Origin: Jiangella muralis
GTDB lineage: Bacteria; Actinomycetota; Actinomycetes; Jiangellales; Jiangellaceae
Direction: 5' to 3'
DNA: 64,000 bases
Assembly: GCF_001270745.1 (NCBI RefSeq)
Contig: NZ_LFXL01000037.1
Span: 1 to 64,000 of the forward strand
Part shown: piece after piece, positions 1-64,000 of the stretch
Layout: each line of letters begins with the position of its first letter
Numbering within the stretch: the stretch's first letter is position 1
Made by a program: the position numbers and the translations under genes
Notes under the pieces: model-generated
What the model was told of the DNA's origin: nothing
The model's database searches: none
Seen by the model: only the letters and a program-made list of their open reading frames with translations

Positions 1-516
1 CCGCCAGGACCTCACACCCCTGACCTGCCAACAATCAGCACCTTGACATAGAAGCGTCATGGTGGAGTGCGCTTTCCGGGCGTGCGTCGTGCCCGGACTC
101 CCCCGTCCCCCTGATAGCTGCCGAGTTCTTGGCCGCGGGCGGGCGGGTCAAGCGGTCATCGACGCGCGAAGCGCCCAACAGTCCGCTTGAGACGCGCGTT
201 CGCGGCAAGAGAATGGGCGGCAGGGGGGACGGCGACGTTGCGAACCGGCGCACGTGAGCATGCCCACGAGGGCGCCGACCGACGGGGATGCCGGCCCACC
301 GGAGCCCAGGTGGGCCGCCTCGGCCGGGGCGTAGGTGGGGGTATTTGCGGCAAGTAGTCCGGTGCGCCCCGGTTGCAGCTACTTGTGTGACTCATGTGAC
401 AGAAGAGGCGCTTGGGCTCGGCGTGCCGCCCGTGAATTCGGTCCGGCCTGTGGTGATACTGGCCAAGCGGCGGGCACGGGGACTCGCCGGCACGTCCGGT
501 TCGATGGGGGAAGTGC
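1..516. other. Intergenic region upstream of the LCP gene
   Basis: No convincing gene is seen here. Open frames on both strands lack a ribosome binding site and recognisable protein features. The stretch holds one full copy of the GTCCCCCTG palindromic element at 105-230. The last 150 bases before the LCP start contain a TGTGACT-rich segment around 383-402, resembling a similar TGTGACT stretch at about 25045 upstream of the amidase gene. This could be a shared regulatory site, but two short matches are weak evidence. Confidence 0.5.
105..230 (+). repeat. GTCCCCCTG palindromic element, copy A (full length)
   Basis: This 126-base element begins GTCCCCCTGATAGCTGCC and ends with CAGGGGGGAC. The ends are inverted repeats. 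The interior has a second nested palindrome (TCAAGCGG pairing with CCGCTTGA) around a GCGCGAAGCGC centre, so the whole unit can fold into one long imperfect hairpin. It is closely similar to copies B (7495-7621) and C (40352-40478). The roughly 20 bases to its left (TGCCCGGACTCCCCC) are also conserved between copies. It contains no gene. Confidence 0.85.
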
Positions 517-2049
517 ATGACCACAGCGGCACGTCCGCCGGATCCACGGCGGGTGCGGGCCCGTCGCGAAGCCATGGCCGCGCTCCGCGCCAAGCAGGCC
601 GAGGCGGCACGGTTTCGCCGATCGGTGACATTGGTCGCCCTGTCCGTCGTCGCCCCCGGCAGCGCGCAGCTGATCGCCGGCCACAAGAAGACCGGCAAGA
701 TCGCGCTCGGCGTCTACGGCGGGCTGATCGGCATAGCGCTGCTGGTGCTCTGGCTGGTGCCGCTGCAGGACCTCGCCGGGCTGGCCGTCCGGCCGTGGCT
801 GCTGACGGCGTTCAAGCTGCTGGCCTTCGGCATCGCGGCCGCGTGGATCGTGCTGCTGCTGGACGCGTGGCGGCTCGGCCACCCGCCGGGACTGAGCCAG
901 AAGCACCGGCTGATCATGATCGGCGCGACGCTCGCGCTGGCCGCGATGGTGTCGACGCCGTTCTTCGTGGCCGCCCGGTACGCGACGGCCGCGCACGACG
1001 CCGTCGTCGAGATGTTCCCGTCCGGCCAGGTGGCGGCCGCGAGCGACGGCCGGCTCAACATCCTGTTGCTGGGCGTCGACGCCGGCGACGGGCGGGTCGG
1101 CGTGCGGCCGGACAGCATCAACCTGGTCTCCATCGACGTCCGCACCGGCGAGCCGGCGATGATCAGCCTGCCGCGCAACCTGGAGAACGCCCGGTTCCCC
1201 GACGGCTCGCCCGCCGACGCCGAGTTCCCGCGCGGCTTCTCCGGCGACGGCGAAGGCGACGAGTCCGACTACATGCTGAACGCGACCTGGACCTACGGCG
1301 AGGAGAACCCGGAGCTGTTCGACGGCCCGTCCGGCCCCGGCCCGACCGCCGTCAAGCAGGCCGTCGAGGGCACCCTCGGTGTGCCGGTGCACTACTACGT
1401 GGCCGTCGACCTGCAGGGCTTCCGCGACATCATCGACGCGATCGGCGGCGTCACCATCAGGGTGAACGAGGAGTTGCCGATCGGTGACAAGGGCAGGGTG
1501 CTCGAGCCCGGGCTGCAGGAACTGGACGGCTACCACGCGCTCTGGTACGCCCGGTCCCGCGAGGGCTCGTCCGACTACGCGCGCATGGCCCGGCAGCGCT
1601 GCGTCATCGGCGCGCTGGTCAACCAGGCCGACCCGCAGACGGTGCTGTCGAACTTCGTCGAGCTGGCCGACGCGTCGAAGTCGGTCATCACCACCGACAT
1701 CCCGCGCCAGGACCTCGCCAACCTCGTCGACCTCGCGCTGAAGGCGAAGGACGAGGAGATCACCTCGCTGCAGTTCGTGCCGCCGCTGATCGTGCCGGCC
1801 GACCCGGACATCGGGCTCATCCACGACGAGGTCGACGCGCTGCTGTCCGGCGACGCGAAACCGGCGCCGTCGGAGACCGCGGCCGAGGAGCCGTCCGATC
1901 CGCCGTCCGAGGAGCCGAGTGAGGAGTCCCGTGACGAACCGGCCGACGAGCCGTCCGAGGAATCCGACCAGCCCTCCGACGCTCCCGACGAGGAGCAGGC
2001 GGACGAGACGGAGCCGGTCGAGATGTCGTCCGCCTGCTCCTACGAGTAG
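517..2049 (+). CDS. LytR-CpsA-Psr (LCP) family cell-wall polymer ligase
   Basis: LCP proteins transfer polyprenol-linked glycopolymers onto peptidoglycan at the outer membrane face. The 510-residue product has a basic cytoplasmic start, several hydrophobic segments (about residues 30-150), then an extracytoplasmic LCP domain (about 180-420) with the typical LLLGVD strand, RPDSINLVSID and ISLPRNLE motifs whose arginines bind the lipid pyrophosphate. The last 60 residues are an acidic Ser/Pro/Glu tail (repeated EEPSDPPSEEP-type units), perhaps a wall-spanning spacer. More than one membrane segment before the domain is unusual, since many LCP proteins have one. ATG 517 is preceded by GGGGGA. It heads the glycopolymer cluster, so attachment of the locus polymer to the wall is a reasonable inference. 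Confidence 0.93.
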   Translation: MTTAARPPDPRRVRARREAMAALRAKQAEAARFRRSVTLVALSVVAPGSAQLIAGHKKTGKIALGVYGGLIGIALLVLWLVPLQDLAGLAVRPWLLTAFKLLAFGIAAAWIVLLLDAWRLGHPPGLSQKHRLIMIGATLALAAMVSTPFFVAARYATAAHDAVVEMFPSGQVAAASDGRLNILLLGVDAGDGRVGVRPDSINLVSIDVRTGEPAMISLPRNLENARFPDGSPADAEFPRGFSGDGEGDESDYMLNATWTYGEENPELFDGPSGPGPTAVKQAVEGTLGVPVHYYVAVDLQGFRDIIDAIGGVTIRVNEELPIGDKGRVLEPGLQELDGYHALWYARSREGSSDYARMARQRCVIGALVNQADPQTVLSNFVELADASKSVITTDIPRQDLANLVDLALKAKDEEITSLQFVPPLIVPADPDIGLIHDEVDALLSGDAKPAPSETAAEEPSDPPSEEPSEESRDEPADEPSEESDQPSDAPDEEQADETEPVEMSSACSYE

Positions 2050-2131
2050 CCGGAGGTCAGGTCCGTCGGGTGCGCCGCGGAGTCGATCGCTGATCGAACC
2101 GGCGCCGGCACGGGGTAGTGTGCTCGCCGAC

Positions 2132-3217
2132 ATGAACGCCGCCGATCCCACCCCTTCCGGCCGGCCGGTCGCGCCCGACGAGGGCGTGTGGCCGGCCGTC
2201 TCGGTCATCATGCCCGTGCTCGACGAGGAGCGGCACCTGGCCGAGGCCGTCGCCGGCGTGCTCGCCCAGGAGTACCCGGGGGAGCTGGAGCTGCTGCTGG
2301 CGCTCGGCCCGTCCCGCGACCGCACCGACAAGATCGCCCGCGAGCTGGCCGCCGCCGACCCGCGGGTCCGGCTGGTCGCCAACCCGGCCGGACACACCCC
2401 CGCCGGGCTGAACGCGGCCCTCGGCGCCGCGCGGCACGGCGTCGTCGTGCGGGTCGACGGTCACGGCGTGCTGTCCGACCACTACATTCGCACCGCCGTC
2501 GCCGAACTGGAGCGCACCGGCGCGGCCAACGTCGGCGGCATCATGAACGCCGAGGGGCAGACCGACTTCGAGCGGGCCGTCGCCTGGGCGTACACGTCGC
2601 CGTTCGGGCTGGGCGGGGCGAAGTTCCACCTCGGCGGGCAGGCCGGCCCGGCTGACACCGTCTACCTGGGGGTGTTCCGGCGCGAGGTGCTCGACCGCCT
2701 CGGCGGCTTCGACGAGCACTTCGTCCGGGCCCAGGACTGGGAGTTGAACTACCGCATCCGGGCGGCCGGCGAGACCGTCTGGTTCACGCCCGACCTCGTC
2801 GTCAGCTACCGGCCGCGGCCGAACCTGCGCGCGCTGGCCCGGCAGTTCCTCAAGACCGGCCAGTGGCGGCGCGAGGTGGTCCGCCGCTACCCCGACACCG
2901 CGAACGTCCGCTACCTCGCCGCCCCCGCCGTCACGGTCGCGGTCACCGCGGGGACGGTGGCCGGGCTGGCCGGCCTCGTGGGGCCGTCGTGGCTGCTGAT
3001 CGGCTGGCTGGCGCCGGCCGGCTACGCCGTCGGGGTCGCTGGCGCCGCCGCCGTGGCCGGTCGCGGGCTGCCGGCGAAGGCCCGCGCCTGGCTGCCGCCC
3101 GTCCTCGCGACGATGCACCTCACCTGGGGCGCCGGGTTCCTCCTGGGGTCCCGCGACGCCGCCCGGTCGCGGCGTGCCGACCGCGATGCCGCGGCCGCGG
3201 GAGGACCGGCGACGTGA
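2132..3217 (+). CDS. Glycosyltransferase family 2, ExoA-like, membrane-anchored
   Basis: The 361-residue protein has an N-terminal GT-A domain: VSVIMPVLDEERHL at the start, VVRVDGHG as the metal-site region, and QDWELNYRIR where the catalytic acid is expected. Two or three hydrophobic segments follow (about residues 265-345). This layout resembles ExoA-type enzymes that extend lipid-linked sugars at the inner face of the membrane. Donor and acceptor cannot be read from sequence. ATG 2132 is chosen because the conserved domain begins about 30 residues later. Its stop overlaps the GTG start of the next GT by 4 bases, implying translational coupling. Confidence 0.85.
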   Translation: MNAADPTPSGRPVAPDEGVWPAVSVIMPVLDEERHLAEAVAGVLAQEYPGELELLLALGPSRDRTDKIARELAAADPRVRLVANPAGHTPAGLNAALGAARHGVVVRVDGHGVLSDHYIRTAVAELERTGAANVGGIMNAEGQTDFERAVAWAYTSPFGLGGAKFHLGGQAGPADTVYLGVFRREVLDRLGGFDEHFVRAQDWELNYRIRAAGETVWFTPDLVVSYRPRPNLRALARQFLKTGQWRREVVRRYPDTANVRYLAAPAVTVAVTAGTVAGLAGLVGPSWLLIGWLAPAGYAVGVAGAAAVAGRGLPAKARAWLPPVLATMHLTWGAGFLLGSRDAARSRRADRDAAAAGGPAT

Positions 3218-4380
3218 ACGTCCTGATGCTCGTGCAGTCACCGGTGGCCGGCGACTCGCGGGTGCTCCGGGAGGCCGCCACGCTGACGGCCGAGGGGCAC
3301 GCCGTGCACATCGTCGGCCGCGACGTCCCCGACGGCTTCGACCCCGGCGACGGCGTCACCGTCGAGTCGGTGACCCGGTCGCGCGGCATGCGCCCACCCG
3401 GCACCCCGCGCGGCGCCGCCCTGGCGTCGTCGACCGGGCCCAAGGCCGTGGTGCGGCGGGCCGGACGGTGGCTGCTGCTGCCGGAGCACCGCGAGCGCAC
3501 CGAGCGGCGCTGGCGCGACGACGCCGCCCGGCTGCTGGCCGGCCGGCCGGCCCACGACGTCGTGCACGCCCACGACTACAACACGCTGGCGCTCGGCGCC
3601 GACCTCGCCCGGCAGTGGTCCGCCCGGCTGGTCTACGACAGCCACGAGCTGTGGTTCGACCGCGGGCTGCCCGGCCGGCCCACGCCGCTGGCGCGGTGGC
3701 GCGGACGGCGCGCGGAGACCGGGCTGGCCCGGCAGGCGCGGGTGGTGCTGACCGTCAGCGAGGGCATCGCCACCCGGCTGCGCGGCCGCGGCCTGCCCGA
3801 CGTCCGCGTCGTCCGCAACACCTTCCCGCTGGCCGACCACGAGCCGCCGGAGCTGCCGGACACCCCCGCCGGGTTCGCGTACGCCGGGCGCATCGGCCCC
3901 GGCCGTGACCTCGAGGCCGTCGTCGGCGCCGCCGCCCGGCTGCCGTCGCTGCGCACCGTCGTCGCCGGGCCGGCCGACCCCGGCTACCGCCTCGACACCA
4001 CCGGCGTCGAGGTGCTGCCGCCGATGTCACTGCCCGCGGTCGACACCCTGTACCAGGAGGTGGGTGTGGCGGTGGTCACTCTCACCGACACCTGCCTGAA
4101 CCACCGGCTGGCGCTGCCGAACAAGCTGTTCCACGCCGTCCGGGCCGGAGTTCCGGTGGTGGCGGCGAACCTGCCGGAACTCCATTCCTTCGTGCTCCGT
4201 TACGGTCTGGGCCGCCTCTACACCCCCGGCGACGCGTCGTCGCTGGCCACGGCCGTGGAGGCAGTCGCGTCGGACTACACTGGCTACGTCGAGGCGGTGC
4301 GCAAGGCACGGCAGGAACTGGCCTGGGAGCACGACTCCCGCGTCCTCGTCGACGCGTATGCAACCCTGGGGACGGCGTGA
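3214..4380 (+). CDS. Glycosyltransferase family 4 (GT-B)
   Basis: A 388-residue cytoplasmic GT-B protein. The N-terminal half has the SRVLREAATL acceptor-side motif and VHAHDYNTLALG. The C-terminal half has FAYAGRIGPGRDLEAVV and NHRLALPNKLFHAVRAGVPVV, the nucleotide-sugar binding and E/K-type catalytic region of GT4 enzymes, although the acidic residue is not in the classical EX7E spacing. The GTG start at 3214 overlaps the previous stop (GTGA), so the two GTs are co-translated. Which sugar it adds is unknown. Confidence 0.85.
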   Translation: MNVLMLVQSPVAGDSRVLREAATLTAEGHAVHIVGRDVPDGFDPGDGVTVESVTRSRGMRPPGTPRGAALASSTGPKAVVRRAGRWLLLPEHRERTERRWRDDAARLLAGRPAHDVVHAHDYNTLALGADLARQWSARLVYDSHELWFDRGLPGRPTPLARWRGRRAETGLARQARVVLTVSEGIATRLRGRGLPDVRVVRNTFPLADHEPPELPDTPAGFAYAGRIGPGRDLEAVVGAAARLPSLRTVVAGPADPGYRLDTTGVEVLPPMSLPAVDTLYQEVGVAVVTLTDTCLNHRLALPNKLFHAVRAGVPVVAANLPELHSFVLRYGLGRLYTPGDASSLATAVEAVASDYTGYVEAVRKARQELAWEHDSRVLVDAYATLGTA

Positions 4381-4507
4381 GATGGCCTACATCGTCACGT
4401 GTGGCCCACGGGTGCGATATTTCGTCTGTGTGTCGTCTACCCTTGACCCGATCCGGTGCGGATCCACTCGGTCCAGCGCCTGGCCGCGGTAGAAAGGCAA
4501 GCCTTCG

Positions 4508-5371
4508 ATGAACGCCACTCGTACCGATGAGGATTTCACCTCGTCGGTGCACGTGTACGAACCGCACCGGGCGGGGTTGCCCCGGCTCGGGCCGTACATC
4601 CGTACCCTGTGGCACCGCAGGCAGTTCGCCGCGGAGATGTCGCGGTCGAACATCCGGGCCGCGAACACCAACACGTTCTTCGGCCAGATCTGGCTGGTGC
4701 TCAACCCGCTGCTGCTGGCCTGCGTGTACTACGTGCTGATCACCATCCTGCGCAGCGGTGACACCACCGACGCGGCGGAGCGGTTCGTGCACCTGTGTGC
4801 CGGACTGTTCGCGTTCTACTACTTCTCCGGCTGCCTGATGACCGGCGCGTCCAGCGTGGTGGGTGGCGGCAAATTGCTGCTGAACATGTCGTTCCCACGG
4901 CTGCTGCTGCCGCTGTCGGCGGTGCGCACGGCGTTCTTCCGGTTCCTCCCCACGCTCATCGTCTACTTCCCGATCCACATCGCGTTCGGGCAGCCGCTGA
5001 CCTGGCAGATGCTGCTGGCGCCGGTGTTCCTGGTGCTGCTGACCATCTTCGGCGCGGGTGCGGCGATGATGTTCGCGACGCTGCAGGTGTACTTCCGCGA
5101 CACCGCCAGCTTCTTGCCGTACTTCGTCCGCATGTGGCTGTACCTGTCGCCGGTGCTGTGGTTCGCTGAGGACGCCCCCGAGCGGTTCGAGTCGTTCATG
5201 ATCTTCAACCCGCTGTACTCGCTGCTGGGTGGCTGGACCGACCTGCTCGTCCGCGGGCAGATCCCGGACCTGTCGTTGTGGATCTTCGGCGTCGCCTGGG
5301 CGGCTGCCGCGGCCATTGTGGGGAGCCTGTTCTTCATGTCGAGGGAGCGCGAGTTTGTCGTCCGTCTCTGA
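4508..5371 (+). CDS. Polysaccharide ABC transporter permease (Wzm/TagG type)
   Basis: ABC-2 family membrane component that would move a finished lipid-linked polymer across the cytoplasmic membrane with the ATPase encoded next. The 287-residue protein has about six hydrophobic segments. It has the NIRAANTNTFFGQIW amphipathic entry typical of this family and a LSPVLWF motif near the fifth membrane segment. ATG 4508 lies downstream of GAAAGG. A 127-base gap separates it from the upstream GT, so it probably has its own promoter, though no clear one is seen. Its stop is 10 bases before the preferred ATPase start. Confidence 0.92.
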   Translation: MNATRTDEDFTSSVHVYEPHRAGLPRLGPYIRTLWHRRQFAAEMSRSNIRAANTNTFFGQIWLVLNPLLLACVYYVLITILRSGDTTDAAERFVHLCAGLFAFYYFSGCLMTGASSVVGGGKLLLNMSFPRLLLPLSAVRTAFFRFLPTLIVYFPIHIAFGQPLTWQMLLAPVFLVLLTIFGAGAAMMFATLQVYFRDTASFLPYFVRMWLYLSPVLWFAEDAPERFESFMIFNPLYSLLGGWTDLLVRGQIPDLSLWIFGVAWAAAAAIVGSLFFMSREREFVVRL

Positions 5372-5381
5372 GGTTGGCGCC

Positions 5382-6167
5382 GTGACCACCACATCGGCCA
5401 CGCCTGATGCCGTCGTCGTCGAGAACGTCTCGCTGACGTACCGCACCACGTTCGAACGCGTCCCGACGTTCAAGACGGCGATCGTCCGGTTCGGCCGCGG
5501 TGAGCGCGCCGTCAAGGAGGTCAACGCGGTCCAGGACGTGTCGTTCGCGGTGCCGCACGGCAACGCCATCGGCATCATCGGCGCCAACGGCGCCGGCAAG
5601 TCCACGCTGATGCGCATGGTCGCCGGCATCCTGCCGCCCACCAAGGGCCGCATCCAGGTCAACGGCCGGGTCAGCACGCTGCTGTCGCTCGGCGTCGGCT
5701 TCAACGCCGCGCTCACCGGCCGCGAGAACGTCGTCCTGGGCGGGCTGGCCGCGGGCCTGAGCCGCAAGGAGATCCAGGAGCGCTACGAAGAGATCGCCGA
5801 CTTCGCCGAACTGGGCGAGTTCATCGACATGCCGATGCGCACCTACTCCTCCGGCATGTTCCAGCGGCTCGCGTTCTCCGTCGCCGTGCACATGGACCCC
5901 GACATCCTGCTCATCGACGAGGCGCTGTCTGCCGGCGACGCCAAGTTCAAGCAGAAGGCCGCGGCCAAGATGAAGGACCTGGTGACCAACGCGCGCACCA
6001 TGTTCCTCGTCAGCCACGCCCTCAGCAGCGTCCGCGACCTCTGCAACGACGCCCTGTGGTTGCACAAGGGCAAGCTGATGATGCGCGGCACCCCCAACGA
6101 GGTCATCGAGGCCTACAACACCTTCCTCAAGGTCGGCGAGGACGCCTTCAGCCTCGAGGACCTCTGA
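5382..6167 (+). CDS. Polysaccharide ABC transporter ATP-binding protein (Wzt/TagH type)
   Basis: Energises export of the wall glycopolymer together with the adjacent permease. The 261-residue product shows the Walker A region GANGAGKSTLMRMVAG, a signature loop in TYSSGMFQRLAFS, Walker B ILLIDEALSAGD and the switch region MFLVSHALSSV. It ends soon after the ATPase core, so it lacks the C-terminal carbohydrate-binding domain of long Wzt proteins; export should not depend on a terminal sugar modification recognised in cis. GTG 5382 is used. TTG 5355, with GGGAG upstream and overlapping the permease end, is a credible alternative. Confidence 0.92.
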   Translation: MTTTSATPDAVVVENVSLTYRTTFERVPTFKTAIVRFGRGERAVKEVNAVQDVSFAVPHGNAIGIIGANGAGKSTLMRMVAGILPPTKGRIQVNGRVSTLLSLGVGFNAALTGRENVVLGGLAAGLSRKEIQERYEEIADFAELGEFIDMPMRTYSSGMFQRLAFSVAVHMDPDILLIDEALSAGDAKFKQKAAAKMKDLVTNARTMFLVSHALSSVRDLCNDALWLHKGKLMMRGTPNEVIEAYNTFLKVGEDAFSLEDL

Positions 6168-6170
6168 GTC

Positions 6171-7271
6171 GTGGCCGCACCACGCGTCGACGTCGCCATC
6201 GTGTCCGCGGGGCACGACGTCGCCGACGCGCGGCTGCACAAGATCACCGCGGCGCTGCGGCGGGCCGGCCTGAGCGTCGAGCTGGCCGGGCTCGGTGACG
6301 CCGACGGCGGGCCGGCCGGCGTCCGCGTCCGCACCGAGCAGCGCGGCGGCATGGCCCGGCGCGCGGTGCGGGCGGCGATGCTGCCGTGGCGCACCCGCGC
6401 CCACGTGCTGATGACCGTCGACCCCGACGTCGTCCCGATGGCCCGCGCCGCCGCGTCGGTGCGCCGCTGCAAGGTCGTCGTCGACATCCACGAGGACTAC
6501 GCCCGGCTGCTGTCCGACCGGTCCTGGGCGCGCGGCCTCATCGGCATCGGCGCGCGCATGATCGTGCACGCCAGCACCCGCCTGGCCGCCGGCGCCGACG
6601 TCACCGTCGTGGCCGACGACCACATCCCCCCGCACCAGGCCCGGCGCCGCCTCGTCGTCGAGAACCTGCCGGACCTCCAGCTGCTTTCGCCCGGCCCGCC
6701 GGACGACCGGCCGCGCGCGGTCTACATCGGCGACCTACGCGCCAGCCGCGGCCTGTTCGACATGGTCGACGCCGTCGCGGGTGCGCCCGCCTGGACGCTC
6801 GACCTCATCGGCCCGGTGGCCGCCGCCGACCGCGACCAGCTGGCCGCCCGCCTGGCCCGCTCCGACGTCGCCGGGCGGGTCACCCTGCACGGCCGGCAGC
6901 CACCGGAGCTGGCCTGGCAGATCGCCCGCGGCGCCTGGGCCGGCCTGGTGTTCCTGCGCGAGACGCCGGCGTTCCGCCAGGCGATGCCGACCAAGCTGTA
7001 CGAGTACCTCGCCAGCGGCCTGCCCGTGCTGTCGACGCCGCTGCCGCGGCAGACCTCGGTCATCCGCGAGTCCGGCGGCGGCGTCCTGATCGCCGGCCCC
7101 GCCGAGGCCGCCGACGTCCTGCGCCGCTGGAGCGACCACCCCGAGGAACTGGACGACTACCGCGCGGCCGCGCAGGAGTGGACCGAGCGGAAGCTCAGCG
7201 AGCGCACGCCGTATGACCTGCTGGCCGAGACCGTCGCCGAGCTGCTCGGTCACCGTTCCGCCGTCGCCTGA
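6171..7271 (+). CDS. Glycosyltransferase family 4 (GT-B)
   Basis: The 366-residue protein begins VDVAIVSAGHDVADARLHK, a start shared by actinobacterial GT4 proteins of polymer clusters. It continues with VVVDIHEDYARLL in the N-terminal Rossmann half, and PTKLYEYLASGLPVLSTPLP in the C-terminal half as the donor-binding and catalytic acid region. GTG 6171 lies three bases after the ATPase stop, so the gene closes an exporter operon. The product is probably cytosolic or membrane-associated. The sugar is unknown. Confidence 0.87.
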   Translation: MAAPRVDVAIVSAGHDVADARLHKITAALRRAGLSVELAGLGDADGGPAGVRVRTEQRGGMARRAVRAAMLPWRTRAHVLMTVDPDVVPMARAAASVRRCKVVVDIHEDYARLLSDRSWARGLIGIGARMIVHASTRLAAGADVTVVADDHIPPHQARRRLVVENLPDLQLLSPGPPDDRPRAVYIGDLRASRGLFDMVDAVAGAPAWTLDLIGPVAAADRDQLAARLARSDVAGRVTLHGRQPPELAWQIARGAWAGLVFLRETPAFRQAMPTKLYEYLASGLPVLSTPLPRQTSVIRESGGGVLIAGPAEAADVLRRWSDHPEELDDYRAAAQEWTERKLSERTPYDLLAETVAELLGHRSAVA

Positions 7272-7675
7272 CGCTCGCCGTTCGCCGTTGCGCGGCAGTG
7301 GGGGGAGTGTGGCGACGGTCCGCCGGGGCGGGTCCTGGTCTGGGGTGACGTCGTGGTCTGTGGTCGCGCTTTATGGCGGGTTCGGGGCTGGTGGCGTGAC
7401 TGGGGACCATGACGTGACGGCAGACCAGGAGGCCAACGCTGCAGTGTCCGGCGAACGGTGCATATCGGGCGCGGGCTGTGCCCGGTTCTTCCCCGTCCCC
7501 CTGATAGGTGCCCGTTCTTGGCCGCGGGACCGCGGGTCAAGCGGTCACCCGCGGCGCGAAGCGCCCCATGGGTCCGCTTGAGGCGCGGTCACGCGGCTGA
7601 GAAAATGGGCAGCAGGGGGACAGCCAACGTGGCGTACCCGGCGTACGGCCGGCCAGCGAACGAGAACGGCCGGGG
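7272..7675. other. Convergent intergenic region holding palindrome copy B
   Basis: 404 bases between the end of the rightward exporter operon and the end of the leftward 7676-9543 gene pair. No gene is supported. The right half is the GTCCCCCTG element copy B at 7495-7621. The left half is GC-rich with no clear U-tract terminator. Its position between two gene ends makes a bidirectional terminator role for the element plausible. Confidence 0.6.
7495..7621 (+). repeat. GTCCCCCTG palindromic element, copy B (full length)
   Basis: A 127-base element with the outer inverted repeat GTCCCCCTG / CAGGGGGAC, then TGCCC and GCCGCG pairs. The nested palindrome TCAAGCGG / CCGCTTGA flanks a central ACCC..GGGT and GGCGCGAAGCGCC hairpin. 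It has the same orientation as copy A and is inverted relative to copy C. The left flank TGCCCGGTTCTTCCCC matches the flank of copy A. It lies between convergent genes. Confidence 0.9.
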
Positions 7676-8176
7676 TCAGCGGGCGGTGAGCTCGCGGCCG
7701 GCCGCGGCGGCGCCGTTGAGGACCCGTGGCGCGGACGGACGGCGGGCCAGTTGCCAGCCGGCCCGGATGGCCCGGCTGTCGAGCACCACGACGAGGTCGG
7801 CGGCGGTGGCGGCGGCCAGCGCCTCGGGCCGGGACCGCAGCCGGGACCAGTATCGGGCCGCCAGCCGGCCGGCCTTGTACTGGCGCACCAGTTTGCGCAG
7901 CCGCGAGACCGGCCGGGCCGGAGCGGGAGCGGGCGCCGCCACCGGAGCCGGAGCGGGAGAAGCAGGCGGGGCGGCGGCCGGCACCGGGACGGCGGGTGTG
8001 GCCGGGGCGGCCCGCCCGTTGAGCACGATGACGTGCGGCACGATGTCGGCGACGGGGTCGAGGGGTGGCTGCCAGGAGATCAGCGTCAGCTCGAGGTCGT
8101 CGCGGCCGAGGTCCTTGGCGACGGTGGCCAGTTGGGCGTGGCCGAGCTTCCCGGTGCCGAGCAGGGTGACCTTCAC
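7676..8176 (-). CDS. Uncharacterised 166-residue protein with Ala/Pro-rich linker
   Basis: No family recognised. The N-terminal 55 residues (VTLLGTGKLGHAQLATVAKD) look like a small alpha/beta unit, possibly a fragment of a Rossmann or GT-like fold. An Ala/Pro-rich linker of about 35 residues follows. A basic helical C-terminal part (about residues 95-166) contains LVVVLDSRAIRAGWQLA. GTG 8176 overlaps the stop of the upstream GT (GTGA), so the two are co-translated and probably act together. Base composition and codon use match the neighbours, so it is likely a real gene. Confidence 0.65.
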   Translation of the reverse strand: MKVTLLGTGKLGHAQLATVAKDLGRDDLELTLISWQPPLDPVADIVPHVIVLNGRAAPATPAVPVPAAAPPASPAPAPVAAPAPAPARPVSRLRKLVRQYKAGRLAARYWSRLRSRPEALAAATAADLVVVLDSRAIRAGWQLARRPSAPRVLNGAAAAGRELTAR

Positions 8177-9543
8177 GACGCGGCCTCCACGGCGACGGGG
8201 GCTCCGCGCAGCGCCTCGATGCGCGGGTCGAGCTGGAGGTCGCGCCGGTAGCCGGCGCCGAACGCACGGGCCTGGGCCCGCTGCTCGGGAGTCGCCGAAC
8301 GGGCGGCGTCGGCGGCCGCGGCCAGGGCGGCGGCGACGGTCTCGGGCCGCAGGTCGGCGACCGGGAACCAGAGCGGGTGGCCACGCAGCACCTCGGTGGC
8401 GGCGTTGCCGGGCTCGTGGACGGAGACGACGGGCAGGCCGGTGGCGAGGTACTCGAACACCTTGCCGCTGGTGACGTAGCGGCCGGCGCCGAGGATCAGC
8501 AGCAGCACGTCGAACTGCGCGTAGGTGGCGGCGATGTCGGCCTTCCCGACCGGACCGCGGTAGCTGACGCCGTCAGCGGCCGCGGAGTCGATGACGGCCA
8601 GCAGGTCGGGCCGCGGCTGGCCGTAGAAGCCGAGGTAGCCGTGGATGCGCGCCTCGGCCCCCGCCAGCGACGGCGACCCGGCGCGGCCGTGCTGCCAGCC
8701 GCGGACGAACTCGGCCAGCGGGACCTTCGGGGTGACGGTGCCGACGTAGCCGAACACGACGGGGCGGTCGCCGACCGGCGGACGCTCGCCCGTGGGCGCC
8801 GGTGCCAGCTCGGCGTCGAAGCCGTTGGCCACCGTGTGCATGCGATCGGCCTGCGCGGGGTAGAGCCGCCGGTGCCAGTCGCGGATCGGGTCGTTGACGA
8901 ACCACACCTCGCGGGCGCCGGCCACCAGCCGCCGCTCCCAGCGGGCCGCCCGGCTGCGGGTGGAGTGCAGCCGCCCGCCGCTGAACACGTCCAGCAGCCA
9001 GGCGTCGCGGTAGTCCATGACGTACGGGACGCCGTGCCGCCGGTGCAGCCGCCAGGCGGCGGTGAACGCGACGTGCGGGTTGGCGGTGGCGAGGACGAGG
9101 TCGACGGGGTCGGCGGCGTGGATGCGCTCGGCTGCGGCTTCGATGACCCGGCGCCACGGGCCGTACCCGACCTCGGGGAACGGGACGGTGTCGCGGCGGG
9201 CCCGCCACCTGGCCCAGGCGCGCGGGAACCGGGCCCGGAACCGCGACCAGCGGCGCAGGTCGGGCTCGTGGACGGGCCACGCGAACGGCACCCGGACCAC
9301 CTCGACGGCGGGGTCGATGCGCGCCTCGAGGGTGGGGTCGGTGCCGGTGAACCGGACGAAGGTGTCGCGCTCGACCGTCAGCACCGTGACGCGCCAGCCC
9401 AGCCGGGCGAACCGGTTGGCGGTGGCGAGGCCGCGGTAGACGCCGCCGCCCCGGCAGGGGGGAAAGCCCCAGGCCACGTAGAGCAGGTGCGGCCGGCGGT
9501 CGTGGGACGCGCCGGAGCGCCCCGAGCTGGCGTGCGTCATCAT
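8173..9543 (-). CDS. Glycosyltransferase family 4 (GT-B)
   Basis: The 456-residue product has YVAWGFPPCRGGGVYRGLATA at the N-terminus, the glycine-rich acceptor loop of GT4 enzymes; VMDYRDAWLLD in the first domain; and VFGYVGTVTPKVPLAEFVRG, YVTSGKVFEYLATGLPVVSV in the donor-binding domain. Two adjacent ATG codons (9543 and 9540) are possible starts, with only a weak ribosome site. The divergent gene at 9577 starts just 33 bases away, so the promoters must overlap coding sequence or be very compact. Confidence 0.87.
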   Translation of the reverse strand: MMTHASSGRSGASHDRRPHLLYVAWGFPPCRGGGVYRGLATANRFARLGWRVTVLTVERDTFVRFTGTDPTLEARIDPAVEVVRVPFAWPVHEPDLRRWSRFRARFPRAWARWRARRDTVPFPEVGYGPWRRVIEAAAERIHAADPVDLVLATANPHVAFTAAWRLHRRHGVPYVMDYRDAWLLDVFSGGRLHSTRSRAARWERRLVAGAREVWFVNDPIRDWHRRLYPAQADRMHTVANGFDAELAPAPTGERPPVGDRPVVFGYVGTVTPKVPLAEFVRGWQHGRAGSPSLAGAEARIHGYLGFYGQPRPDLLAVIDSAAADGVSYRGPVGKADIAATYAQFDVLLLILGAGRYVTSGKVFEYLATGLPVVSVHEPGNAATEVLRGHPLWFPVADLRPETVAAALAAAADAARSATPEQRAQARAFGAGYRRDLQLDPRIEALRGAPVAVEAAS

Positions 9544-9576
9544 GTCACGGACAGGCTACGACACCCGGAGGGCTCC

Positions 9577-10764
9577 ATGGCACTGCGCACGGCGGCGAAA
9601 CGCTGGCTGCCCGGCGCCGTCGTCGACGCGCTCGCGGGGGCTCGGCGGCGGGTCTCCTGGCTGCGCCGCCCGCTGCCGCCGCAAGAGCCGTTCCCGCAGG
9701 TCCGCCCGGCCGCCGCGCGGCTGCTGGTGGGCCCGACGAACTCCGCCGGCCAGGGCTGGGCGTGGGCCCGCGCCGCCGAGGCGGCCGGCGACGACGTCGC
9801 GGCGGCCTGCTTCGCCATCCGGCGCAACAGCTACGGGTTCGCCGACGACTACGGCGTCCCGGTGCCGGTCTATGCGCACCCGGCGTGGCAGCGGGCGCAC
9901 GAGCAGTACGTCCTCGGCACCTTCACGCACGCCGTCATCGAGTCCATGCGCCCGCTGTTCGGGGCCCGGCACGCCCGCGACGCCAGCGGCGACGTCGCCG
10001 TGCTGACGCGGGCCGGCCTGCGGGTCGCGCTGGCCTTCCACGGGTCCGACGTCCGGCTGCCCAGCCGGCACGCCGAGCGCGAGCCGAGGTCGCCGTTCCG
10101 CATCCGCGACGACCTCACCGCGCGGCTGGAGGAGCAGGCCCGCCGGCTGGCGGCCTTCGCGACGGAGTTCGCGGCCGGCGGCGGGCCGGTGTACGTGTCC
10201 ACCCCGGACCTCCTCGACGACCTGCCGGACGCCGCCTGGCTGCCGGTCGTCGTCGACCCCGATCGCTGGCAGGCGCCGCCGTCGCCGGGCCGCCGCCGTC
10301 CCGTGGTGGTGCACGCGCCGTCCAACTCGCGGCTCAAGGGCACCGAGATCATCGAGGCGGCGATGGACGCGCTCAGCGCGACCGGCGCCGTGGAGTACCG
10401 CCGGCTCGAGGGCGTCCCGAACGACCGCATGCCGGCGGCGCTGGCCGAGGCCGACATCGTCGTCGACCAGCTGACCATGGGCCTGTACGGGGTCGGCGCG
10501 TGCGAGGCGATGGCGGCCGGGCGCACCGTCGTCTCGTACGTCGGGACGGCGGTCCGCGAGCGGGTCCGCGAGCGCACCGGCCTCGACGTCCCGATCGTCG
10601 AAGCAACCCCTGACGACCTCGCGGACGTCGTCGCCGCGCTGGCCGCCGACCCGAGTGCCACGGGGGAGCACGCGGCCCGCGGTCCCGGCTTCGTCCGCGC
10701 GGTGCACGACGGCACGGTGTCCGGAACCGTCCTCGACGATTGGCTTCGGCAGACGACCCGATGA
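9577..10764 (+). CDS. Glycosyltransferase-like protein, stand-alone AGQG module
   Basis: 395 residues forming one GT-B-like module of a family recurring three times in this window. Diagnostic motifs are RLLVGPTNSAGQGWAWARA near residue 48, FHGSDVRLPSRH, VYVSTPDLLDDLPDA, VVHAPSNSRLKGTE, YRRLEGVPNDRMPAAL, DIVVDQLTMGLYGVGACEAMAAGR and PIVEATPDDLADVV. The EAMAAGR segment resembles the donor-site region of GT4 enzymes. ATG 9577 has CGGAGGGCTCC upstream. No reaction can be assigned. Here the module stands alone; in the 10881 protein it is N-terminal and in the 22359 protein C-terminal. Confidence 0.82.
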   Translation: MALRTAAKRWLPGAVVDALAGARRRVSWLRRPLPPQEPFPQVRPAAARLLVGPTNSAGQGWAWARAAEAAGDDVAAACFAIRRNSYGFADDYGVPVPVYAHPAWQRAHEQYVLGTFTHAVIESMRPLFGARHARDASGDVAVLTRAGLRVALAFHGSDVRLPSRHAEREPRSPFRIRDDLTARLEEQARRLAAFATEFAAGGGPVYVSTPDLLDDLPDAAWLPVVVDPDRWQAPPSPGRRRPVVVHAPSNSRLKGTEIIEAAMDALSATGAVEYRRLEGVPNDRMPAALAEADIVVDQLTMGLYGVGACEAMAAGRTVVSYVGTAVRERVRERTGLDVPIVEATPDDLADVVAALAADPSATGEHAARGPGFVRAVHDGTVSGTVLDDWLRQTTR

Positions 10765-10880
10765 TCTGATAGGAACCGGCGAAGCGTCTCTGCGAGACTG
10801 GGTATATTCGCCGATCGGCCGGCAACAGCCCCGGGAGCTCTCGGGGCCAATATCTCGTGAAGGGCGTGGAGGGCAACACG

Positions 10881-13724
10881 GTGGCTCGGGGAACAGACAA
10901 GCGCCGAGACGACCGGCCGGAGCTCGAGGACGACGCACCCGCCACCCGCGACGGGCTCCCGCCGCGGCTCGACGCGCCCGTCCGGCTGCTCGTAGGGCCG
11001 GCCAACTTCGCGGGTCAGGGCACCCGCTGGGCGCGGGCGCTGGAAGAACGCGTGCCCACCATGAAGGCGACGTCGTACGCCTTCCTCAAGGGCGTCCTCG
11101 ACTATCCGGTCGACTACGGCATCCCGGCGGGCACCTACCGGCGCAGCCGCCGCTGGCAGCAGAAGTTCCTCACCCACGTGCTGCAGAACTACACCCACGT
11201 GCTGGTCGAGGCGTCGCGGCCGATCTTCGGCACCTGGCACGGGCAGGACGCCTCCTTCGACATCCCGCCGATGCTGGCGAAGGGGCTGAAGGTCGGGCTC
11301 ATCGCGCACGGCTCCGACGTCCGCATCCCCAGCCGGCACGTCGAGACCGAGCCGTGGTCGCCGTTCCCCGACCTCGAGGACGAGACGGTCGAGCTGCTGG
11401 AGCGCAACTCCACCCGCGCGGTCGAGCTGTTCACGTCGTACCCCGGCGCGGTCTACGTCTCCACCCCCGACCTCCTCGACTACGTCCCCAACGCGGTCTG
11501 GTGCCCGGTGGTCGTCGACGTCGCCACCTGGCGCAGCGACGCGCCCGTGCTCGAGCACGAGAAGCCGGTCGTGGCGCACGCGCCGAGCAAGTCGGCCATG
11601 AAGGGCTCGGAGCTGATCGACCCGATCATGGAGAGCCTGGCCGAGCGCGGCCTCATCACCTACCGCCGGGTCGAGGGCGTCGACCCCGCCGACATGCCGG
11701 CGGTCTACCGCGACGCCGACATCGTCCTCGACCAGTTCCGGGTCGGCAGCTACGGCGTCGCCGCGTGCGAGGCGATGGCCGCCGGCCGGGTGGTCGTCGG
11801 TCACATCGCCCAGCACGTCCGCGACCGCGTCCTCGCCGACACCGGCCTCGAGCTGCCGATCGTCGAGGCCACGCCCGACACCATCGAGCAGGTCGTCCTC
11901 GACCTCATCTCGCACCCGGACCGCGCCCGCGAGGTGGCCGGCAACGGCCCGGCCTTCGTCGAAGAGGTGCACGACGGCCGCCGCTCGGCCGAGTCGCTGG
12001 CGTCGTTCGTCGAGCGGCCCGGCACGGTGCCGGGCGAGTGGAAGCCGTCCTGGATCCGGCCCAAGGTCGTCATGATGGCCGGCAACGACATCATCCCCGA
12101 CGCGCGCGTGCTCAAGTACGCGCAGACGGTGGCCAACTGGGACCTCGACGTCACCTGCATCGGCATCCCGGGACGACGGCTCAAGGGCGCCCGCGAGCTG
12201 GGCCGGGTGCACGTCCTGTGCCCGCCCATCCAGTCGAAGGTGCTGGTCACGGGGTGGCGCAAGCGGCTGGCGAACCTCCGGCCGTGGTTCACCACCGAGG
12301 CCGAGTACACCCTGGCCTACGGCCGCTGGCAGTACGCCAGCCGGGAGCTGCGCGGCGACCGCGGCCGCGACCGCCGCGACTCCGAGCGGGCCGACGGCGT
12401 CGAGGCGGCGCCCGCGGGCCGGCGCTCCACCCGCGACCGCCTGCTGCGCGCGGCCCGCTGGCGCTCGCTGCGGCTGCACCGGGCCGTCCTCGACGCTCGC
12501 GCCTACCCCGTCCGGCGGGCCAAGCGGAAGAGCCGGCCCACCGACCTCGGCATCGGCAAGCGGCGCGAGCGGCTGCTGCGGCTCTACCGGTACCTGCCGT
12601 CGGGACGCTGGCGCCGGGTGATGCCCGAGGTGGTCGACCAGGAGCTGACCCTCGGCCCGCTGCTGGACCGCATCCAGCCCGAGGTCATCCACGTGCACGA
12701 CGTGTTCATGCTCGGCATCGCCGCCCGCGCGGCGCACCGGGCGGCGCTCGACGACCGCACCATCAAGATCATCTACGACGCGCACGAGTACATCCCCGGC
12801 GTGCCGGTGGTGGCGCCGCGCCGGGTCGCGGCCTACAGCGACCTCGAGCGCGAGTTCATCCACGACGCCGACCGCGTCATCACGGTGTCCGAGCCGCTGG
12901 CCGGCTGGCTGCAGCGCGACCACAAGATGGCCCGCCGGCCCGACGTCGTCCTCAACGCGCCGGTCGAGCCGCCCGAGGATGCGCAGGTCAAGGGGCTGCG
13001 CCAGCACCTGAAGCTGCCCGACGACGTCCCGCTGCTGGTGTACGGCGGCGGCGTCAACCGCGCTCGCGGCGTCGGCACGGCGGTCGAGGCGCTGCCGCAG
13101 CTGCCCGGCGTCCACCTCGCCGTCGTGGCCCGCGCCAACCCCGTCACCGCCGAGCTGCAGGCGCGCGCCGTCGAGCTGGGCGTGGGCGACCGCGTGCACC
13201 TGGCGCCGTTCGTCGACGCCGAGGTGGTGCCGCTGTACCTGCGCTCGGCCACCATCGGGCTGAGCCCGCTGCTGCACGCGCCCAACCACGACATCGCCGT
13301 CACGAACAAGTTCTGCGAGTACATCGCCGCGGGGCTGCCGATCATCACCAGCGACACCCCCGCGCAGGCCGACCTCGTCCGCGAGCTCGACCTCGGCGCG
13401 GTGCACACCGCCGGCGACGTCGACGACTTCGTGCGGGCGGTGCGGACGGTGCTCGCCGACCGCGACCGCATCGCCAAGCGCATCGCCGACGACCCCCAGC
13501 TGCGGCACCGCTTCTCGTGGGCCGCACAGGCCGAGGTCATCCGGGCGGTGTACGCCGAGGTCATGGAGAAGCTGCCCGACGCCGCGTGGGAGCCGGGCGC
13601 GACCGTCGTCAACCGGCTGATCCCCGACCCGCCGGAGCCGCCCGAGACCAAGTGGCGCGCCTTCAAGGAGGCGGCCCGCGTCGCCGAGCGGGACCACCAG
13701 GAGCAGGAGAAGAAGCAGCGGTGA
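10881..13724 (+). CDS. Bifunctional glycosyltransferase: AGQG module followed by GT4 module
   Basis: A 947-residue fusion. Residues about 30-385 are the AGQG module (VRLLVGPANFAGQGTRWARA, AHGSDVRIPSRH, APSKSAMKGSELID, YRRVEGVDPADMP, SYGVAACEAMAAGRV). Residues about 390-930 are a GT4 module (MMAGNDIIPDARVLKYAQ, YDAHEYIPGVPVV, VYGGGVNRARGVGTAVEALP, TNKFCEYIAAGLPIITSD), followed by a basic tail. Both halves have homologues in the 22359 protein in the opposite order. GTG 10881 is preferred over GTG 10857 because GGAGGG lies seven bases upstream. The stop overlaps the acetyltransferase start by 4 bases. It probably adds two consecutive sugars. Confidence 0.85.
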   Translation: MARGTDKRRDDRPELEDDAPATRDGLPPRLDAPVRLLVGPANFAGQGTRWARALEERVPTMKATSYAFLKGVLDYPVDYGIPAGTYRRSRRWQQKFLTHVLQNYTHVLVEASRPIFGTWHGQDASFDIPPMLAKGLKVGLIAHGSDVRIPSRHVETEPWSPFPDLEDETVELLERNSTRAVELFTSYPGAVYVSTPDLLDYVPNAVWCPVVVDVATWRSDAPVLEHEKPVVAHAPSKSAMKGSELIDPIMESLAERGLITYRRVEGVDPADMPAVYRDADIVLDQFRVGSYGVAACEAMAAGRVVVGHIAQHVRDRVLADTGLELPIVEATPDTIEQVVLDLISHPDRAREVAGNGPAFVEEVHDGRRSAESLASFVERPGTVPGEWKPSWIRPKVVMMAGNDIIPDARVLKYAQTVANWDLDVTCIGIPGRRLKGARELGRVHVLCPPIQSKVLVTGWRKRLANLRPWFTTEAEYTLAYGRWQYASRELRGDRGRDRRDSERADGVEAAPAGRRSTRDRLLRAARWRSLRLHRAVLDARAYPVRRAKRKSRPTDLGIGKRRERLLRLYRYLPSGRWRRVMPEVVDQELTLGPLLDRIQPEVIHVHDVFMLGIAARAAHRAALDDRTIKIIYDAHEYIPGVPVVAPRRVAAYSDLEREFIHDADRVITVSEPLAGWLQRDHKMARRPDVVLNAPVEPPEDAQVKGLRQHLKLPDDVPLLVYGGGVNRARGVGTAVEALPQLPGVHLAVVARANPVTAELQARAVELGVGDRVHLAPFVDAEVVPLYLRSATIGLSPLLHAPNHDIAVTNKFCEYIAAGLPIITSDTPAQADLVRELDLGAVHTAGDVDDFVRAVRTVLADRDRIAKRIADDPQLRHRFSWAAQAEVIRAVYAEVMEKLPDAAWEPGATVVNRLIPDPPEPPETKWRAFKEAARVAERDHQEQEKKQR

Positions 13725-14335
13725 ACGTGCGCATCATGCCCTCGGCCGACGTCGACGACAACGCCGAGATCGGCGCCGGGTCGTCGGTCTGGCACCTGGC
13801 CCAGGTCCGGGAGAAGGCCGTGCTCGGCCGCGACTGCGTCATCGGCCGCGGCGCCTACATCGGCACCGGCGTCCGCGCCGGCGACAACTGCAAGGTGCAG
13901 AACTACGCCCTGGTCTACGAGCCGGCCGTGCTCGAGGACGGCGTGTTCGTCGGCCCCGCGGCGGTGCTCACCAACGACACCTTCCCGCGCGCCGTCAACC
14001 CCGACGGCAGCGCCAAGAGCGCGGCCGACTGGGACGCCGTCGGCGTCACGCTGCGCAAGGGGTGTTCCGTGGGGGCCCGGGCGGTATGCGTGGCTCCGGT
14101 CACCGTGGGACGATGGGCTACCGTAGCCGCCGGAGCCGTCGTCACCCGCGACGTCCCTGATTTCGCGCTGGTGGTGGGCGTGCCGGCGCGGCGGGTCGCG
14201 TGGGTGGGGCGTGCCGGCGTCCCGCTCGAGGACACCGGCGAGGGCACCTGGCGGTGTCCGCGCACCGGCGAGCTGTACATCGAAGAGCACGGGTACCTGC
14301 GGGAAGCCGGTCAGAGCACGGAGGACAACGCATGA
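13721..14335 (+). CDS. Hexapeptide-repeat N-acetyltransferase (WbpD-like)
   Basis: The 204-residue protein is a left-handed beta-helix acetyltransferase with repeated [IV]GxGxxV hexapeptides (AEIGAGSSVWHLAQVRE, CVIGRGAYIGTGVRAGDNC, VGRWATVAAGAVVTRDVPDF) and the YEPAVLEDGVFVGPAAVLTND segment of WbpD-type enzymes. WbpD acetylates the 3-amino group of UDP-GlcNAc(3NH2)A using acetyl-CoA. The tail (TWRCPRTGELYIEE) resembles the C-terminal extension of this family. Four-base overlaps with both neighbours show an operon with the aminotransferase and oxidoreductase of the same inferred pathway. Confidence 0.88.
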   Translation: MNVRIMPSADVDDNAEIGAGSSVWHLAQVREKAVLGRDCVIGRGAYIGTGVRAGDNCKVQNYALVYEPAVLEDGVFVGPAAVLTNDTFPRAVNPDGSAKSAADWDAVGVTLRKGCSVGARAVCVAPVTVGRWATVAAGAVVTRDVPDFALVVGVPARRVAWVGRAGVPLEDTGEGTWRCPRTGELYIEEHGYLREAGQSTEDNA

Positions 14336-15423
14336 GCACGAGCCCGATCCCCGCCGCGAAGCCGATCATCGGCGACGAGGAGCGGGAGGCGGTCGACCGC
14401 GTGCTGCGCAGCGGCATGATGGCGCAGGGGCCGGAGGTCGCGGCCTTCGAGCAGGAGTTCTCGGCCGAACTGGTCGCCGGGCGCGCCTGTGTGGCGGTCA
14501 ACTCCGGCACCTCCGGCCTGCACCTCGGCCTGCTGGCCGCGGGCGTCGGACCCGGCGACGAAGTCATCGTCCCGTCCTTCACGTTCGCCGCCACCGCCAA
14601 CTCCGTCGCGCTCACCGGCGCCACCCCGGTGTTCGCCGACATCGAGCCGCGGTACTTCTGCCTCGACCCCGCCGCCGTCGAGGCCGCCGTCACCGAGCGC
14701 ACCGTCGGCATCATGCCGGTGCACCTGTACGGCCACCCCGCCGACCTCACGGCGCTGGGCGACATCGCCGAGCGGCACGGCCTGAAGATCTTCGAGGACG
14801 CCGCCCAGGCGCATGCCGCCACCTGGAAGGGCGCGCCGGTCGGCTCGTTCGGCACCTTCGCCATGTTCAGCCTGTACCCGACCAAGAACATGACGTCGGG
14901 CGAGGGCGGCATGGTCAGCACCGGCGACGCCGACCTCGAGCGCCGGCTGCGGCTGCTGCGCAACCAGGGCATGCTCAAGCAGTACGAGAACGAGCTGGTC
15001 GGCCTCAACAACCGCATGACCGACGTCCACGCCGCCATCGGCCGGGTCCAGCTGACGAAGCTGGCCGGCTGGACGAAGCAGCGGCAGGAGAACGCCGCCT
15101 TCCTCGACGCCCACCTCGACGGCGTCGTGGTGCCGCCGGTGTCCGAGCACGCCACGCACGTCTACCACCAGTACACGATCCGGGTGTCCGGCGACCGCGA
15201 CGGCTTCGCGGCGGCGCTGCGCTCCGAGTACGGCGTCGGCTGCGGCGTGTACTACCCGATCCCGAACCATCGCCTGCCGTCGTTCGGCCGCGACGCCGAC
15301 CTCCCCGAGACCGAGCGCGCGGCGGCCGAGGTCATCTCGCTGCCGGTGCATCCGTCGCTGAGCTCCGAGGACCTCGACCGCATCGTGACGGCTGTGAACA
15401 CGCTGGCGAAGGCGGGTGCCTGA
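14332..15423 (+). CDS. DegT/DnrJ/EryC1 sugar aminotransferase (WbpE-like)
   Basis: PLP enzyme expected to transaminate the 3-keto sugar made by the oxidoreductase encoded next. The 363-residue protein has NSGTSGLHLGLLAAGVGPGDEV at the cofactor phosphate site, FEDAAQAHAA with the ring-stacking aspartate, and SLYPTKNMTSGEGGM holding the internal-aldimine lysine (about residue 185). Length and motif order are normal for the family. ATG 14332 overlaps the previous stop. The stop overlaps the next ATG by one base. Substrate assignment rests on the neighbours rather than on this sequence. Confidence 0.93.
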   Translation: MSTSPIPAAKPIIGDEEREAVDRVLRSGMMAQGPEVAAFEQEFSAELVAGRACVAVNSGTSGLHLGLLAAGVGPGDEVIVPSFTFAATANSVALTGATPVFADIEPRYFCLDPAAVEAAVTERTVGIMPVHLYGHPADLTALGDIAERHGLKIFEDAAQAHAATWKGAPVGSFGTFAMFSLYPTKNMTSGEGGMVSTGDADLERRLRLLRNQGMLKQYENELVGLNNRMTDVHAAIGRVQLTKLAGWTKQRQENAAFLDAHLDGVVVPPVSEHATHVYHQYTIRVSGDRDGFAAALRSEYGVGCGVYYPIPNHRLPSFGRDADLPETERAAAEVISLPVHPSLSSEDLDRIVTAVNTLAKAGA

Positions 15424-16415
15424 TGACCAACCTGCGAGCCGGGCTGATCGGCCTGGGCATGATGGGCCGGCACCACGCGCGGGTGCTGCGTTCCCTCGAC
15501 GGCGTCGACCTCGTCGGCGTGGCCGACCCGGCCGGCGACCCGCACAAGGTGGCCGGCACACTGACCGTCCAGCCTGACATCGAGGCGCTGATCGAGACCG
15601 GCCTCGACTACTGCGTGGTCGCCACGCCGACCGCGTACCACGAGGAGATCGGCCTGGCGCTGGCGTCGGCCGGCGTGCACGCGCTGATCGAGAAGCCGCT
15701 GTCCAAGGACAGCGAGGGGTCGGCCAAGCTGGCCGCCGCGTTCCAGGCGGCCGGGCTGGTCGGCGCCGTCGGGCACATCGAGCGGTACAACCCGGCGCTG
15801 CAGAGCCTGCGGTCACGGCTGCTCGACGGCGATCTCGGCGACATCTACCAGATCATCACCCGCCGGCAGGGCCCGTTCCCGGCCCGCATCGCCGACGTCG
15901 GCGTCGTCAAGGACCTCGCCACCCACGACATCGACCTCACCGCCTGGGTGGTGGGCTCGCCGTTCGTGTCCGTCGCGGCCCGCACGGTGCACAAGAGCGG
16001 CCGCGACCACGAGGACCTCGTCGCCGTCACCGGCCAGCTCGCCGACGGCACCGTCACCAGCCACCTGGTCAACTGGCTGTCGCCGATGAAGGAACGGGTC
16101 ACCATCGTCACCGGCGACCGCGGCGCCTACATCGCCGACACCCTGCACGCCGACCTCACCTTCCACGCCAACGGCTCCATCCCGACGGCCTGGGATGATC
16201 TCGCCCAGTTCCGCGGCGTGTCCGAGGGTGACGTGGTACGTTACGCCATCGCCAAGCCCGAGCCGCTGCGCACTGAGCACGAGGCGTTCCGCGACGCCAT
16301 CCTGGGCAAGGAGACCGACATCGTCACCATGCAGCAGGGCCTGGCGACCGTCGAGGTGGCCGAGGCCGTTCTCGACTCCGCCCGCGACGGCACCACGGTG
16401 CGGTTGCCACAGTAA
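15423..16415 (+). CDS. Gfo/Idh/MocA oxidoreductase (WbpB/GnnA-like 3-dehydrogenase)
   Basis: NAD-dependent oxidoreductase likely oxidising C3 of a UDP-amino sugar. The 330-residue protein opens with the dinucleotide-binding LIGLGMMGRHHARVL, then ALIEKPLS (EKP motif). It has VGHIERYNPALQSL and RRQGPFPARIADVGVVKDLATHDIDL, matching UDP-N-acetylglucosamine 3-dehydrogenase-like members. WbpB would act on UDP-GlcNAcA; GnnA acts on UDP-GlcNAc. Presence of a 6-dehydrogenase and a 2-epimerase in the window favours the WbpB-type route, by inference. It is the last gene of the overlapped operon starting at 10881. Confidence 0.9.
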   Translation: MTNLRAGLIGLGMMGRHHARVLRSLDGVDLVGVADPAGDPHKVAGTLTVQPDIEALIETGLDYCVVATPTAYHEEIGLALASAGVHALIEKPLSKDSEGSAKLAAAFQAAGLVGAVGHIERYNPALQSLRSRLLDGDLGDIYQIITRRQGPFPARIADVGVVKDLATHDIDLTAWVVGSPFVSVAARTVHKSGRDHEDLVAVTGQLADGTVTSHLVNWLSPMKERVTIVTGDRGAYIADTLHADLTFHANGSIPTAWDDLAQFRGVSEGDVVRYAIAKPEPLRTEHEAFRDAILGKETDIVTMQQGLATVEVAEAVLDSARDGTTVRLPQ

Positions 16416-16436
16416 GGCTGGCCCAGGGGGGTCCCG

Positions 16437-17594
16437 GTGGTGCACGGCACGGTGCATGCCAGCTCGGAGGGACGCCCGGCGACGGGCGCCGACCGCTTGG
16501 CCTGGGTCGACATCGCCAAGTCCGCCGCCATCGTGCTGGTGGTCTTCTACCACGTGGGCCGGGTCGGCCTGGGTGTCGCGCCCGGCACCGTCGGCCCGGC
16601 CACCCGTCCGTGGCTCGACCTCAACATGGTGCTGGTGCCGGTGCGGATGCCGGTGTTCTTCCTGGTGTCCGGGCTGCTGGCGGCGTCGGCGCTGTCCCGC
16701 CCATGGCCGCGGGTGCTGCGCGGCAAGGTGCTGGACCTGCTCTGGCCGTACGTGTTGTGGACGGTCGTGTTCGGGTTCGTGTGGGTGCACGCCTCGTTCC
16801 CCGACGACCCCGGCACGTGGTTCTGGTACAACCTGCGCATGCTGCCCTTCGGCGGCCTGGCCTACTGGTACCTGAGCCTGCTGATCGTGTTCCTCCTGGT
16901 GGCCAAGGCGCTGCGGCGGTACCCGGTGCCGGTCCTGGTGGGCACACTGGTGCTGCTGGCCGCGGCGCCGGCCATCGGCACGGTGGTCGACGCCAACGGC
17001 GACCAGTCGGGGACGGTCAACGTCATGCGGCTGGCGACGTTCGCCGTCTGGTTCTTCGCCGGCGCCTACCTGCCGGCGCTGGTGCGCGGCATCGCGACGG
17101 CCGGCGGACCGGCCGGCCTGGTGGCGGCCGTGGCCGGCTACGCGCTGCTGGCCTACCTGTTCTACTACGACCACGCGCCGGGCGGCGTCGAGTTCTTCCT
17201 GGCCCCGGTGGGCGTGCTGGCGTCGGTCTGGGCCGCCGTGGCGCTGGCGCGGTTCGGCCGGATCCGCCGGCTGGCCGGCTACCTGTCGCGGCGGACGCTG
17301 GCCATCTACGTGCTGCACCCGATCCTGATCCACGCGACGGTGTGGGCGGCACGCGGCGCGGGCGCCGACCCGCTGGGCGACCTCGACAACGTCGTGGTCG
17401 ACTTCCTGTTCGTGCCCGCGTTCGCGGTGCTGGTGACGGCGGTGGCGGTCGGCTTCTACGATCTCGCCGGACGCGCCGGGCTGGGCTGGCTGTTCCGCTG
17501 GCCGGGGCGCCGGGCCGTCAGTCCTCCGGCGTCATCGCCTGGTTCAGCCGTTCCCCCAGCACCGGAGCCAGCGCCGCGGCGTACTCCCGCGTGA
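16437..17594 (+). CDS. Acyltransferase family 3 integral membrane protein
   Basis: The 385-residue multi-spanning protein starts its domain with RLAWVDIAKSAAIVLVVFYHVGR, with the catalytic-type histidine of OafA/NodX acyltransferases in the first helix, and has about ten hydrophobic segments. Such enzymes move acetyl or other acyl groups onto exported glycans. The last 30 residues are Pro/Ser/Ala-rich and overlap the 3' end of the convergent acyltransferase by 77 bases. The native C-terminus may be shorter, or the overlap real. Tandem GTG codons at 16437 and 16440 are the possible starts. Confidence 0.87.
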   Translation: MVHGTVHASSEGRPATGADRLAWVDIAKSAAIVLVVFYHVGRVGLGVAPGTVGPATRPWLDLNMVLVPVRMPVFFLVSGLLAASALSRPWPRVLRGKVLDLLWPYVLWTVVFGFVWVHASFPDDPGTWFWYNLRMLPFGGLAYWYLSLLIVFLLVAKALRRYPVPVLVGTLVLLAAAPAIGTVVDANGDQSGTVNVMRLATFAVWFFAGAYLPALVRGIATAGGPAGLVAAVAGYALLAYLFYYDHAPGGVEFFLAPVGVLASVWAAVALARFGRIRRLAGYLSRRTLAIYVLHPILIHATVWAARGAGADPLGDLDNVVVDFLFVPAFAVLVTAVAVGFYDLAGRAGLGWLFRWPGRRAVSPPASSPGSAVPPAPEPAPRRTPA

Positions 17595-19692
17595 GGTGGC
17601 TGTAGTCGCGGTAGACGATGATGTCGCCGACCACCGGGTAGCAGTACTCGTCGTCGCAGAAGCGGTCGGTGAGGTCGACGACGTGGACCTTGGGGTCGTC
17701 GAGGCGCTGGGCCTCGACGACGGCGGCGTCGTCGGGGAGGCCGGCGGCGGACGTGGCGCAGTCGATGACGTCGCCCGGGTGCGCCGACAGGCAGGTCGGG
17801 ACGTACTCGCCCTGCGTCGGCGGCACGTCACGGAGCACGACGACGTCCTTGCCGGAGTCGGTCCACTCCTGCCAGATCGGCGCGAAGCCGTCGTGGGCGG
17901 GGTCGTCGAACTCGGTGCCGCGGGCGTCGGTGAAGTCGTAGGCGGTGGTGTACGACGACGTCAGCACCATGGAGATGGTGTCGTCGGCGGCGATGTCGTC
18001 GCGGACCTCGCGCACCCACCGGTCGCAGCTGTCGGCGGCCTCGCCGGTCTGCTCGGAGTCGAGCTCGCGACGCGCGGCCGTCACCGGGCAGGAGCTCTTC
18101 AGGTACGTGACGATGGTCCAGTCGCTGGACTCGCCGATCAGCTCGATGGCCGGTAGCCAGTGGGTGGCGTGGGAGTCGCCGACCACCGCGATGACGCGCT
18201 TGGGGTCGGGCCCGGTGTAGCCCTTCTCGCAGCGGATGACGTCGGGCTCGGTGATGGCCTGCTGGCACTCCTGATAGTCCGAGCGCCGGTTCTGCTCGAC
18301 GGCTATCTCGGGCGGCGGGATGAGCGGGCCGGACCCGATCGGGTCGCAGTCGCTCCCGGGTGCGAGCGCGGCCGGTCCGACGCACGGCTCGGCGACGGCG
18401 TCGGCGGACAGGACGGCCTCCGCGCGCTCCTCCGCCTCGGCCTCGCGGCGGTCGAGGTCGTTGGTGACGGCGACGGTGCCGGCCACGACCACGGCCATGC
18501 CGGCGACGGCGAACGCGAACGAGCGCCACGGCGCCGCGGCGAGGAACGTCCGCGTGCGCAGCGGGTCCTCGACGTACACCTTGCTGAGCCAGGCCAGCAC
18601 CAGCGTGGCGGCGAAGATGCCCAGCTTGTCGCCCCAGCGCAGCTCGGTGCCGGTGACGTGCGGCAGCACCACGATCAGCGGCCAGTGCCACAGGTACACC
18701 GAGTAGGAGATGTCGCCGACGAACGTGACCGGGCGGCGGGTCAGCCACCAGTGCGGCGCGAACCGCCGCTTCGTCGGGCCGGCGGCCATGACGGCGACCG
18801 TGCCGAGCACCGGCAGCAGCGCCACCCAGCCGGGGAACAGCGTGGCGCCGTCGTACGCCACGCCCGCGACGACGATGGCGGCCAGCCCGGCGGCGGCGAT
18901 CAGCGCGCGGACGATGCCGCGGCGGGCCGGGCGCACGGCGAGCAGCGCCAGCAGTGCGCCCGCGGCGAACTCCCAGATGCGGGTGGGCGTGACGAAGTAC
19001 GCGGCGGCAGGGTCGGCGTTGGTGGCGATGATCGACCAGGTCAGCGACGCCGCGCCGAGCACCGCGATGCCGCCGGCCAGCAGCCGCCGGGTCGACCACC
19101 GGATCCAGGCGCGCCGCCCCAGCACGACGATGGCCAGCACCAGCACCGGCCACAGGACGTAGAACTGCTCCTCGACCGACAGCGACCAGTAGTGCTGCGC
19201 CAGCGTGGGCGCGTTGTCCTGGGCCATGTAGTCGACGGCATCGTCGGCCAGCGCCCAGTTCTCGACGTAGAGCGCGCTGGCGGCCAGCTGGCGCGCTGTG
19301 TTGGCCCACTCGGTGGCCGGCAGCAGCGTCACCGTCGCGACCGCGCTCAACGCCAGGACCAGCAGCGACGCCGGCAGCAGGCGGCGGATGCGGCGGGCCC
19401 AGAACCGGCGCAGCGACAGCGTGCCGGTGCGCTGGGTCTCGCGGTGGATGTGGTCGGTGATCAGGTAGCCGGAGATCACGAAGAACACGTCGACCCCGAC
19501 GAACCCGCCGCTGAGCTCCGTCGGCCAGAGGTGGAAGAACACCACCAGCAGCACGGCGACCGCGCGCAGCCCCTGGATCTCCGGCCGGTGCCGGGCCGCC
19601 GGGGCGCCCGTCGCCGTGGCCGCCCGCGGCTGCTTGCCCGGCGCGGCGGGCTCGGGCGCCTGTTCCGGGCGGACCTGGGCGTCGGTGCTCAT
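17518..19692 (-). CDS. O-acyltransferase with C-terminal SGNH hydrolase domain (OafA-like)
   Basis: The 724-residue protein has an acyltransferase-3 membrane domain (about residues 35-400; HRPEIQGLRAVAVLLVVFFH, GGFVGVDVFFVISGYLIT). A periplasm-side SGNH domain follows (about 480-724) with VVGDSHATHW as the nucleophile block and DYSHLTREYA carrying the catalytic Asp-His pair. This fusion is typical of enzymes that O-acetylate exported polysaccharide or peptidoglycan. ATG 19692 overlaps the stop of the epimerase gene (ATGA). An upstream in-frame extension to 19884 lies inside that gene and is rejected. About ten membrane helices are expected. Confidence 0.93.
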   Translation of the reverse strand: MSTDAQVRPEQAPEPAAPGKQPRAATATGAPAARHRPEIQGLRAVAVLLVVFFHLWPTELSGGFVGVDVFFVISGYLITDHIHRETQRTGTLSLRRFWARRIRRLLPASLLVLALSAVATVTLLPATEWANTARQLAASALYVENWALADDAVDYMAQDNAPTLAQHYWSLSVEEQFYVLWPVLVLAIVVLGRRAWIRWSTRRLLAGGIAVLGAASLTWSIIATNADPAAAYFVTPTRIWEFAAGALLALLAVRPARRGIVRALIAAAGLAAIVVAGVAYDGATLFPGWVALLPVLGTVAVMAAGPTKRRFAPHWWLTRRPVTFVGDISYSVYLWHWPLIVVLPHVTGTELRWGDKLGIFAATLVLAWLSKVYVEDPLRTRTFLAAAPWRSFAFAVAGMAVVVAGTVAVTNDLDRREAEAEERAEAVLSADAVAEPCVGPAALAPGSDCDPIGSGPLIPPPEIAVEQNRRSDYQECQQAITEPDVIRCEKGYTGPDPKRVIAVVGDSHATHWLPAIELIGESSDWTIVTYLKSSCPVTAARRELDSEQTGEAADSCDRWVREVRDDIAADDTISMVLTSSYTTAYDFTDARGTEFDDPAHDGFAPIWQEWTDSGKDVVVLRDVPPTQGEYVPTCLSAHPGDVIDCATSAAGLPDDAAVVEAQRLDDPKVHVVDLTDRFCDDEYCYPVVGDIIVYRDYSHLTREYAAALAPVLGERLNQAMTPED

Positions 19693-20759
19693 GCCGCGCC
19701 GCCGCGCAGCAGTGCCTCGACCACCTGCCCGGCGGCGTGGCCGTCGCCGTACGGGGTGCCCTGCGGCGCCGATGGGACCGTCCGGGTGACGGCGTCGGCG
19801 AGGTCGGCCGGCTCGGGCACCAGCACGTTCCAGCCGTCCTGCAGGGTCTCGAGCCATTCGGTCTCGGTGCGCAGCGTGCTGCACGGGCGGCCCAGCAGGT
19901 AGGCCTCCTTCTGCAGGCCGCCGGAGTCGGTGACGACGCCCGCGGAGTGCAGCACGGCGGCGACCATGCCGGGGTACGGCAGCGGCGGCGCGGTGTGCAG
20001 GGCGCTGCCCGGCCGGTCCAGCTCGATGCCGAACTCGCGGCAGCGGGCCACCAGCCGCGGGTGCGCCAGCAGCAGCACCGGCACCGGCAGCCCGGCCAGC
20101 GCCTCGACCACGGCCGTCAGCCGCTTGGGGTCGTCGGTGTTCTCGGCGCGGTGGACGGTGGCCGCGACGTAGCCGCCCGGCTCGAGGCCGGACGGCAGCT
20201 CCGGCGGGGTGTCGCGGACGGCGTCGCGGACCCGGAAGCAGACGTCCGTCATGACGTCACCGACCCGGACGGTGCGCTCGGCGAGCCCCTCGCGGGCGAG
20301 ATTCGCCACCGCGACGTCGGTGGGCGCGAGCAGGAGGTCGGCCGCATGGTCGGTCAGTACCCGATTGTGCTCTTCCGGCATCGCCCGGTTGAACGAGCGG
20401 AGACCGGCCTCGAGATGCGCGACCGGCAGGTGGAGCTTGACCGCGGCCAGCGTTGCGGCCAAGGTGGAGTTCGTGTCGCCGTAGACGAGCACCCAGTCCG
20501 GGCGGCGGTCGGCGAGCACGCCGTCCAACGCCGCCAGCATGGCGCCGGTCTGCGTGCCGTGGCTGCCCGAGCCGATGCCCAGGTGCACGTCGGGGGCCGG
20601 GATGCGCAGGTCGGCGAAGAACACGTCGGACATGTTCGCGTCGTAGTGCTGCCCAGTGTGCACGATGACGTGCTCGTGTCCGCCCGCCGTCAAGGCCTCG
20701 GCCACGGGAGCGAGCTTGACGAATTGCGGGCGGGCTCCGACGATGCTGAGCACCTGCAT
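19689..20759 (-). CDS. wecB: Non-hydrolysing UDP-GlcNAc-type 2-epimerase (WecB/WbpI-like)
   Basis: Inverts C2 of a UDP-GlcNAc-type sugar to the manno form. The 356-residue protein begins VLSIVGARPQFVKLAPV and has HTGQHYDANMSDVFF, GSGSHGTQTGAML, VYGDTNSTLA, HLEAGLRSF and VTDSGGLQKEAYLLG, all canonical. The GSGSHGTQT form and the IPAPDVHLGIG stretch look more like WbpI-type enzymes acting on UDP-GlcNAc(3NAc)A than classical WecB, but this needs comparison with characterised proteins. ATG 20759 directly precedes the conserved start; the longer in-frame reading to 20867 is not supported. It is co-translated with the downstream acyltransferase. Confidence 0.92.
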   Translation of the reverse strand: MQVLSIVGARPQFVKLAPVAEALTAGGHEHVIVHTGQHYDANMSDVFFADLRIPAPDVHLGIGSGSHGTQTGAMLAALDGVLADRRPDWVLVYGDTNSTLAATLAAVKLHLPVAHLEAGLRSFNRAMPEEHNRVLTDHAADLLLAPTDVAVANLAREGLAERTVRVGDVMTDVCFRVRDAVRDTPPELPSGLEPGGYVAATVHRAENTDDPKRLTAVVEALAGLPVPVLLLAHPRLVARCREFGIELDRPGSALHTAPPLPYPGMVAAVLHSAGVVTDSGGLQKEAYLLGRPCSTLRTETEWLETLQDGWNVLVPEPADLADAVTRTVPSAPQGTPYGDGHAAGQVVEALLRGGAA

Positions 20760-20869
20760 GGAAGTCCGTCCTCGAAACCTGTGCACGACCCAGACACGGG
20801 GCAAGGCCGCGCGCCAACCCCGGTAGCCTATACGCCGGACCGCATCCGCCATCACGACCGAGGTCATAC

Positions 20870-22177
20870 GTGAGAATCACCGTCGTCGCCCTGGGCAAGA
20901 TAGGGCTGCCGTTAGCCGTCCAGTTCGCCGCCAAGGGTCACGAGGTCATCGGCGTCGACGTCAACAGGACCGTCGTCGACCTCGTCAACAAGGGTGAAGA
21001 GCCGTTCCCCGGCGAGGATCAGCTGGCCGAGAAGCTGGCCGAGGTGGTGAGCGCCGGCCGGCTGAGGGCCACCACCGACTACGCCGACGCCGTCCCCGGC
21101 AGCGACGCCGTCGTCCTCGTGGTGCCGTTGTTCGTCGACGACACCACCGGCGAGCCCGACTTCGGGTGGATGGACTCCGCCACCCAGTCGCTGGCCGAGA
21201 ACCTGACGCCGGACACGCTCGTCTCCTACGAGACCACGCTGCCGGTCGGGACCACCCGCAACCGGTGGCGGCCACTGATCGAGAAGGTGTCCGGGCTCAC
21301 CGAGGGCACCGACTTCCACCTGGTGTTCTCGCCCGAGCGGGTGCTCACCGGGCGGGTCTTCGCCGACCTCCGCAAGTACCCGAAGCTGATCGGTGGGCTG
21401 ACCCCGGCCGGCGCCGAGCAGGCGCGCGCGTTCTACGAGGCCGTCCTCGACTTCGACGACCGCCCCGATCTTCCGCGCGGCAACGGCGTCTGGGACCTCG
21501 GCAGCGCCGAGGCGGCCGAGATGGCGAAGCTCGCCGAGACCACCTACCGCGACGTCAACATCGGCCTGGCCAACCAGTTCGGCCGGTTCGCCGCTGCCAA
21601 CGGCATCGACGTCTTCCAGGTCATCGAGGCGTCCAACTCGCAGCCGTACAGTCACATCCACCGGCCCGGCATCGCGGTCGGCGGCCACTGCATTCCCGTC
21701 TACCCGCGGCTGTACCTGTGGACCGACCCCGACGCCACCGTCGTCCGCGCCGCGCGTGAGGCCAACGTCGGCATGCCCGAGTACACCGTCGGCCTGGTCG
21801 AGGCCGCTGCCGGTGGCTCGCTGGACGGCCTGCGGGTCGTCGTGCTGGGCGCGGCGTACCGCGGCCGGGTGAAGGAGACGGCGTTCTCCGGCGTCTTCCC
21901 GACGGTGGCGGCGCTGCGCTCGCGGGGGGCCGAGGTGCTCGTGCACGACCCCATGTACACCGACGACGAACTGCGCGGGCTCGGCTTCGCGCCGTACCAC
22001 CTGGGCGAGCCGGCCGACGCCGTCGTCGTCCAGGCCGACCACCCCGAGTACGCCGAGGTCGGCGCCGCTGACGTCCCGGGCGCCAAGATCCTGGTCGACG
22101 GCCGCGACGTCACCGACGCCGCCCGCTGGGACGGCGTCACCCGCATCGTCGTGGGCCGGGCGTCGTCACCGGCATGA
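20870..22177 (+). CDS. Nucleotide-sugar dehydrogenase with an atypical active-site loop
   Basis: UDP-glucose/UDP-ManNAc dehydrogenase superfamily, 435 residues. It has ITVVALGKIGLPLAVQFA for NAD, VSYETTLPVGTT, FHLVFSPERVLTGR, AEMAKLAETTYRDVNIGLANQF and the cysteine loop AVGGHCIPVYP. The usual loop is GGHCIPVDP, so tyrosine replaces the aspartate two residues beyond the isoleucine-proline pair; the catalytic Cys is present. ALGKIGLP instead of GLGYVGLP is a second departure. GTG 20870 starts 110 bases from the divergent epimerase gene. A TAGCCTAT sequence at 20824-20831 could be a -10 element. The substrate may differ from that of the canonical dehydrogenase at 37732. Confidence 0.88.
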   Translation: MRITVVALGKIGLPLAVQFAAKGHEVIGVDVNRTVVDLVNKGEEPFPGEDQLAEKLAEVVSAGRLRATTDYADAVPGSDAVVLVVPLFVDDTTGEPDFGWMDSATQSLAENLTPDTLVSYETTLPVGTTRNRWRPLIEKVSGLTEGTDFHLVFSPERVLTGRVFADLRKYPKLIGGLTPAGAEQARAFYEAVLDFDDRPDLPRGNGVWDLGSAEAAEMAKLAETTYRDVNIGLANQFGRFAAANGIDVFQVIEASNSQPYSHIHRPGIAVGGHCIPVYPRLYLWTDPDATVVRAAREANVGMPEYTVGLVEAAAGGSLDGLRVVVLGAAYRGRVKETAFSGVFPTVAALRSRGAEVLVHDPMYTDDELRGLGFAPYHLGEPADAVVVQADHPEYAEVGAADVPGAKILVDGRDVTDAARWDGVTRIVVGRASSPA

Positions 22178-22358
22178 TCATCGTCCCGGCGCCGGCTGGA
22201 CGGGCCCGTGTGCGGCCGTCCGGCCGGCGCTCGGCGGGGCGGGGCCCGTTCGGCGGGGTTTCGGTCTGTTCGCCTGCGTGGGGTCCGGGTCCGTTTCGTC
22301 GGCGCGCGCTCTGTCAGTGCCCGCCCGTAGGGTGGGTCCCACCCGGTAGGGGCGGGTC

Positions 22359-25001
22359 ATGACTACCCCAGAATCGAGCACGTCGGCACCGCGCACGTCG
22401 GGGTCCGTCGGCGGCGACGGGCAGCCGGCCCGGGCGCACGTCGTCATGCTGGTGGCCAACGACGTCGTCACCGACAGCCGGGTCAAGAAGGAGGCGCAGG
22501 CCGTCGCCGACGCCGGGTACCGGGTCACGGTGCTGGGCGTTGCGGCCGACGGCCGGCGGTCGCTGGAGCTGCTCGGCGACGTGCTGGTGGTCCGGGTGCC
22601 GGTGGCGTTCCAGTTGCGCGATGAGCGCGACCGCAAGCGCCGCTCGCACCGCGACTGGCGCCCGCCGTACATCGGCTACCCGGCGAAGTCGGCCCAGTCG
22701 GCGCGCAAGCAGGTGCTCAAGGCGCGGCGCGTCGAGCTGACCGGCCGGTCCGGCGGCGGGCGCGGCGGGCGCGGTGGCGTCGGCGCGCGGCTGGCCGCGC
22801 TCCGGCTGACCGCCGCCGAGCGGGCCGCCTGGCTGCGCGCCGGCGTCGGCAACCGGGCCGACAAGCTGTTCCGGTTCGGCTGGCGGGCGTGGGACGGCGT
22901 CGCCGCGCGCACGCCGTGGCCGGCCCGCTGGCGGCTGGTGCACCCGCAGGCCTACGACTACGAACTGGCCTTCGGGCCGCTGCTCGACCAGCTCGCGCCC
23001 GACGCCGTCCACGCCCACGACATGCACGTCATCGGGGTCGGGGTGCGCGCGGCGGAGCGGGCCCGCGCCGCCGGCCGCCGGGTCGCCGTCGTCTACGACG
23101 CGCACGAGTACGTCCCCGGGCTGTCCCGTTACGGCCCCCGCACGCCGCGGTTCATCGCCGCCTGGGCGCACCACGAGCGCGAGTACATCGGCCGCGCCGA
23201 CCGCGTCGTCACCGTCAGCCCGGCCATCGCCCGCACGCTGCGGCAGCGGTACCGCCTGGACCGCGAGCCCACCGTCGTCATCAACTCGCCGAGCATGACC
23301 GAGCTGACCGGCGACGACGTCCCCGGCCTGCGCGCCCGCATCGGTCTCGCGGCGGACGTGCCGCTGCTGGTCTACAGCGGCGGCGTCACCAAGGCGCGCG
23401 GCGTCGAGACCGCCGTCGAGGCGCTGCCGTCGCTGCCCGGCGTCCACCTGGCGGTCGTGTCCGTCCCGCACATCGAGATCGCGCCGGTGCATCAGCTGCG
23501 CGCGCTGGCCGGACGCCTCGGCGTCGCCGACCGCGTCCACTTCCTCGACCCCGTGCGGCCGCACGAGGTGGTCGCGTTCCTGTCGTCGGCCGACGTCGGG
23601 CTGATCCCGATCCTGCGCTACCCCAGCCACGAGATGGCGCTGCCGAACAAGGTGTTCGAGTACGCGTTCGCCGGGCTGCCGGTGGTCACCAGCGACATGC
23701 CGAGCCTGACGGAGTTCATGCGGCAGTCCGGTATCGGCGAGGTGTACCGCGTCGGCGACGCCGCCGACCTCGCGGCCAAGGTGCACGCCGTCCTCGCCGA
23801 CCCGGCGCCGTACCGCGCCCGGCTGGAGCGGCCGGAGTTCCGCCAGGAGGTGTCCTGGGAGGGGCAGGCGCAGCACCTGCGCGAGCTGTACACCGACCTG
23901 ATCGGAACGGCGCCGACGGCGTCCGCGCCGGCCACCGCGTCGGCGCCGGTCGCGGGGGACCGCGTGCCGCACCTGCTGATCGGGCCGTCCAACAGCGCCG
24001 GCCAGGGCTGGCGCTGGGCGCGCGCCGTCGAGCGGTACGCGCCGCCGGCGACGGCCGAGAACCTCATGACCGAGTCCGGCTCGTTCGCGTTCCGCGCCGA
24101 CCACGTCGTGGCGGCCGAGCGGTTCCAGCACGACGCCGCCTGGGTGGTCGAGTTCGCCGACCACGTCCTGCGCACCGCCACCCACGTGCTGTTCGAGGCG
24201 GCCCGCCCGGTGCTCGGCCAGGCCCGTGGCCAGCTCTTCGTCGAGGACCTGCCGACGCTGCGCGCGGCCGGCATCGCGGCCGGGGTGATCCTGCACGGGT
24301 CCGAGATCCGCGATCCGCGCCGGCACCGCGAGCTGTTCCGCCACTCGCCGTTCGCCGACCCCGACGACCCGTTGACGCAACGGCTGCAGCAGGCCACCCG
24401 GGTCGTGCTCGGGCACCTGCGCGACTTCGACGGCCCGCGCTTCGTCACCACGCCCGACCTCGTCGACTTCCTCGACGGCGCCCAGTGGCTGCCGGTCGTG
24501 GTCGACGTCGACGACCTCGCCACCGATCGCCCGGTGCTGGAGCGGCCGGTACCGGTGGTGCTGCACGCACCGTCGCGCGGCGCGCTCAAGGGCTCGGCCG
24601 CCGCCGACCCCGTCCTGCGCGACCTGCACGACCGCGGCCTGATCGAGTACCGGCGCATCGAGGGCGTCGCGCACGCCGAGCTGATGGCCCAGCTGCGCAC
24701 CGCCGACGTCGTCGTCGACCAGCTGGCGCTCGGGTCGTACGGCGTGCTGGCCTGCGAGGCGATGGCGGCCGGACGGGTCACCGTCGGGCACGTCGCCGAG
24801 CACGTCCGGGCCGCGATCCCGGCCGAGCTGCCCATCGTCGAGGCCACGCCGGACGACCTCGGCGCCGTCGTCGAGCGGCTGGTCGCCGAGCGCGAGGCCG
24901 CGGGCAAGACGGCCACGGCCGGGCCCGACTACGTCCGCCGGTTCCATGACGGACGGGCATCGGCGCGGGTCCTGGCGCCGTTCCTGGGCGTGGCGGACTG
25001 A
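22359..25001 (+). CDS. Bifunctional glycosyltransferase: GT4 module followed by AGQG module
   Basis: An 880-residue fusion with domain order opposite to the 10881 protein. Residues about 25-510 are a GT4 module (VVMLVANDVVTDSRVKKEAQ, HAHDMHVIGVG, YDAHEYVPGLSRYG, VYSGGVTKARGVETAVEALP, LPNKVFEYAFAGLPVVTSDM). Residues about 530-880 are an AGQG module (HLLIGPSNSAGQGWRWARA, LHGSEIRDPRRH, FVTTPDLVDFLDGA, APSRGALKGSAAAD, YRRIEGVAHAELMA, SYGVLACEAMAAGRV). A Gly/Arg-rich insert lies near residue 130. ATG 22359 follows GGTAGGGGCGGGTC. The 115 bases after it hold a small hairpin and lead into the amidase gene. Confidence 0.85.
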   Translation: MTTPESSTSAPRTSGSVGGDGQPARAHVVMLVANDVVTDSRVKKEAQAVADAGYRVTVLGVAADGRRSLELLGDVLVVRVPVAFQLRDERDRKRRSHRDWRPPYIGYPAKSAQSARKQVLKARRVELTGRSGGGRGGRGGVGARLAALRLTAAERAAWLRAGVGNRADKLFRFGWRAWDGVAARTPWPARWRLVHPQAYDYELAFGPLLDQLAPDAVHAHDMHVIGVGVRAAERARAAGRRVAVVYDAHEYVPGLSRYGPRTPRFIAAWAHHEREYIGRADRVVTVSPAIARTLRQRYRLDREPTVVINSPSMTELTGDDVPGLRARIGLAADVPLLVYSGGVTKARGVETAVEALPSLPGVHLAVVSVPHIEIAPVHQLRALAGRLGVADRVHFLDPVRPHEVVAFLSSADVGLIPILRYPSHEMALPNKVFEYAFAGLPVVTSDMPSLTEFMRQSGIGEVYRVGDAADLAAKVHAVLADPAPYRARLERPEFRQEVSWEGQAQHLRELYTDLIGTAPTASAPATASAPVAGDRVPHLLIGPSNSAGQGWRWARAVERYAPPATAENLMTESGSFAFRADHVVAAERFQHDAAWVVEFADHVLRTATHVLFEAARPVLGQARGQLFVEDLPTLRAAGIAAGVILHGSEIRDPRRHRELFRHSPFADPDDPLTQRLQQATRVVLGHLRDFDGPRFVTTPDLVDFLDGAQWLPVVVDVDDLATDRPVLERPVPVVLHAPSRGALKGSAAADPVLRDLHDRGLIEYRRIEGVAHAELMAQLRTADVVVDQLALGSYGVLACEAMAAGRVTVGHVAEHVRAAIPAELPIVEATPDDLGAVVERLVAEREAAGKTATAGPDYVRRFHDGRASARVLAPFLGVAD

Positions 25002-25004
25002 TCG

Positions 25005-25022
25005 GAATCGTCCGAACGATTC
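25005..25022 (+). terminator. Small hairpin just after the double GT gene
   Basis: GAATCGT (25005-25011) and ACGATTC (25016-25022) form a seven-base perfect stem with a four-base loop, three bases after the stop codon. There is no U-rich run, so an intrinsic terminator of the classical kind is doubtful. It could be a weak terminator or an operator near the promoter of the amidase gene at 25117. Confidence 0.3.
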
Positions 25023-25116
25023 ACCCCAATCGGTTGCGTGACACGTGTGACTGGTGCGACTGTTGATGCGTCAGTAGTCATCTGAAGCATCACAGCTGGT
25101 CTGCGGGGGACGAGTC

Positions 25117-27126
25117 GTGAAGGTCATCAACGCGGGTCTGGCGGGCGCGCTCGTCGCGTTCGCGATGGCGCCGGCCGTGCCCTCGTGGGGCGCGACGCCG
25201 GTGCCGCCGACGTCGTCGCCGGGCGTTGCGACGCCGGATGCCGCGCTGGATGCCGCGCCGGAGAGCGCCGGGACGCCATCCGCGTCCGGCACCCCGGCGG
25301 CGCCGACGGCCGCGGGCGCGCCGGTGGCCGACGACCTGCAGACGATCGGCCTCCCGGTCGCCGCCGGCGGGTTCGGGCGGCTGCCCAGCCTGCCGCCGGC
25401 GCCCGGCGGCACGCCGCGCGAGTTCAGCGACCTCACCGCGCGGATTCCGCTCGTCTACTCCGAGGAGTACACCGTCCGGCCGTTCCGGCTGGCCGCCGTC
25501 ACCTGGACCGGCGCCGCGCCGGTGCGGGCGTGGGCGCGGGTGCGCTCCGACGGCGAGTGGTCGCAGTGGTACGAGCTGCCCGGCGGCGACGACCACCAGC
25601 CCGACCCCGGCACCGCCGAGGCGGCGTCCGCCCGCAACGGGACCGACCCGCTGCTGGTGCCGGCGTCCGACGGCATCCAGGTGCGCGTCGACGGCGCGCA
25701 GTCCGGCGCCCGGCGCCCGTCCGACCTGCGGCTGGACCTCGTCGAACCGGGGACCGCGCCGGCCGCGCGGGTCGAGGCGCCGGAGCTGGCCGTCAACGGC
25801 GGCCCGACGATCTACAGCCGGGCGCAGTGGGGCGCAGACGAGTCGATGCGGGCCGATCCGCCCAGCTACGGCGAGGCGCGCGGCGCGTTCGTGCACCACA
25901 CCGTCAGCGCCAACTCCTACAGCTCGGCCGATGTGCCGGCGCTGATCAGGTCGATCTACGTCTACCACGTGCGGTCCCGCGGCTGGAACGACATCGGCTA
26001 CAACTTCGTCATCGACCGCTTCGGCCGCATCTGGGAGGGCCGCTACGGCGGCGTCGACCGCGCGGTCATCGGCGCGCACACCCAGGGCTACAACGACGAC
26101 GCGTTCGCCGCGTCCGCGCTGGGCAGCTACGAGAACACCGCGCCGTCCAGCGTCATGCTCGGCGCGTACGCGCGGCTGTTCGGGTGGAAGTTCCGCATCC
26201 ACGGCATCCGCCCGCTGCGCCAGGTCAACTACGACGGCGAGGCGTGGCCGGCCATCGCCGGGCACCGCGACGCCGCCGCCACGGCCTGCCCCGGCGACGC
26301 CCTGTACGCGCGGCTGAGCACCATCCGGTCCGGCACGCTGCGGCAGATGGGCATCGGCGGCGACTCCACCAGCGGCCGGGACGTCAACGGCGGCGGCCGG
26401 TCCGACATCATGGCCCGGCAGCGCTCGAACGGCTCGTTCTGGCTCTGGCCGGGCGGCACCATCGCCGGGTTCGGCAACCGCCTCTCGTTCGGCACGGGCT
26501 GGTCGTCGATGATCTCCGTCGCTCTGCCCGGCGACTGGGACGGCGACGGCCACGACGACGTCATCGCCCGCAGCGCGTCCGGCGGGCTGTGGCTCTACTC
26601 CGGCCGGTCCGGCCAGGGGTTCTCGGCGCAGCGGCGCATCGGCACCGGCTGGGCCGGCTTCACCTACGTCGTCGCGCCGGGCGACTGGGACGGCGACGGC
26701 CGGGTCGACCTCATCGCGCGCCGCCGCGACGGCGTGCTGATGCTGTACCCGGGCAACGGCCGCGGCGGCTTCAGCACGGCGCGGGCCATCGGCACCGGCT
26801 GGGGCTCGTTCACGGCCATCGTCGGGGCCGGCGACTGGAACAGCGACGGCGCCGTCGACCTCATCGCCCGGCTGCCCAACGGCGCCCTGCTGCTCTACCC
26901 GGGCACCGGCAAGGGCGGCTTCGGCAAGGCCCGCACCATCGGCACCGGCTGGGCCGGGTTCACCGGCATCGCCGCGGCGGGCGACGTCAACGACGACTAC
27001 GTGCTCGACCTCGTCGTGTGGACGGCCGGCGGCTCCATGCTCCTCTACCCCGGCAGCGGTACGGGTGGCTTCCTGCCGAGCCGGAGCATCGGCTCCGGCT
27101 GGAACGCCTTCGACCTGCGCAGCTGA
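25117..27126 (+). CDS. Secreted N-acetylmuramoyl-L-alanine amidase (PGRP type) with FG-GAP repeats
   Basis: A 669-residue exported protein. Residues 1-28 are a signal peptide (VINAGLAGALVAFAMAPA). A low-complexity Pro/Ala region follows. The amidase_2/PGRP domain is at about 225-415, with FVHHTVS, GWNDIGYNFVID and AGHRDAAATACPGD supplying the zinc ligands and catalytic tyrosine. Five repeats of about 48 residues (GDWDGDGHDDVIARxxxGxLWLYxG) run from about 420 to the end, an FG-GAP/VCBS beta-propeller with Asp-rich calcium loops. It would cut between muramic acid and the stem peptide. GTG 25117 is preceded by GGGGGA. The SpoIID-like gene follows after 15 bases and carries related repeats. Confidence 0.92.
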   Translation: MKVINAGLAGALVAFAMAPAVPSWGATPVPPTSSPGVATPDAALDAAPESAGTPSASGTPAAPTAAGAPVADDLQTIGLPVAAGGFGRLPSLPPAPGGTPREFSDLTARIPLVYSEEYTVRPFRLAAVTWTGAAPVRAWARVRSDGEWSQWYELPGGDDHQPDPGTAEAASARNGTDPLLVPASDGIQVRVDGAQSGARRPSDLRLDLVEPGTAPAARVEAPELAVNGGPTIYSRAQWGADESMRADPPSYGEARGAFVHHTVSANSYSSADVPALIRSIYVYHVRSRGWNDIGYNFVIDRFGRIWEGRYGGVDRAVIGAHTQGYNDDAFAASALGSYENTAPSSVMLGAYARLFGWKFRIHGIRPLRQVNYDGEAWPAIAGHRDAAATACPGDALYARLSTIRSGTLRQMGIGGDSTSGRDVNGGGRSDIMARQRSNGSFWLWPGGTIAGFGNRLSFGTGWSSMISVALPGDWDGDGHDDVIARSASGGLWLYSGRSGQGFSAQRRIGTGWAGFTYVVAPGDWDGDGRVDLIARRRDGVLMLYPGNGRGGFSTARAIGTGWGSFTAIVGAGDWNSDGAVDLIARLPNGALLLYPGTGKGGFGKARTIGTGWAGFTGIAAAGDVNDDYVLDLVVWTAGGSMLLYPGSGTGGFLPSRSIGSGWNAFDLRS

Positions 27127-27141
27127 GCGACGGGCACACGG

Positions 27142-29265
27142 GTGGGTGGCGTCGCGCTGGCGCTGACGGCGCTGCTGATCGCTTCGGGGACGACCCCGGC
27201 GGACCCGGCGCCGGCCCCGTCGACCCGGGTGCCGGCCGACCTGCTGGCGGAGTGGGCGGCCGAGGCCGCCCCCGAACCGCCCGCCGCGGTGCCGGACGAC
27301 CTGCCGGACGGCCTCACCGGCGAGCTGGACCTCCCCGTCGACCCCGCCGTCGAGACCGTGCGCTGGCCGTCGTCGGGCGAGCTGGTGCTGGAGGGCCGCG
27401 GCTACGGGCACGGCCGCGGGATGTCGCAGTGGGGCGCGTACGGGGCGGCGGCGAGCGGCCTCGGCTACGGGCGGATCCTCGCGCACTACTACCGCGGCAC
27501 CTCGCTGGAACTGCGCGACGACATCCGGCTGCGGGTCCGCATCACGGCCGACGACGACGGCGAGACCCGGGTGGCCCCGGCCCGCGGGTTGACGGCGACC
27601 GCCGGTGACGCGGCGCTGACGCTGCCGTCGTCGCTGGCCGGGAGCCGCGTGACGGCCTGGCGGGTGGTCCGCGACGGCGGCCGGCTGGTGCTGCAGGGGT
27701 ACGCGGGCAGCTGGCGGACGACGGCGATCGGCGGGGCCACCGCGCACGCCGCGCCGATCGCGTTCACCACGCCGGCCGGCGCCGTCCGCCTCGTCCTCGG
27801 CTCCACCCACCGCGAGTACCGCGGCGCCGTCGAGGCGGTCGCCACCGGCTCCGGCGTCGGCACCCGCGTGGCCACGTCGCTGGAGTCGTACCTGCGCAGC
27901 GTCGTGCCGGCGGAGATGCCGGCCAGCTGGCCCGCCGCGGCGCTGCAGGCGCAGGCCGTCGCGGCCCGCACGTACGCCCGCTGGCAGCGGGCCGAGGAAC
28001 CCGGCTCCTGGTACGACACCTGCGACAGCACCCGCTGCCAGGTGTTCAACGGCGCCGCCGACTACACCGCGGGCGGCGACCTCATCCGCCGCTACGACCA
28101 CCCGGCCAGCGACGCCGCCGTCGGCGCGACCGCCGAGCGGATCCTGCTGTACGACGGCGAGCCCGCGTTCACCCAGTTCACGTCCGCGAACGGCGGGTGG
28201 ACGATGCGCGGGTCGCGGCCGTACCTGCGCGCGTTCGCCGACGAGTACGACGGGGTGGTGTCCGGCTCGCCGCACCGCTGGCGCACGACCCTGACCGCGC
28301 GCGCCGTCGCGGCCGCCTTCCCGCGCGTCGGCCGCCCGGTCACCCTGCGGGTCGACGCCCGGAACGGCCACGGCGCGTGGGGCGGGCGGACCACGTCGGT
28401 GGTCGTGACGGGCACGGAGGGGTCGGTCGAGGTGGGCGGCGAGGCGTTCCGGTCGGCGCTCGGGCTGCGCAGCGACTGGTGGCGGGTCAGCGGCGTCGCG
28501 GGGGCGGGGCACGACCTCACCGGCGACCGCCGCGCCGACCTCGTCGCGCGGCGTTCGTCCGACGGGTCGCTGTGGCTGTATCCGGGCAACGGCGCGGGCG
28601 GTTTCGGCCCGACCCGGTCGCTAGGCGCCGGCTGGCACGGCATGTCGTCGATCCTGGTCACGCCCGACTGGGACGGCGACGGGCGGGCCGATCTGGTGGC
28701 GCGGTCGCGGTCCGGCGACCTGTGGCTGTACTCGGGCGACGGTGCGGGCGGGGCCTCCGGACGGCCGATCGGGCAGGGGTGGGCGGGCATGAACGGGCTC
28801 GCGACGCCCGGCGACTGGGACGGCGACGCGCGGACGGACCTGCTGGCGCGGCGGTCACGGTCCGGCGACCTGTGGCTGTACGCGGGAGCGGGCCGGGCCG
28901 GCTTCGGGGTGGCGCGGCCGATCGGCACCGGGTGGAGCGCCTGGAACCTGATCACCGGCAGCCCGGACTTCGACGGCGACGGCCACGCCGACCTCGTGGC
29001 GCGGCGTCGCGGCGACGGCACCCTCTGGCTCTTCCCCGGCGACGGGCGCGGCGGGTTCGGCACCGCGAGCCGGGTGGGGCACGGCTGGGCCGGCATGAAC
29101 GCCCTCGTCGCCCCCGGCGACTGGGACGGCGACGGGCGGGCCGACCTCATCGCCCGCAGCGCCGCCGACGGCGCCCTCTGGTTCTACGCCGGCAACGGCC
29201 GCGGCGACATCGCCGCCGTCCGGCGCATCGGCACCGGCTGGACCGTGGTCGACGCGCTCGGCTGA
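27142..29265 (+). CDS. SpoIID/LytB-domain protein with FG-GAP repeats
   Basis: A 707-residue exported protein. It has a hydrophobic start (VALALTALLIASGT). A SpoIID domain spans about residues 75-430 (ELVLEGRGYGHGRGMSQWGA, VTSLESYLRSVVPAEMPASW, AVAARTYARWQR). Five FG-GAP repeats follow from about 454 to the end (GDWDGDGRADLVARSRSGDLWLYSG type). SpoIID of Bacillus is a lytic transglycosylase acting on denuded glycan; LytB modifies amidase activity. The 15-base spacing from the amidase gene suggests co-expression, and the shared repeat type suggests both bind the same wall ligand or multimerise. GTG 27142 is the likely start. Confidence 0.9.
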   Translation: MGGVALALTALLIASGTTPADPAPAPSTRVPADLLAEWAAEAAPEPPAAVPDDLPDGLTGELDLPVDPAVETVRWPSSGELVLEGRGYGHGRGMSQWGAYGAAASGLGYGRILAHYYRGTSLELRDDIRLRVRITADDDGETRVAPARGLTATAGDAALTLPSSLAGSRVTAWRVVRDGGRLVLQGYAGSWRTTAIGGATAHAAPIAFTTPAGAVRLVLGSTHREYRGAVEAVATGSGVGTRVATSLESYLRSVVPAEMPASWPAAALQAQAVAARTYARWQRAEEPGSWYDTCDSTRCQVFNGAADYTAGGDLIRRYDHPASDAAVGATAERILLYDGEPAFTQFTSANGGWTMRGSRPYLRAFADEYDGVVSGSPHRWRTTLTARAVAAAFPRVGRPVTLRVDARNGHGAWGGRTTSVVVTGTEGSVEVGGEAFRSALGLRSDWWRVSGVAGAGHDLTGDRRADLVARRSSDGSLWLYPGNGAGGFGPTRSLGAGWHGMSSILVTPDWDGDGRADLVARSRSGDLWLYSGDGAGGASGRPIGQGWAGMNGLATPGDWDGDARTDLLARRSRSGDLWLYAGAGRAGFGVARPIGTGWSAWNLITGSPDFDGDGHADLVARRRGDGTLWLFPGDGRGGFGTASRVGHGWAGMNALVAPGDWDGDGRADLIARSAADGALWFYAGNGRGDIAAVRRIGTGWTVVDALG

Positions 29266-29267
29266 GC

Positions 29268-29663
29268 CTAGGGTGAGTCTCCCAAGCCGATCACCGTGGC
29301 CTTCCGGCCGACCAGCAGCCGCCGCGCCACGACGAAGGTGACGGGTATCGCGATGGCCGCCGCGACGAGCGGAGCCGCCCGTTCGTCCATTCCGGCGTAC
29401 TCGATCAGCACGACGACGCCGGTCGTCGTCACGACGAAATTGGCCACGGTGGACAGCGGGAAGAGGAGGAACCGCCGCAGCGTCGGCCTGACTCTGTAGG
29501 TGTAGAGCGTATTGAGGAAGAACGATCCGATGGTGGACAGCACGAAGGCGACGACGTGCCCTGGCAGATACCCGATCCACTCACGCAGCAGGAGATAGCA
29601 CGCGTAATAGGTCGCCGTATTGATACCGCCGACGACGACGAATCTCAGCGCCTGACCGATCAT
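29268..29663 (-). CDS. GtrA/GtcA-family membrane flippase-like protein
   Basis: A 131-residue protein with four hydrophobic segments and the GtrA-family start ALRFVVVGGINTATYY. GtrA/GtcA proteins are thought to turn polyprenol-phosphate-linked single sugars across the membrane. ATG 29663 overlaps the stop of the polyprenol-phosphate GT (ATGA), a common pairing. With the YfhO-like protein on the other side of the divergent region, all three parts of a CsbB-GtcA-YfhO-type glycan decoration machine are present. Base composition is lower in GC than the surrounding genes. Confidence 0.9.
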   Translation of the reverse strand: MIGQALRFVVVGGINTATYYACYLLLREWIGYLPGHVVAFVLSTIGSFFLNTLYTYRVRPTLRRFLLFPLSTVANFVVTTTGVVVLIEYAGMDERAAPLVAAAIAIPVTFVVARRLLVGRKATVIGLGDSP

Positions 29664-30598
29664 CGCGGTAGACGCGGTGGGTCGATGTTCGATTCCTTGA
29701 CGATGAAGTGGGGCCGGCGCTTGGTCTCCAGGAAGATCCGGCCGACGTATTCCCCGACGACGCCGAGCAGGATCATCTGGGCTCCGCCCAGGCCGATGAT
29801 CGCCGCGATCGACGTCACGTACCCCGGGGTGTCCACCCCGACGGTGAGCGCGTTGACGATCTGCCAGACGAGGTAGCCGACCGATGCGATCACCAGCAGG
29901 AGGCCGGCATGGATCGCTGAGCGCAGGGGCTTGCTGTTGAACGAGAGGATGCCGTCGAGGCCGTAGTTCACCAGGCTCACGAGCGACCACGACGACCTGC
30001 CGTGTTCGCGTAGTCCGCTCTGGAACGGTACGACGGCCGCCGGGAACCCGATCCAGGCGAACAGACCCTTCGAGAACCGGTTGTGCTCGGTCATGCTGAG
30101 CAGGGCGTCGAGTGCGCGCCGGCTGAGCAGCCTGAAGTCGCCTTCGCCGTCGACCAGGCGGACGTCGACGACGGAGTTGACCGCCCGGAAGTAGAGGCGG
30201 CTGAGACTGCGCCGAAGCGGCGAGTCGTTGGTACGGTCCCGCCGCGCCACCACCTGGTCGGCGCCGGCCAGGTGCTCGTCGAGCAGCCTGGGGACCAGTT
30301 CGGGCGGGTGCTGCAGGTCGGCGTCCATGATCACGACGGCGTCGCCACCAGCCGCTCGCAGGCCGGCCAGCATGGCCGCCTCCTTGCCGAAGTTCCGGCT
30401 CAACGCGATGTACTTCACGCGGGTGTCGGATTCCGCGAGCTTGCGGAGGACCGTGGGTGTGTCGTCGGTGCTGCCGTCGTCGACGAAGACGAATTCCATG
30501 TCGGTCTGAACGGTCTCCGACATGGCGACCAGCCGCGCGTAGAGAATCGGCAGCCCGTCGGCCTCGCCGTAACACGGCACGACGATCGAGGTGATCAC
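29660..30598 (-). CDS. Polyprenol-phosphate glycosyltransferase, GT2 (CsbB/GtrB-like)
   Basis: The 312-residue protein begins ITSIVVPCYGEADGLPILY and has FVFVDDGSTDDTP, SRNFGKEAAMLAGL, VVIMDADLQHPPE (donor/metal site) and DGEGDFRLLSRRALDAL. Two membrane helices (about residues 225-290) and the EYVGRIFLETKRRPHFIV ending are typical of GtrB/CsbB. It would make a polyprenyl-phosphate monosaccharide from a nucleotide sugar on the inner face of the membrane. The start codon ATG (GTG two codons upstream is less likely) begins directly at the conserved motif. It is divergent from the YfhO-like gene, with 115 bases between. Confidence 0.92.
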   Translation of the reverse strand: MITSIVVPCYGEADGLPILYARLVAMSETVQTDMEFVFVDDGSTDDTPTVLRKLAESDTRVKYIALSRNFGKEAAMLAGLRAAGGDAVVIMDADLQHPPELVPRLLDEHLAGADQVVARRDRTNDSPLRRSLSRLYFRAVNSVVDVRLVDGEGDFRLLSRRALDALLSMTEHNRFSKGLFAWIGFPAAVVPFQSGLREHGRSSWSLVSLVNYGLDGILSFNSKPLRSAIHAGLLLVIASVGYLVWQIVNALTVGVDTPGYVTSIAAIIGLGGAQMILLGVVGEYVGRIFLETKRRPHFIVKESNIDPPRLPR

Positions 30599-30637
30599 CC
30601 GAATTCCCCTTACCGTGGATTGTATAGCACCACAGCA

Positions 30638-30666
30638 TTGTCAACATGTATTGAATGCCGTGATAC
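30638..30666 (+). promoter_or_regulatory. Predicted sigma-70-type promoter for the YfhO-like gene
   Basis: TTGTCA at 30638-30643 and TGATAC at 30661-30666 are separated by 17 bases in a distinctly AT-richer divergent intergenic region, 48 bases before the GTG start at 30714. The -35 box has one mismatch and the -10 box two mismatches to consensus. On the opposite strand the same region gives TTGACA and TATACA, but only about 12 bases apart, so that pair is not accepted as a promoter for the leftward genes. Confidence 0.5.
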
Positions 30667-30713
30667 GGTTTGCGCTATTCTGAGTTCGGAGCCGATGGAT
30701 TGGTGCAAGCACT

Positions 30714-33293
30714 GTGTATACGCACGAAGCGCCTGCGAGGTTGCATCGCGTGCTGCTGTCCGCCGTCGCGGCCGCGGTGCTGGCCGCTGCCGCCTTCGTG
30801 GCGAGCGGGGCGATCCGCGGGACGTTCCCGTTCGGCGACGTGTCGCGCAACACCAACGACCTCGGCCAGCAGCTGATCCCCGTCCACGGGCGGCTGCGCG
30901 ACGTGCTGACCGGCGACGCGGCCGGCGACCTCGTCTTCAACTGGTCCAGCGGGTTCGGCGTCCCGTTCCTCGGCGACTACCTGTCCTACCTCGGCAGCAC
31001 GCTGTCCTGGCTGGTGCTGCTGTTCCCGCGCGACGGCATGGACCTCGCGCTGTTCGTCATCGCGGTCGTCGCGCTGGCGCTGGCGGCGGCCGCCATGACG
31101 GCCTACCTGCGGTTGCTGCGCCCGCGCGGGCCGGCCTGGCTCTCCGTCGTCGCAGGGGCCTCCTACGCGCTGTGCGGGTGGGCGATCGACGACGGCGCGT
31201 ACCTGACCGTCTGGCTGTACGGGCTGGTGGCGTTCCCGGTGCTGTGCCTGCTGTGCGAGTGGATCCTGCGGCGGCGATCGTCGTGGCTGCCGGTCTGCGT
31301 GACGCCGTTCGTGGTGGCGCTGCTGTGGACGTCGCAGTTCTACACCGTCTACATGGCCACCATCGGCGCGGCGATCGTCGTGCTGGTGCGGGTGCTGTCG
31401 TGGGAGTCGTCCGTGTCGTGGCGGACGCGGCTGGCGGGGCTGCTGCGCTGCGCGGTTGCCGTCGTCGCGGGCATGGGCCTCGCGGCGCCGCTGCTGGTGC
31501 CGATGTTCTGGGCGGCGCGGTACGCACGGCCCAGCCCGGAGACCGAGTTCCACGCCATGGACTGGCGCGACTTCCTGTCGCGACTGCTGGCCGGCACCGA
31601 GGGGGTCGGATCCAGTCCCGGCCTCGCGGTCGGGACGGTGCTGCTGCTGCTGGCCGTGAGCCTGCCGTTCAACCGCGCGGTGCCGTGGCGCGAGCGGCTC
31701 GTGTGGACGGGAGCGGTGGGGCTGACGGTGCTGAGCATGCAGGTCGCGCTGACGCACGCCGTGTGGCATGGATTCGACACCCCCAACGGCAGCCCGTTCC
31801 GGCAGGCGTTCGTGGTGGCGGGGCTGTTGGTGATCGCCGGCTGGATCTCCGGTTCGGCCGGGCTGCGCGGCGTCGCGCCGGTGCTGGCGCCGCTGGTGCT
31901 GGTCGGCGGGCTCTACCTCGCCGTGCGGTCCGGCCCGTTCGTCACGCCGACCACTCGGGTCGTCGTCCCGGTGGTCGCGGCCGTCGCGCTGGTCGCCTGG
32001 CTGGCCTGGCGGTTCACGGAGCGCGGGCGGCCCTGGGTCGCCGCGGTGGCCGCGGGAGTCGTCGGCGCCGCCGTCATCGTCGAGGCGACGGCGGGGGCGG
32101 TGGCGATCGACGAGGCGCGGACGCGGATCCTGAGCACACACCCGGTCTGGGGCGACGAGAACGACCAGGTCAGGGCGTTGGTCCAGGGTGCCGACCGGTG
32201 GCCGGAGGCGCGCGTGTCGCCGGGCGCGTACGTCACGCAGAACGACCCCATGCTGCTGGGCGGGCAGGGGTCGCAGTACTACTCGAGCACCATTCCCGAC
32301 GACGTCTCCGTGGCGCTGGCCGGGCTGGGCTTCGGGTACAGCGCGTACGTGCGGGCCAACGTCGACCCCGCGAACCCGGTCGTCGACGCCGTGTTCGCCG
32401 TCGGCGCCCGGGTGGTCACTGACGACGCCGGGACGCTCCGGCTAGCGGAGAACCCCGACGTGGCGCCGCTGGTCACCGTCCGCCCGGCCGAGCCCTGGAC
32501 GTCGCCCGACCCGGCGCCGTTCGGGCACCAGGAGACCGCGCTCGGCGCCGACGTCTACACCGTCCCGCGGGTCGAGCTGGTCCCGGACCCGGCGCTGACG
32601 GTGATCGGGCGGCGCCGCGACTCGCTGCTGTCCCCCGCGGTTGTGGGGGAGCCGGCCGAGCTGCGGGTGACGGCGTCGTGCCCGGCAGGCACCGAGGTGT
32701 ACATGGCGGCGCCGGCCTTCGTGGGCGACGTGCTCGCCGCCGACACCGGCTGGCGTGCGGTGCTGGGGCAGGGCACCCGCGCCCCGGGCGTGTACAACGG
32801 CGCGCCACTGCTGCGGGTCGGCACGGCGGGGGCCGACGGCGCCGTCGAAGTGAAGCTCCGGGTCTACGGCCCGGCGCGGCTGCCGGCCAGCCCGCTCGGC
32901 TGCCTCGACCGTACGGCGCTGTCTGACGCGGTGGCCGGGTTGCGAGCCGGCGCGCCCACGTCCATCGACGTGACCGGCCACGGCGTCGCGGCCACGCTGC
33001 CCCCGTCCTCGACGCCGTCGACCGTTGTCCTCGGCGTGATCCGGTCGCCCGGCTGGCGCTGCTCGGCCGGCGACGGACCGGCGACGACCCCGACCACGGC
33101 CGGTGGGCTGATCGCCCTGCCGGTCCCGGCCGGGGTGACCGACGTGTCCTGCGAGTACCGGCCGCGCGGCCTGCGCATGGGCCTCGCCGTCGGCGCTGCC
33201 GCACTGGCGGTCGTCGCGGCGCTGGGCGTGGTCGGTCTCGTGCAGCGCCGCCGACGGGACGCGTGGGTGGTAGAGCAGGAGAAGTCCTCGTGA
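30714..33293 (+). CDS. YfhO-like integral membrane glycosyltransferase
   Basis: An 859-residue membrane protein with about 12-13 hydrophobic segments over the first 450 residues plus one at the C-terminus, and a large extracytoplasmic region between (about 460-810). The N-terminal stretch FVASGAIRGTFPFGDVSRNTNDLGQQ, FNWSSGFGVPFLGDYLSYLGS and YALCGWAIDDGAYLTVWLYG match YfhO proteins. In Firmicutes, YfhO transfers sugar from a polyprenyl phosphate made by CsbB to lipoteichoic acid. The gene start at GTG 30714 has only a weak ribosome site. The divergent neighbours encode the CsbB-like GT and the GtrA-like flippase. Confidence 0.85.
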   Translation: MYTHEAPARLHRVLLSAVAAAVLAAAAFVASGAIRGTFPFGDVSRNTNDLGQQLIPVHGRLRDVLTGDAAGDLVFNWSSGFGVPFLGDYLSYLGSTLSWLVLLFPRDGMDLALFVIAVVALALAAAAMTAYLRLLRPRGPAWLSVVAGASYALCGWAIDDGAYLTVWLYGLVAFPVLCLLCEWILRRRSSWLPVCVTPFVVALLWTSQFYTVYMATIGAAIVVLVRVLSWESSVSWRTRLAGLLRCAVAVVAGMGLAAPLLVPMFWAARYARPSPETEFHAMDWRDFLSRLLAGTEGVGSSPGLAVGTVLLLLAVSLPFNRAVPWRERLVWTGAVGLTVLSMQVALTHAVWHGFDTPNGSPFRQAFVVAGLLVIAGWISGSAGLRGVAPVLAPLVLVGGLYLAVRSGPFVTPTTRVVVPVVAAVALVAWLAWRFTERGRPWVAAVAAGVVGAAVIVEATAGAVAIDEARTRILSTHPVWGDENDQVRALVQGADRWPEARVSPGAYVTQNDPMLLGGQGSQYYSSTIPDDVSVALAGLGFGYSAYVRANVDPANPVVDAVFAVGARVVTDDAGTLRLAENPDVAPLVTVRPAEPWTSPDPAPFGHQETALGADVYTVPRVELVPDPALTVIGRRRDSLLSPAVVGEPAELRVTASCPAGTEVYMAAPAFVGDVLAADTGWRAVLGQGTRAPGVYNGAPLLRVGTAGADGAVEVKLRVYGPARLPASPLGCLDRTALSDAVAGLRAGAPTSIDVTGHGVAATLPPSSTPSTVVLGVIRSPGWRCSAGDGPATTPTTAGGLIALPVPAGVTDVSCEYRPRGLRMGLAVGAAALAVVAALGVVGLVQRRRRDAWVVEQEKSS

Positions 33294-33463
33294 GGTGCGC
33301 GATCGTTGGCGGCGTCGCCGTCCAGACGGCCGAGCGTCTCCCGGGTGCTGCAGGCACCGTGTGGCAACACTGTCGCCACCACCGTTGGCTCCATGATCAT
33401 CCAAGGTCCGGGGTGTTATGACGCCACCAATGCTGGATGAAACGCGAGAAGCAGCCGCGGCCG
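33294..33463. other. Convergent intergenic region with short palindromes
   Basis: 170 bases between two gene ends. GTGGCAACACTGTCGCCAC at 33361-33379 is a near-perfect 19-base palindrome with a single mismatched pair. CCATGATCATC at 33391-33401 repeats the core of the longer palindrome at 48090-48145. Either could assist transcription termination. No gene is seen. Confidence 0.4.
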
Positions 33464-34600
33464 TCAGCGGACCAGCCGGAAGAACGTCCTGATCTCGTCG
33501 ACGACGATGTCCGGCTGTTCGAGGGCGGCGAAGTGGCCGCCGCGGGCGGGCTCGCTCCAGTGCTTGATGTTGGTGAACCAGCGCTCCGCCCATCGCCGCG
33601 ACGGTCGCTGCCGCTCCTTCGGGAACACCGTGCACCCGGTCGGGACGTCGACGGAGACGCCGGTGCTGCCGGAGATCCACTCGTCGACCTGGCGGATGCT
33701 CTCCCAGTACAGCCGCGCGGCGGACGCACCGGTGGCGGGCAGCCAGTAGAGCATGACGGCGTCGAGCAGTTCGTCGCGGCTGACGACGGTGTCGAGCGAG
33801 CCGTCGTGGTCGGCCCAGAACCAGTACTTCTCCGCGATCCACGCGCACAGCGCCGCCGGCGAGTCGACCAGCCCGTAGCCGACGGTCTGCGGCCGGGTCG
33901 ACTGCTGGCGGGAGTAGCCGGAGCCCCACTCGTCCGCCTCGCGCAGGTCGTCCAGCGCCGACCGCTCGGCGGCGGTGAGGTCGTCGAACGTGGCGGGGTC
34001 GGGCGGCGCGAGCGGCGGCATCAGGTGGATGCCGGCGACGCGGTCCGGGTGCGCGACGCCGAGCAGCGTCGACACCGTCGTGCCCCAGTCGCTGCCCTGG
34101 GCGCCATAGCGGTCGTAGCCGAGGCGGTCCATCAGCGTGGCCCAAGCGGCGGCGATGCGCTCGATGCCCCAGCCGGTGCGGGCCGGCCGGTCGCTGAACC
34201 CGTAGCCGGGCAGCGACGGGACGACGACGTGGAAGGCGTCGGCTGGGTCGGGTGGATCGGTGAGCGGGCCGATCAGCTTGCCGAACTCGAGGATCGAGCC
34301 GGGCCAGCCGTGCGTCAGCACCAGCGGGAACGCGTCGTCATGCGGTGAGCGGACGTGCAGGAAGTGGATGCCGAGCCCGTCGACCACCGTCCGGAACTGT
34401 GGCAGGGCGTTCAGCCGGCCCTCCGCCCGCCGCCAGTCGTACCCCGTCGCCCAGTAGTCGCAGAGGTCGCGCAGCCAGTCCAGCGGAACACCCTGCGACC
34501 AGTCGTCGACGGTGGCCGGCTCCGGCCAGCGGGTGGCGCGCAGCCGGGCCCGGAGGTCGTCCAGCTGGGATTCGGGGACGTCGATGCGGAACCTTTCCAC
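33464..34600 (-). CDS. Epoxide hydrolase (alpha/beta hydrolase with EHN domain)
   Basis: The 378-residue protein matches microsomal-type epoxide hydrolases: an N-terminal EHN domain (FRIDVPESQLDDLRARL, residues 1-110), the oxyanion motif LTHGWPGSILEF, the nucleophile block AQGSDWGTTV with its aspartate, and the C-terminal GGHFAALEQPD histidine. It would hydrate an epoxide to a vicinal diol in the cytoplasm. GTG 34600 opens the family domain directly. It has no evident link to polymer synthesis and is divergent from the metallophosphoesterase. Normal length and all key residues indicate a functional enzyme. Confidence 0.92.
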   Translation of the reverse strand: MERFRIDVPESQLDDLRARLRATRWPEPATVDDWSQGVPLDWLRDLCDYWATGYDWRRAEGRLNALPQFRTVVDGLGIHFLHVRSPHDDAFPLVLTHGWPGSILEFGKLIGPLTDPPDPADAFHVVVPSLPGYGFSDRPARTGWGIERIAAAWATLMDRLGYDRYGAQGSDWGTTVSTLLGVAHPDRVAGIHLMPPLAPPDPATFDDLTAAERSALDDLREADEWGSGYSRQQSTRPQTVGYGLVDSPAALCAWIAEKYWFWADHDGSLDTVVSRDELLDAVMLYWLPATGASAARLYWESIRQVDEWISGSTGVSVDVPTGCTVFPKERQRPSRRWAERWFTNIKHWSEPARGGHFAALEQPDIVVDEIRTFFRLVR

Positions 34601-34647
34601 GCCGGCCAGCCTATTCGGGTGGGCTTCATCCGCTCCTCACCGCCGCG

Positions 34648-34849
34648 ATGGCTGCTCGTGCCCGGCGGCCGTTAGCGTCCCCGGCACCGCCGCACTCGCG
34701 CTCGGCGGCGCCGTGCGCTCGCCGGTGCGACCACCGCGGGCGCGGCGGACGAGGACCGGCCGCTGCGGTTCACAGGCGACGGCGCGTTCAAGATCGTCCA
34801 GTTCAACGACACCCAGGACGACGAGCGGATCGAGCGGCGCACCATCGAG
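34648..34849 (+). pseudogene. Broken signal peptide and first motif of the metallophosphoesterase
   Basis: Reading across three frames recovers a normal secretion leader. ATG 34648 gives MAARARRPLAS (twin-arginine-like). A second frame then gives GTAALALGGAV. The third, in frame with the enzyme, gives LAGATTAGAADEDRPLRF and FKIVQFNDTQDDERIERR with the first metal-binding motif. In the enzyme frame there is a TAG at 34673-34675 and no ATG, GTG or TTG until 34850. Two small indels therefore separate leader and enzyme, from mutation or base-calling error in a GC-rich stretch. Confidence 0.6.
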
Positions 34850-35719
34850 TTGATGGAGAAGGTCCTCGACAGCGAGCAGCCCGACCTCGTCGTCCACAAC
34901 GGCGACAACATCACCGGCGGCTGCGCGAACGCCACCGAGATGAGGCAGGCGATGAACAACGTCGTCCAGCCGATGGAGCAGCGGCAGATCCCGTGGGTGG
35001 TCACCTACGGCAACCACGACGAGGACTCCACGCCGGACACCGGGATGGACGAGGAGGACATGCTCGCCTTCTACCGGTCCTACGGCCACAACCTGAATCA
35101 GCCCAGCCCGCGCGGCGTCACCGGCTCCGGCACCATGAACCTGCTGATCCGCGGCGCCCGCGGCCAGCGTCCCGTCTTCAACCTGTTCCTGCTCGACAGC
35201 GGCCGCTACGCCCCGTCGACGATCGCGGGGCAGGACTTCGCCGGCTACCCGACGTGGGATTGGCTGCGGATGAACCAGGTGCACTGGTACACCGAGACGT
35301 CCGAGCTGGTCGAGAAGCGGGCCGGGCAGAAGGTGCCGGCGCTGATGTTCATCCACATCCCGCTGTGGGAGTACCGCTTCATGTGGTTCGCCAGCGTCGA
35401 CAGCCGCACCGCCGCCGACCACGAGCGCGCCGTCGCCAAGCACGGCATCATCGGCGAGCGCAACGAGGACGAGTGCCCCGGCCCGTTCAACTGCGGCATG
35501 TTCTCCGCCATCCTCGATCGCGGCGACGTGCGCGGCGTCTTCTGCGGCCACGACCACGTCAACACCTACGTCGGCGACTACTACGGCGTCCTGCTCGGCG
35601 CCGGCGACGTCGACATCGAGACCCACTTGGTGTTCGCCGGCGACCTCGGCATCGACCTGACCGCGAACGACCAGAGCATCGACCCGCTGCCACTGCCCGA
35701 CGGCCGGCGCCGCAAGTAG
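34850..35719 (+). CDS. Metallophosphoesterase (calcineurin-like), 5' end damaged
   Basis: A calcineurin-type phosphoesterase with motif II VVHNGDNITGG, motif III VVTYGNHDEDS, then FIHIPLWEY and GVFCGHDHVN, all two-metal site ligands. The first motif (FNDTQDD) is encoded upstream of the only in-frame start (TTG 34850/ATG 34853), so the protein translated from here (289 residues) would lack metal ligands. Family members are usually exported phosphoesterases of about 330-350 residues. The gene is therefore probably inactive as read, or the sequence contains errors. Orientation is divergent from the epoxide hydrolase and convergent with the ligase. Confidence 0.75.
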   Translation: MMEKVLDSEQPDLVVHNGDNITGGCANATEMRQAMNNVVQPMEQRQIPWVVTYGNHDEDSTPDTGMDEEDMLAFYRSYGHNLNQPSPRGVTGSGTMNLLIRGARGQRPVFNLFLLDSGRYAPSTIAGQDFAGYPTWDWLRMNQVHWYTETSELVEKRAGQKVPALMFIHIPLWEYRFMWFASVDSRTAADHERAVAKHGIIGERNEDECPGPFNCGMFSAILDRGDVRGVFCGHDHVNTYVGDYYGVLLGAGDVDIETHLVFAGDLGIDLTANDQSIDPLPLPDGRRRK

Positions 35720-35725
35720 ACGGTG

Positions 35726-37687
35726 TCAGCGGGTCGCGGCCAGCGCGACGAACGGGTCGAGGGCCGCAGGGTTGCGCAGCGCCTCGCGGCTCACGGCCGC
35801 CTCCGCCGCCACCCCGGCGAGGATCCGCTTCACCGGCACCTCGCACTTCTTGCCGGTCAGCGTCCGCGGCACGTCGTCGACGACGACGAAGCGGTCGGGG
35901 ACGTGCCGGGGCGACAGCTCCGCACGCAGCGACGACCGCAGCTCCGGCTCGACCTCGCCGAGCGTGACCCCGGGCGCCAGCACCAGGAAGCAGATCAGCT
36001 CACCGTCCGGCGACGCGGCACCGGACGTGTCGATGACCAGCGAGTCGACGACGGCCGGATGGCCCTCGACGACCCGGTAGAACTCCGCCGTCCCCATGCG
36101 GACGCCGCCGCGGTTGAGGGTGGAGTCGCTGCGGCCGTGGATGATGGCGGACCCGTGTGGCGTGATCGTCACCCAGTCGCCGTGCCGCCACACCCCCGGG
36201 TAGTCCTCGAAGTAGGCCGCCCGCAGCCGCGAGCCGTCGTCGTCGCCCCAGAAGGAGACCGGCATGGACGGCAGCGGCGCCGTCAGCACCAGCTCGCCGA
36301 CCTCGCCGATGACGGGGTGCCCGGCTTCGTTGAACGCGGCCAGCGCGGCACCGAGCGCGGGCCGGGACAGCTCGCCCAGCCACACCGGCACGTCCGGGGC
36401 CGGACCGACGAACGCCGTGCAGGCGTCGGTGCCGCCGGAGAGGCTGGCGATCTGCACGGACGGGCCCAGGTTGCGGCTGAGCCAGCGGAAACCGTCGGTC
36501 GACAGTGGCGCACCGGTGCTGCCGACCGCCCGCAACGCCGGGAACGCCGACGGGTCCAGCGTCAGGCCGTCCTTCAGGCAGGCCTGCACGAACGGCGCCG
36601 ACGTCCCGAGGACGGCGACCCGCTCCTCGGTGGCGAGATCCCACAGCGATCGCAGCGACGGATACCCGGGACTGCCGTCGTACAGCACCACCGTCGACCC
36701 GACCAGCAGCCCGCCGATGAGGAAGTTCCACATCATCCAGCCGGTCGTGGTGAACCAGAAGAACCGTTCGCCGGGCTTCAGATCCAGTTGCAGGCCGGCC
36801 GCCTTGACGTGCTCGAGCACGATGCCGCCGTGGCCCTGGACGATCCCCTTCGGCAGGCCGGTCGTGCCGGACGAGTACAGCACCCAGAGCGGGTGGTCGA
36901 ACGGCACCGGCGTGAACTCGAGCGCCGCGCCGTCGTGCTCGGCCAGCAGGTCGTCCCAGCTCAGCGCATCGGGCACGGACGTCCCCACGAACGGAAACGC
37001 GACCACGGCGCGTAGGCCGGGCAGCTGCGCCCGCAGCGCCGCCACCGTCGGCCGGACGTCGACCGTCTTCCCGTTGTAGACGTAGCCGTCGCAGGTCACG
37101 AGCACCGTCGGCGAGATCTGCGCGAACCGGTCGGCCGCCGCCCGCACGCCGAAGTCGGGGGAGCAGGACGACCAGACGGCGCCCAGGCTGGCCGTCGCCA
37201 GGAACGCGACCAGTGTCTGCGGCGCGTTGGGGACCAGCGCGGCCACGCGGTCGCCGCGGCCGACGCCGAGGGCGGCCAGCGCCGCACGCATGGCCGCGAC
37301 CTGCCGGCGCAGCTCGCCATGGGTCAGCTCGGCGCGCAGCCCGTCCTCGCGCCGGAACACGACCGCGCCGTCGTCGTCGCCCTTGCCCTCGCCGGGGCGC
37401 AGCGCCTGCTCGGCGTAGTTGAGCGTCGCGCCGGGAAACCAGCGGGTCCCCGGCATCGCGACGTCGGGCAGCACGTCCTCGGGCGGCGTGCGGAACTCGA
37501 CCTCGAAGAAGCGGGCGACGGCGCCCCAGAACTCGCCCGGCTCACCGACCGACCAGCGCCACAGCTCGTCGTAATCGGCGGCGTCGACCAGACCTTCGTC
37601 GCGCAGCCGGCGGCGGAACGCGGCGATGCGGCTGTGGGCCACGGCCTCGGGATCGGGCCGCCACACGACTTCGGCGTCGTCGGTCAT
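35726..37687 (-). CDS. Acetoacetate-CoA ligase
   Basis: The 653-residue cytoplasmic enzyme of the adenylate-forming superfamily would activate acetoacetate to acetoacetyl-CoA with ATP. It carries an N-terminal ACS-type segment (EFWGAVARFFEV), the P-loop LYSSGTTGLPKGIVQG, FFWFTTTGWMMWNFL typical of acetoacetyl-CoA synthetases, SLSGGTDACTAF, and the C-terminal catalytic lysine in TLTGKKCEVPVKRIL. ATG 37687 is chosen; 16 more residues in frame upstream do not look like the family. It fits ketone or polyhydroxybutyrate metabolism rather than glycan synthesis. Confidence 0.93.
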   Translation of the reverse strand: MTDDAEVVWRPDPEAVAHSRIAAFRRRLRDEGLVDAADYDELWRWSVGEPGEFWGAVARFFEVEFRTPPEDVLPDVAMPGTRWFPGATLNYAEQALRPGEGKGDDDGAVVFRREDGLRAELTHGELRRQVAAMRAALAALGVGRGDRVAALVPNAPQTLVAFLATASLGAVWSSCSPDFGVRAAADRFAQISPTVLVTCDGYVYNGKTVDVRPTVAALRAQLPGLRAVVAFPFVGTSVPDALSWDDLLAEHDGAALEFTPVPFDHPLWVLYSSGTTGLPKGIVQGHGGIVLEHVKAAGLQLDLKPGERFFWFTTTGWMMWNFLIGGLLVGSTVVLYDGSPGYPSLRSLWDLATEERVAVLGTSAPFVQACLKDGLTLDPSAFPALRAVGSTGAPLSTDGFRWLSRNLGPSVQIASLSGGTDACTAFVGPAPDVPVWLGELSRPALGAALAAFNEAGHPVIGEVGELVLTAPLPSMPVSFWGDDDGSRLRAAYFEDYPGVWRHGDWVTITPHGSAIIHGRSDSTLNRGGVRMGTAEFYRVVEGHPAVVDSLVIDTSGAASPDGELICFLVLAPGVTLGEVEPELRSSLRAELSPRHVPDRFVVVDDVPRTLTGKKCEVPVKRILAGVAAEAAVSREALRNPAALDPFVALAATR

Positions 37688-37731
37688 GCGGCACAACCTA
37701 ACGCGGGCCGGGCCGGCCCGCGTTAGCCGGG

Positions 37732-39015
37732 TCACATGTGTTCGACGGCGTCGCCGAGCGGGGTGATGCCGCGGGTGTCGAAGACTCGCTTCGCCGTCTT
37801 GGCGATGAGTGTGCCGTCGTAGTCGCTGTGCGGCTGGAGGACGACGGTGAGGTCGGACGAGGCCAGCGCGGCGTCGAGGTCGGTGACCGACTCGAGGACG
37901 GCGCCGTCGACCTTCCAGGTGGGGACCTTGGGGTCGTGGAAGATCACGTTGGCGCCGAGCGACGCCAGCCGCTTGGCCAGCGGGACGGCGGGCGACTCGC
38001 GCTGGTCGGCGATGTCGGGCTTGTACGTGACGCCGAGCAGCAGGATCGTCGACCCGTTGACGGCCTTGCCGTCGGTGTTGAGGATGTTCTGAATGCGCTG
38101 GACGACGTACGCCGGCATGGTGGCGTTGATCTCCTGCGCCAGCTCGACGAACCGGAACGGGTAGCCGAGGCGCTGGCGCACGTTGTGGCTCAGGTAGTTC
38201 GGGTCGATCGGGATGCAGTGCCCGCCGACGCCGGGACCCGGGTAGAACGCCTGGAAGCCGAACGGCTTGGTCTTCGCCAGCCGGATGACGTCCCAGAGGT
38301 CGATGCCGAGTTCGTGGCAGAACCGCGCCATCTCGTTGACCAGCGCGATGTTGACGTGCCGGTAGGTGTTCTCGAGCAGCTTCGCGGTCTCGGCCTCGCG
38401 GGTGCCCTTGGCCTCGACGACGGTGTCGACGAAGCGGCGGTAGAACGTGGCCGCCCGCTCGGTGCAGGCGGCGGTCTGGCCGCCGACGACCTTGGGGGTG
38501 TTGCGCATGCCGTACTTCGGGTTGCCCGGGTCGATGCGCTCGGGCGAGAACGCGAGGTGGAAGTCGCGGCCGGCGACGAGGCCGGAGGCCTCCTCCAGCA
38601 TCGGCCGGACCACCTCGTCGGTGGTGCCCGGGTAGGTGGTCGATTCGAGCACCACCAGCATGCCGGCGGTCAGGTGCCGCCCGACGGTGCCGACCGCGGC
38701 CTTGACGGCGCCGAGGTCGGGCCCGCCGTCGTCGGACAGCGGCGTCGGCACGCAGATGACGATGGTGTCGGCCGCATCGAGGTCGGCCTCGTTCGCCGAC
38801 GCCTGGAAGCCGGCCGCCTTCATCTCGGCGATGTCGGCGTCGGACAGGTCGTCGACGTGCGACCGACCTTCGTTCAGACCTTCGACGACGTGGGTGCTGA
38901 CGTCGAAACCCATGACTCGCAGGCCCGAGCGGCTGGCTTCCTGCGCCAGCGGCAAACCCACGTATCCCAGTCCAACCACTGCGACATCTGTCGACACTGC
39001 TTCGTTCCCGTCCAT
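37732..39015 (-). CDS. UDP-N-acetylglucosamine-type 6-dehydrogenase (WbpA-like)
   Basis: NAD-dependent four-electron oxidation of C6 of a UDP-sugar. The 427-residue protein has VAVVGLGYVGLPLAQEA, VVLESTTYPGTTDEVV, FHLAFSPERIDPGN, ETAKLLENTYRHVNIALVNEM and the catalytic cysteine loop GPGVGGHCIPIDPNYL, all intact. FVELAQEINATMPAYVVQRI and LLLGVTYKPDIADQRESP are those of WbpA-type enzymes. It would supply UDP-GlcNAcA to the 3-dehydrogenase, aminotransferase, acetyltransferase and epimerase genes elsewhere in the window. ATG 39015 is used; GTG 38997 is an alternative six codons in. Confidence 0.93.
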   Translation of the reverse strand: MDGNEAVSTDVAVVGLGYVGLPLAQEASRSGLRVMGFDVSTHVVEGLNEGRSHVDDLSDADIAEMKAAGFQASANEADLDAADTIVICVPTPLSDDGGPDLGAVKAAVGTVGRHLTAGMLVVLESTTYPGTTDEVVRPMLEEASGLVAGRDFHLAFSPERIDPGNPKYGMRNTPKVVGGQTAACTERAATFYRRFVDTVVEAKGTREAETAKLLENTYRHVNIALVNEMARFCHELGIDLWDVIRLAKTKPFGFQAFYPGPGVGGHCIPIDPNYLSHNVRQRLGYPFRFVELAQEINATMPAYVVQRIQNILNTDGKAVNGSTILLLGVTYKPDIADQRESPAVPLAKRLASLGANVIFHDPKVPTWKVDGAVLESVTDLDAALASSDLTVVLQPHSDYDGTLIAKTAKRVFDTRGITPLGDAVEHM

Positions 39016-39165
39016 GTGGCGCTCGTGACCGTGCGACTTTACAGCAGGTCTGAGCATGCGATGTTTCCTGCGGCCCGCGAGAGCCGTCCAGAAGATGAGA
39101 ACACTCTCATCGAGTTCCCATCGAAACCGGTCTGAACTGCGCTGTTGCGCTGGTAGACATAGTCG

Positions 39166-40296
39166 GTGCCTGCCGCCTCCGATGCCGTCCGTTCGCTCGA
39201 ATGGGCCGCTGTCATCGAGCGTACGACGGGCAGCCTGCCGTCCGCACGTGGCGTTGCCCGGTTGCGTCGGCGGCATTTCTTCCACGACAACCGCATCGCC
39301 TTCTCCGAGCGGCTGGACGCGGCGGCGGAGTTCCCGTCCAGCGGCGTCTTCGTCGACCAGCGGACGGGGGCATCGGTGCTGGTCGCGGACGGCCGGCCGC
39401 GGGTGCGCTCGGCGGCCGCCGCGGACGTCGTGGTCGCCGGGGCGATGCGCACGGCGGAGCAGCTGCGGTTCCGCGCGTTCTACCTCACCGAGGCGGCCCG
39501 CACCCTCGTCGTGCAGCAGCGGCTCACGTCCGGGACGCCGACGCCGCTGGTGGCGGGCAGCGCGCACCAGCGGGTGCTGGCCGGCCGGACGCCGTTCGCC
39601 GTCCCGCAGGTGCTGGAGAGCGGGTTGTCCGGACGCGGGCCGGCCGGCGGCGCCGTCGCGGACTGGCTGGTCGAGGAGGCGGTCGACGGCGCGGCGGTGC
39701 GGCCCGAGGACGCCGCCGACACCGTCGTGGAACTGCTCGCGCTGCTGGCCGAGACGTGGCGGCGGCTGGGCGTGATGCACGAGCCGCTCGGCGACGAGCA
39801 ACGGTCCCGCGCCCTGGCCGCGTTCACCGGCCTGGCCGAGGACCCGCCCCCGGGCAGCTGGCCCGATGCCCTCGACCGCCCGACGACGCTCAAACGGGCC
39901 CGCGCCCTCCTCGACGACGCGCGGCCGCTCACCGTGGGGCTCAGCCACGGCGACCCGGGCCTGGGCAACGTGCTGCGGATGACCGACGGCCGGCTCGCGC
40001 TGGTCGACTGGGAGGACGCCGGGCACCGGCCGCTCGCGCACGACGTCCTCAAGGTGCTGATGTCCGCGCCCGAGCCGCGTGCCCTGGCAGCGACGCTGGA
40101 CGCGCCCACCTCGCTGCGGCCCGCCCTGACCACCGCCGGCGCCGTCCCGTGGCGGCTGCAGGTGGCGCTGGCCCTGCTGCTGTTCCTGAGCGGCTGGCGC
40201 AACCGCTACTTCCGCGCCGTCAAGCGGGGCAGCGTCAAGGCCGCCGACCGGCGTATGCACACGATGCTGCGGCTGCTGGACGATCTACTGCCCTGA
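39166..40296 (+). CDS. Aminoglycoside phosphotransferase-fold kinase-like protein
   Basis: A 376-residue protein with the C-terminal half of the APH/choline kinase fold: LSHGDPGLGNVLRM (catalytic loop with Asp and Asn) and LALVDWEDAGHRPLAHDVLK (metal-binding DWE in place of DFG/DxD). The N-terminal half lacks the usual glycine-rich loop and is only weakly kinase-like. The substrate is unknown; in a glycan locus it may phosphorylate a sugar, lipid or amino alcohol. GTG 39166 is assumed. It ends 56 bases before palindrome copy C. Confidence 0.7.
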   Translation: MPAASDAVRSLEWAAVIERTTGSLPSARGVARLRRRHFFHDNRIAFSERLDAAAEFPSSGVFVDQRTGASVLVADGRPRVRSAAAADVVVAGAMRTAEQLRFRAFYLTEAARTLVVQQRLTSGTPTPLVAGSAHQRVLAGRTPFAVPQVLESGLSGRGPAGGAVADWLVEEAVDGAAVRPEDAADTVVELLALLAETWRRLGVMHEPLGDEQRSRALAAFTGLAEDPPPGSWPDALDRPTTLKRARALLDDARPLTVGLSHGDPGLGNVLRMTDGRLALVDWEDAGHRPLAHDVLKVLMSAPEPRALAATLDAPTSLRPALTTAGAVPWRLQVALALLLFLSGWRNRYFRAVKRGSVKAADRRMHTMLRLLDDLLP

Positions 40297-40351
40297 GCGG
40301 CCGCCGGTCGCCGCTGTGCTCGCCGCGTTGGCCGCTTGGCGGCAGTGGGCC

Positions 40352-40478
40352 GTCCCCCTGCTGCCCATTTTCTCAGCCGCGGCACCGCGCCTCAAGCGGA
40401 GCCCAGTGGCGCTTCGCGCGGCGAAGCACCGCTTGACCCGCGGCACCGCGGCCAAGAACGGGCAGCTATCAGGGGGAC
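40352..40478 (-). repeat. GTCCCCCTG palindromic element, copy C (full length, inverted)
   Basis: A 127-base element, reverse complement of the copy A/B orientation. In plus-strand order it starts GTCCCCCTGCTGCCC and ends AGCTATCAGGGGGAC. It retains the nested TCAAGCGG / CCGCTTGA inverted repeat around a CGCGCGGCGAAG centre. Conserved flanking sequence continues to the right (GGGAAGTGCGGGCAG), matching the left flank of copies A and B in reverse. Confidence 0.9.
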
Positions 40479-40623
40479 GGGGGAAGTGCGGGCAGAGCCC
40501 GCCCGGTGCGCCGTGCGCCGTTTGCCTGACTGCCGTCCCCACCGACCCTGGCCGTGCGCGGCCACCGATGGTTGGCGGATTACTGGCCCCCTGGGCCCAC
40601 CAAACTGCCAACCACGAGCGGCC
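40461..40623. repeat. Duplicated intergenic block, copy 1 (partner 52451-52608)
   Basis: From GGCAGCTATCAGGGGGAC onward this block is nearly identical to 52451-52608, ending in CCAACCACGAGCGGCC in both. The shared block includes the right end of the palindromic element, a GC-rich spacer with two short length differences, and a GGTTGGC..GCCAACC inverted repeat. It marks a segmental duplication or a composite repeat larger than the palindrome itself. Confidence 0.85.
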
Positions 40624-40637
40624 AGTGAGCGGCCGTC

Positions 40638-42779
40638 TCAGCGGGCCGGGGGCAGTTTGGCCCGCGGCGCGCAGGCGGCGGTGAAGGCCGAGCCGGTGCT
40701 GAGGTGGTAACGCCACTGCGACTCGCCGTTGCCGCAGCGGCCGCGGTAGCCGAGGTCGGCGTCGCCGTCGCCGTCGATGTCGCCGACGGAGATGCCGAAG
40801 TGGGCGGTGCTGCCGTCGGGCTCGGCCCAGAAGGCGTCGCCCCAGCTGCGCACCTTGAAGCCGTTGTCGCCGCTGACGTGCATGCGCCAGCACGGTTCCG
40901 GGCGGGAGCCGCAGGCGCCGCGGTAGAGGACGTCGTCGCGGCCGTCGCCGGAGAAGTCGGCGACCAGGAGGCCGTACACGTCGGACTCGGTGGTCCAGGC
41001 GGCGGCGTCGCCCCAGGAGGAGACCTGGAACGACTCGCCGTCGCTGCCGAGCATCCGCCAGCACGGCTCGCCATCGGGGCCGCAGCCGCCGCGGTAGAGC
41101 AGGTCGTCGCGGGCGTCGCCGTCGAAGTCGCCGACCTGGATACCGAACTGGGTGGTCTCGGCGGTGACGGAGCCGAGCCGGGCCCACGGCCGGGGCGGCG
41201 CGAACCCGTCGTCGCCGGCCAGGGCGACGCGCCAGCAACTGCCCTGGTCGCGGCAGGTGCCGGCCCAGGCGAGGTCGTCGCGGCCGTCGCCGTCGAAGTC
41301 GCCGACCTGGACGCCGAGCCGGGCGGCCAGCTGGGCGCCGCCGACGTGCGCGGGCCACTCCTGGATCTCGACGCCGTTGCCGGCGCTCAGGTGCGCCCGC
41401 CAGTACGGGTCCGCGTCGTCGTCGCGGACCAGCTGGACGAAATCTTCCCGGTCGTCGCCGTCGAAGTCGCCGCGCAGCACCCCGGCGAACGGTTCCTCCC
41501 ACTCCGGCGCCGCACCGCAGTCGCTGGTCCGGACGTCGCCCAGGTGCGAGATCAGCGCGGCCTGGCTGTTCCCCTGGACGCAGAACTCGGCGGCGCGGTC
41601 GGTGGAGACGGAGATCAGCCCGCCGTCGACGAACGCGTTGCCGCCGATGAACACGTCGCTCTCCGGTGCGCCCTGCTGGCCGAGGATCTCCGCGTCGCGC
41701 CAGTACGTGACGCCGCAGTAGTGCCGGCAGCCGGTCGCGCCGCGCATGTCGATGGTGTTGTCGCGCAGCGACACCCGGCGGAACACCTCGGGCATGTTCG
41801 AGCTGGCGTAGACGTAGCTGAGGATGCCCGACGAACGCAGCCGGTTGCCGACGACGAAGGTGTCGGTCTGGTTGCGCAGCTTCATCGAGCCGCCGGCGGG
41901 CGACGCGTCCCAGCCGTCGGCGCGGTTGCCGACGATCGACAGCCGCCGGCTGCCCCACGCGTACAGGCCGTGATCCTGGCAGAACTGGCAGCCGGCCGGC
42001 GCGCCGATGCCGGGCGTGCGCCGCCACACGTTGCCGTCGACGATGACCTCGTCGTTGCCCTGGGCGATGGCGAGGTCGTGGCCCCAGAAGTTGATCGCGG
42101 TGCGGAACCAGCCGTCCGGCACGGACGGGTCGAGGTCGGCGGTGGTGCCGAACCAGGAGTCCTTGACGACGGTCAGCCGAGTGCTGTCGGAGACCACGCC
42201 GCGGCCGGGGTGCGCGCTGTCGCGGAGGAACTCGCAGCCCTCGACCGTGACGCCGACGGTGTGCCGCAGCAGCACGTACGCGACGCCCCACTCGCTGCCC
42301 ACCGGCCCGTTGCGGAACGTGCAGTCGCGCAGCGTGACGTCGGTGACGGAGGTGTGGTCGTCGGAGCCCTTCAGCTCGATGCGGACGTTGTCGAACTCCA
42401 GCCCGCTGATGGTGACGTCGCTCAGCTCGTCGTGGGCGAGCGTGACGCCGTCCTCGCCGGAGCCGCGCAGCACCACGCGGGCGCCGTCGGCGGCGGTGTA
42501 GTCGCGCCCGGACCGGAACCGGACGGGCCGCTCCAGCTGGTAGACCCCGGCGGGGAAGACGACGGTCTGGCCCGGGTCGGCGGCGTCGATGGCGGCCTGG
42601 ACGGCGTCCGCGGCGCCCCGGGCGGAGGCGAAGAACACGCCGACGTCGACGGTCTTCGACGGGGGCTGGCGGACGTCGCGTGGCGCGGACGGGTCACCGC
42701 CGAGCCAGCCGGGCGCCCAGCCGGTGAGGAGGGTCGCCGCCAGCACCGTCGCCACAAGGATGCCGACCGCACGCCGCAA
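40638..42779 (-). CDS. Secreted right-handed beta-helix protein with C-terminal FG-GAP repeats
   Basis: A 713-residue protein with an N-terminal signal or anchor (VGILVATVLAATLLTGW). A right-handed parallel beta-helix spans about residues 45-420, with pectate-lyase-like coils (DVGVFFASARGAADAVQAAI, TVVFPAGVYQLERPV, VTISGLEFDNV). Five FG-GAP repeats of about 60 residues follow from about 430 on (GVQVGDFDGDGRDDLAWAG type), most carrying a CxxxxxCWR pair that could form disulphides. Likely an extracellular glycan-binding or glycan-cleaving protein; active-site residues cannot be named. The start is TTG 42779 behind a GGGAGG site. The repeats differ in length from those in the amidase and SpoIID-like proteins. 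Confidence 0.85.
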   Translation of the reverse strand: MRRAVGILVATVLAATLLTGWAPGWLGGDPSAPRDVRQPPSKTVDVGVFFASARGAADAVQAAIDAADPGQTVVFPAGVYQLERPVRFRSGRDYTAADGARVVLRGSGEDGVTLAHDELSDVTISGLEFDNVRIELKGSDDHTSVTDVTLRDCTFRNGPVGSEWGVAYVLLRHTVGVTVEGCEFLRDSAHPGRGVVSDSTRLTVVKDSWFGTTADLDPSVPDGWFRTAINFWGHDLAIAQGNDEVIVDGNVWRRTPGIGAPAGCQFCQDHGLYAWGSRRLSIVGNRADGWDASPAGGSMKLRNQTDTFVVGNRLRSSGILSYVYASSNMPEVFRRVSLRDNTIDMRGATGCRHYCGVTYWRDAEILGQQGAPESDVFIGGNAFVDGGLISVSTDRAAEFCVQGNSQAALISHLGDVRTSDCGAAPEWEEPFAGVLRGDFDGDDREDFVQLVRDDDADPYWRAHLSAGNGVEIQEWPAHVGGAQLAARLGVQVGDFDGDGRDDLAWAGTCRDQGSCWRVALAGDDGFAPPRPWARLGSVTAETTQFGIQVGDFDGDARDDLLYRGGCGPDGEPCWRMLGSDGESFQVSSWGDAAAWTTESDVYGLLVADFSGDGRDDVLYRGACGSRPEPCWRMHVSGDNGFKVRSWGDAFWAEPDGSTAHFGISVGDIDGDGDADLGYRGRCGNGESQWRYHLSTGSAFTAACAPRAKLPPAR

Positions 42780-42850
42780 GCCTCGCTACCTCCCGATCGA
42801 CCGCAGGTCGTCTTCGAGTATGCCCCGGACGGCCGCGGACGAATCCCCGA

Positions 42851-43825
42851 TCAGCGGTTCTTCAGCGGTTCCCACCACGACCGCTGGTCGCGGTACCAGC
42901 CGACCGTCCCGGCCAGCCCGGCGGCGAAGTCCTGCCGCGGCACGTAGCCCAGCTCGGCGCGGATCTTGCCGTGGTCGACGGAGTAGCGCCGGTCGTGGGC
43001 GAGGCGGTCCTCGACGTGGTCGACGCGGTCCCAGCCGACCCCGCAGGCCTCCAGCAGCAGGCCGGTGAGCTCCTTGTTCGTCAGCTCGCGGCCGCCGCCG
43101 ATGTTGTAGATCTCGCCGGACCGGCCGCCCGAGCGGACCAGCTCGATGGCCTGGCAGTGGTCGTCGACGTGCAGCCAGTCGCGCACGTTGAGGCCGTCGC
43201 CGTACAGCGGCACGTTCAGCCCGTCGAGCAGGTTGGTCACGAACAGCGGGATGACCTTCTCGGGGTACTGGTACGGACCGTAGTTGTTCGAGCAGCGGGT
43301 CACCGACACTGGAACGCCGTGGGTGCGGTGGTAGGCGAGCGCGACGAGGTCGCTGCTGGCCTTGCTGGCGCTGTACGGCGAGTTCGGCGCGAGCAGGTGG
43401 TCCTCGGTCCACGAGCCGGACTCGATGGACCCGTACACCTCGTCGGTGGACACGTGCACGAACCGGTCGACGCCGTGCCGCCGGGCCGCGTCGAGCAGCG
43501 TCTGGGTGCCGACGACGTTGGTCTGGACGAACGCGGCGGCGCCCTGGATGGAGCGGTCGACGTGGCTCTCGGCGGCGAAGTGGACGACCTGGTCGGCCGC
43601 GGCGACGAGCTCGTCGACCAGCCCGGTGTCGAGGATGTCGCCCTTGACGAAGGAGAACCGCGGGTGGTCGGCGACAGGCTCGAGGTTGGCCGGGTTGCCG
43701 GCGTAGGTGAGCTTGTCGAGCACGACGACGTCGGCGCCGTCGAGGCCGGGATAAGCGCCGGACAGTGCCTGGCGGACGTAGTGCGAGCCGATGAAGCCGG
43801 CCCCGCCCGTGATCAACAGCCGCAT
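42851..43825 (-). CDS. rfbB: dTDP-glucose 4,6-dehydratase
   Basis: Second step of dTDP-L-rhamnose synthesis. The 324-residue short-chain dehydrogenase-family protein has LLITGGAGFIGSHYV for NAD, FAAESHVDRSI, VSTDEVYGSI and the catalytic SPYSASKASSD (Tyr-x3-Lys), then TRCSNNYGPYQYPEKVIP and GDGLNVRDWLHVDDHC, all diagnostic. ATG 43825 has a GGAGGGG site. The 48-base gap to the divergent rfbA must contain both promoters or their parts. Confidence 0.96.
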   Translation of the reverse strand: MRLLITGGAGFIGSHYVRQALSGAYPGLDGADVVVLDKLTYAGNPANLEPVADHPRFSFVKGDILDTGLVDELVAAADQVVHFAAESHVDRSIQGAAAFVQTNVVGTQTLLDAARRHGVDRFVHVSTDEVYGSIESGSWTEDHLLAPNSPYSASKASSDLVALAYHRTHGVPVSVTRCSNNYGPYQYPEKVIPLFVTNLLDGLNVPLYGDGLNVRDWLHVDDHCQAIELVRSGGRSGEIYNIGGGRELTNKELTGLLLEACGVGWDRVDHVEDRLAHDRRYSVDHGKIRAELGYVPRQDFAAGLAGTVGWYRDQRSWWEPLKNR

Positions 43826-43873
43826 CTCGTCCCCTCCTGGAGCGGTCCCTGTCGCGGGCTATCGTAGGCGCTC

Positions 43874-44746
43874 ATGCGAGGAATCATCCTGGCGGGCGGC
43901 TCGGGAACCCGGCTGCATCCGCTCACCATGGCGGTCAGCAAGCAGATGCTCCCGGTCTTCGACAAACCGATGATCTACTACCCGCTGACCACCCTCATGC
44001 TGGCCGGCATCCGCGACATCCTCGTCATCACCACGCCACACGACGCGCGGCAGTTCCAGTCGCTGCTCGGCGACGGCTCCGACCTGGGCATCTCCATCAC
44101 CTACGCCCAGCAGCCGAGCCCCGACGGGCTGGCCCAGGCGTTCGTCATCGGGGCCGATTTCGTCGGCTCGGAGCACGTGGCGCTGGTCCTCGGCGACAAC
44201 ATCTTCTACGGTGCCGGCCTCGGCACCCAACTGCGCAAGTACACCGAGATCGACGGAGGGCTCGTTTTCGCCCACCACGTCGCCGACCCCACCGCGTACG
44301 GCGTCGTCGAGTTCGACGGCGACGGCCGGGCCATCAGCCTGGAGGAGAAGCCGGCGCGGCCGCGCAGCAACTTCGCCGTCCCCGGCCTGTACTTCTACGA
44401 CAGCGACGTCGTCGAGATCGCCCGCGGCCTGGCCCCGTCGGCGCGTGGCGAGCTGGAGATCACCGACGTCAACCGCAGCTATCTCGACCGCGGCGCCCTG
44501 CACGTCGAGGTGCTGCCGCGCGGCACCGCCTGGCTCGACACCGGCACGTTCGACAACCTCATGGCCGCCGGCGAGTACGTCCGCGTCATCGAGGCGCGGC
44601 AGGGCCACAAGATCGGCTGCCCCGAGGAGGTGGCCTGGCGCCTGGGCTTCATCGACGACGACCAGCTGCGGGTCCGCGGCGAGGCGCTGGCGAAGTCCGG
44701 CTACGGCGACTACCTCGTCGGGCTGCTCGACGGAGCGCCGGTGTGA
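43874..44746 (+). CDS. rfbA: Glucose-1-phosphate thymidylyltransferase
   Basis: First step of dTDP-L-rhamnose synthesis: dTTP plus glucose-1-phosphate gives dTDP-glucose. The 290-residue protein has the nucleotidyltransferase signature [43 protein letters not shown] with the metal aspartate, and [13 protein letters not shown]. It is normal length for RmlA. Its stop overlaps the GTG of rfbC (GTGA), indicating co-translation. Confidence 0.96.
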
Positions 44747-45372
44747 GCGGGCCGAAGATCGAGCCGCTGTCCGTGCCCGGCTCGTGGGTCGTCACGCCGC
44801 CGCAGTTCGGCGACGACCGCGGCGTGTTCCTCGAGTCGTTCCGTGGCGACCTGCTGGCGCCGCACGTCGGCCACCGCCCCGACATCGTCCAGACCAACCT
44901 GTCCGTCTCGGCCGCCGGGGTGCTGCGCGGCCTGCACTTCGCCGACGTCCCGCCCAGCCAGGCCAAGTACGTCACGTGCGTCAGCGGCGCCGTCCTCGAC
45001 GTCGTGGTCGACCTCCGGGCCGGGTCGCCGACGTTCGGGGCCTGGGACTCCGTGCTGCTCGACGACGCCGACCGGCGGGCCGTGTACGTGGCGGAGGGGC
45101 TGGGGCACGCGTTCCTGTCGCTGGCCGACGGCTCGGCCGTCATGTACCTGTGCTCGACGCCGTACGCGCCCGGCCGCGAGCACGGCGTCGACCCGCTCGA
45201 CCCCGAGCTGGGCATCGACTGGCCGACGACGGACCGCGCGGGCCGGCCGATCACCCCGATCCTGTCCGAGAAGGACCGCGCCGCGCCGTCGCTGGCCGCG
45301 GCACTGGAGTCCGGGCTGCTGCCGGACTACGCGGCAACAAAGGAGTTCTACGCGGCGCTCGCGGCACAGTAA
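44743..45372 (+). CDS. rfbC: dTDP-4-dehydrorhamnose 3,5-epimerase
   Basis: Third step of dTDP-L-rhamnose synthesis. The 209-residue cupin protein has [32 protein letters not shown] with the catalytic histidine, [18 protein letters not shown], and [13 protein letters not shown]. The tyrosine and aspartate expected in the active site lie in the [18 protein letters not shown] region. GTG 44743 overlaps the rfbA stop. It is followed after 34 bases by the CehA/McbA-like gene. Confidence 0.95.
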
Positions 45373-45406
45373 CGTCGGCCGGACACCCCGCCGACGTTGG
45401 AGGACC

Positions 45407-47701
45407 GTGTCCGAGCCCGCTGCCCAGCCCCTGCTCGCCTCCGCGACCCGCGCCGTGCACCAGCTGCGCGACCTCGGCGACCCGCTGCCCGCTGACGTGA
45501 CCGCCCGGCTGGCCGAGCTGACGGCCGGCCCCGCCGCCGAGATCGAGGCGCTGCTCCGTCCGTACGTGCTGGTCGAGGTGGGCGTCGACGAGCACGCCGG
45601 CACGGTCACCCGGCCCGGCGCCGCGCCGCCGCGGCTGGTCCAGCACGGCTGGACCAGCTTCCTGGTGCGGGTCGCGAACCCGCACCGCATCGAGGGCCGG
45701 CTGAACGGCACGACGTCCGGTGTGTACGGCGTCATCGACCACCGCAGCCACTCCGCCCGCATCGCGCTGCCCGACACCGTCGACAGCGTGCCGCGCATCA
45801 AGGACGCCTGGCTGCAGACGCGGCTGGCGACGTCCGGCGAGTTGTCCGGGCTGGAGGCCGAGTACCACGTCATCAGCGCGTACAGCCGCGACGGCGGCCG
45901 CCGCTCCGCCGAGCTGGCGTTCACGCTGGCGGTCGAGGACCGGCCGCCGAGCCTGACCCGCCCGCCGGGGAACCGGGCCGCGATCGAGATGATGATGACC
46001 GCGACGGAGTACGGCGCGACCATCGAGTTCGAGAGCCGGCCGGCGCGGGAGATCCGCCTCGACGTCCGCGAGCCCGACGGCGCCAGCAGCATGGCCGCCG
46101 TCACCGTGCGCGACGCCCACGGCCGGTCGTACCCGTCGACGGCGATGCGGCTGGCGCCGGACATGTTCTTCCACGAGCACGTGTACCGCGCCACCGGCGA
46201 GGTCGTCGTCCTGCCGGACGGCGAGTACGAGATCTCGGTGCGGCGCGGGCCGGAGTACCGCCCGGTCACCCGGGACGTCCGCGTCGAGCCCGGCACGGAC
46301 GCCGTCGAGCTGCGGCTGGACCGCTGGGTCGACCCCGCCGCGCACGGCTACTACTCCGGCGACCCGCACATCCACGCCGGCGGCTGCTCGCACTACAACG
46401 TGCCCAGCGAGGGCGTCACGCCGGAGACGATGATCCGGCACGTCCGCGGCGAGGGCCTGTGGCTGGGCAGCGTCCTGACCTGGGGGCCTTGCTACTACCA
46501 CCAGAAGCAGTTCTTCAGCGGCGAGTCGATCAGCCCGCCGGCGCTGCTGGAGAACGAGGCGATGCAGCAGGCGCAGGGCATGACGTGGTCGCCGCGGCCC
46601 ACCGACCGCGACGACGAGAGCGCGCTGCGCTACGACGTCGAGGTGTCGGGCTTCCCGTCCAGCCATTCCGGGCACGTCATCCTGCTCGGCCTCACCGACC
46701 AGGACTATCCGGGCACGCAGCTGATCGAGGACTGGCCGTCGTGGAACCTGCCGATCATGCGGTGGGGGCGGGCACAGGGCGCGCTGACGGGGTACGCGCA
46801 CTGCGGGCTCGGGCTGGCCGCCGGCACCGACGAGCTGCCGAACCACGTCGTTCCCGGATTCCAGTCGATCGGGTCCAACGAGATCGTCGTCGACGTCCCG
46901 CTCGGCGCCGCCGACTTCCAGGCCGGCGCCGAGCTGGCGCCCGCGGCCGAGCTGAACATCTGGTACCACCTGCTCAACGTCGGCTACAGCACGCTCATGC
47001 TGGGCGAGACCGACTATCCGTGCATCTACGACGACGGCCCGGGCGTCGGGCGCACCTACGTCCGGCTGCCGTCGCCGCCGCGAGGGCCGCGGGCGCTGGA
47101 GGCGTGGCTGGACGGTCTTCGGGACGGCGCCTCGTACTTCGGCGACGGCCGCAGCCACGTCTTCGACTTCGCCGTCGACGGCGACACCGCGCGGGATCAG
47201 CGGGTGGCCGAGCCGGGCCCGGTCCGTGTGACGGCGACCGTCGCGGCCTGGCTGCCGGAGACCCCGCCACTGCCGCCGGAGCCGGGACGCCCCGCGTACA
47301 GCGCGCCGGTCGGCTGGCACCTGGAGCGGGCCCGCATCGGCGGCGGCCGCGAGGTGCTGCTCGAGCTGGTGGTGAACGGTTACGCGGTGGCGTCGCAGCG
47401 GGTGCTCGCCGACGGGGCCGAGCGGGAGGTCGCGTTCGACGTGACGCTGGAGCGCTCGTCGTGGGTGGCGCTGCGCATCCTGCCCAGCGTGCACACCCAG
47501 CCGATCTTCGTCGAGGCCGGCGGCCGCCCGATCCGCGCCTCGAAGCGCAGCGCCCAGTGGCTGCACGACTCCGTCGACGCCCTGTGGACGGCCAAGTCCG
47601 GGTTCATCCGCGCGGGCGAACGGGACGGGGCGCGGGCGGCGTACGACCAGGCGCAGGCCATCTACCAGGGCCGTCGCGACGAATCCGAGGTGGACGGATG
47701 A
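45407..47701 (+). CDS. CehA/McbA-family (PHP-fold) metallohydrolase
   Basis: A 764-residue protein. The central PHP-type metal site begins at about residue 310 with HGYYSGDPHIHAGG; further candidate ligands lie in LTWGPCYYH, GYAHCGLGL and the FQSIGSNEIVVD region. The N-terminal 300 residues are a family-specific beta-rich region. The C-terminal part (about 560-764) is also beta-rich. CehA and McbA are carbaryl hydrolases, but the family is broad and the natural substrate here is unknown. GTG 45407 follows a strong TTGGAGGACC site. It is co-translated with the next gene and lies inside the rhamnose gene set. Confidence 0.85.
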   Translation: MSEPAAQPLLASATRAVHQLRDLGDPLPADVTARLAELTAGPAAEIEALLRPYVLVEVGVDEHAGTVTRPGAAPPRLVQHGWTSFLVRVANPHRIEGRLNGTTSGVYGVIDHRSHSARIALPDTVDSVPRIKDAWLQTRLATSGELSGLEAEYHVISAYSRDGGRRSAELAFTLAVEDRPPSLTRPPGNRAAIEMMMTATEYGATIEFESRPAREIRLDVREPDGASSMAAVTVRDAHGRSYPSTAMRLAPDMFFHEHVYRATGEVVVLPDGEYEISVRRGPEYRPVTRDVRVEPGTDAVELRLDRWVDPAAHGYYSGDPHIHAGGCSHYNVPSEGVTPETMIRHVRGEGLWLGSVLTWGPCYYHQKQFFSGESISPPALLENEAMQQAQGMTWSPRPTDRDDESALRYDVEVSGFPSSHSGHVILLGLTDQDYPGTQLIEDWPSWNLPIMRWGRAQGALTGYAHCGLGLAAGTDELPNHVVPGFQSIGSNEIVVDVPLGAADFQAGAELAPAAELNIWYHLLNVGYSTLMLGETDYPCIYDDGPGVGRTYVRLPSPPRGPRALEAWLDGLRDGASYFGDGRSHVFDFAVDGDTARDQRVAEPGPVRVTATVAAWLPETPPLPPEPGRPAYSAPVGWHLERARIGGGREVLLELVVNGYAVASQRVLADGAEREVAFDVTLERSSWVALRILPSVHTQPIFVEAGGRPIRASKRSAQWLHDSVDALWTAKSGFIRAGERDGARAAYDQAQAIYQGRRDESEVDG

Positions 47702-48075
47702 ACGGCTGCTGCGGCCCGGTCGACACCACGGCGCCGATCGCCGTCACCATCAACCCGGAGGCGCGGGTGAACGTCGCCCGCACCGCGACGCGCCTCGGCG
47801 TGCTGGCGCCGGGCGACTGGCACCCCGTCGACGTCACCATCGTCAACGACGGCTACGTCACCGGCCCGCTGACCATCGAGAGCGCCCCGGTGCCCGGCGT
47901 CGAGCTGGACCTCCCGGTGCACGTGCTCACCGGCGAGCCGCGTCAGGACGGCGGCTTCCGGGTCCGCTTCGACGCGCCCGCCACCGTCGACGTCACGCTG
48001 ACGTTCCGCGCGCTGGCGGCGCTCGGCGGCCTGGCGCAGCACAGCACGATCAGCCTGCTGCTGCGCTCGTCCTAG
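47698..48075 (+). CDS. Uncharacterised 125-residue beta-rich protein paired with the metallohydrolase
   Basis: No family recognised. ATG 47698 overlaps the previous stop (ATGA). The sequence is mostly short beta-strand-like segments (VDVTIVNDGYVTGPLTIES, GFRVRFDAPATVDVTLTFR), like a small immunoglobulin-like or C2-type sandwich. It begins with MNGCCG, a cysteine pair that might bind metal. There is no signal peptide. The tight coupling suggests a subunit or accessory of the metallohydrolase. Confidence 0.75.
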   Translation: MNGCCGPVDTTAPIAVTINPEARVNVARTATRLGVLAPGDWHPVDVTIVNDGYVTGPLTIESAPVPGVELDLPVHVLTGEPRQDGGFRVRFDAPATVDVTLTFRALAALGGLAQHSTISLLLRSS

Positions 48076-48089
48076 CTGGCGCCCCCGTT

Positions 48090-48145
48090 CCATGATCATC
48101 AACCTCTCGCGTCGTGATAGCAGCTCAAAAGGTTGATGATCATGG
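48090..48145. terminator. Perfect 16-base inverted repeat between convergent genes
   Basis: CCATGATCATCAACCT (48090-48105) and AGGTTGATGATCATGG (48130-48145) are perfect inverted copies around a 24-base loop that contains CAGCTCAAA. It lies 15 bases past the stop of the rightward gene and 136 bases from the stop of rfbD. It is notably AT-richer than its surroundings. The position suits a bidirectional terminator, although there is no U-run. The core CCATGATCATC recurs at 33391. Confidence 0.55.
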
Positions 48146-48280
48146 GCGGGTCCTTGCGATCCGTGCTCCCTTCGGCCGATCACCCCTGCGTCACCCGATC
48201 GTCGCTGTCGTCAGATCGGACTTTGCCCCGCTCTAGCGAGGAAAACGCCCACCCGACAACGCCAAAGGGACCGCGCCGGG

Positions 48281-49129
48281 CTAGCCGAGGGGGAGGACGG
48301 CGGGGGCGGCGTCCGCCAGCGCCTCGTCCCACGGGCGCAGCGGCGGCAGCCCGGCCCGGGCCCAGCCGTCGTGGCCGAGGACGGAGTAGGCGGGCCGCGG
48401 CGCTGGGCGCGGGAACCGGTCCGTTGTGGTCGGGCGCACGCGCCCGGGGTCGAGGCCCAACTGCGCGAAGACCGCCCTGGCCAGCCCGAACCACGTCGTC
48501 TCGCCGCCGTTCGTCGCGTGGTAGACGCCGGCCGGCGCGCCGGCGCGGGCCAGCTCGACCAGCCGCGTCGCCACGTCCATCGACCACGTCGGCTGGCCAC
48601 GCTGGTCGTCGACGACGTCGAGGGTGTCGCGATCGGCGGCGAGCCGGGCCATCGTCTTGACGAAGTTGCCGCCGTGCTCGCCGTACAGCCACGCCGTGCG
48701 CACGACGTACCCGGCGCCGGGCAGCGCCGACAGCACCGCCCGCTCACCGGCCAGCTTGCTCCGTCCGTACGCCGACCGGGGCGCGGTGGGCGCGTCCTCG
48801 GGGTACGGCGACGTGGCGGCGCCGTCGAACACGTAGTCGGTGGAGACGTGCACCAGCCGGGCGCCGTGCCGGGCGCAGGCCGCGGCCAGGTGCGCCGGAC
48901 CTGCGCCGTTGACCGCCGTGGCCGCCGCCTCGGCCGTCTCGGCGCCGTCGACGTCGGTCCAGGCCGCGGTGTTGACCACGACGTCGTGACCGCGGACGGC
49001 GTCGTCGGCCGCGCCGGCGTCGGTGATGTCGAGCTGCGCCCGGCCCAGCGCCGTGACCTCGGCGCCGTCCAGCACCGTCGCGACGTCGCGGCCCAGCATG
49101 CCCGCCGCGCCCGTGACCAACCACCGCAC
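48281..49129 (-). CDS. rfbD: dTDP-4-dehydrorhamnose reductase
   Basis: Last step of dTDP-L-rhamnose synthesis, NAD(P)H reduction. The 282-residue protein has WLVTGAAGMLGRDV at the cofactor site, VVNTAAWTDVDGAE, HVSTDYVFDG, and the catalytic SAYGRSKLAGE (Tyr-x3-Lys), then RTAWLYGEHGGNFV. GTG 49129 is supported by GGGAGGT eight bases upstream. It faces the other rhamnose genes from the far side of the metallohydrolase pair and is divergent from the large GT at 49250. Confidence 0.95.
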   Translation of the reverse strand: MRWLVTGAAGMLGRDVATVLDGAEVTALGRAQLDITDAGAADDAVRGHDVVVNTAAWTDVDGAETAEAAATAVNGAGPAHLAAACARHGARLVHVSTDYVFDGAATSPYPEDAPTAPRSAYGRSKLAGERAVLSALPGAGYVVRTAWLYGEHGGNFVKTMARLAADRDTLDVVDDQRGQPTWSMDVATRLVELARAGAPAGVYHATNGGETTWFGLARAVFAQLGLDPGRVRPTTTDRFPRPAPRPAYSVLGHDGWARAGLPPLRPWDEALADAAPAVLPLG

Positions 49130-49249
49130 TTGGGCACCTCCCAGCCTCGTCGAACGTCTAAGATACCGAGCGTCCGAACGCGTCCGATGCACTTGGGTCC
49201 GAATGGCCTGGGGCACCAGGGTCATGATCGTTCCCAAGGAGTTCTGCGC

Positions 49250-52200
49250 ATGAAACTGCCGGTCGGCAGGGTCCGTCGATTGGTCAAGAAGGTACTGCCG
49301 CAGGCGTACCTCGACGACGTCGCGCGGCGCCGCCGCATCGCCTCCGCTATCCGCGCCAGTGGGCTGTTCGACGCCGACTGGTACCGCGAGCAGCTCACCG
49401 AGGCCATTCCGTCCGGGGTCGACCCGATCGACCACTACGTCACGGCCGGCTCGGCCACCGACATCTCGCCGAACCCGTGTTTCGTCAGCGAGTGGTACCG
49501 CGACCACCCCAAGAGCCCGAAGAAGCTCGACGTCGCGCCGTTCGTCCACTACATCAACCGCGGCATCGCCCGCGGGCTGTCGCCGCACCCGCTGTTCGAT
49601 CCCGAGTTCTACACCGAACGGCACCCCGACGCCGCCGCCCACCGCGGCGGCCCGCTCGGCCACTACCTCGAGACCGGGTGGAAGACCGGTGCCCAGCCCA
49701 GCGCCGCCTTCGACGTCGAGGTCTACACCTCGAACTTCGGCGACGTGCAGGGCCCGCCGCTGGCCGACTTCGCCCGCCGCACCCGCCGGCTCATGCGCGA
49801 CACCCACGGCTGGGAGCACCTGCCGCGCACCGCCGACAGCTTCGACCACGAGGCCTCCGAGGCGTTCAAGCGCCGCGTGGTCACCGAGTACGCCGGGCGT
49901 GCCGAGGAGCCGCCGCTCGTCACCGTCGTCATCCCGACGAAGGACCGGCGCGCGGGCGTGCTCACCGCCATCGAGTCCGTCGCCGCGCAGACCTACCGCC
50001 ACTGGCAGCTGATCGTCGTCGACGACGGCAGCACCGACGGCACCGCCGAGGCGATCGAGCCGCTGCTGGCCGACGAGCGCATCGAGCTGGTCCGGCGCGA
50101 CCGCGCCGGCGGCGTCTCCGTGGCCCGCAACGCCGGCCTGGCGCAGGCCCGCGGCGAGTACGTCGCGTACCTCGACAGCGACAACGTGTGGACGCCCGAC
50201 TTCCTCGAGGTCATGGTCGCGTTCGTGCGCACCCGGTCGCTGCGGTTCGGCTACGCCGTCTCCGAGCTGGTCGAGGAGAAGAAGAACGGCCGCGTCGGCT
50301 ACCGGTCGCTGCCGTACAACCGCGCCGCGCTGGTCGAGCGCAACTTCATCGACTGCATCGTCGTCCTGCACGAGCGGTCGCTGCTCGACGAGGTCGGCGC
50401 GTTCGACGAGAACCTGCGCCGCAACGTCGACTGGGACCTGTTCATCCGGATGTCCGCGGTCACCGACTTCGAGCTCGCGCCGTTCGTCGCCACCCGCTAC
50501 GACGCATGGGAGCAGCGCAGCGACCGCATCACCATCAACGAGCTGTTCGGCTACCGCTTCGTCATCCGGGCCAAACACCTGGTCGACTGGGACGCCGTCG
50601 ACGCCGGGCTGGCCGCGCGCCGTCCGGGGTCGGTGTCCGTCGTCATCCACGCCGGCGACGACGCGCAGGCCGTCACCGCCACCGTCGAGCGGCTGCTCGA
50701 CGGCGCCGGCGACGACCTCGAGGTGGTCGTCGTCGACGCGAAGTCGTCCGATGCCGAAGCCATGCGGCTGCAGTTCCTGCCGATCCGGTTCCCGAACGTG
50801 CGGGTGCTGCGGCAGACCCAGCGGCTGTCGACGGAGCTGTCGCGGACCATCGGCGCTGCCGAGTCCACCGGCGAGACCGTCGTCTTCCTCACCCCGTCGA
50901 CCTGGGCCGAGGCGGGCTGGCTGGAGCCGCTGACCGCCGCGCTCGCCGACGGCGCCGCGGCCGCCCAGCCGCTGGTGCTGCTGCGCGACGGCACGGTGTG
51001 GTCGGCCGGCGTCGCGTTCGCCCGCGGCGCGCACCCGCACAACCTCTACCGGCGCTTCCCCGGCGACGCGCCCGAGGTGGTCACGCCGTCGACGCCGGCC
51101 GGGCTGACGCCGGTCGCGCTCGCCGTCCGGGCCGCCGACTTCGCCGCCGTCCGCGGCTTCGACCCGCTGTTCGTCAACGACATCGACAACCCCGACCTCA
51201 GCCTGCGGCTGGCCCGCGAGACCGGCCGTCCGCTGCGCCACGTCCCGTCCAGCATGGTCGCACTGGCCGAAACGCCGGAGCGGCGCACCACGGCGTCGGC
51301 GACGACCACCGCGACCGACAACCAGGAGCTGTTCACCGGCCGCTGGAAGGAGACCGTCGCACAGGACGACGTCGCCGTCTGGGGTGACAGTGGCTACGCC
51401 ATCGTCGGGTACGACGGCGAGGCGCCCACCCACTGGGGGTTCGACCCGATCGTCGTGCACGACCGCCCGGAGCGGCCGCTACGCTGGGCGATCAAGATCG
51501 GCGCACCCGACGTCACCCGGCGCACCAACTGGGGCGACTGGCACTACGCCATCGGCCTCAAGGAGGCGCTGGAGCGGCTCGGCCACGAGGCCGTCATCGA
51601 CGCCAAGCGGGCCTGGTACCGGCCGACCGGCCGCTTCGACGACGTCGCGCTGGTGCTGCGCGGGGTCAGCGTCTACACGGTGAACCCGCAGCAGACCAAC
51701 CTGTCGTGGGTGATCAGCCACCCGGAGCGGGTCACCCGGCGCGAGCTGGCCTCCTACGACGCCGTCTTCGCCGCGTCCACCGGCCTCGCCCGGCGGATGT
51801 CCACCGACCTCGGCGCGCCCGTGCGGCCGCTGCTGCAGGCCACCGACCAGTACCGCTTCCACCCCGTCCCCACCGACCCCCGCCGCCGCCACGACGTCCT
51901 GTTCGTCGGCAACGCGCGCGGCATGCGAGCCTCGGTGGGCACCGCGCTGGAAGCCGGCATCGTCCCGTCCGTCTACGGCGTGCGCTGGCGCGGCCTGCTG
52001 CCCGAGGGCGCCTGGCTGGGCGAGTACATCCCCAACGAAGACCTCCCCGCCGTCTACGCCGGCGCCGGCGCCGTGCTCAACGACCACTGGGACGACATGA
52101 AGGCCGAGGGCCTGATCTCCAACCGGCTGTTCGACCTCGCCGCCTGCGGGGCGCGGGTGGTGACCGACGACGTTCCCGGTCTGCACGACGTCTTCGGCGA

Positions 52201-52402
52201 CGTCGTCCTCACCTACTCGACGCCGCAGGAACTGGCCGCCGCGGTGAACCTGCACCTCGCGGAGACACCTGAGCGGGCGGCCGCGCGGGAGAAGCTGTCC
52301 GAGCTGGTGCGGCGGGAGCACTCCTTCGACGCCCGCGCCGAGGAACTGGTCGAGACGGTGCGCAAGCTGCAGGCCGAGCGGGAGTTGGCCGGGCCGGCCT
52401 GA
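49250..52402 (+). CDS. Large multidomain glycosyltransferase (repeat region, GT2, GT2-like, GT-B)
   Basis: A 1050-residue protein. Residues about 30-175 contain four repeats of the type LFDxxWYxxxxP..HYxxxG, an assembly or membrane-proximal region seen in polysaccharide GTs. A GT-A domain follows (about 220-450; VTVVIPTKDRRAGVL, VVDDGSTDGTAEAI, AYLDSDNVW). A second, degenerate GT-A-like domain spans about 460-700 (SVSVVIHAGDDAQAV). The C-terminal part (about 740-1040) is GT-B-like with NEDLPAVYAGAGAVLNDHW and ISNRLFDLAACGARVVTDD. ATG 49250 has AGGAG eight bases upstream. With the adjacent rhamnose genes it may be a rhamnosyltransferase, by inference. Confidence 0.85.
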   Translation: MKLPVGRVRRLVKKVLPQAYLDDVARRRRIASAIRASGLFDADWYREQLTEAIPSGVDPIDHYVTAGSATDISPNPCFVSEWYRDHPKSPKKLDVAPFVHYINRGIARGLSPHPLFDPEFYTERHPDAAAHRGGPLGHYLETGWKTGAQPSAAFDVEVYTSNFGDVQGPPLADFARRTRRLMRDTHGWEHLPRTADSFDHEASEAFKRRVVTEYAGRAEEPPLVTVVIPTKDRRAGVLTAIESVAAQTYRHWQLIVVDDGSTDGTAEAIEPLLADERIELVRRDRAGGVSVARNAGLAQARGEYVAYLDSDNVWTPDFLEVMVAFVRTRSLRFGYAVSELVEEKKNGRVGYRSLPYNRAALVERNFIDCIVVLHERSLLDEVGAFDENLRRNVDWDLFIRMSAVTDFELAPFVATRYDAWEQRSDRITINELFGYRFVIRAKHLVDWDAVDAGLAARRPGSVSVVIHAGDDAQAVTATVERLLDGAGDDLEVVVVDAKSSDAEAMRLQFLPIRFPNVRVLRQTQRLSTELSRTIGAAESTGETVVFLTPSTWAEAGWLEPLTAALADGAAAAQPLVLLRDGTVWSAGVAFARGAHPHNLYRRFPGDAPEVVTPSTPAGLTPVALAVRAADFAAVRGFDPLFVNDIDNPDLSLRLARETGRPLRHVPSSMVALAETPERRTTASATTTATDNQELFTGRWKETVAQDDVAVWGDSGYAIVGYDGEAPTHWGFDPIVVHDRPERPLRWAIKIGAPDVTRRTNWGDWHYAIGLKEALERLGHEAVIDAKRAWYRPTGRFDDVALVLRGVSVYTVNPQQTNLSWVISHPERVTRRELASYDAVFAASTGLARRMSTDLGAPVRPLLQATDQYRFHPVPTDPRRRHDVLFVGNARGMRASVGTALEAGIVPSVYGVRWRGLLPEGAWLGEYIPNEDLPAVYAGAGAVLNDHWDDMKAEGLISNRLFDLAACGARVVTDDVPGLHDVFGDVVLTYSTPQELAAAVNLHLAETPERAAAREKLSELVRREHSFDARAEELVETVRKLQAERELAGPA

Positions 52403-52429
52403 CAGTTCACCGGGGTCCGCACGTGGGCC

Positions 52430-52468
52430 GTCCCCCTGGCGCCCGTTCTTGGCAGCTATCAGGGGGAC
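52430..52468 (-). repeat. GTCCCCCTG palindromic element, copy D (core deleted, 39 bp)
   Basis: Only the two ends of the element are present: GTCCCCCTGGCGCCCGTTC at the left and GCAGCTATCAGGGGGAC at the right, joined at TTGG. The nested TCAAGCGG core of the full copies is missing. The right end and its flank match copy C in orientation. Confidence 0.8.
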
Positions 52469-52608
52469 GGGGGGAAGTGCGGGCAGAGCCCACGCTGTTC
52501 GCCGTTCGCCTGGCTGCCGTCCCCACCGACCCCTGACCGTGCGCGGCCACCGATGGTTGGCGGATTACTGGCGCCCTGGGCCCACCAAACTGCCAACCAC
52601 GAGCGGCC
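52451..52608. repeat. Duplicated intergenic block, copy 2 (partner 40461-40623)
   Basis: Nearly identical to 40461-40623. Within it GGTTGGC (52555-52561) and GCCAACC (52592-52598) form an inverted repeat around a 30-base loop, conserved in both copies. No coding potential is apparent. Confidence 0.85.
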
Positions 52609-52713
52609 GGCGGCATTTCTCCCTGGCCAGCTCTGTATGGCGGCACGAGGATTCACGTACTCGGACCCCATCGTCGTTCCTGTCGGTGCGCCGTTGGGTG
52701 TCCTCGACTCCCG

Positions 52714-52783
52714 GGGCCGTCTTCGATGGCGAGAGTCGTGTTCCGGGTGCCGTTTGGACGATTCTGGCCATCGAAGACGGCCC
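52714..52783. repeat. Long hairpin: 17-base perfect arms extended to 26 bases
   Basis: GGGCCGTCTTCGATGGC (52714-52730) pairs perfectly with GCCATCGAAGACGGCCC (52767-52783). The pairing continues inward with two mismatches (GAGAGTCGT against ACGATTCTG), giving about 26 pairs and a loop of 18 bases. It is unrelated in sequence to the GTCCCCCTG family. It may be a terminator, a structured RNA or a miniature mobile element. Confidence 0.75.
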
Positions 52784-52850
52784 AGATCGTCGACGTCACA
52801 CGTCTCGTGCACCCGGCGCGGGTGAAGTGAGGCGTGCCCAGACCGCCCCC

Positions 52851-52902
52851 TTCCCCCTGATAGGTGCCCGTTCTTGGCTGAGAGAATGGGCGCCAGGTGG
52901 AC
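52851..52902 (+). repeat. GTCCCCCTG palindromic element, copy E (core deleted, 52 bp)
   Basis: Begins TTCCCCCTGATAGGTGCCCG and ends GGGCGCCAGGTGGAC. The left and right ends of the full element are joined at TTCTTGGC / TGAGAGAA with the central nested palindrome lost. GGTGCCC and GGGCGCC can still pair. The outer ends have diverged (TTCCCCCTG against CAGGTGGAC). Confidence 0.78.
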
Positions 52903-52935
52903 GGCCAACGTGCGCCGCCGGCGAACCTGGCGAAC

Positions 52936-54105
52936 TCAGGCGGTCCGGGCGAAGTACGACGCGTAGCCGGCGTCGACCCTGCCGGTGCCGCCGACCTGCC
53001 GCCCGCCCGCCCGCAGCGCCGCGTCCGTCCCGGCGGCGTCACGAACCGCCCGCCGTACGCCGAGGTCGTGGACGGCGTACCCGTCGTCGCCCACCTCGAC
53101 CGTCGCCAGCGGGTCGTCCAGCTCCGCCAGGCCCAGCGCCAGCGCATCGGCCGGCGAGCCGAGCACCGTCGCCGCCGTCAGCACGGACGCCGGCCGCTCG
53201 GACGGCGAGCCGGGCGCGCGCACCGTGGTGTCGAGCACCGGCAGGAACGTGCGCCGCACCCGGACCCCGCTGACCGGCCGCTGGCCGTAGCCGCGCCCCA
53301 GCACGAGGTCCTCGACGTGCTCAGGGGCGTAGCTCAGCCCGGGCGCCGGCAGCGTGACGAGGTCGGTCTCGCAGCCTTCCACCGCCCGCCGCCGCGCCTC
53401 GGCACCGTCCGCGATCACCACCGTCAGCGCCGGCCACGTCTGGCGGCGCAGGTCGCGCAGCAGCGCCGGTGCGCCGGGCGGCACGACGGCCGTCACCGAC
53501 GGCCGCGACGAGGCGACGCCCGCGGCGGCCGTCGCGGCGCGCAGGGCGGCTCGCCGGGCCGCGACCGACCAGCTCTCGCGGTGGCCCGCGTCGGCCAGTG
53601 TCGACGGCGTCAGCGTGGCCACCAGGTCGCCCAGCACCGGGCCGAGCAGCCGGCGGACCACCACGGGGAGGTCGGGCGCGTACACAGGGACGCCGCCGAC
53701 CAGCAGCTGACGCAGGAATCCGGCCAGCTCGACCGGTCCGGTCGCCGCGCCGAACGGCACCTGGACGCCCGCGTACGGGCGCAGCAGTTCGAGCGCGGCG
53801 GCGCCGAGGACCGCGGGCCGGCCGAGGTCGGCCAGCCGGGTGCGCCCGGCGTACAGCCGCAGCCCGCCGGACGACGTGGTGCGCAGCGTCGCCAGCGGCC
53901 GGGGCGGCGCGCCCGGGCCGTCGTCGTCGAACGGGTCGAATCCGGTGGGGGAGACCAGCATGGTGTTGACGGCCGGCAGCGGCGCCGCGACGACGGCGTC
54001 GGCCGCCGCCCGGAGCGCGGCCGGGTCGAGTGTGGCCAGGACGGTCCAGTTCGGGGCAAACGGCTCGACGATCGGTGCTGGTGGGAGGTCGGTTTTGGTC
54101 GGCAT
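52936..54105 (-). CDS. Uncharacterised protein with a degenerate GT-A-like C-terminal half
   Basis: A 389-residue protein. The second half (about residues 195-330) reads like a GT2 fold without its metal site: SVTAVVPPGAPALLRDLRRQ, ALTVVIADGAEARRRAV, APGLSYAPEHVEDLVLG. No DxD is seen where a donor-metal motif would be. The first 190 residues are unrecognised. It may be an inactive or regulatory GT partner of the divergent GT2 at 54185. ATG 54105 is used; the reading frame extends upstream into the intergenic space without support. Confidence 0.65.
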   Translation of the reverse strand: MPTKTDLPPAPIVEPFAPNWTVLATLDPAALRAAADAVVAAPLPAVNTMLVSPTGFDPFDDDGPGAPPRPLATLRTTSSGGLRLYAGRTRLADLGRPAVLGAAALELLRPYAGVQVPFGAATGPVELAGFLRQLLVGGVPVYAPDLPVVVRRLLGPVLGDLVATLTPSTLADAGHRESWSVAARRAALRAATAAAGVASSRPSVTAVVPPGAPALLRDLRRQTWPALTVVIADGAEARRRAVEGCETDLVTLPAPGLSYAPEHVEDLVLGRGYGQRPVSGVRVRRTFLPVLDTTVRAPGSPSERPASVLTAATVLGSPADALALGLAELDDPLATVEVGDDGYAVHDLGVRRAVRDAAGTDAALRAGGRQVGGTGRVDAGYASYFARTA

Positions 54106-54184
54106 CACACGGCCCGGTAGGTTCTCAGCGTGGCGCCGCCCGGAGGGCGGCGCACCCACACTACCCGGCTCCAGCGGAGGAACG

Positions 54185-55600
54185 ATGTCGCCCACGGCCC
54201 GGACACCGGTCGCCGTCCCCCGGCAGGAATGGACCACCGTCCAGGCACCCGATCTCGGCACCTGGACGCCGTCCCTGACGGTGACGGTGGTGCTGCCGGC
54301 GAAGGACTGCCAGGACGAGCTCGACCTCACCCTCGCCGCCCTCTCGGCCCAGACCTACCCGGCCGGGCTGATGGACGTCGTCGTCGTCGACGACGCCTCG
54401 GCGGAGCCGTTGCGGCTGCCCGCCGTCCATCCCGAGCGGGCCTGCGTGCTGCGGCTGCCGCCCGGCGACGGGCACGGGTCCGGGCGGGCGCGGCACGCCG
54501 GCGCCGAGGCGGCCACCGGCGACATCGTGCTGTTCCTCGACGCCGACATCGTCGCCACCCGCACCCACGTCGAGGCGCACGCCCGCTGGCACCACGTCCT
54601 CGCCGACGCCGTTGTGCTCGGGCACAAGATGTTCGTCGAGTTCGACGACATCACCGCCGCCGACGTCCTCGCCGCCACCCGCGACGACACGTTCGACCAG
54701 TTGCTCGATGGCCGCAAGCAGAAGAAGCACACCTGGCACGAGGACTTCATCCGCGAGGCCGCCCGGCTCACCGCGTACGCCGACGACACCTTCATCGCCG
54801 TCGTCGGCGCCAGCGTGTCGGCGCCGCGTGCGCTGTACGCCGAGAGCGGCGGCTTCTCGACCTTCGGGCTGCGGGGCATCGTCGACACCGAGTTCGGCTA
54901 CCGCATCTTCACCGCCGGCGCCGTGCTCGTCCCGGAGCCCAGCGCCCGCAGCTACCACCAGGGCGCCCGCAACTTCGCCACCCGTGGCGACGAGATCAAG
55001 CGCGAGCGGTCCGGCCTCGCGGCCAACCACCTGCCCATCCCGCTGTTCCGCCCCTCCGACGTCGGGCGCATGTGGCAGGTGCCGGTTGTGCACGCCGTCG
55101 TCGACGCCACCAGCGGGACGCCCGAACAGGTCCAGGTCACCGTCGACTCCATCCTGGCCTCGGCCTACACCGACCTCGTCGTCACGGTGTCGCCGAACAA
55201 GGAGCTGCCGCGCTGGGTCGAGGACTACTTCGCCGCCGACGCCCGGGTCCGGTTCGCGCCGGAGCCCGTCCGCACCGGCTTCCCGGCGCCGTTCTCGCTG
55301 GTCGTGCCCGCTGGGGTGGCCATCGGCCGGTCGGCGGTGGGTTCGCTGCTGGCGCTGTCGTCGTCCGAGCAGGCCGGGATGGTCCGCGCCACCGTGTCCG
55401 ACGAGCCCGGCCCGCCGGTCGAGCTGTGGGCCACCCGGGCGCTGCACCGCGCGCGCCGGCACGCCGGCGCCGACGGCCTCGACGAGACCGCGCGGCAGCT
55501 GTTCGGGGTGCACTGGGTCAGCGGCGCCGAGATCGGCGTCCGCCCCGCCGTCGTCGGCGTGACGAAGCAGGGCATGCTGCACGAGGGCTCGGCCGGCTGA
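54185..55600 (+). CDS. Glycosyltransferase family 2
   Basis: A 471-residue GT-A protein: VTVVLPAKDCQDELDLTLAA at the fold start, MDVVVVDDAS, RARHAGAEAATGDIVLFLDADI with the metal-binding DAD, and a later GLRGIVDTEFGYRIF in the catalytic-acid region. The C-terminal 170 residues have weaker similarity to a second GT-like domain. ATG 54185 has GGAGGAACG upstream, a strong site. It is divergent from 52936-54105, with 79 bases between. Confidence 0.87.
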   Translation: MSPTARTPVAVPRQEWTTVQAPDLGTWTPSLTVTVVLPAKDCQDELDLTLAALSAQTYPAGLMDVVVVDDASAEPLRLPAVHPERACVLRLPPGDGHGSGRARHAGAEAATGDIVLFLDADIVATRTHVEAHARWHHVLADAVVLGHKMFVEFDDITAADVLAATRDDTFDQLLDGRKQKKHTWHEDFIREAARLTAYADDTFIAVVGASVSAPRALYAESGGFSTFGLRGIVDTEFGYRIFTAGAVLVPEPSARSYHQGARNFATRGDEIKRERSGLAANHLPIPLFRPSDVGRMWQVPVVHAVVDATSGTPEQVQVTVDSILASAYTDLVVTVSPNKELPRWVEDYFAADARVRFAPEPVRTGFPAPFSLVVPAGVAIGRSAVGSLLALSSSEQAGMVRATVSDEPGPPVELWATRALHRARRHAGADGLDETARQLFGVHWVSGAEIGVRPAVVGVTKQGMLHEGSAG

Positions 55601-55835
55601 TCACGCCCGCCGCAGCGCGCCGGTGAGCAGGTAGCGCCCGGCGATCAGGAACGTCGGCACACCGCTGACGCCGACACGGCGGCCCAGCTCCGCGTCCAGC
55701 CCTGCCTCGGCGCCGAGCCGGACCACCCCGGCCCGGTCGGAGATGATCACGCCCTCGCCGGCGTCCGGCTGCAGCCCGAAGGCGCGCAGTCGCACCTGGA
55801 CGTCGGCGGCGCGCTCGAAGCCGGCCAGCGCGAGG
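55601..55835 (-). pseudogene. C-terminal remnant of a DsbA/FrnE-like oxidoreductase
   Basis: The leftward frame ends with LDAELGRRVGVSGVPTFLIAGRYLLTGA, the cis-proline region and tail of DsbA/FrnE or hydroxychromene-isomerase-type thioredoxin folds. The upstream part, including any CxxC or catalytic start, is gone: the sequence passes directly into the HxlR remnant of opposite orientation. It is not expected to make a functional product. The stop codon abuts the stop of the GT2 gene. Confidence 0.55.
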
Positions 55836-55837
55836 TC

Positions 55838-56044
55838 GAACGGCTGCGTGAGCTCACCCGCGACGGCTTGGTGGTGCGCACGGTCGAGCCGGCGGTGCCA
55901 CGGGTCAGCTACGAGCTCAGTTCGCTCGGGCGCGAGTTGACCGGCCCGCTGCAGGCGCTGCTGGACTGGATCGGGTTGCGCGCTCACGACGTCGTCGCGG
56001 CCCAGGAGACCTACGACGCCGCGGTTGTCAGCGCGACGCGGTGA
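55838..56044 (+). pseudogene. C-terminal remnant of an HxlR-family transcription regulator
   Basis: In the rightward frame the translation reads ERLRELTRDGLVVRTVEPAV, then PRVSYELSSLGRELTGPLQA and LLDWIGLRAHD: the wing and C-terminal helix of an HxlR winged-helix protein. The N-terminal recognition helix and start codon are absent. Its end overlaps the 3' end of the methyltransferase gene by 17 bases. HxlR regulators are commonly divergent from the redox enzyme they control, so one deletion through a divergent pair explains both remnants. Confidence 0.6.
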
Positions 56045-57074
56045 AGAACCGGGTGCGGCCGACGGTGTCGTCGTCGGCGAGGTGGACGCCGTCGACGGGC
56101 TCGGCCAGCCAGTCGGCGGCGACGTCGGCCTCGTCCGGGCGCTGCGCGTCGTCGAGGGCCACCACGGCGCCGTCGTCAAGCGCCGTCGCCAGCAGCGGGA
56201 ACGCCGGGTAGCGCGACCGCGGCCCGACGCTTCCGGGCGGGCCGTCGACGAACAGCAGGTCGATGCCGCGCAGGTCGTTCCACTGCGGCGCCGCGTACCA
56301 GTCGTGCTTCTCACCGCCGACGGTGACCGGCTCGAGCGGCGCCTCCCGCACCTCCGCCACGTCGTTCAGACCGTGCCGGGTCAGCGCCTCGCGGGTGAGC
56401 GCGGCGTAGCGCTCGTGGTGCTCCAGCGCGACGACGCGGCCCTTCCCGGCCCGCCGGCAGGCCAGCGCCAGCCAGACCGTCGAGCTGCCGCTGCCGCACT
56501 CGACGATCAGCGCGTCGGACGGCAGCCGGCGCACCAGCGACGCCAGCCGGAGCACCGTGCGCGGCGCCGCCGCGAAGCCGCCGAACGCCGGGACCTCGTC
56601 GTCGGCGCCGAGCATGGCGTACAGGTTGGCCAGCGCGGACAGCTCGGCCAGCTGCCGCTCGGTCAGGGTGGCGTGGACGTCGGTCCGCAGCTCGTCGTAC
56701 AGCGCGACCAGCTCGTCGTGGCGCACCGCGGCGTCGAGGCGCTGCGCCCCGATGATGGCGGCCAGCGGCCCGCCGCTGGGGTCGGCCTGCCGCTCCTCGA
56801 CCGCCTGGACGGACGCCGCGACGGTCTCGACCGCGCTGGTGAGCGCCTTGAGCTGCCGCTCCGTCTTACGGGCGCGCTGTTCCGCCTCGCGGGCGCTGGC
56901 CCCGACCGCGACCAGCCCGACCAACGTCAGGCCCACCAGCAGGGTGAGCGCCGCCACGGCGAGGCTGCCGCCCGTCGCGGCCACGATGATCGCCACCACG
57001 ACGGCGGCGAGGGCACCGGCCATGCCCAGCAGGGGCCAGCGGGAGCCGAGTAGAGCGCGTACCGCCCGTTGCAT
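56028..57074 (-). CDS. Membrane-anchored SAM-dependent methyltransferase
   Basis: A 348-residue protein with two N-terminal membrane segments (about residues 14-58) and a predicted coiled coil (about 60-95; EAEQRARKTERQLKALTSAV). A class I methyltransferase domain follows (about 150-345) with LIVECGSGSSTVWLAL as motif I, VVALEHHERYAAL as the acidic ribose-binding strand end, and IDLLFVDGPPG. The anchor and coiled coil suggest it works on a membrane-bound glycan or in a complex. In some bacteria methylation caps polysaccharide chains, but this is inference. ATG 57074. Confidence 0.82.
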   Translation of the reverse strand: MQRAVRALLGSRWPLLGMAGALAAVVVAIIVAATGGSLAVAALTLLVGLTLVGLVAVGASAREAEQRARKTERQLKALTSAVETVAASVQAVEERQADPSGGPLAAIIGAQRLDAAVRHDELVALYDELRTDVHATLTERQLAELSALANLYAMLGADDEVPAFGGFAAAPRTVLRLASLVRRLPSDALIVECGSGSSTVWLALACRRAGKGRVVALEHHERYAALTREALTRHGLNDVAEVREAPLEPVTVGGEKHDWYAAPQWNDLRGIDLLFVDGPPGSVGPRSRYPAFPLLATALDDGAVVALDDAQRPDEADVAADWLAEPVDGVHLADDDTVGRTRFFTASR

Positions 57075-57129
57075 CGAATCTCCGTCGTAGGTCTGGTCGG
57101 GAAGGGGAAAACTGTACCGGCGCCGAGGA

Positions 57130-58215
57130 TCAGTGTGCGGTGGCGTGTGCCAGCTTCTCCAAGGAGTGAACGAACAGATCGGCGTCGGCGTCCCAGCTGT
57201 AGTGCGCGATGACGGCGGCGCGCCCGGCCTCGGCCATGCGGGCCCGCTCCGCCGGGTCGGCCCGCAGCGCCCGGACCGCCGCCTCCGCCGCGTCGACGTC
57301 GCCGAACGGGACGATCGTGCCGCACCGATGCCGCATGATCAGCTCCGCCGACGCCGGGTTCGGCGTGCTGATGACCGGCAGGCCGTGCGCCATGTACTCG
57401 ACGATCTTCGTGGGCCGGGAGTGCGCGTAGTTGGGCTGCTCGTGCAGCAGGCTGAGCCCCGCGAGCGCGCCCGGCAAGATCGTCAGCGCCTCGTCGTTGG
57501 GGACGAAGCCGTGCCAGGTGACCGCGCCCTCGGCCTGCGCGGCCTCGATGGCGGCCTGACAGTCGGCGTCGGCCGGGCCGACCAGGTGCACCTGCAACTC
57601 CGGTGCCAGCCGCCGGCCCAGCTCCACCAGGTCGAGGCCGCCGCGCGCCGCCGTCAGCCGGCCCAGGTAGATCACCCGGTCGTCGACCGGCGCGCTGACG
57701 TCGTCGGGGATCGCCACGCTGTTCCGGACGACGGTGTGCTGCTTGCGGAAGCGGCCGGCGTAGGACTCCTCGGCCAGCAGCAGCGGCATGCGGCGCTCGG
57801 CGTGCCGCTCGATGGCCCGGATCAGCGCCGCCCCCGCCGGGCGGCCGGCCCTCGGCAGCCACGCCTTCATCCGCAGCGCCGCGGCGGTGTCCTCGTGCAC
57901 GTCCCACACCAGGCCGGGGATGTTCAGGCCGATGCTGGCCAGCACCAGCTCGGGGTCGTGCATCAGGACGATGTCGAACTCGCGGCCGCGCCGCTTCAGC
58001 AGCCGCCGCGCCGTCCGCATCGCCGTCAGCCGATGCCGTCCGTGCGACCGCGGGATGTCGATGACGCTCAGGTCACTCGGGATCGGCCGGCCGGTGTCGC
58101 TGAACGGAGCCGCCAACGTCACTTCATGCCCGGCCTCCCGCAACGCGACGATCTGCCGATGCCTGATGCGTGCGTCTTCCGGGTCGTGGACGACGGTCAG
58201 GACGAGGACGCGCAT
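57130..58215 (-). CDS. Glycosyltransferase family 4 (GT-B)
   Basis: A 361-residue GT-B enzyme with LVLTVVHDPEDARIRHRQIV at the start, VLMHDPELVLAS, LVWDVHEDTAAALRM, DRVIYLGRLTAARGGLDLVE, and SRPTKIVEYMAHGLPVISTP in the donor/catalytic region. It resembles the 6171-7271 protein in motif order. ATG 58215 opens the family domain; a 25-residue in-frame extension upstream is unsupported. It lies 55 bases downstream of the methyltransferase start on the same strand, so the two are likely one operon. Confidence 0.88.
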   Translation of the reverse strand: MRVLVLTVVHDPEDARIRHRQIVALREAGHEVTLAAPFSDTGRPIPSDLSVIDIPRSHGRHRLTAMRTARRLLKRRGREFDIVLMHDPELVLASIGLNIPGLVWDVHEDTAAALRMKAWLPRAGRPAGAALIRAIERHAERRMPLLLAEESYAGRFRKQHTVVRNSVAIPDDVSAPVDDRVIYLGRLTAARGGLDLVELGRRLAPELQVHLVGPADADCQAAIEAAQAEGAVTWHGFVPNDEALTILPGALAGLSLLHEQPNYAHSRPTKIVEYMAHGLPVISTPNPASAELIMRHRCGTIVPFGDVDAAEAAVRALRADPAERARMAEAGRAAVIAHYSWDADADLFVHSLEKLAHATAH

Positions 58216-58482
58216 GGCGCTAGCTAGCCCGCCCGCTGACCGTGAGTCGTACTCGCACCTTGGTCCCCGACTTCCCATCGACACAGCCACACCCTGGAGA
58301 CGCCCATGCCCACCCGCGCGGTTGCACGGTGAACGTCCCGGATCTCTGCGCCCCCACCTGGCCGTCCGGCCGCACTGAGGCGGCGCATCACCCGGTGGAT
58401 CCTACAGCAGGACCGGAGTCCGTCCCAGGCCGGTTGTATTGTGCTGATTCATTCGTGGCGTCGAGTGCTTGGAGGGCGGGCC

Positions 58483-58911
58483 ATGAGGGTCCTCGCGGTC
58501 CTGGTCAGCGCGGTTCTGGCGGCGTTCACAGCCGTGGCGCCGCCCGCAGCGGCCGATGCGGCACCGTTCACGCTCTACGTCGCGCCGAACGGCTCTGGCA
58601 GCAACGACGGCTTGACGCCGTCCACCCCAGTCGCGACCCTCGAGCAGGCGGAGTACCGCCTCACCCAGCACGCCCCGGCCACTGACGTCGAGATCCGCAT
58701 CGCTCCTGGCACCTACATTGCCGGGCGCACGACGTGGCGCACCTACATTCCCGGGCACACCATCTCGTTCCTGCCGATCGACTACACGTACGACAACAGC
58801 CTGCCGCCGGGGCAGGCGCTCCAGAGCGACGGGACCGGTGGCTACCGGTTCTGGACGGAGTTGCCCGCCGGTCACCCGGACGGCGCCATGACATTGCACT
58901 TGCGCGTTTGA
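58483..58911 (+). CDS. Truncated secreted beta-helix-type protein
   Basis: A 142-residue protein with a clear signal peptide (residues 1-26, ending PPAAADA) then LYVAPNGSGSNDGLTPSTPV and ATLEQAEYRLTQ, the standard N-terminus of secreted right-handed beta-helix (pectate lyase-like) proteins. Those usually run to 400 or more residues; this one stops soon after the first helical coils. ATG 58483 has GGAGGGCGGG upstream. The next 130 bases are less GC-rich and show no continuation, so a deletion or insertion probably removed the rest. Confidence 0.6.
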   Translation: MRVLAVLVSAVLAAFTAVAPPAAADAAPFTLYVAPNGSGSNDGLTPSTPVATLEQAEYRLTQHAPATDVEIRIAPGTYIAGRTTWRTYIPGHTISFLPIDYTYDNSLPPGQALQSDGTGGYRFWTELPAGHPDGAMTLHLRV

Positions 58912-59040
58912 AGTTGCCCTGTGTCGACGTGGGTCGGACCTCGTCACAGCCATTTCGCGCGATAGTTGGTGGGCCACGACCAATTGATTCTAGGTATGTC
59001 GCTGCTCAACTGGACAACAGCTTATGGTCAACAGTTGGTG
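58912..59040. other. Gap between truncated beta-helix gene and immunity gene
   Basis: 129 bases, lower in GC than the rest of the window, with TTGATT and TTATGG-like AT-rich patches. No gene is seen. It may be the scar of the event that truncated the gene at 58483-58911 and brought in the toxin-immunity end. Confidence 0.35.
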
Positions 59041-59412
59041 TCATTGGGCTTCGGTCCAGTCCACATCAAGAAACACGTCGCTGATTATTGCCTTGCCGAC
59101 CACTGTCGGGCCCTCCATGACGAGCATCACAGCCCCTGGCTGCAAATATTGTTTGACTAGGTTCCGGGCAAGGAAGTCGAGCTTGCACTCCCATTCTCCG
59201 GCAGGCGACTCTGCGATGCGCTGGAGGAGCAGGCTGAACTTCTCCGCTGTCGCGGGCCAGCCGGGATCTAACTCGGTCTCGCCCCCAATTGGAAAGGCGC
59301 AGTTTGCTGCATATACAGGAGCCGACGGAGGGCCGGATTTGCGCCCTCCTTCATGAGGGGAGCGCCAGGTGACCCTTGCAGTGGCCGCTGGTGTCTCGAT
59401 CTTCTCGATCAT
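59041..59412 (-). CDS. Candidate immunity protein of the RHS toxin
   Basis: A 123-residue acidic protein of no recognised family, lower in GC than its surroundings. ATG 59412 overlaps the stop of the RHS toxin gene (ATGA), the usual place for an immunity gene in polymorphic toxin systems. Segments WPATAEKFSLLLQRIAESP and LVMEGPTVVGKAIISDVFLD suggest a small alpha/beta fold. It lacks a signal peptide, fitting a cytoplasmic inhibitor. Function is inferred from position only. Confidence 0.65.
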   Translation of the reverse strand: MIEKIETPAATARVTWRSPHEGGRKSGPPSAPVYAANCAFPIGGETELDPGWPATAEKFSLLLQRIAESPAGEWECKLDFLARNLVKQYLQPGAVMLVMEGPTVVGKAIISDVFLDVDWTEAQ

Positions 59413-62400
59413 CGCCAGAGCCGGATTCCATCCATGTGTTGATTGATCAGATTCAGTTGGTCGCCGTTGGCGTACCAGCCCGGCCCGATGCCATCCAGCT
59501 TCCGACCTTCGTAGTGAAGCGTATCTGCTACCGAGCTAGGTATGCGCGTCTCAACGGTGACGCCTCGTCCCTGGTTCAGGCTAGCTCCCCACTGGTCAGC
59601 GTGCTCGCCACGGGTTGCGAACCATTTGCCCTCCATCATGCCTGGCCCCGGACTGAACTGGCCCGTGCCAGCAATTGAGTCGAATTCTGCCTCGTCGACG
59701 TTGCGGAACATCCGAACGGAATCATCGCAGGTGTTGTGGACGAGGACGTCGTCCTCACCGACATGGTACGTATGGATGTCGGTGATGGTGAGGTTGTAGG
59801 CGAGCCCGTCATAGGCGGACGCCCCGTCGATGCCGCCAACGGTCAAGAGGCGGCCGTCGGCTGTGAGGACAGAGTCATCGGTGTCGATCGCGGCGGCGTC
59901 CTGGAACTCCTGCTCGCTGGCGTTCCAGAACGGGTGGTCCTCGGTCGTCGTGATGGTCGTGCCGTCGACCTCGAGGTTGACGAGAGTGTCCTCGTGGACC
60001 CAGACGTGGGTGACGGACTTGGCGGCCTGTTCGCCGGTCTCGGGATCGGTGGCGACGACCTCGTCGCCTACTTCGACGTCTTGGATTGCTTTTCGGGTGC
60101 CATCACCCATAAGTACCAAGGTGGTGCCCGCAAACGACTTCATGCCACATGCCCTAGCGGCTGTCGCAAGTTCGTCCGCGACATTATCCGCGGCGCGGAC
60201 GCCGTCAATTACATGGTTCGTCGTCCGGATCGCGGTGCGTGCGACAGCAGCGCCTGGAATGAAGTTGGAACCCGCCCACAGGCATGCAACCGCATCGCCC
60301 TGAAAGCAATTGACGAAGTCGTCGGCGCCGATCAACCACCCGATCGGCCCCAGTGAGTCGAGGAAGCCTCCGGTCGGCCTGTGTCTGGCCTGCGCGATTG
60401 CTTGTTCAAGCGGCACGAACGAGGTGGCAGGAGTGCTCGGTCCGCTATAGGTGTGCGTGACCGGCGCGATTCCGTAGCCGCTGGCGGCCGGACCATAGTT
60501 CGTGTGTCCGCTTTGCAGGCCCTGTCCAGATGGTTGTTTGCCGACGGGGTTCGCGGTAGATGGCGGCTGTTTGGCGACTACGCCGCCGTAGGTGGCCGCG
60601 CGCGTGCCCGGCTGGTTGGACGGGAAGAGGCCGGTCGGATCGCTGCCGGTGACCGGGCTGTTGTTCGCGTACGCGTACCCGTTCATCTGCTGTGGGTTCT
60701 GATGATCGATGATCGGGTCCACGGACAGGAACCGGCCGATCGTCGGGTCGTAGGCGCGGGCGCCCATCTGGATCAGCCCGGTGGCATCGTCCTCGATGCC
60801 GGTGTGGAAGCCGCGGTCCGTCGGGAAGGTGCCAACAGAACCCGTGGAGCCGCGGTAGTTGCCGAACGGATCGCGGTCCATGTTCTTGACCGAGCTGCTG
60901 TCGGCGTCGATGGCGGTGTCTGCGCTGCCGTTGTGGTCGGCGTACAGGTCTTGCAGGCCACCGGAAGGACTCCGGACGGAGATGGTCTGGCCGCCGAAGG
61001 AGTAGTACCGCCGCGCCGACACCGCGTTGGTGGCGCGGTCCAGTTCGAGGTCGTGCCCGGGCAGGTAGATCGTCACCTTGTCGGGGTTACGGCGAACGAG
61101 TCGGTCGCCGTCGGCCGTGTAGACGAAGGAGGAGGCGCCGGCGGAGGTGGTGGCGGTCTTGACGCGGCCTTCGACGTCCCAGGTGTAGGACTTGCCGCCG
61201 GCCGTCAGCGTGTTGCCGGTGGCGTCGTAGGTGTAGGAGGTCGTGGTGGAGCCGGCTGTGGACGACGTGAGCGTGTGCGGCTGCGGCGAGCCCGCGGCCG
61301 GGTAGGCGTACGTCGTCGTGGCCAGGTTCTCGGTGCCGGCCGACGACAGGCGGGTGCGGACGAGCGAGGTCCGATTGCCGGTCAGGTCGTAGGTGTAGTC
61401 ATGGTGATAGTTGTCCGTCCCTCCGCTGGTCGGCGGCAGGTCCGGCGTGTCGCAACCGGTGTCGGTTGCCGTGAATGCCTTGGTCAGCCGGCGCAGGTAG
61501 TCGTACCGGAAGCACTGGACGTCGGCCGTGCCACCCGAGGGGAGGTCCGCGATCCGGGTGACGTTGCCGGCCGGGTCGTAGGCGTAGCGCAGGTCGGAGT
61601 AGACGGACTGGTCCTCGCGGTCGATCCGGGACCGCAGGAGTCGCCGGGTGCCGGCCTCGTACTGGTTCGTCTGCCACGACGCTGTCCCGTACTGGCCCTG
61701 GCCGCGGCGCAGCATCTCACCGTAGGGCGACCAGATCGTGTCGACGGCGTACGTGTTGTAGCCGTACATCCAGTCCTCGACGCCGGTCGCCTCGTACCGG
61801 TGCTGCAATGTCTCCGCCGGTAGGCCGCCGATGGCCGGCATCGTCGTGGTCGCGACGGAGCCGTCCGGGTTGTAGCTGTTGGAGAAGGAGTACTGTCCGG
61901 CCAGCGCGCCCTCCGTCGCCGAGATGCTCACGCGGCTGCCCAGCGGCCGGTAGGCGTCGTCGTAGCCGGTGATCGCCGTCGTGTAGGTCGACGTGCCCTC
62001 CCGCCGGAACGACAGCGTCGGCTGGCCCAGTTCCAGCGTGTCGTACCGCCACTCGGCGATCGCGGTACTGGTGACCGAACCTTGGTGGGTGGACGTTTTC
62101 CGCCCCAGCGCGTCGTAGGTGTAGGCGAGCGTGCGATTCTCGGCGTCCGTGGTCGATGTCAGCTGGCCCGCGACGTCGTAGGTCAGCTGCGCCGTCCCGG
62201 TGTCGGGGTCGGTCTTCTCGACCTGCCGGCCGCGCAGGTCGTACTCGTACGACCAGACGTTGCCGGCGGCATCGGTGACGGTCGCCAGCTGGCCGGCCGG
62301 TGTGTACGTGTACCGCGTCTGGTCGTTGGCGCCCGCGGGTGAGCTGCCGTGATACTGCAGCAGGCGCTGTGCGCGGCCGCGCGCGTCGTGGAAGACGGCG

Positions 62401-62570
62401 GTCGGCGTGTCGCCGGTCGGCGGATCGACCCGGGTGTGGTCGCCACGGTAGTCAGTCGTCGTCCGCCACTTCTCCGTGTTGCTCTCGTAGAAGGCCGAGA
62501 CGATCTCGCGCCCGGCGCCGTCGTAGGTCATCCGGGTACTCGCGGGCACGACGCCGGTCGGCAGGAACAT
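59409..62570 (-). CDS. RHS-repeat polymorphic toxin: RHS shell, HINT domain, C-terminal toxin
   Basis: The 1053-residue open frame is the 3' part of a larger RHS gene. YD repeats fill about residues 1-560, ending in the core signature GFHTGIEDDATGLIQMGARA plus YDPTIGRFLSVDP. A linker follows. A PT-HINT domain spans about 807-945 (CGMKSFAGTTLVLMGDGT, HPFWNASEQEF, DDVLVHN). The last 100 or so residues form the toxin tip (EGKWFATRGEHADQWG motif). The HINT domain would cleave itself to release the tip. ATG 62570 is internal to the RHS repeats: the same frame continues upstream to a TAG at 62811, then on to the window edge. Confidence 0.8.
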   Translation of the reverse strand: MFLPTGVVPASTRMTYDGAGREIVSAFYESNTEKWRTTTDYRGDHTRVDPPTGDTPTAVFHDARGRAQRLLQYHGSSPAGANDQTRYTYTPAGQLATVTDAAGNVWSYEYDLRGRQVEKTDPDTGTAQLTYDVAGQLTSTTDAENRTLAYTYDALGRKTSTHQGSVTSTAIAEWRYDTLELGQPTLSFRREGTSTYTTAITGYDDAYRPLGSRVSISATEGALAGQYSFSNSYNPDGSVATTTMPAIGGLPAETLQHRYEATGVEDWMYGYNTYAVDTIWSPYGEMLRRGQGQYGTASWQTNQYEAGTRRLLRSRIDREDQSVYSDLRYAYDPAGNVTRIADLPSGGTADVQCFRYDYLRRLTKAFTATDTGCDTPDLPPTSGGTDNYHHDYTYDLTGNRTSLVRTRLSSAGTENLATTTYAYPAAGSPQPHTLTSSTAGSTTTSYTYDATGNTLTAGGKSYTWDVEGRVKTATTSAGASSFVYTADGDRLVRRNPDKVTIYLPGHDLELDRATNAVSARRYYSFGGQTISVRSPSGGLQDLYADHNGSADTAIDADSSSVKNMDRDPFGNYRGSTGSVGTFPTDRGFHTGIEDDATGLIQMGARAYDPTIGRFLSVDPIIDHQNPQQMNGYAYANNSPVTGSDPTGLFPSNQPGTRAATYGGVVAKQPPSTANPVGKQPSGQGLQSGHTNYGPAASGYGIAPVTHTYSGPSTPATSFVPLEQAIAQARHRPTGGFLDSLGPIGWLIGADDFVNCFQGDAVACLWAGSNFIPGAAVARTAIRTTNHVIDGVRAADNVADELATAARACGMKSFAGTTLVLMGDGTRKAIQDVEVGDEVVATDPETGEQAAKSVTHVWVHEDTLVNLEVDGTTITTTEDHPFWNASEQEFQDAAAIDTDDSVLTADGRLLTVGGIDGASAYDGLAYNLTITDIHTYHVGEDDVLVHNTCDDSVRMFRNVDEAEFDSIAGTGQFSPGPGMMEGKWFATRGEHADQWGASLNQGRGVTVETRIPSSVADTLHYEGRKLDGIGPGWYANGDQLNLINQHMDGIRLWR

Positions 62571-62810
62571 CCTCGCCGAAGCCGCCTGCGAGTTGTAGTA
62601 CGGACCGTTGACCTCGACGGCGAGCCCGCGCGAGTCGTACGCGGTGTCGACGACCAGGCGGCCGGGCTCGGCCTCGCTCGCCGACGGGGTCTGCGTCTGC
62701 AGGATGCGCCCGAAGCCGTCGAACAGCTCGTAGCCGATCGCCTGGGCACCCGTCGGCAGCAGGGTCTTGGTCGCAACGGTGCTGGCGGCGTCGTTGTCGA
62801 CGGTGTAGAC

Positions 62811-64000
62811 CTACTCGGTCGTCGGGGTCTGGCTGGTCGTGCGGTCGGTGCCCCACACCTTGAGTAGCCGGCCGAGTGCGTCGTAACGCAGCGTGGTCGT
62901 GCGGTTGTTGGGGTCGACCACGGTGACCGGGTTGCCGTGGTGGGTGGTCATCGTCGTCGACGACACGTGTCCGGCCGGGTTGGTGGTGGTGATCTTCTGC
63001 GTCAGCCCGGTGGAGACGTTGGTGTAGGCCATCGTCGTCGTGCGGTTCAGTGCGTCGACCGACGAGGTCGGCCGCCCGTAGCCGTCGTAGGTGGACGCGC
63101 CCGCCGCGACATACACCGGCCCGGACGCCCACGAGTCCAGCTCCTCGGTCAGCGTCACGTTGCCCCGGCTGGGCGCCGCGCCCACCGCGCCGCCGTCATA
63201 GCCGAACCGCTGGTCGGTCACCACCTGGCTCGGCCGGGTCGGCGTGACGTCGCACTCGACGGACACCGTCTCGACCCGCGACGGCCGGTCGACGATGTGC
63301 GCGGTGGTGTTGCGCGCGTACGTCGTACGGGCACACAGGTCGTCCGTGGTGGTCGACGTGTCGCCGCGGTCGTCGGTCTGGGTGCGCATTCCGTAGGAGT
63401 CGTAGGTGTGGACGACGTCGGTCGTGCGCCAGCCCGCGTTGGGCAGCTTGGCGGTGAACGTCCGTGTCCGCCGCAGGTCGACGATGTGGGCGGTGTCGGT
63501 GCCGTCGGACGCGGTGGCGGCCGAGATCCACGGGTCGTTGATGGCCTTCGAGACGATCTGGTCACCGTCATAGGTGATCGTCTCGCGGACGAACCCGGCC
63601 AACCGCTCGTGGTCCGCGATGGCGGCGCCCTCGGAGTCGACGACGTCGACGTTGCGGGTGCCGCTGGGCAGGTGGTCGCCGTCCATGCCGCGCATGTAGA
63701 GCGTCGACGTCCTGATCGGCTCACGGTTCAGTTCGCCGGCGCCGACGGTGGTGACGACGGTCCCGTAGCCGCGCCAGTCGCCCCAGGTGCGCTGGTCCTC
63801 CGGGACCAGTTCGCTGTCCTGGTACGCCCACGCCGGCTCGCCCTCGTAGGTGTAGTGCGTCTCCTGGGCGAGACCGCTCCGGAACAGATCGTCGGCCACG
63901 ACGGAGCTGACCAGGTACTTGTGGAACCAGTGCCGTTCCGGGTCGGCCGCGCCCTCGGGCGTGTAGAAGACCGGGAAACAGTTCATCGTGTTCGACTGGG
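62811..64000 (-). CDS. Upstream part of the RHS gene, ending at an in-frame amber codon; 5' end outside window
   Basis: The same reading frame as the toxin part, separated from it by TAG at 62811-62813. The preceding translation (TTSQTPTTE, stop, VYTVDNDAASTV) shows the stop replacing what is normally an aromatic codon in an RHS repeat strand. The start of the visible segment, CFPVFYTPEGAADP and WFHKYLVSSVVADD, is typical of the middle of actinobacterial RHS proteins, so ATG 63986 is not the true start and the gene continues past 64000. As read, the full toxin could not be made without readthrough. Confidence 0.8.
   Translation of the reverse strand, partial: QSNTMNCFPVFYTPEGAADPERHWFHKYLVSSVVADDLFRSGLAQETHYTYEGEPAWAYQDSELVPEDQRTWGDWRGYGTVVTTVGAGELNREPIRTSTLYMRGMDGDHLPSGTRNVDVVDSEGAAIADHERLAGFVRETITYDGDQIVSKAINDPWISAATASDGTDTAHIVDLRRTRTFTAKLPNAGWRTTDVVHTYDSYGMRTQTDDRGDTSTTTDDLCARTTYARNTTAHIVDRPSRVETVSVECDVTPTRPSQVVTDQRFGYDGGAVGAAPSRGNVTLTEELDSWASGPVYVAAGASTYDGYGRPTSSVDALNRTTTMAYTNVSTGLTQKITTTNPAGHVSSTTMTTHHGNPVTVVDPNNRTTTLRYDALGRLLKVWGTDRTTSQTPTTE

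Follow-up and report, generated by a model that had tools for sequence, protein, structure and literature searches.

Among the closest described counterparts of the locus studied here is the CsbB-GtcA-YfhO multi-component transmembrane glycosylation system of Bacillus subtilis, Listeria and Staphylococcus, which is built from the same three protein families. In B. subtilis, YfhO is described as having about 13 helices, the last of which follows a large loop, and the 2018 paper that assigned its catalysis did so without biochemical proof (PMC5836110). A related system is PgfS-PgfM1-PgfM2-PgfE of Streptococcus mutans, whose targets, as stated in a passage of PMC5856776, are surface proteins. The gtrABC serotype-conversion operons of Salmonella and Shigella likewise combine GtrA and GtrB with a membrane transferase, and a section of PMC3688519 describes their genes as shuffled by recombination that is unrestricted by gene boundaries. 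An actinobacterial case is the GtrA-dependent glycosylation cluster gsf of Actinoplanes missouriensis, with a sporangium phenotype; the main text is silent on YfhO and describes the transmembrane transferase as not GT-C (PMC13390465). Finally, haloarchaeal AglJ-like dolichyl-phosphate sugar synthases provide the nearest NCBIfam model (E 1.2e-59, below the cut-off) for a synthase that six relatives carry and that is absent from our locus.

We analyzed a window of 64,000 nucleotides from a contig of Jiangella muralis (NZ_LFXL01000037.1) and compared it with the corresponding loci in a set of 12 Jiangella genomes (designated by G-numbers). The window differs from the CsbB-GtcA-YfhO case in two ways: its genes for flippase, synthase and GT-C transferase adjoin each other, and the position of its synthase-flippase module is taken by another synthase in relatives. 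It also differs from the gtrABC operons: there the gtrC families differ most and gtrA and gtrB are alike, whereas in the window the transferase is mostly kept and the synthase is swapped for one of another GT2 subfamily. The features are as follows.

27142..29265, plus strand: SpoIID/FG-GAP protein gene (PF08486, PF13517), whose stop codon is the left edge of the replaced segment; colinearity with G010, G004 and G011 ends at 29265.
29268..29663, minus strand: gtrA, GtrA-type small membrane protein, predicted polyprenyl-phosphate sugar flippase (PF04138, E 6.7e-21; three hydrophobic segments; gtrB-adjacent GtrA in 4/12 genomes).
29660..30598, minus strand: gtrB, GT-A-type GT2 polyprenyl-phosphate sugar synthase of GtrB/CsbB/PgfS type with two C-terminal hydrophobic segments (PF00535, E 1.8e-34; PDB 5EKP; NCBIfam PgfS).
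30599..30713, no strand: divergent intergenic region, aligning with G004 from about 30636 and with G010 only from 30710.
30714..33293, plus strand: yfhO, membrane glycosyltransferase of 859 aa with a modelled GT-C fold (PF09586, E 2.4e-60; hydropathy, AlphaFold2, Foldseek, VIA).
30714..31922, plus strand: 5' part of yfhO with a history common with G006, the break falling at an estimated codon 326 or 403 (MaxChi, AU test, controls).
30858..30860, plus strand: D49 codon; this aspartate of the first extracellular loop is the catalytic candidate (invariant in 35/35 YfhO; aligned Asp in Priestia megaterium YfhO).
31335..31337, plus strand: codon of Q208, a residue that tracks the partner synthase (H, Q or N by partner group).
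32544..32927, plus strand: ectodomain part, residues 611-738, carbohydrate-binding-module-like, candidate acceptor-binding part (VIA Z near 6 against CBM86 and CBM61).
33464..34600, minus strand: epoxide hydrolase-like gene (PF06441), a conserved gene that borders the variable island on the right, adjoining yfhO in G004, G010, G007, G011, G006, G009 and G008.

The open reading frames and coordinates of gtrA, gtrB and yfhO are those given in a preliminary description of this DNA, and its assignment of the trio to a GtrA flippase, a glycosyltransferase and a YfhO protein agrees with Pfam models PF04138, PF00535 and PF09586. The coupling of gtrB to gtrA that it reported is located at 29660-29663, where the stop codon of the former and the start codon of the latter overlap within ATGA. 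The gtrA stop codon lies 2 bp away from that of the SpoIID-like gene. The same description spoke of one divergent promoter region. As a gene layout this holds, with the annotated start codons of gtrB and yfhO 115 bp apart (the latter a GTG, as called), but a scan of 30560-30800 for sigma-70-like promoters was negative, so that the term describes an arrangement of genes and not a demonstrated promoter.

The two module proteins resemble their counterparts in CsbB/GtcA/YfhO-type systems, in which a GT-A-type synthase with C-terminal membrane helices is combined with a GtrA-type protein of 3-4 helices. PF04138 covers 110 of the 130 residues scanned in GtrA, which has three clear hydrophobic segments in a simple hydropathy analysis and is predicted to act in flipping. 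A further GtrA is encoded at another place in the genome. GtrB matches the GtrB protein sll0501 (PDB 5EKP) over residues 3-301 with an E-value of 5.8e-71. It also matches the NCBIfam model PgfS (E 5.6e-104), at 347.7 bits under a cut-off of 500.

YfhO has 12-13 hydrophobic segments and, ahead of the last helix, an ectodomain of about 345 residues (hydropathy), an architecture like that of B. subtilis YfhO. The comparison with the latter itself was made through the Pfam model; identity to a YfhO of Priestia is 17%. Since a sequence search of the PDB gave no match up to an E-value of 1, we turned to fold comparison. The AlphaFold2 model (pLDDT 89.5) matches AftD, ArnT and OST in Foldseek and reaches Z scores of 17.8-13.6 in VIA, and thus models as a GT-C-fold transferase within the range of 8-13 helices of CsbB/GtcA/YfhO-type systems. 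D49 is not surrounded by a strict DXD motif and its loop is low in pLDDT (residues 47-51 below 50); similarly, the authors of PMC5836110 found YfhO to lack a conserved DXD. The GT-C fold and a catalytic aspartate were the features by which the preliminary description proposed to check its YfhO assignment; the model has the fold, and D49 is a candidate for the aspartate. Because YfhO models as GT-C with an invariant first-loop D49, the evidence favours a full set for transmembrane glycosylation.

The surrounding cluster encodes an LCP protein, a Wzm/Wzt-like transporter, WecB, an NDP-sugar dehydrogenase and RmlA/B. We regard it as moderately probable that the whole represents a three-gene glycosylation machine at a wall-polysaccharide locus, in which the partner was switched as a module, the switch probably altering the sugar. 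In the cytoplasm, GtrB would load a sugar onto polyprenyl phosphate. GtrA would carry the lipid-linked sugar to the outer face of the membrane, and YfhO would pass it to an extracellular polymer, for which the ABC-exported, LCP-ligated wall glycopolymer of the surrounding cluster is the likeliest candidate. The idea of wall-polymer decoration by a CsbB/GtcA/YfhO-like set, put forward in the preliminary description, stands as to its three-component logic and its wall-glycopolymer context; a lipoteichoic-like acceptor is a matter of analogy.

A protein acceptor, as for S. mutans Pgf, appears improbable to us. The set would then O-glycosylate exported proteins such as the adjoining FG-GAP amidase or SpoIID-like proteins, and the adjoining genes do encode repeat proteins that are presumably exported. 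Moreover, the best NCBIfam matches of GtrB and YfhO are PgfS and PgfM2/PgfM1 (the latter E 3.2e-18/3.5e-16). All of them lie far below the cut-offs, with PgfM1 at 58.4 bits where 1400 are required and PgfM2 at 65.3 where 1500 are, which by NCBIfam places the window proteins outside the Pgf family, and the scanned neighbours in the window include no epimerase. Against proteins as acceptors, the neighbouring genes resemble a cluster for glycopolymer synthesis and export, and in G001, G002 and G003 the amidase gene is present in the region without yfhO. Finally, residues 611-738 of the ectodomain resemble carbohydrate-binding modules; their VIA scores to CBM86 and CBM61 are middling, and other folds score equally.

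The three genes had initially been described as one complete set, with their conservation together in relatives as a test of the idea; in the genus comparison they are not kept as a unit. Ten of the 12 genomes have yfhO; gtrB-gtrA occurs in four, at the window's slot in two, and in six this slot is occupied by the AglJ-like alternative synthase facing yfhO. At the level of orthologues, six genomes carry the alternative synthase, four carry gtrBA and none carries both, and the two genomes that lack yfhO lack both types. That the trio is not kept across the genus might suggest chance neighbours without a joint function, which we nevertheless find scarcely credible, since one or other synthase adjoins a yfhO in each of the ten yfhO-bearing genomes. 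Moreover, of 20 Streptomyces-like YfhO loci, 7 combine all three families, which also occur together on a Streptomyces plasmid and on a Priestia plasmid. GtrB is present in 9 of these 20 loci; in the other 11, two of them cut by contig ends, no GtrB-level neighbour was found in the stretch read.

The window is colinear with its sister genomes G004 and G010, at 92-93%, up to 29265, and colinearity resumes at 30636 (G004, where the first 9 or so bases of the replaced gene are part of the match) or 30710 (G010). This gap lies exactly over the alternative-synthase gene, which gtrB-gtrA replaced in the window. G006 (Jiangella asiatica) has the same module at the slot together with a broken remnant of the old synthase gene containing a TAG stop, and the two genomes may record one single event. 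Elsewhere in the genus the module forms part of a mobile yfhO'-gtrB-gtrA cassette, which occupies two distinct sites and matches between them at 87.9% over 3.8 kb. Between the window and the other copies, dS of gtrB is 0.27-0.34, so that the module did not come recently from outside the genus. The genome comparison gives strong evidence for exchange within the genus, and it is this comparison that supports the gain of the gene pair by recombination, a transfer originally suggested by its low GC content. The GC dip itself is real, with 63.6% for gtrA (GC3 0.86) and 66.9% for gtrB (GC3 0.90) compared to 68-78% in eight neighbouring genes. However, it is little informative, because the Wzm gene of the window has 65% and the resident synthase gene of G004, at 68.4% (GC3 0.89), is nearly as low, and we rejected it as weak evidence for transfer.

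The yfhO gene of the window is mosaic. Its first 326-403 or so codons, the break varying by reference set, group with G006 (MaxChi, 0/5000 permutations), and the 3' part weakly rejects a grouping of window and G006 (AU 0.014, SH 0.117), its best relatives being unsure. By these tests the 5' part shares its history with the module and the rest less so. MaxChi is not silent elsewhere, since some controls gave low values (G007 in yfhO, 95/2000; the ACS window, 109/2000; G007 in the rpoB region, 36/2000), none of which approaches 0/2000. Could the whole trio have arrived instead, displacing a resident synthase-yfhO pair, with the divergence of yfhO reflecting an unsampled donor and not a partial exchange? 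The dS of yfhO to G004, 0.29 compared to 0.11-0.22 in seven flanking genes and raised along the entire gene, would fit such an event, which is compatible with a change of sugar. We consider it somewhat unlikely, as the window yfhO sits in the resident clade, with 57% identity to yfhO' of the trio cassettes, and its two parts point to different relatives. In the modular partner switch that we favour, the ancestral slot would have held an AglJ-like polyprenyl-phosphate sugar synthase facing the resident yfhO. Recombination in the window lineage would have swapped it for gtrB-gtrA; the 5' part of yfhO, putatively its donor side, would have moved with the module, and the ectodomain would have stayed more nearly resident. 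The likely outcome is another decorating sugar on the same acceptor.

Three YfhO columns, 33, 208 and 277, have disjoint residues in 10 alternative-linked and 13 gtrB-linked proteins (raw column count), and only column 208 is invariant on the alternative-linked side. Residue 208, which lies in a conserved motif, is H in all ten YfhO beside the alternative synthase, Q in the window and G006, and N in the 11 other gtrB-linked proteins. The rule is not strict, because the resident, unlinked YfhO of G008 has H208 in a genome that carries only gtrBA, at another locus. A stricter 4-versus-10 test yielded column 572 alone, which we dropped after random splits reached the same in 27/500 cases.

These columns also bear on whether the sugar changed. 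Both synthases belong to GT2, count models of polyprenyl-phosphate sugar synthases among their best matches and could make the same donor; gtrB-gtrA would then be a non-orthologous displacement and the mosaicism of YfhO mere hitch-hiking. In line with this, only a single one of the 281 columns that are invariant in the ten alternative-linked YfhO is changed in both switched proteins. We nevertheless judge an unchanged sugar rather unlikely, given that the module took the 5' part of YfhO along and that residue 208 tracks the partner. As a more tentative extension of the partner switch, we propose a serotype-like mechanism, in which the resident GT-C protein would keep its acceptor-binding ectodomain while the synthase module and a donor-side part including residue 208 are exchanged between distantly related synthase types, so that the surface sugar would change in one recombination step. 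The Jiangella case suggests that surface-sugar switching, known from enteric O-antigens, also occurs in soil actinomycetes. With one YfhO lineage opposite two synthase types, the genus offers a natural experiment for finding the region of a GT-C protein that reads the donor, with the partner-tracking residue and the invariant aspartate as handles.

Outside Jiangella, a YfhO query of 50,697 phage records gave one weak partial match, and we rejected a phage origin on this YfhO search. Among 393 genomes of the class, a search at an E-value of 1e-60 added 11 relatives of the alternative synthase; ten of these 11 genomes lack a match to YfhO, and the match in G360 is weak and confined to the C-terminal part, showing that this synthase is not tied to YfhO everywhere. 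It is, however, found near YfhO in all four Kribbella loci, in one of which the two genes overlap.

The three genes lie where the preliminary description had placed them, and its parts list was right: in Pfam they match the GtrA, GT2 and YfhO families with high scores.

29268–29663, minus strand, gtrA, GtrA family
29660–30598, minus strand, gtrB, GT2 glycosyltransferase
30714–33293, plus strand, yfhO, YfhO family

The overlap of gtrB with gtrA is ATGA, and yfhO, on the opposite strand, starts 115 bp from the gtrB-gtrA side. The left neighbour of the trio is an FG-GAP/SpoIID protein; to the right follow an epoxide hydrolase, a phosphoesterase and a gene labelled ACS, a putative name of our own. 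The wider window encodes an LCP ligase, WecB, RmlA, RmlB, several glycosyltransferases, an ABC transporter whose top models are teichoic acid/galactan exporters (scores below the cut-offs), and an NDP-sugar dehydrogenase whose next-best models, also below cut-off, are UDP-ManNAc dehydrogenases. Because of these families, the surrounding genes probably form a cluster for an ABC-exported, peptidoglycan-ligated glycopolymer. An amidase and the SpoIID-like protein adjoin each other (25117–29265) and both end in FG-GAP repeats; in related loci, the relative of either one is also matched by the other, at about 44–52% identity.

The picture of the trio as a conserved set did not survive comparison of the window genome with eleven other Jiangella genomes. 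YfhO is present in 10 of the 12, gtrBA in only four: facing yfhO in the window and in J. asiatica (G006), and at other loci in G008 and G002. Six genomes (G004, G010, G009, J. aurantiaca G007, J. ureilytica G011 and J. anatolica G005) carry at the same slot, divergent from yfhO, another GT2, about 322 residues long. Its copies are 78–96% identical to that of G004, and AglJ is the NCBIfam model that fits it best (E 1.2e-59, below cut-off). The main point is a synthase module exchanged at a resident YfhO, which is more interesting than a conserved set. None of the 12 genomes has orthologues of both gtrBA and the alternative synthase, and the two genomes without yfhO (G001, G003) have neither; each of the 12 does contain weaker GT2 matches, which span short stretches and reach at most 42%. 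With relatedness ignored, the chance of no overlap between four gtrBA and six alternative genomes among the ten with yfhO is 1 in 210. A further conserved GtrA, encoded elsewhere in every genome (12/12), could serve the AglJ-like synthase. G008 retains a resident yfhO with no adjoining synthase, and the G002 slot is empty, SpoIID adjoining the epoxide hydrolase. The alternative-synthase locus of G007 is without the SpoIID neighbour, and at that of G005 an epoxide hydrolase match was not seen. In G001, a 383-residue ORF (L109:9989–11140) lies between SpoIID and the epoxide hydrolase; an NCBIfam scan of it gave no model at E 1e-10.

In the rpoB-region tree the window is sister to G010 and G004 (support 95), with G006 and G003 farthest, and the ACS tree gives the same sister pair. 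Against these two genomes the window is colinear at 92–93% as far as the SpoIID stop codon (29265); colinearity returns at 30636 (G004) or 30710 (G010). In G006, a piece of the alternative gene (43–46 codons, about 50% identity, one TAG) lies between gtrB and yfhO, so the AglJ-like gene was the one replaced there; the sister genomes show this for the window too. G006 has also lost most of its SpoIID gene (one 0.23 kb piece is alignable), and the ORFs left of its gtrA have an unusually low GC3 of about 0.6 (L015:6370–8430).

In G008 and G002, yfhO'-gtrB-gtrA forms one 3.8 kb block, 87.9% identical, whose yfhO' is 57% identical to the window yfhO. This trio looks mobile, because over the 19 kb compared of each the two regions share only one other match, a 144-base piece. 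The dS of the window gtrB against the other three copies is 0.27–0.34, so gtrB-gtrA was exchanged inside the genus rather than recently brought in from outside.

A class-wide draw gave a YfhO match in 41 of 393 genomes (33 above cut-off). The 20 regions that we examined come from 15 genomes of a single large-genome genus, probably Streptomyces-like, judging partly from a match to a Streptomyces plasmid. GtrB is near YfhO in nine of these regions, and all three genes are together in seven; two regions end at contig ends. In all four Kribbella loci (three species) the alternative synthase is near YfhO, with a 4-base overlap in one and about 1.5–1.75 kb apart in the others. In Kribbella sandramycini, two tandem yfhO genes stand behind the AglJ-like synthase (L019:9974–15056). 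All three genes are adjacent on a Streptomyces plasmid and on a Priestia plasmid; on the latter, a 43.6 kb plasmid of Priestia megaterium (L113), the full set is near AbiH family and restriction endonuclease annotations.

PMC8035078 defines the multi-component transmembrane glycosylation system, with Firmicutes only in its Table 1, and PMC5836110 places some members of the YfhO Pfam family in Actinobacteria and describes biochemical proof for YfhO as lacking. Among publications on YfhO with actinobacteria or Streptomyces, judged mostly by title, none was titled for an actinobacterial YfhO system. Excerpts of other papers report a GtrA cluster in Actinoplanes (PMC13390465), recombination in Salmonella gtr operons, citing exchangeable GtrA/GtrB in Shigella (PMC3688519), and the Pgf system (PMC5856776).

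YfhO residue 208 is the x of the motif W-T-S-x-F-Y-T-x-Y-M-A-T, which shows small variations. It is H in all ten YfhO adjoining the alternative synthase (six Jiangella, four Kribbella), Q in the window and G006, N in the 11 other gtrB-linked YfhO, and N in 20/20 Streptomyces-like rows, linked or unlinked. In 281 columns the ten are invariant, and the window and G006 both depart from them at this one alone. Two changes in evolution, N to H and then H to Q, may be all that underlies the pattern. The resident, unlinked YfhO of G008 has H, yet its genome has gtrBA alone, which counts against a strict rule.

GtrB matches the solved GtrB sll0501 (5EKP) over residues 3–301 (E 5.8e-71), with ArnC-type enzymes next. 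A sequence search of the PDB with YfhO gave no match. Its model (35-row alignment; pLDDT 89.5, pTM 0.90) resembles AftD and ArnT in Foldseek (E 4.9e-9 to 2.6e-4) and OST, AftD, AglB/PglB, DPY19 and ArnT in VIA-align (Z 17.8 to 13.6), so the model supports a predicted GT-C fold. In ArnT and OST, acidic residues of the first loop are catalytic. One acidic residue alone, D49 of the first extracellular loop, is invariant in 35/35 YfhO rows; it aligns with an Asp of a Priestia megaterium YfhO. Ectodomain residues 611–738 resemble CBM86 and CBM61 in VIA-align at a middling Z of about 6, where unrelated folds score alike.

The yfhO gene itself looks mosaic. Its dS against G004 is 0.29, compared with 0.11–0.22 for seven flanking genes. 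Through codon 326, 60 of the 90 informative sites group the window with G006; beyond it, 52 of 166 do (MaxChi, 0 of 5000 permutations). When four reference genomes are used, the break is placed at codon 403, again with 0 of 5000. Put in the window's place, G007 and G011 show no 5' excess of such sites (34/100 and 31/96); over the whole of ACS and of the rpoB region, the fraction of such sites for the window is 0.10 and 0.06, respectively. The MaxChi controls are not all silent: in yfhO, G007 gave 95 and G011 1520 of 2000; in ACS, the window gave 109 and G007 1060 of 2000; in the rpoB region, the window gave 1533 and G007 36 of 2000. For comparison, the window in yfhO gave 0 of 2000. For the first part of yfhO, the tree groups the window with G006 (support 99/100), and the AU test rejects both alternatives (below 0.001). 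For the last part, that grouping fails AU (0.014) and passes SH (0.117); G006 with G007, and the window with G004 and G010, fit equally well. The alignments argue firmly that the 5' part shares its history with G006, and hint at a different history for the 3' part.

From the polysaccharide cluster to yfhO (20870–33293), divergence between the window and G009 (L025) is far above that of the genes on the right. The dS is 0.49 for UGDH, 0.57 for GT4 (part only), 0.66 for the amidase, 0.56 for SpoIID (part only) and 0.54 for yfhO, and 0.24, 0.12 and 0.27 for three right-flank genes. Because dS is high through yfhO and low in the right flank, yfhO is the edge of a hypervariable island.
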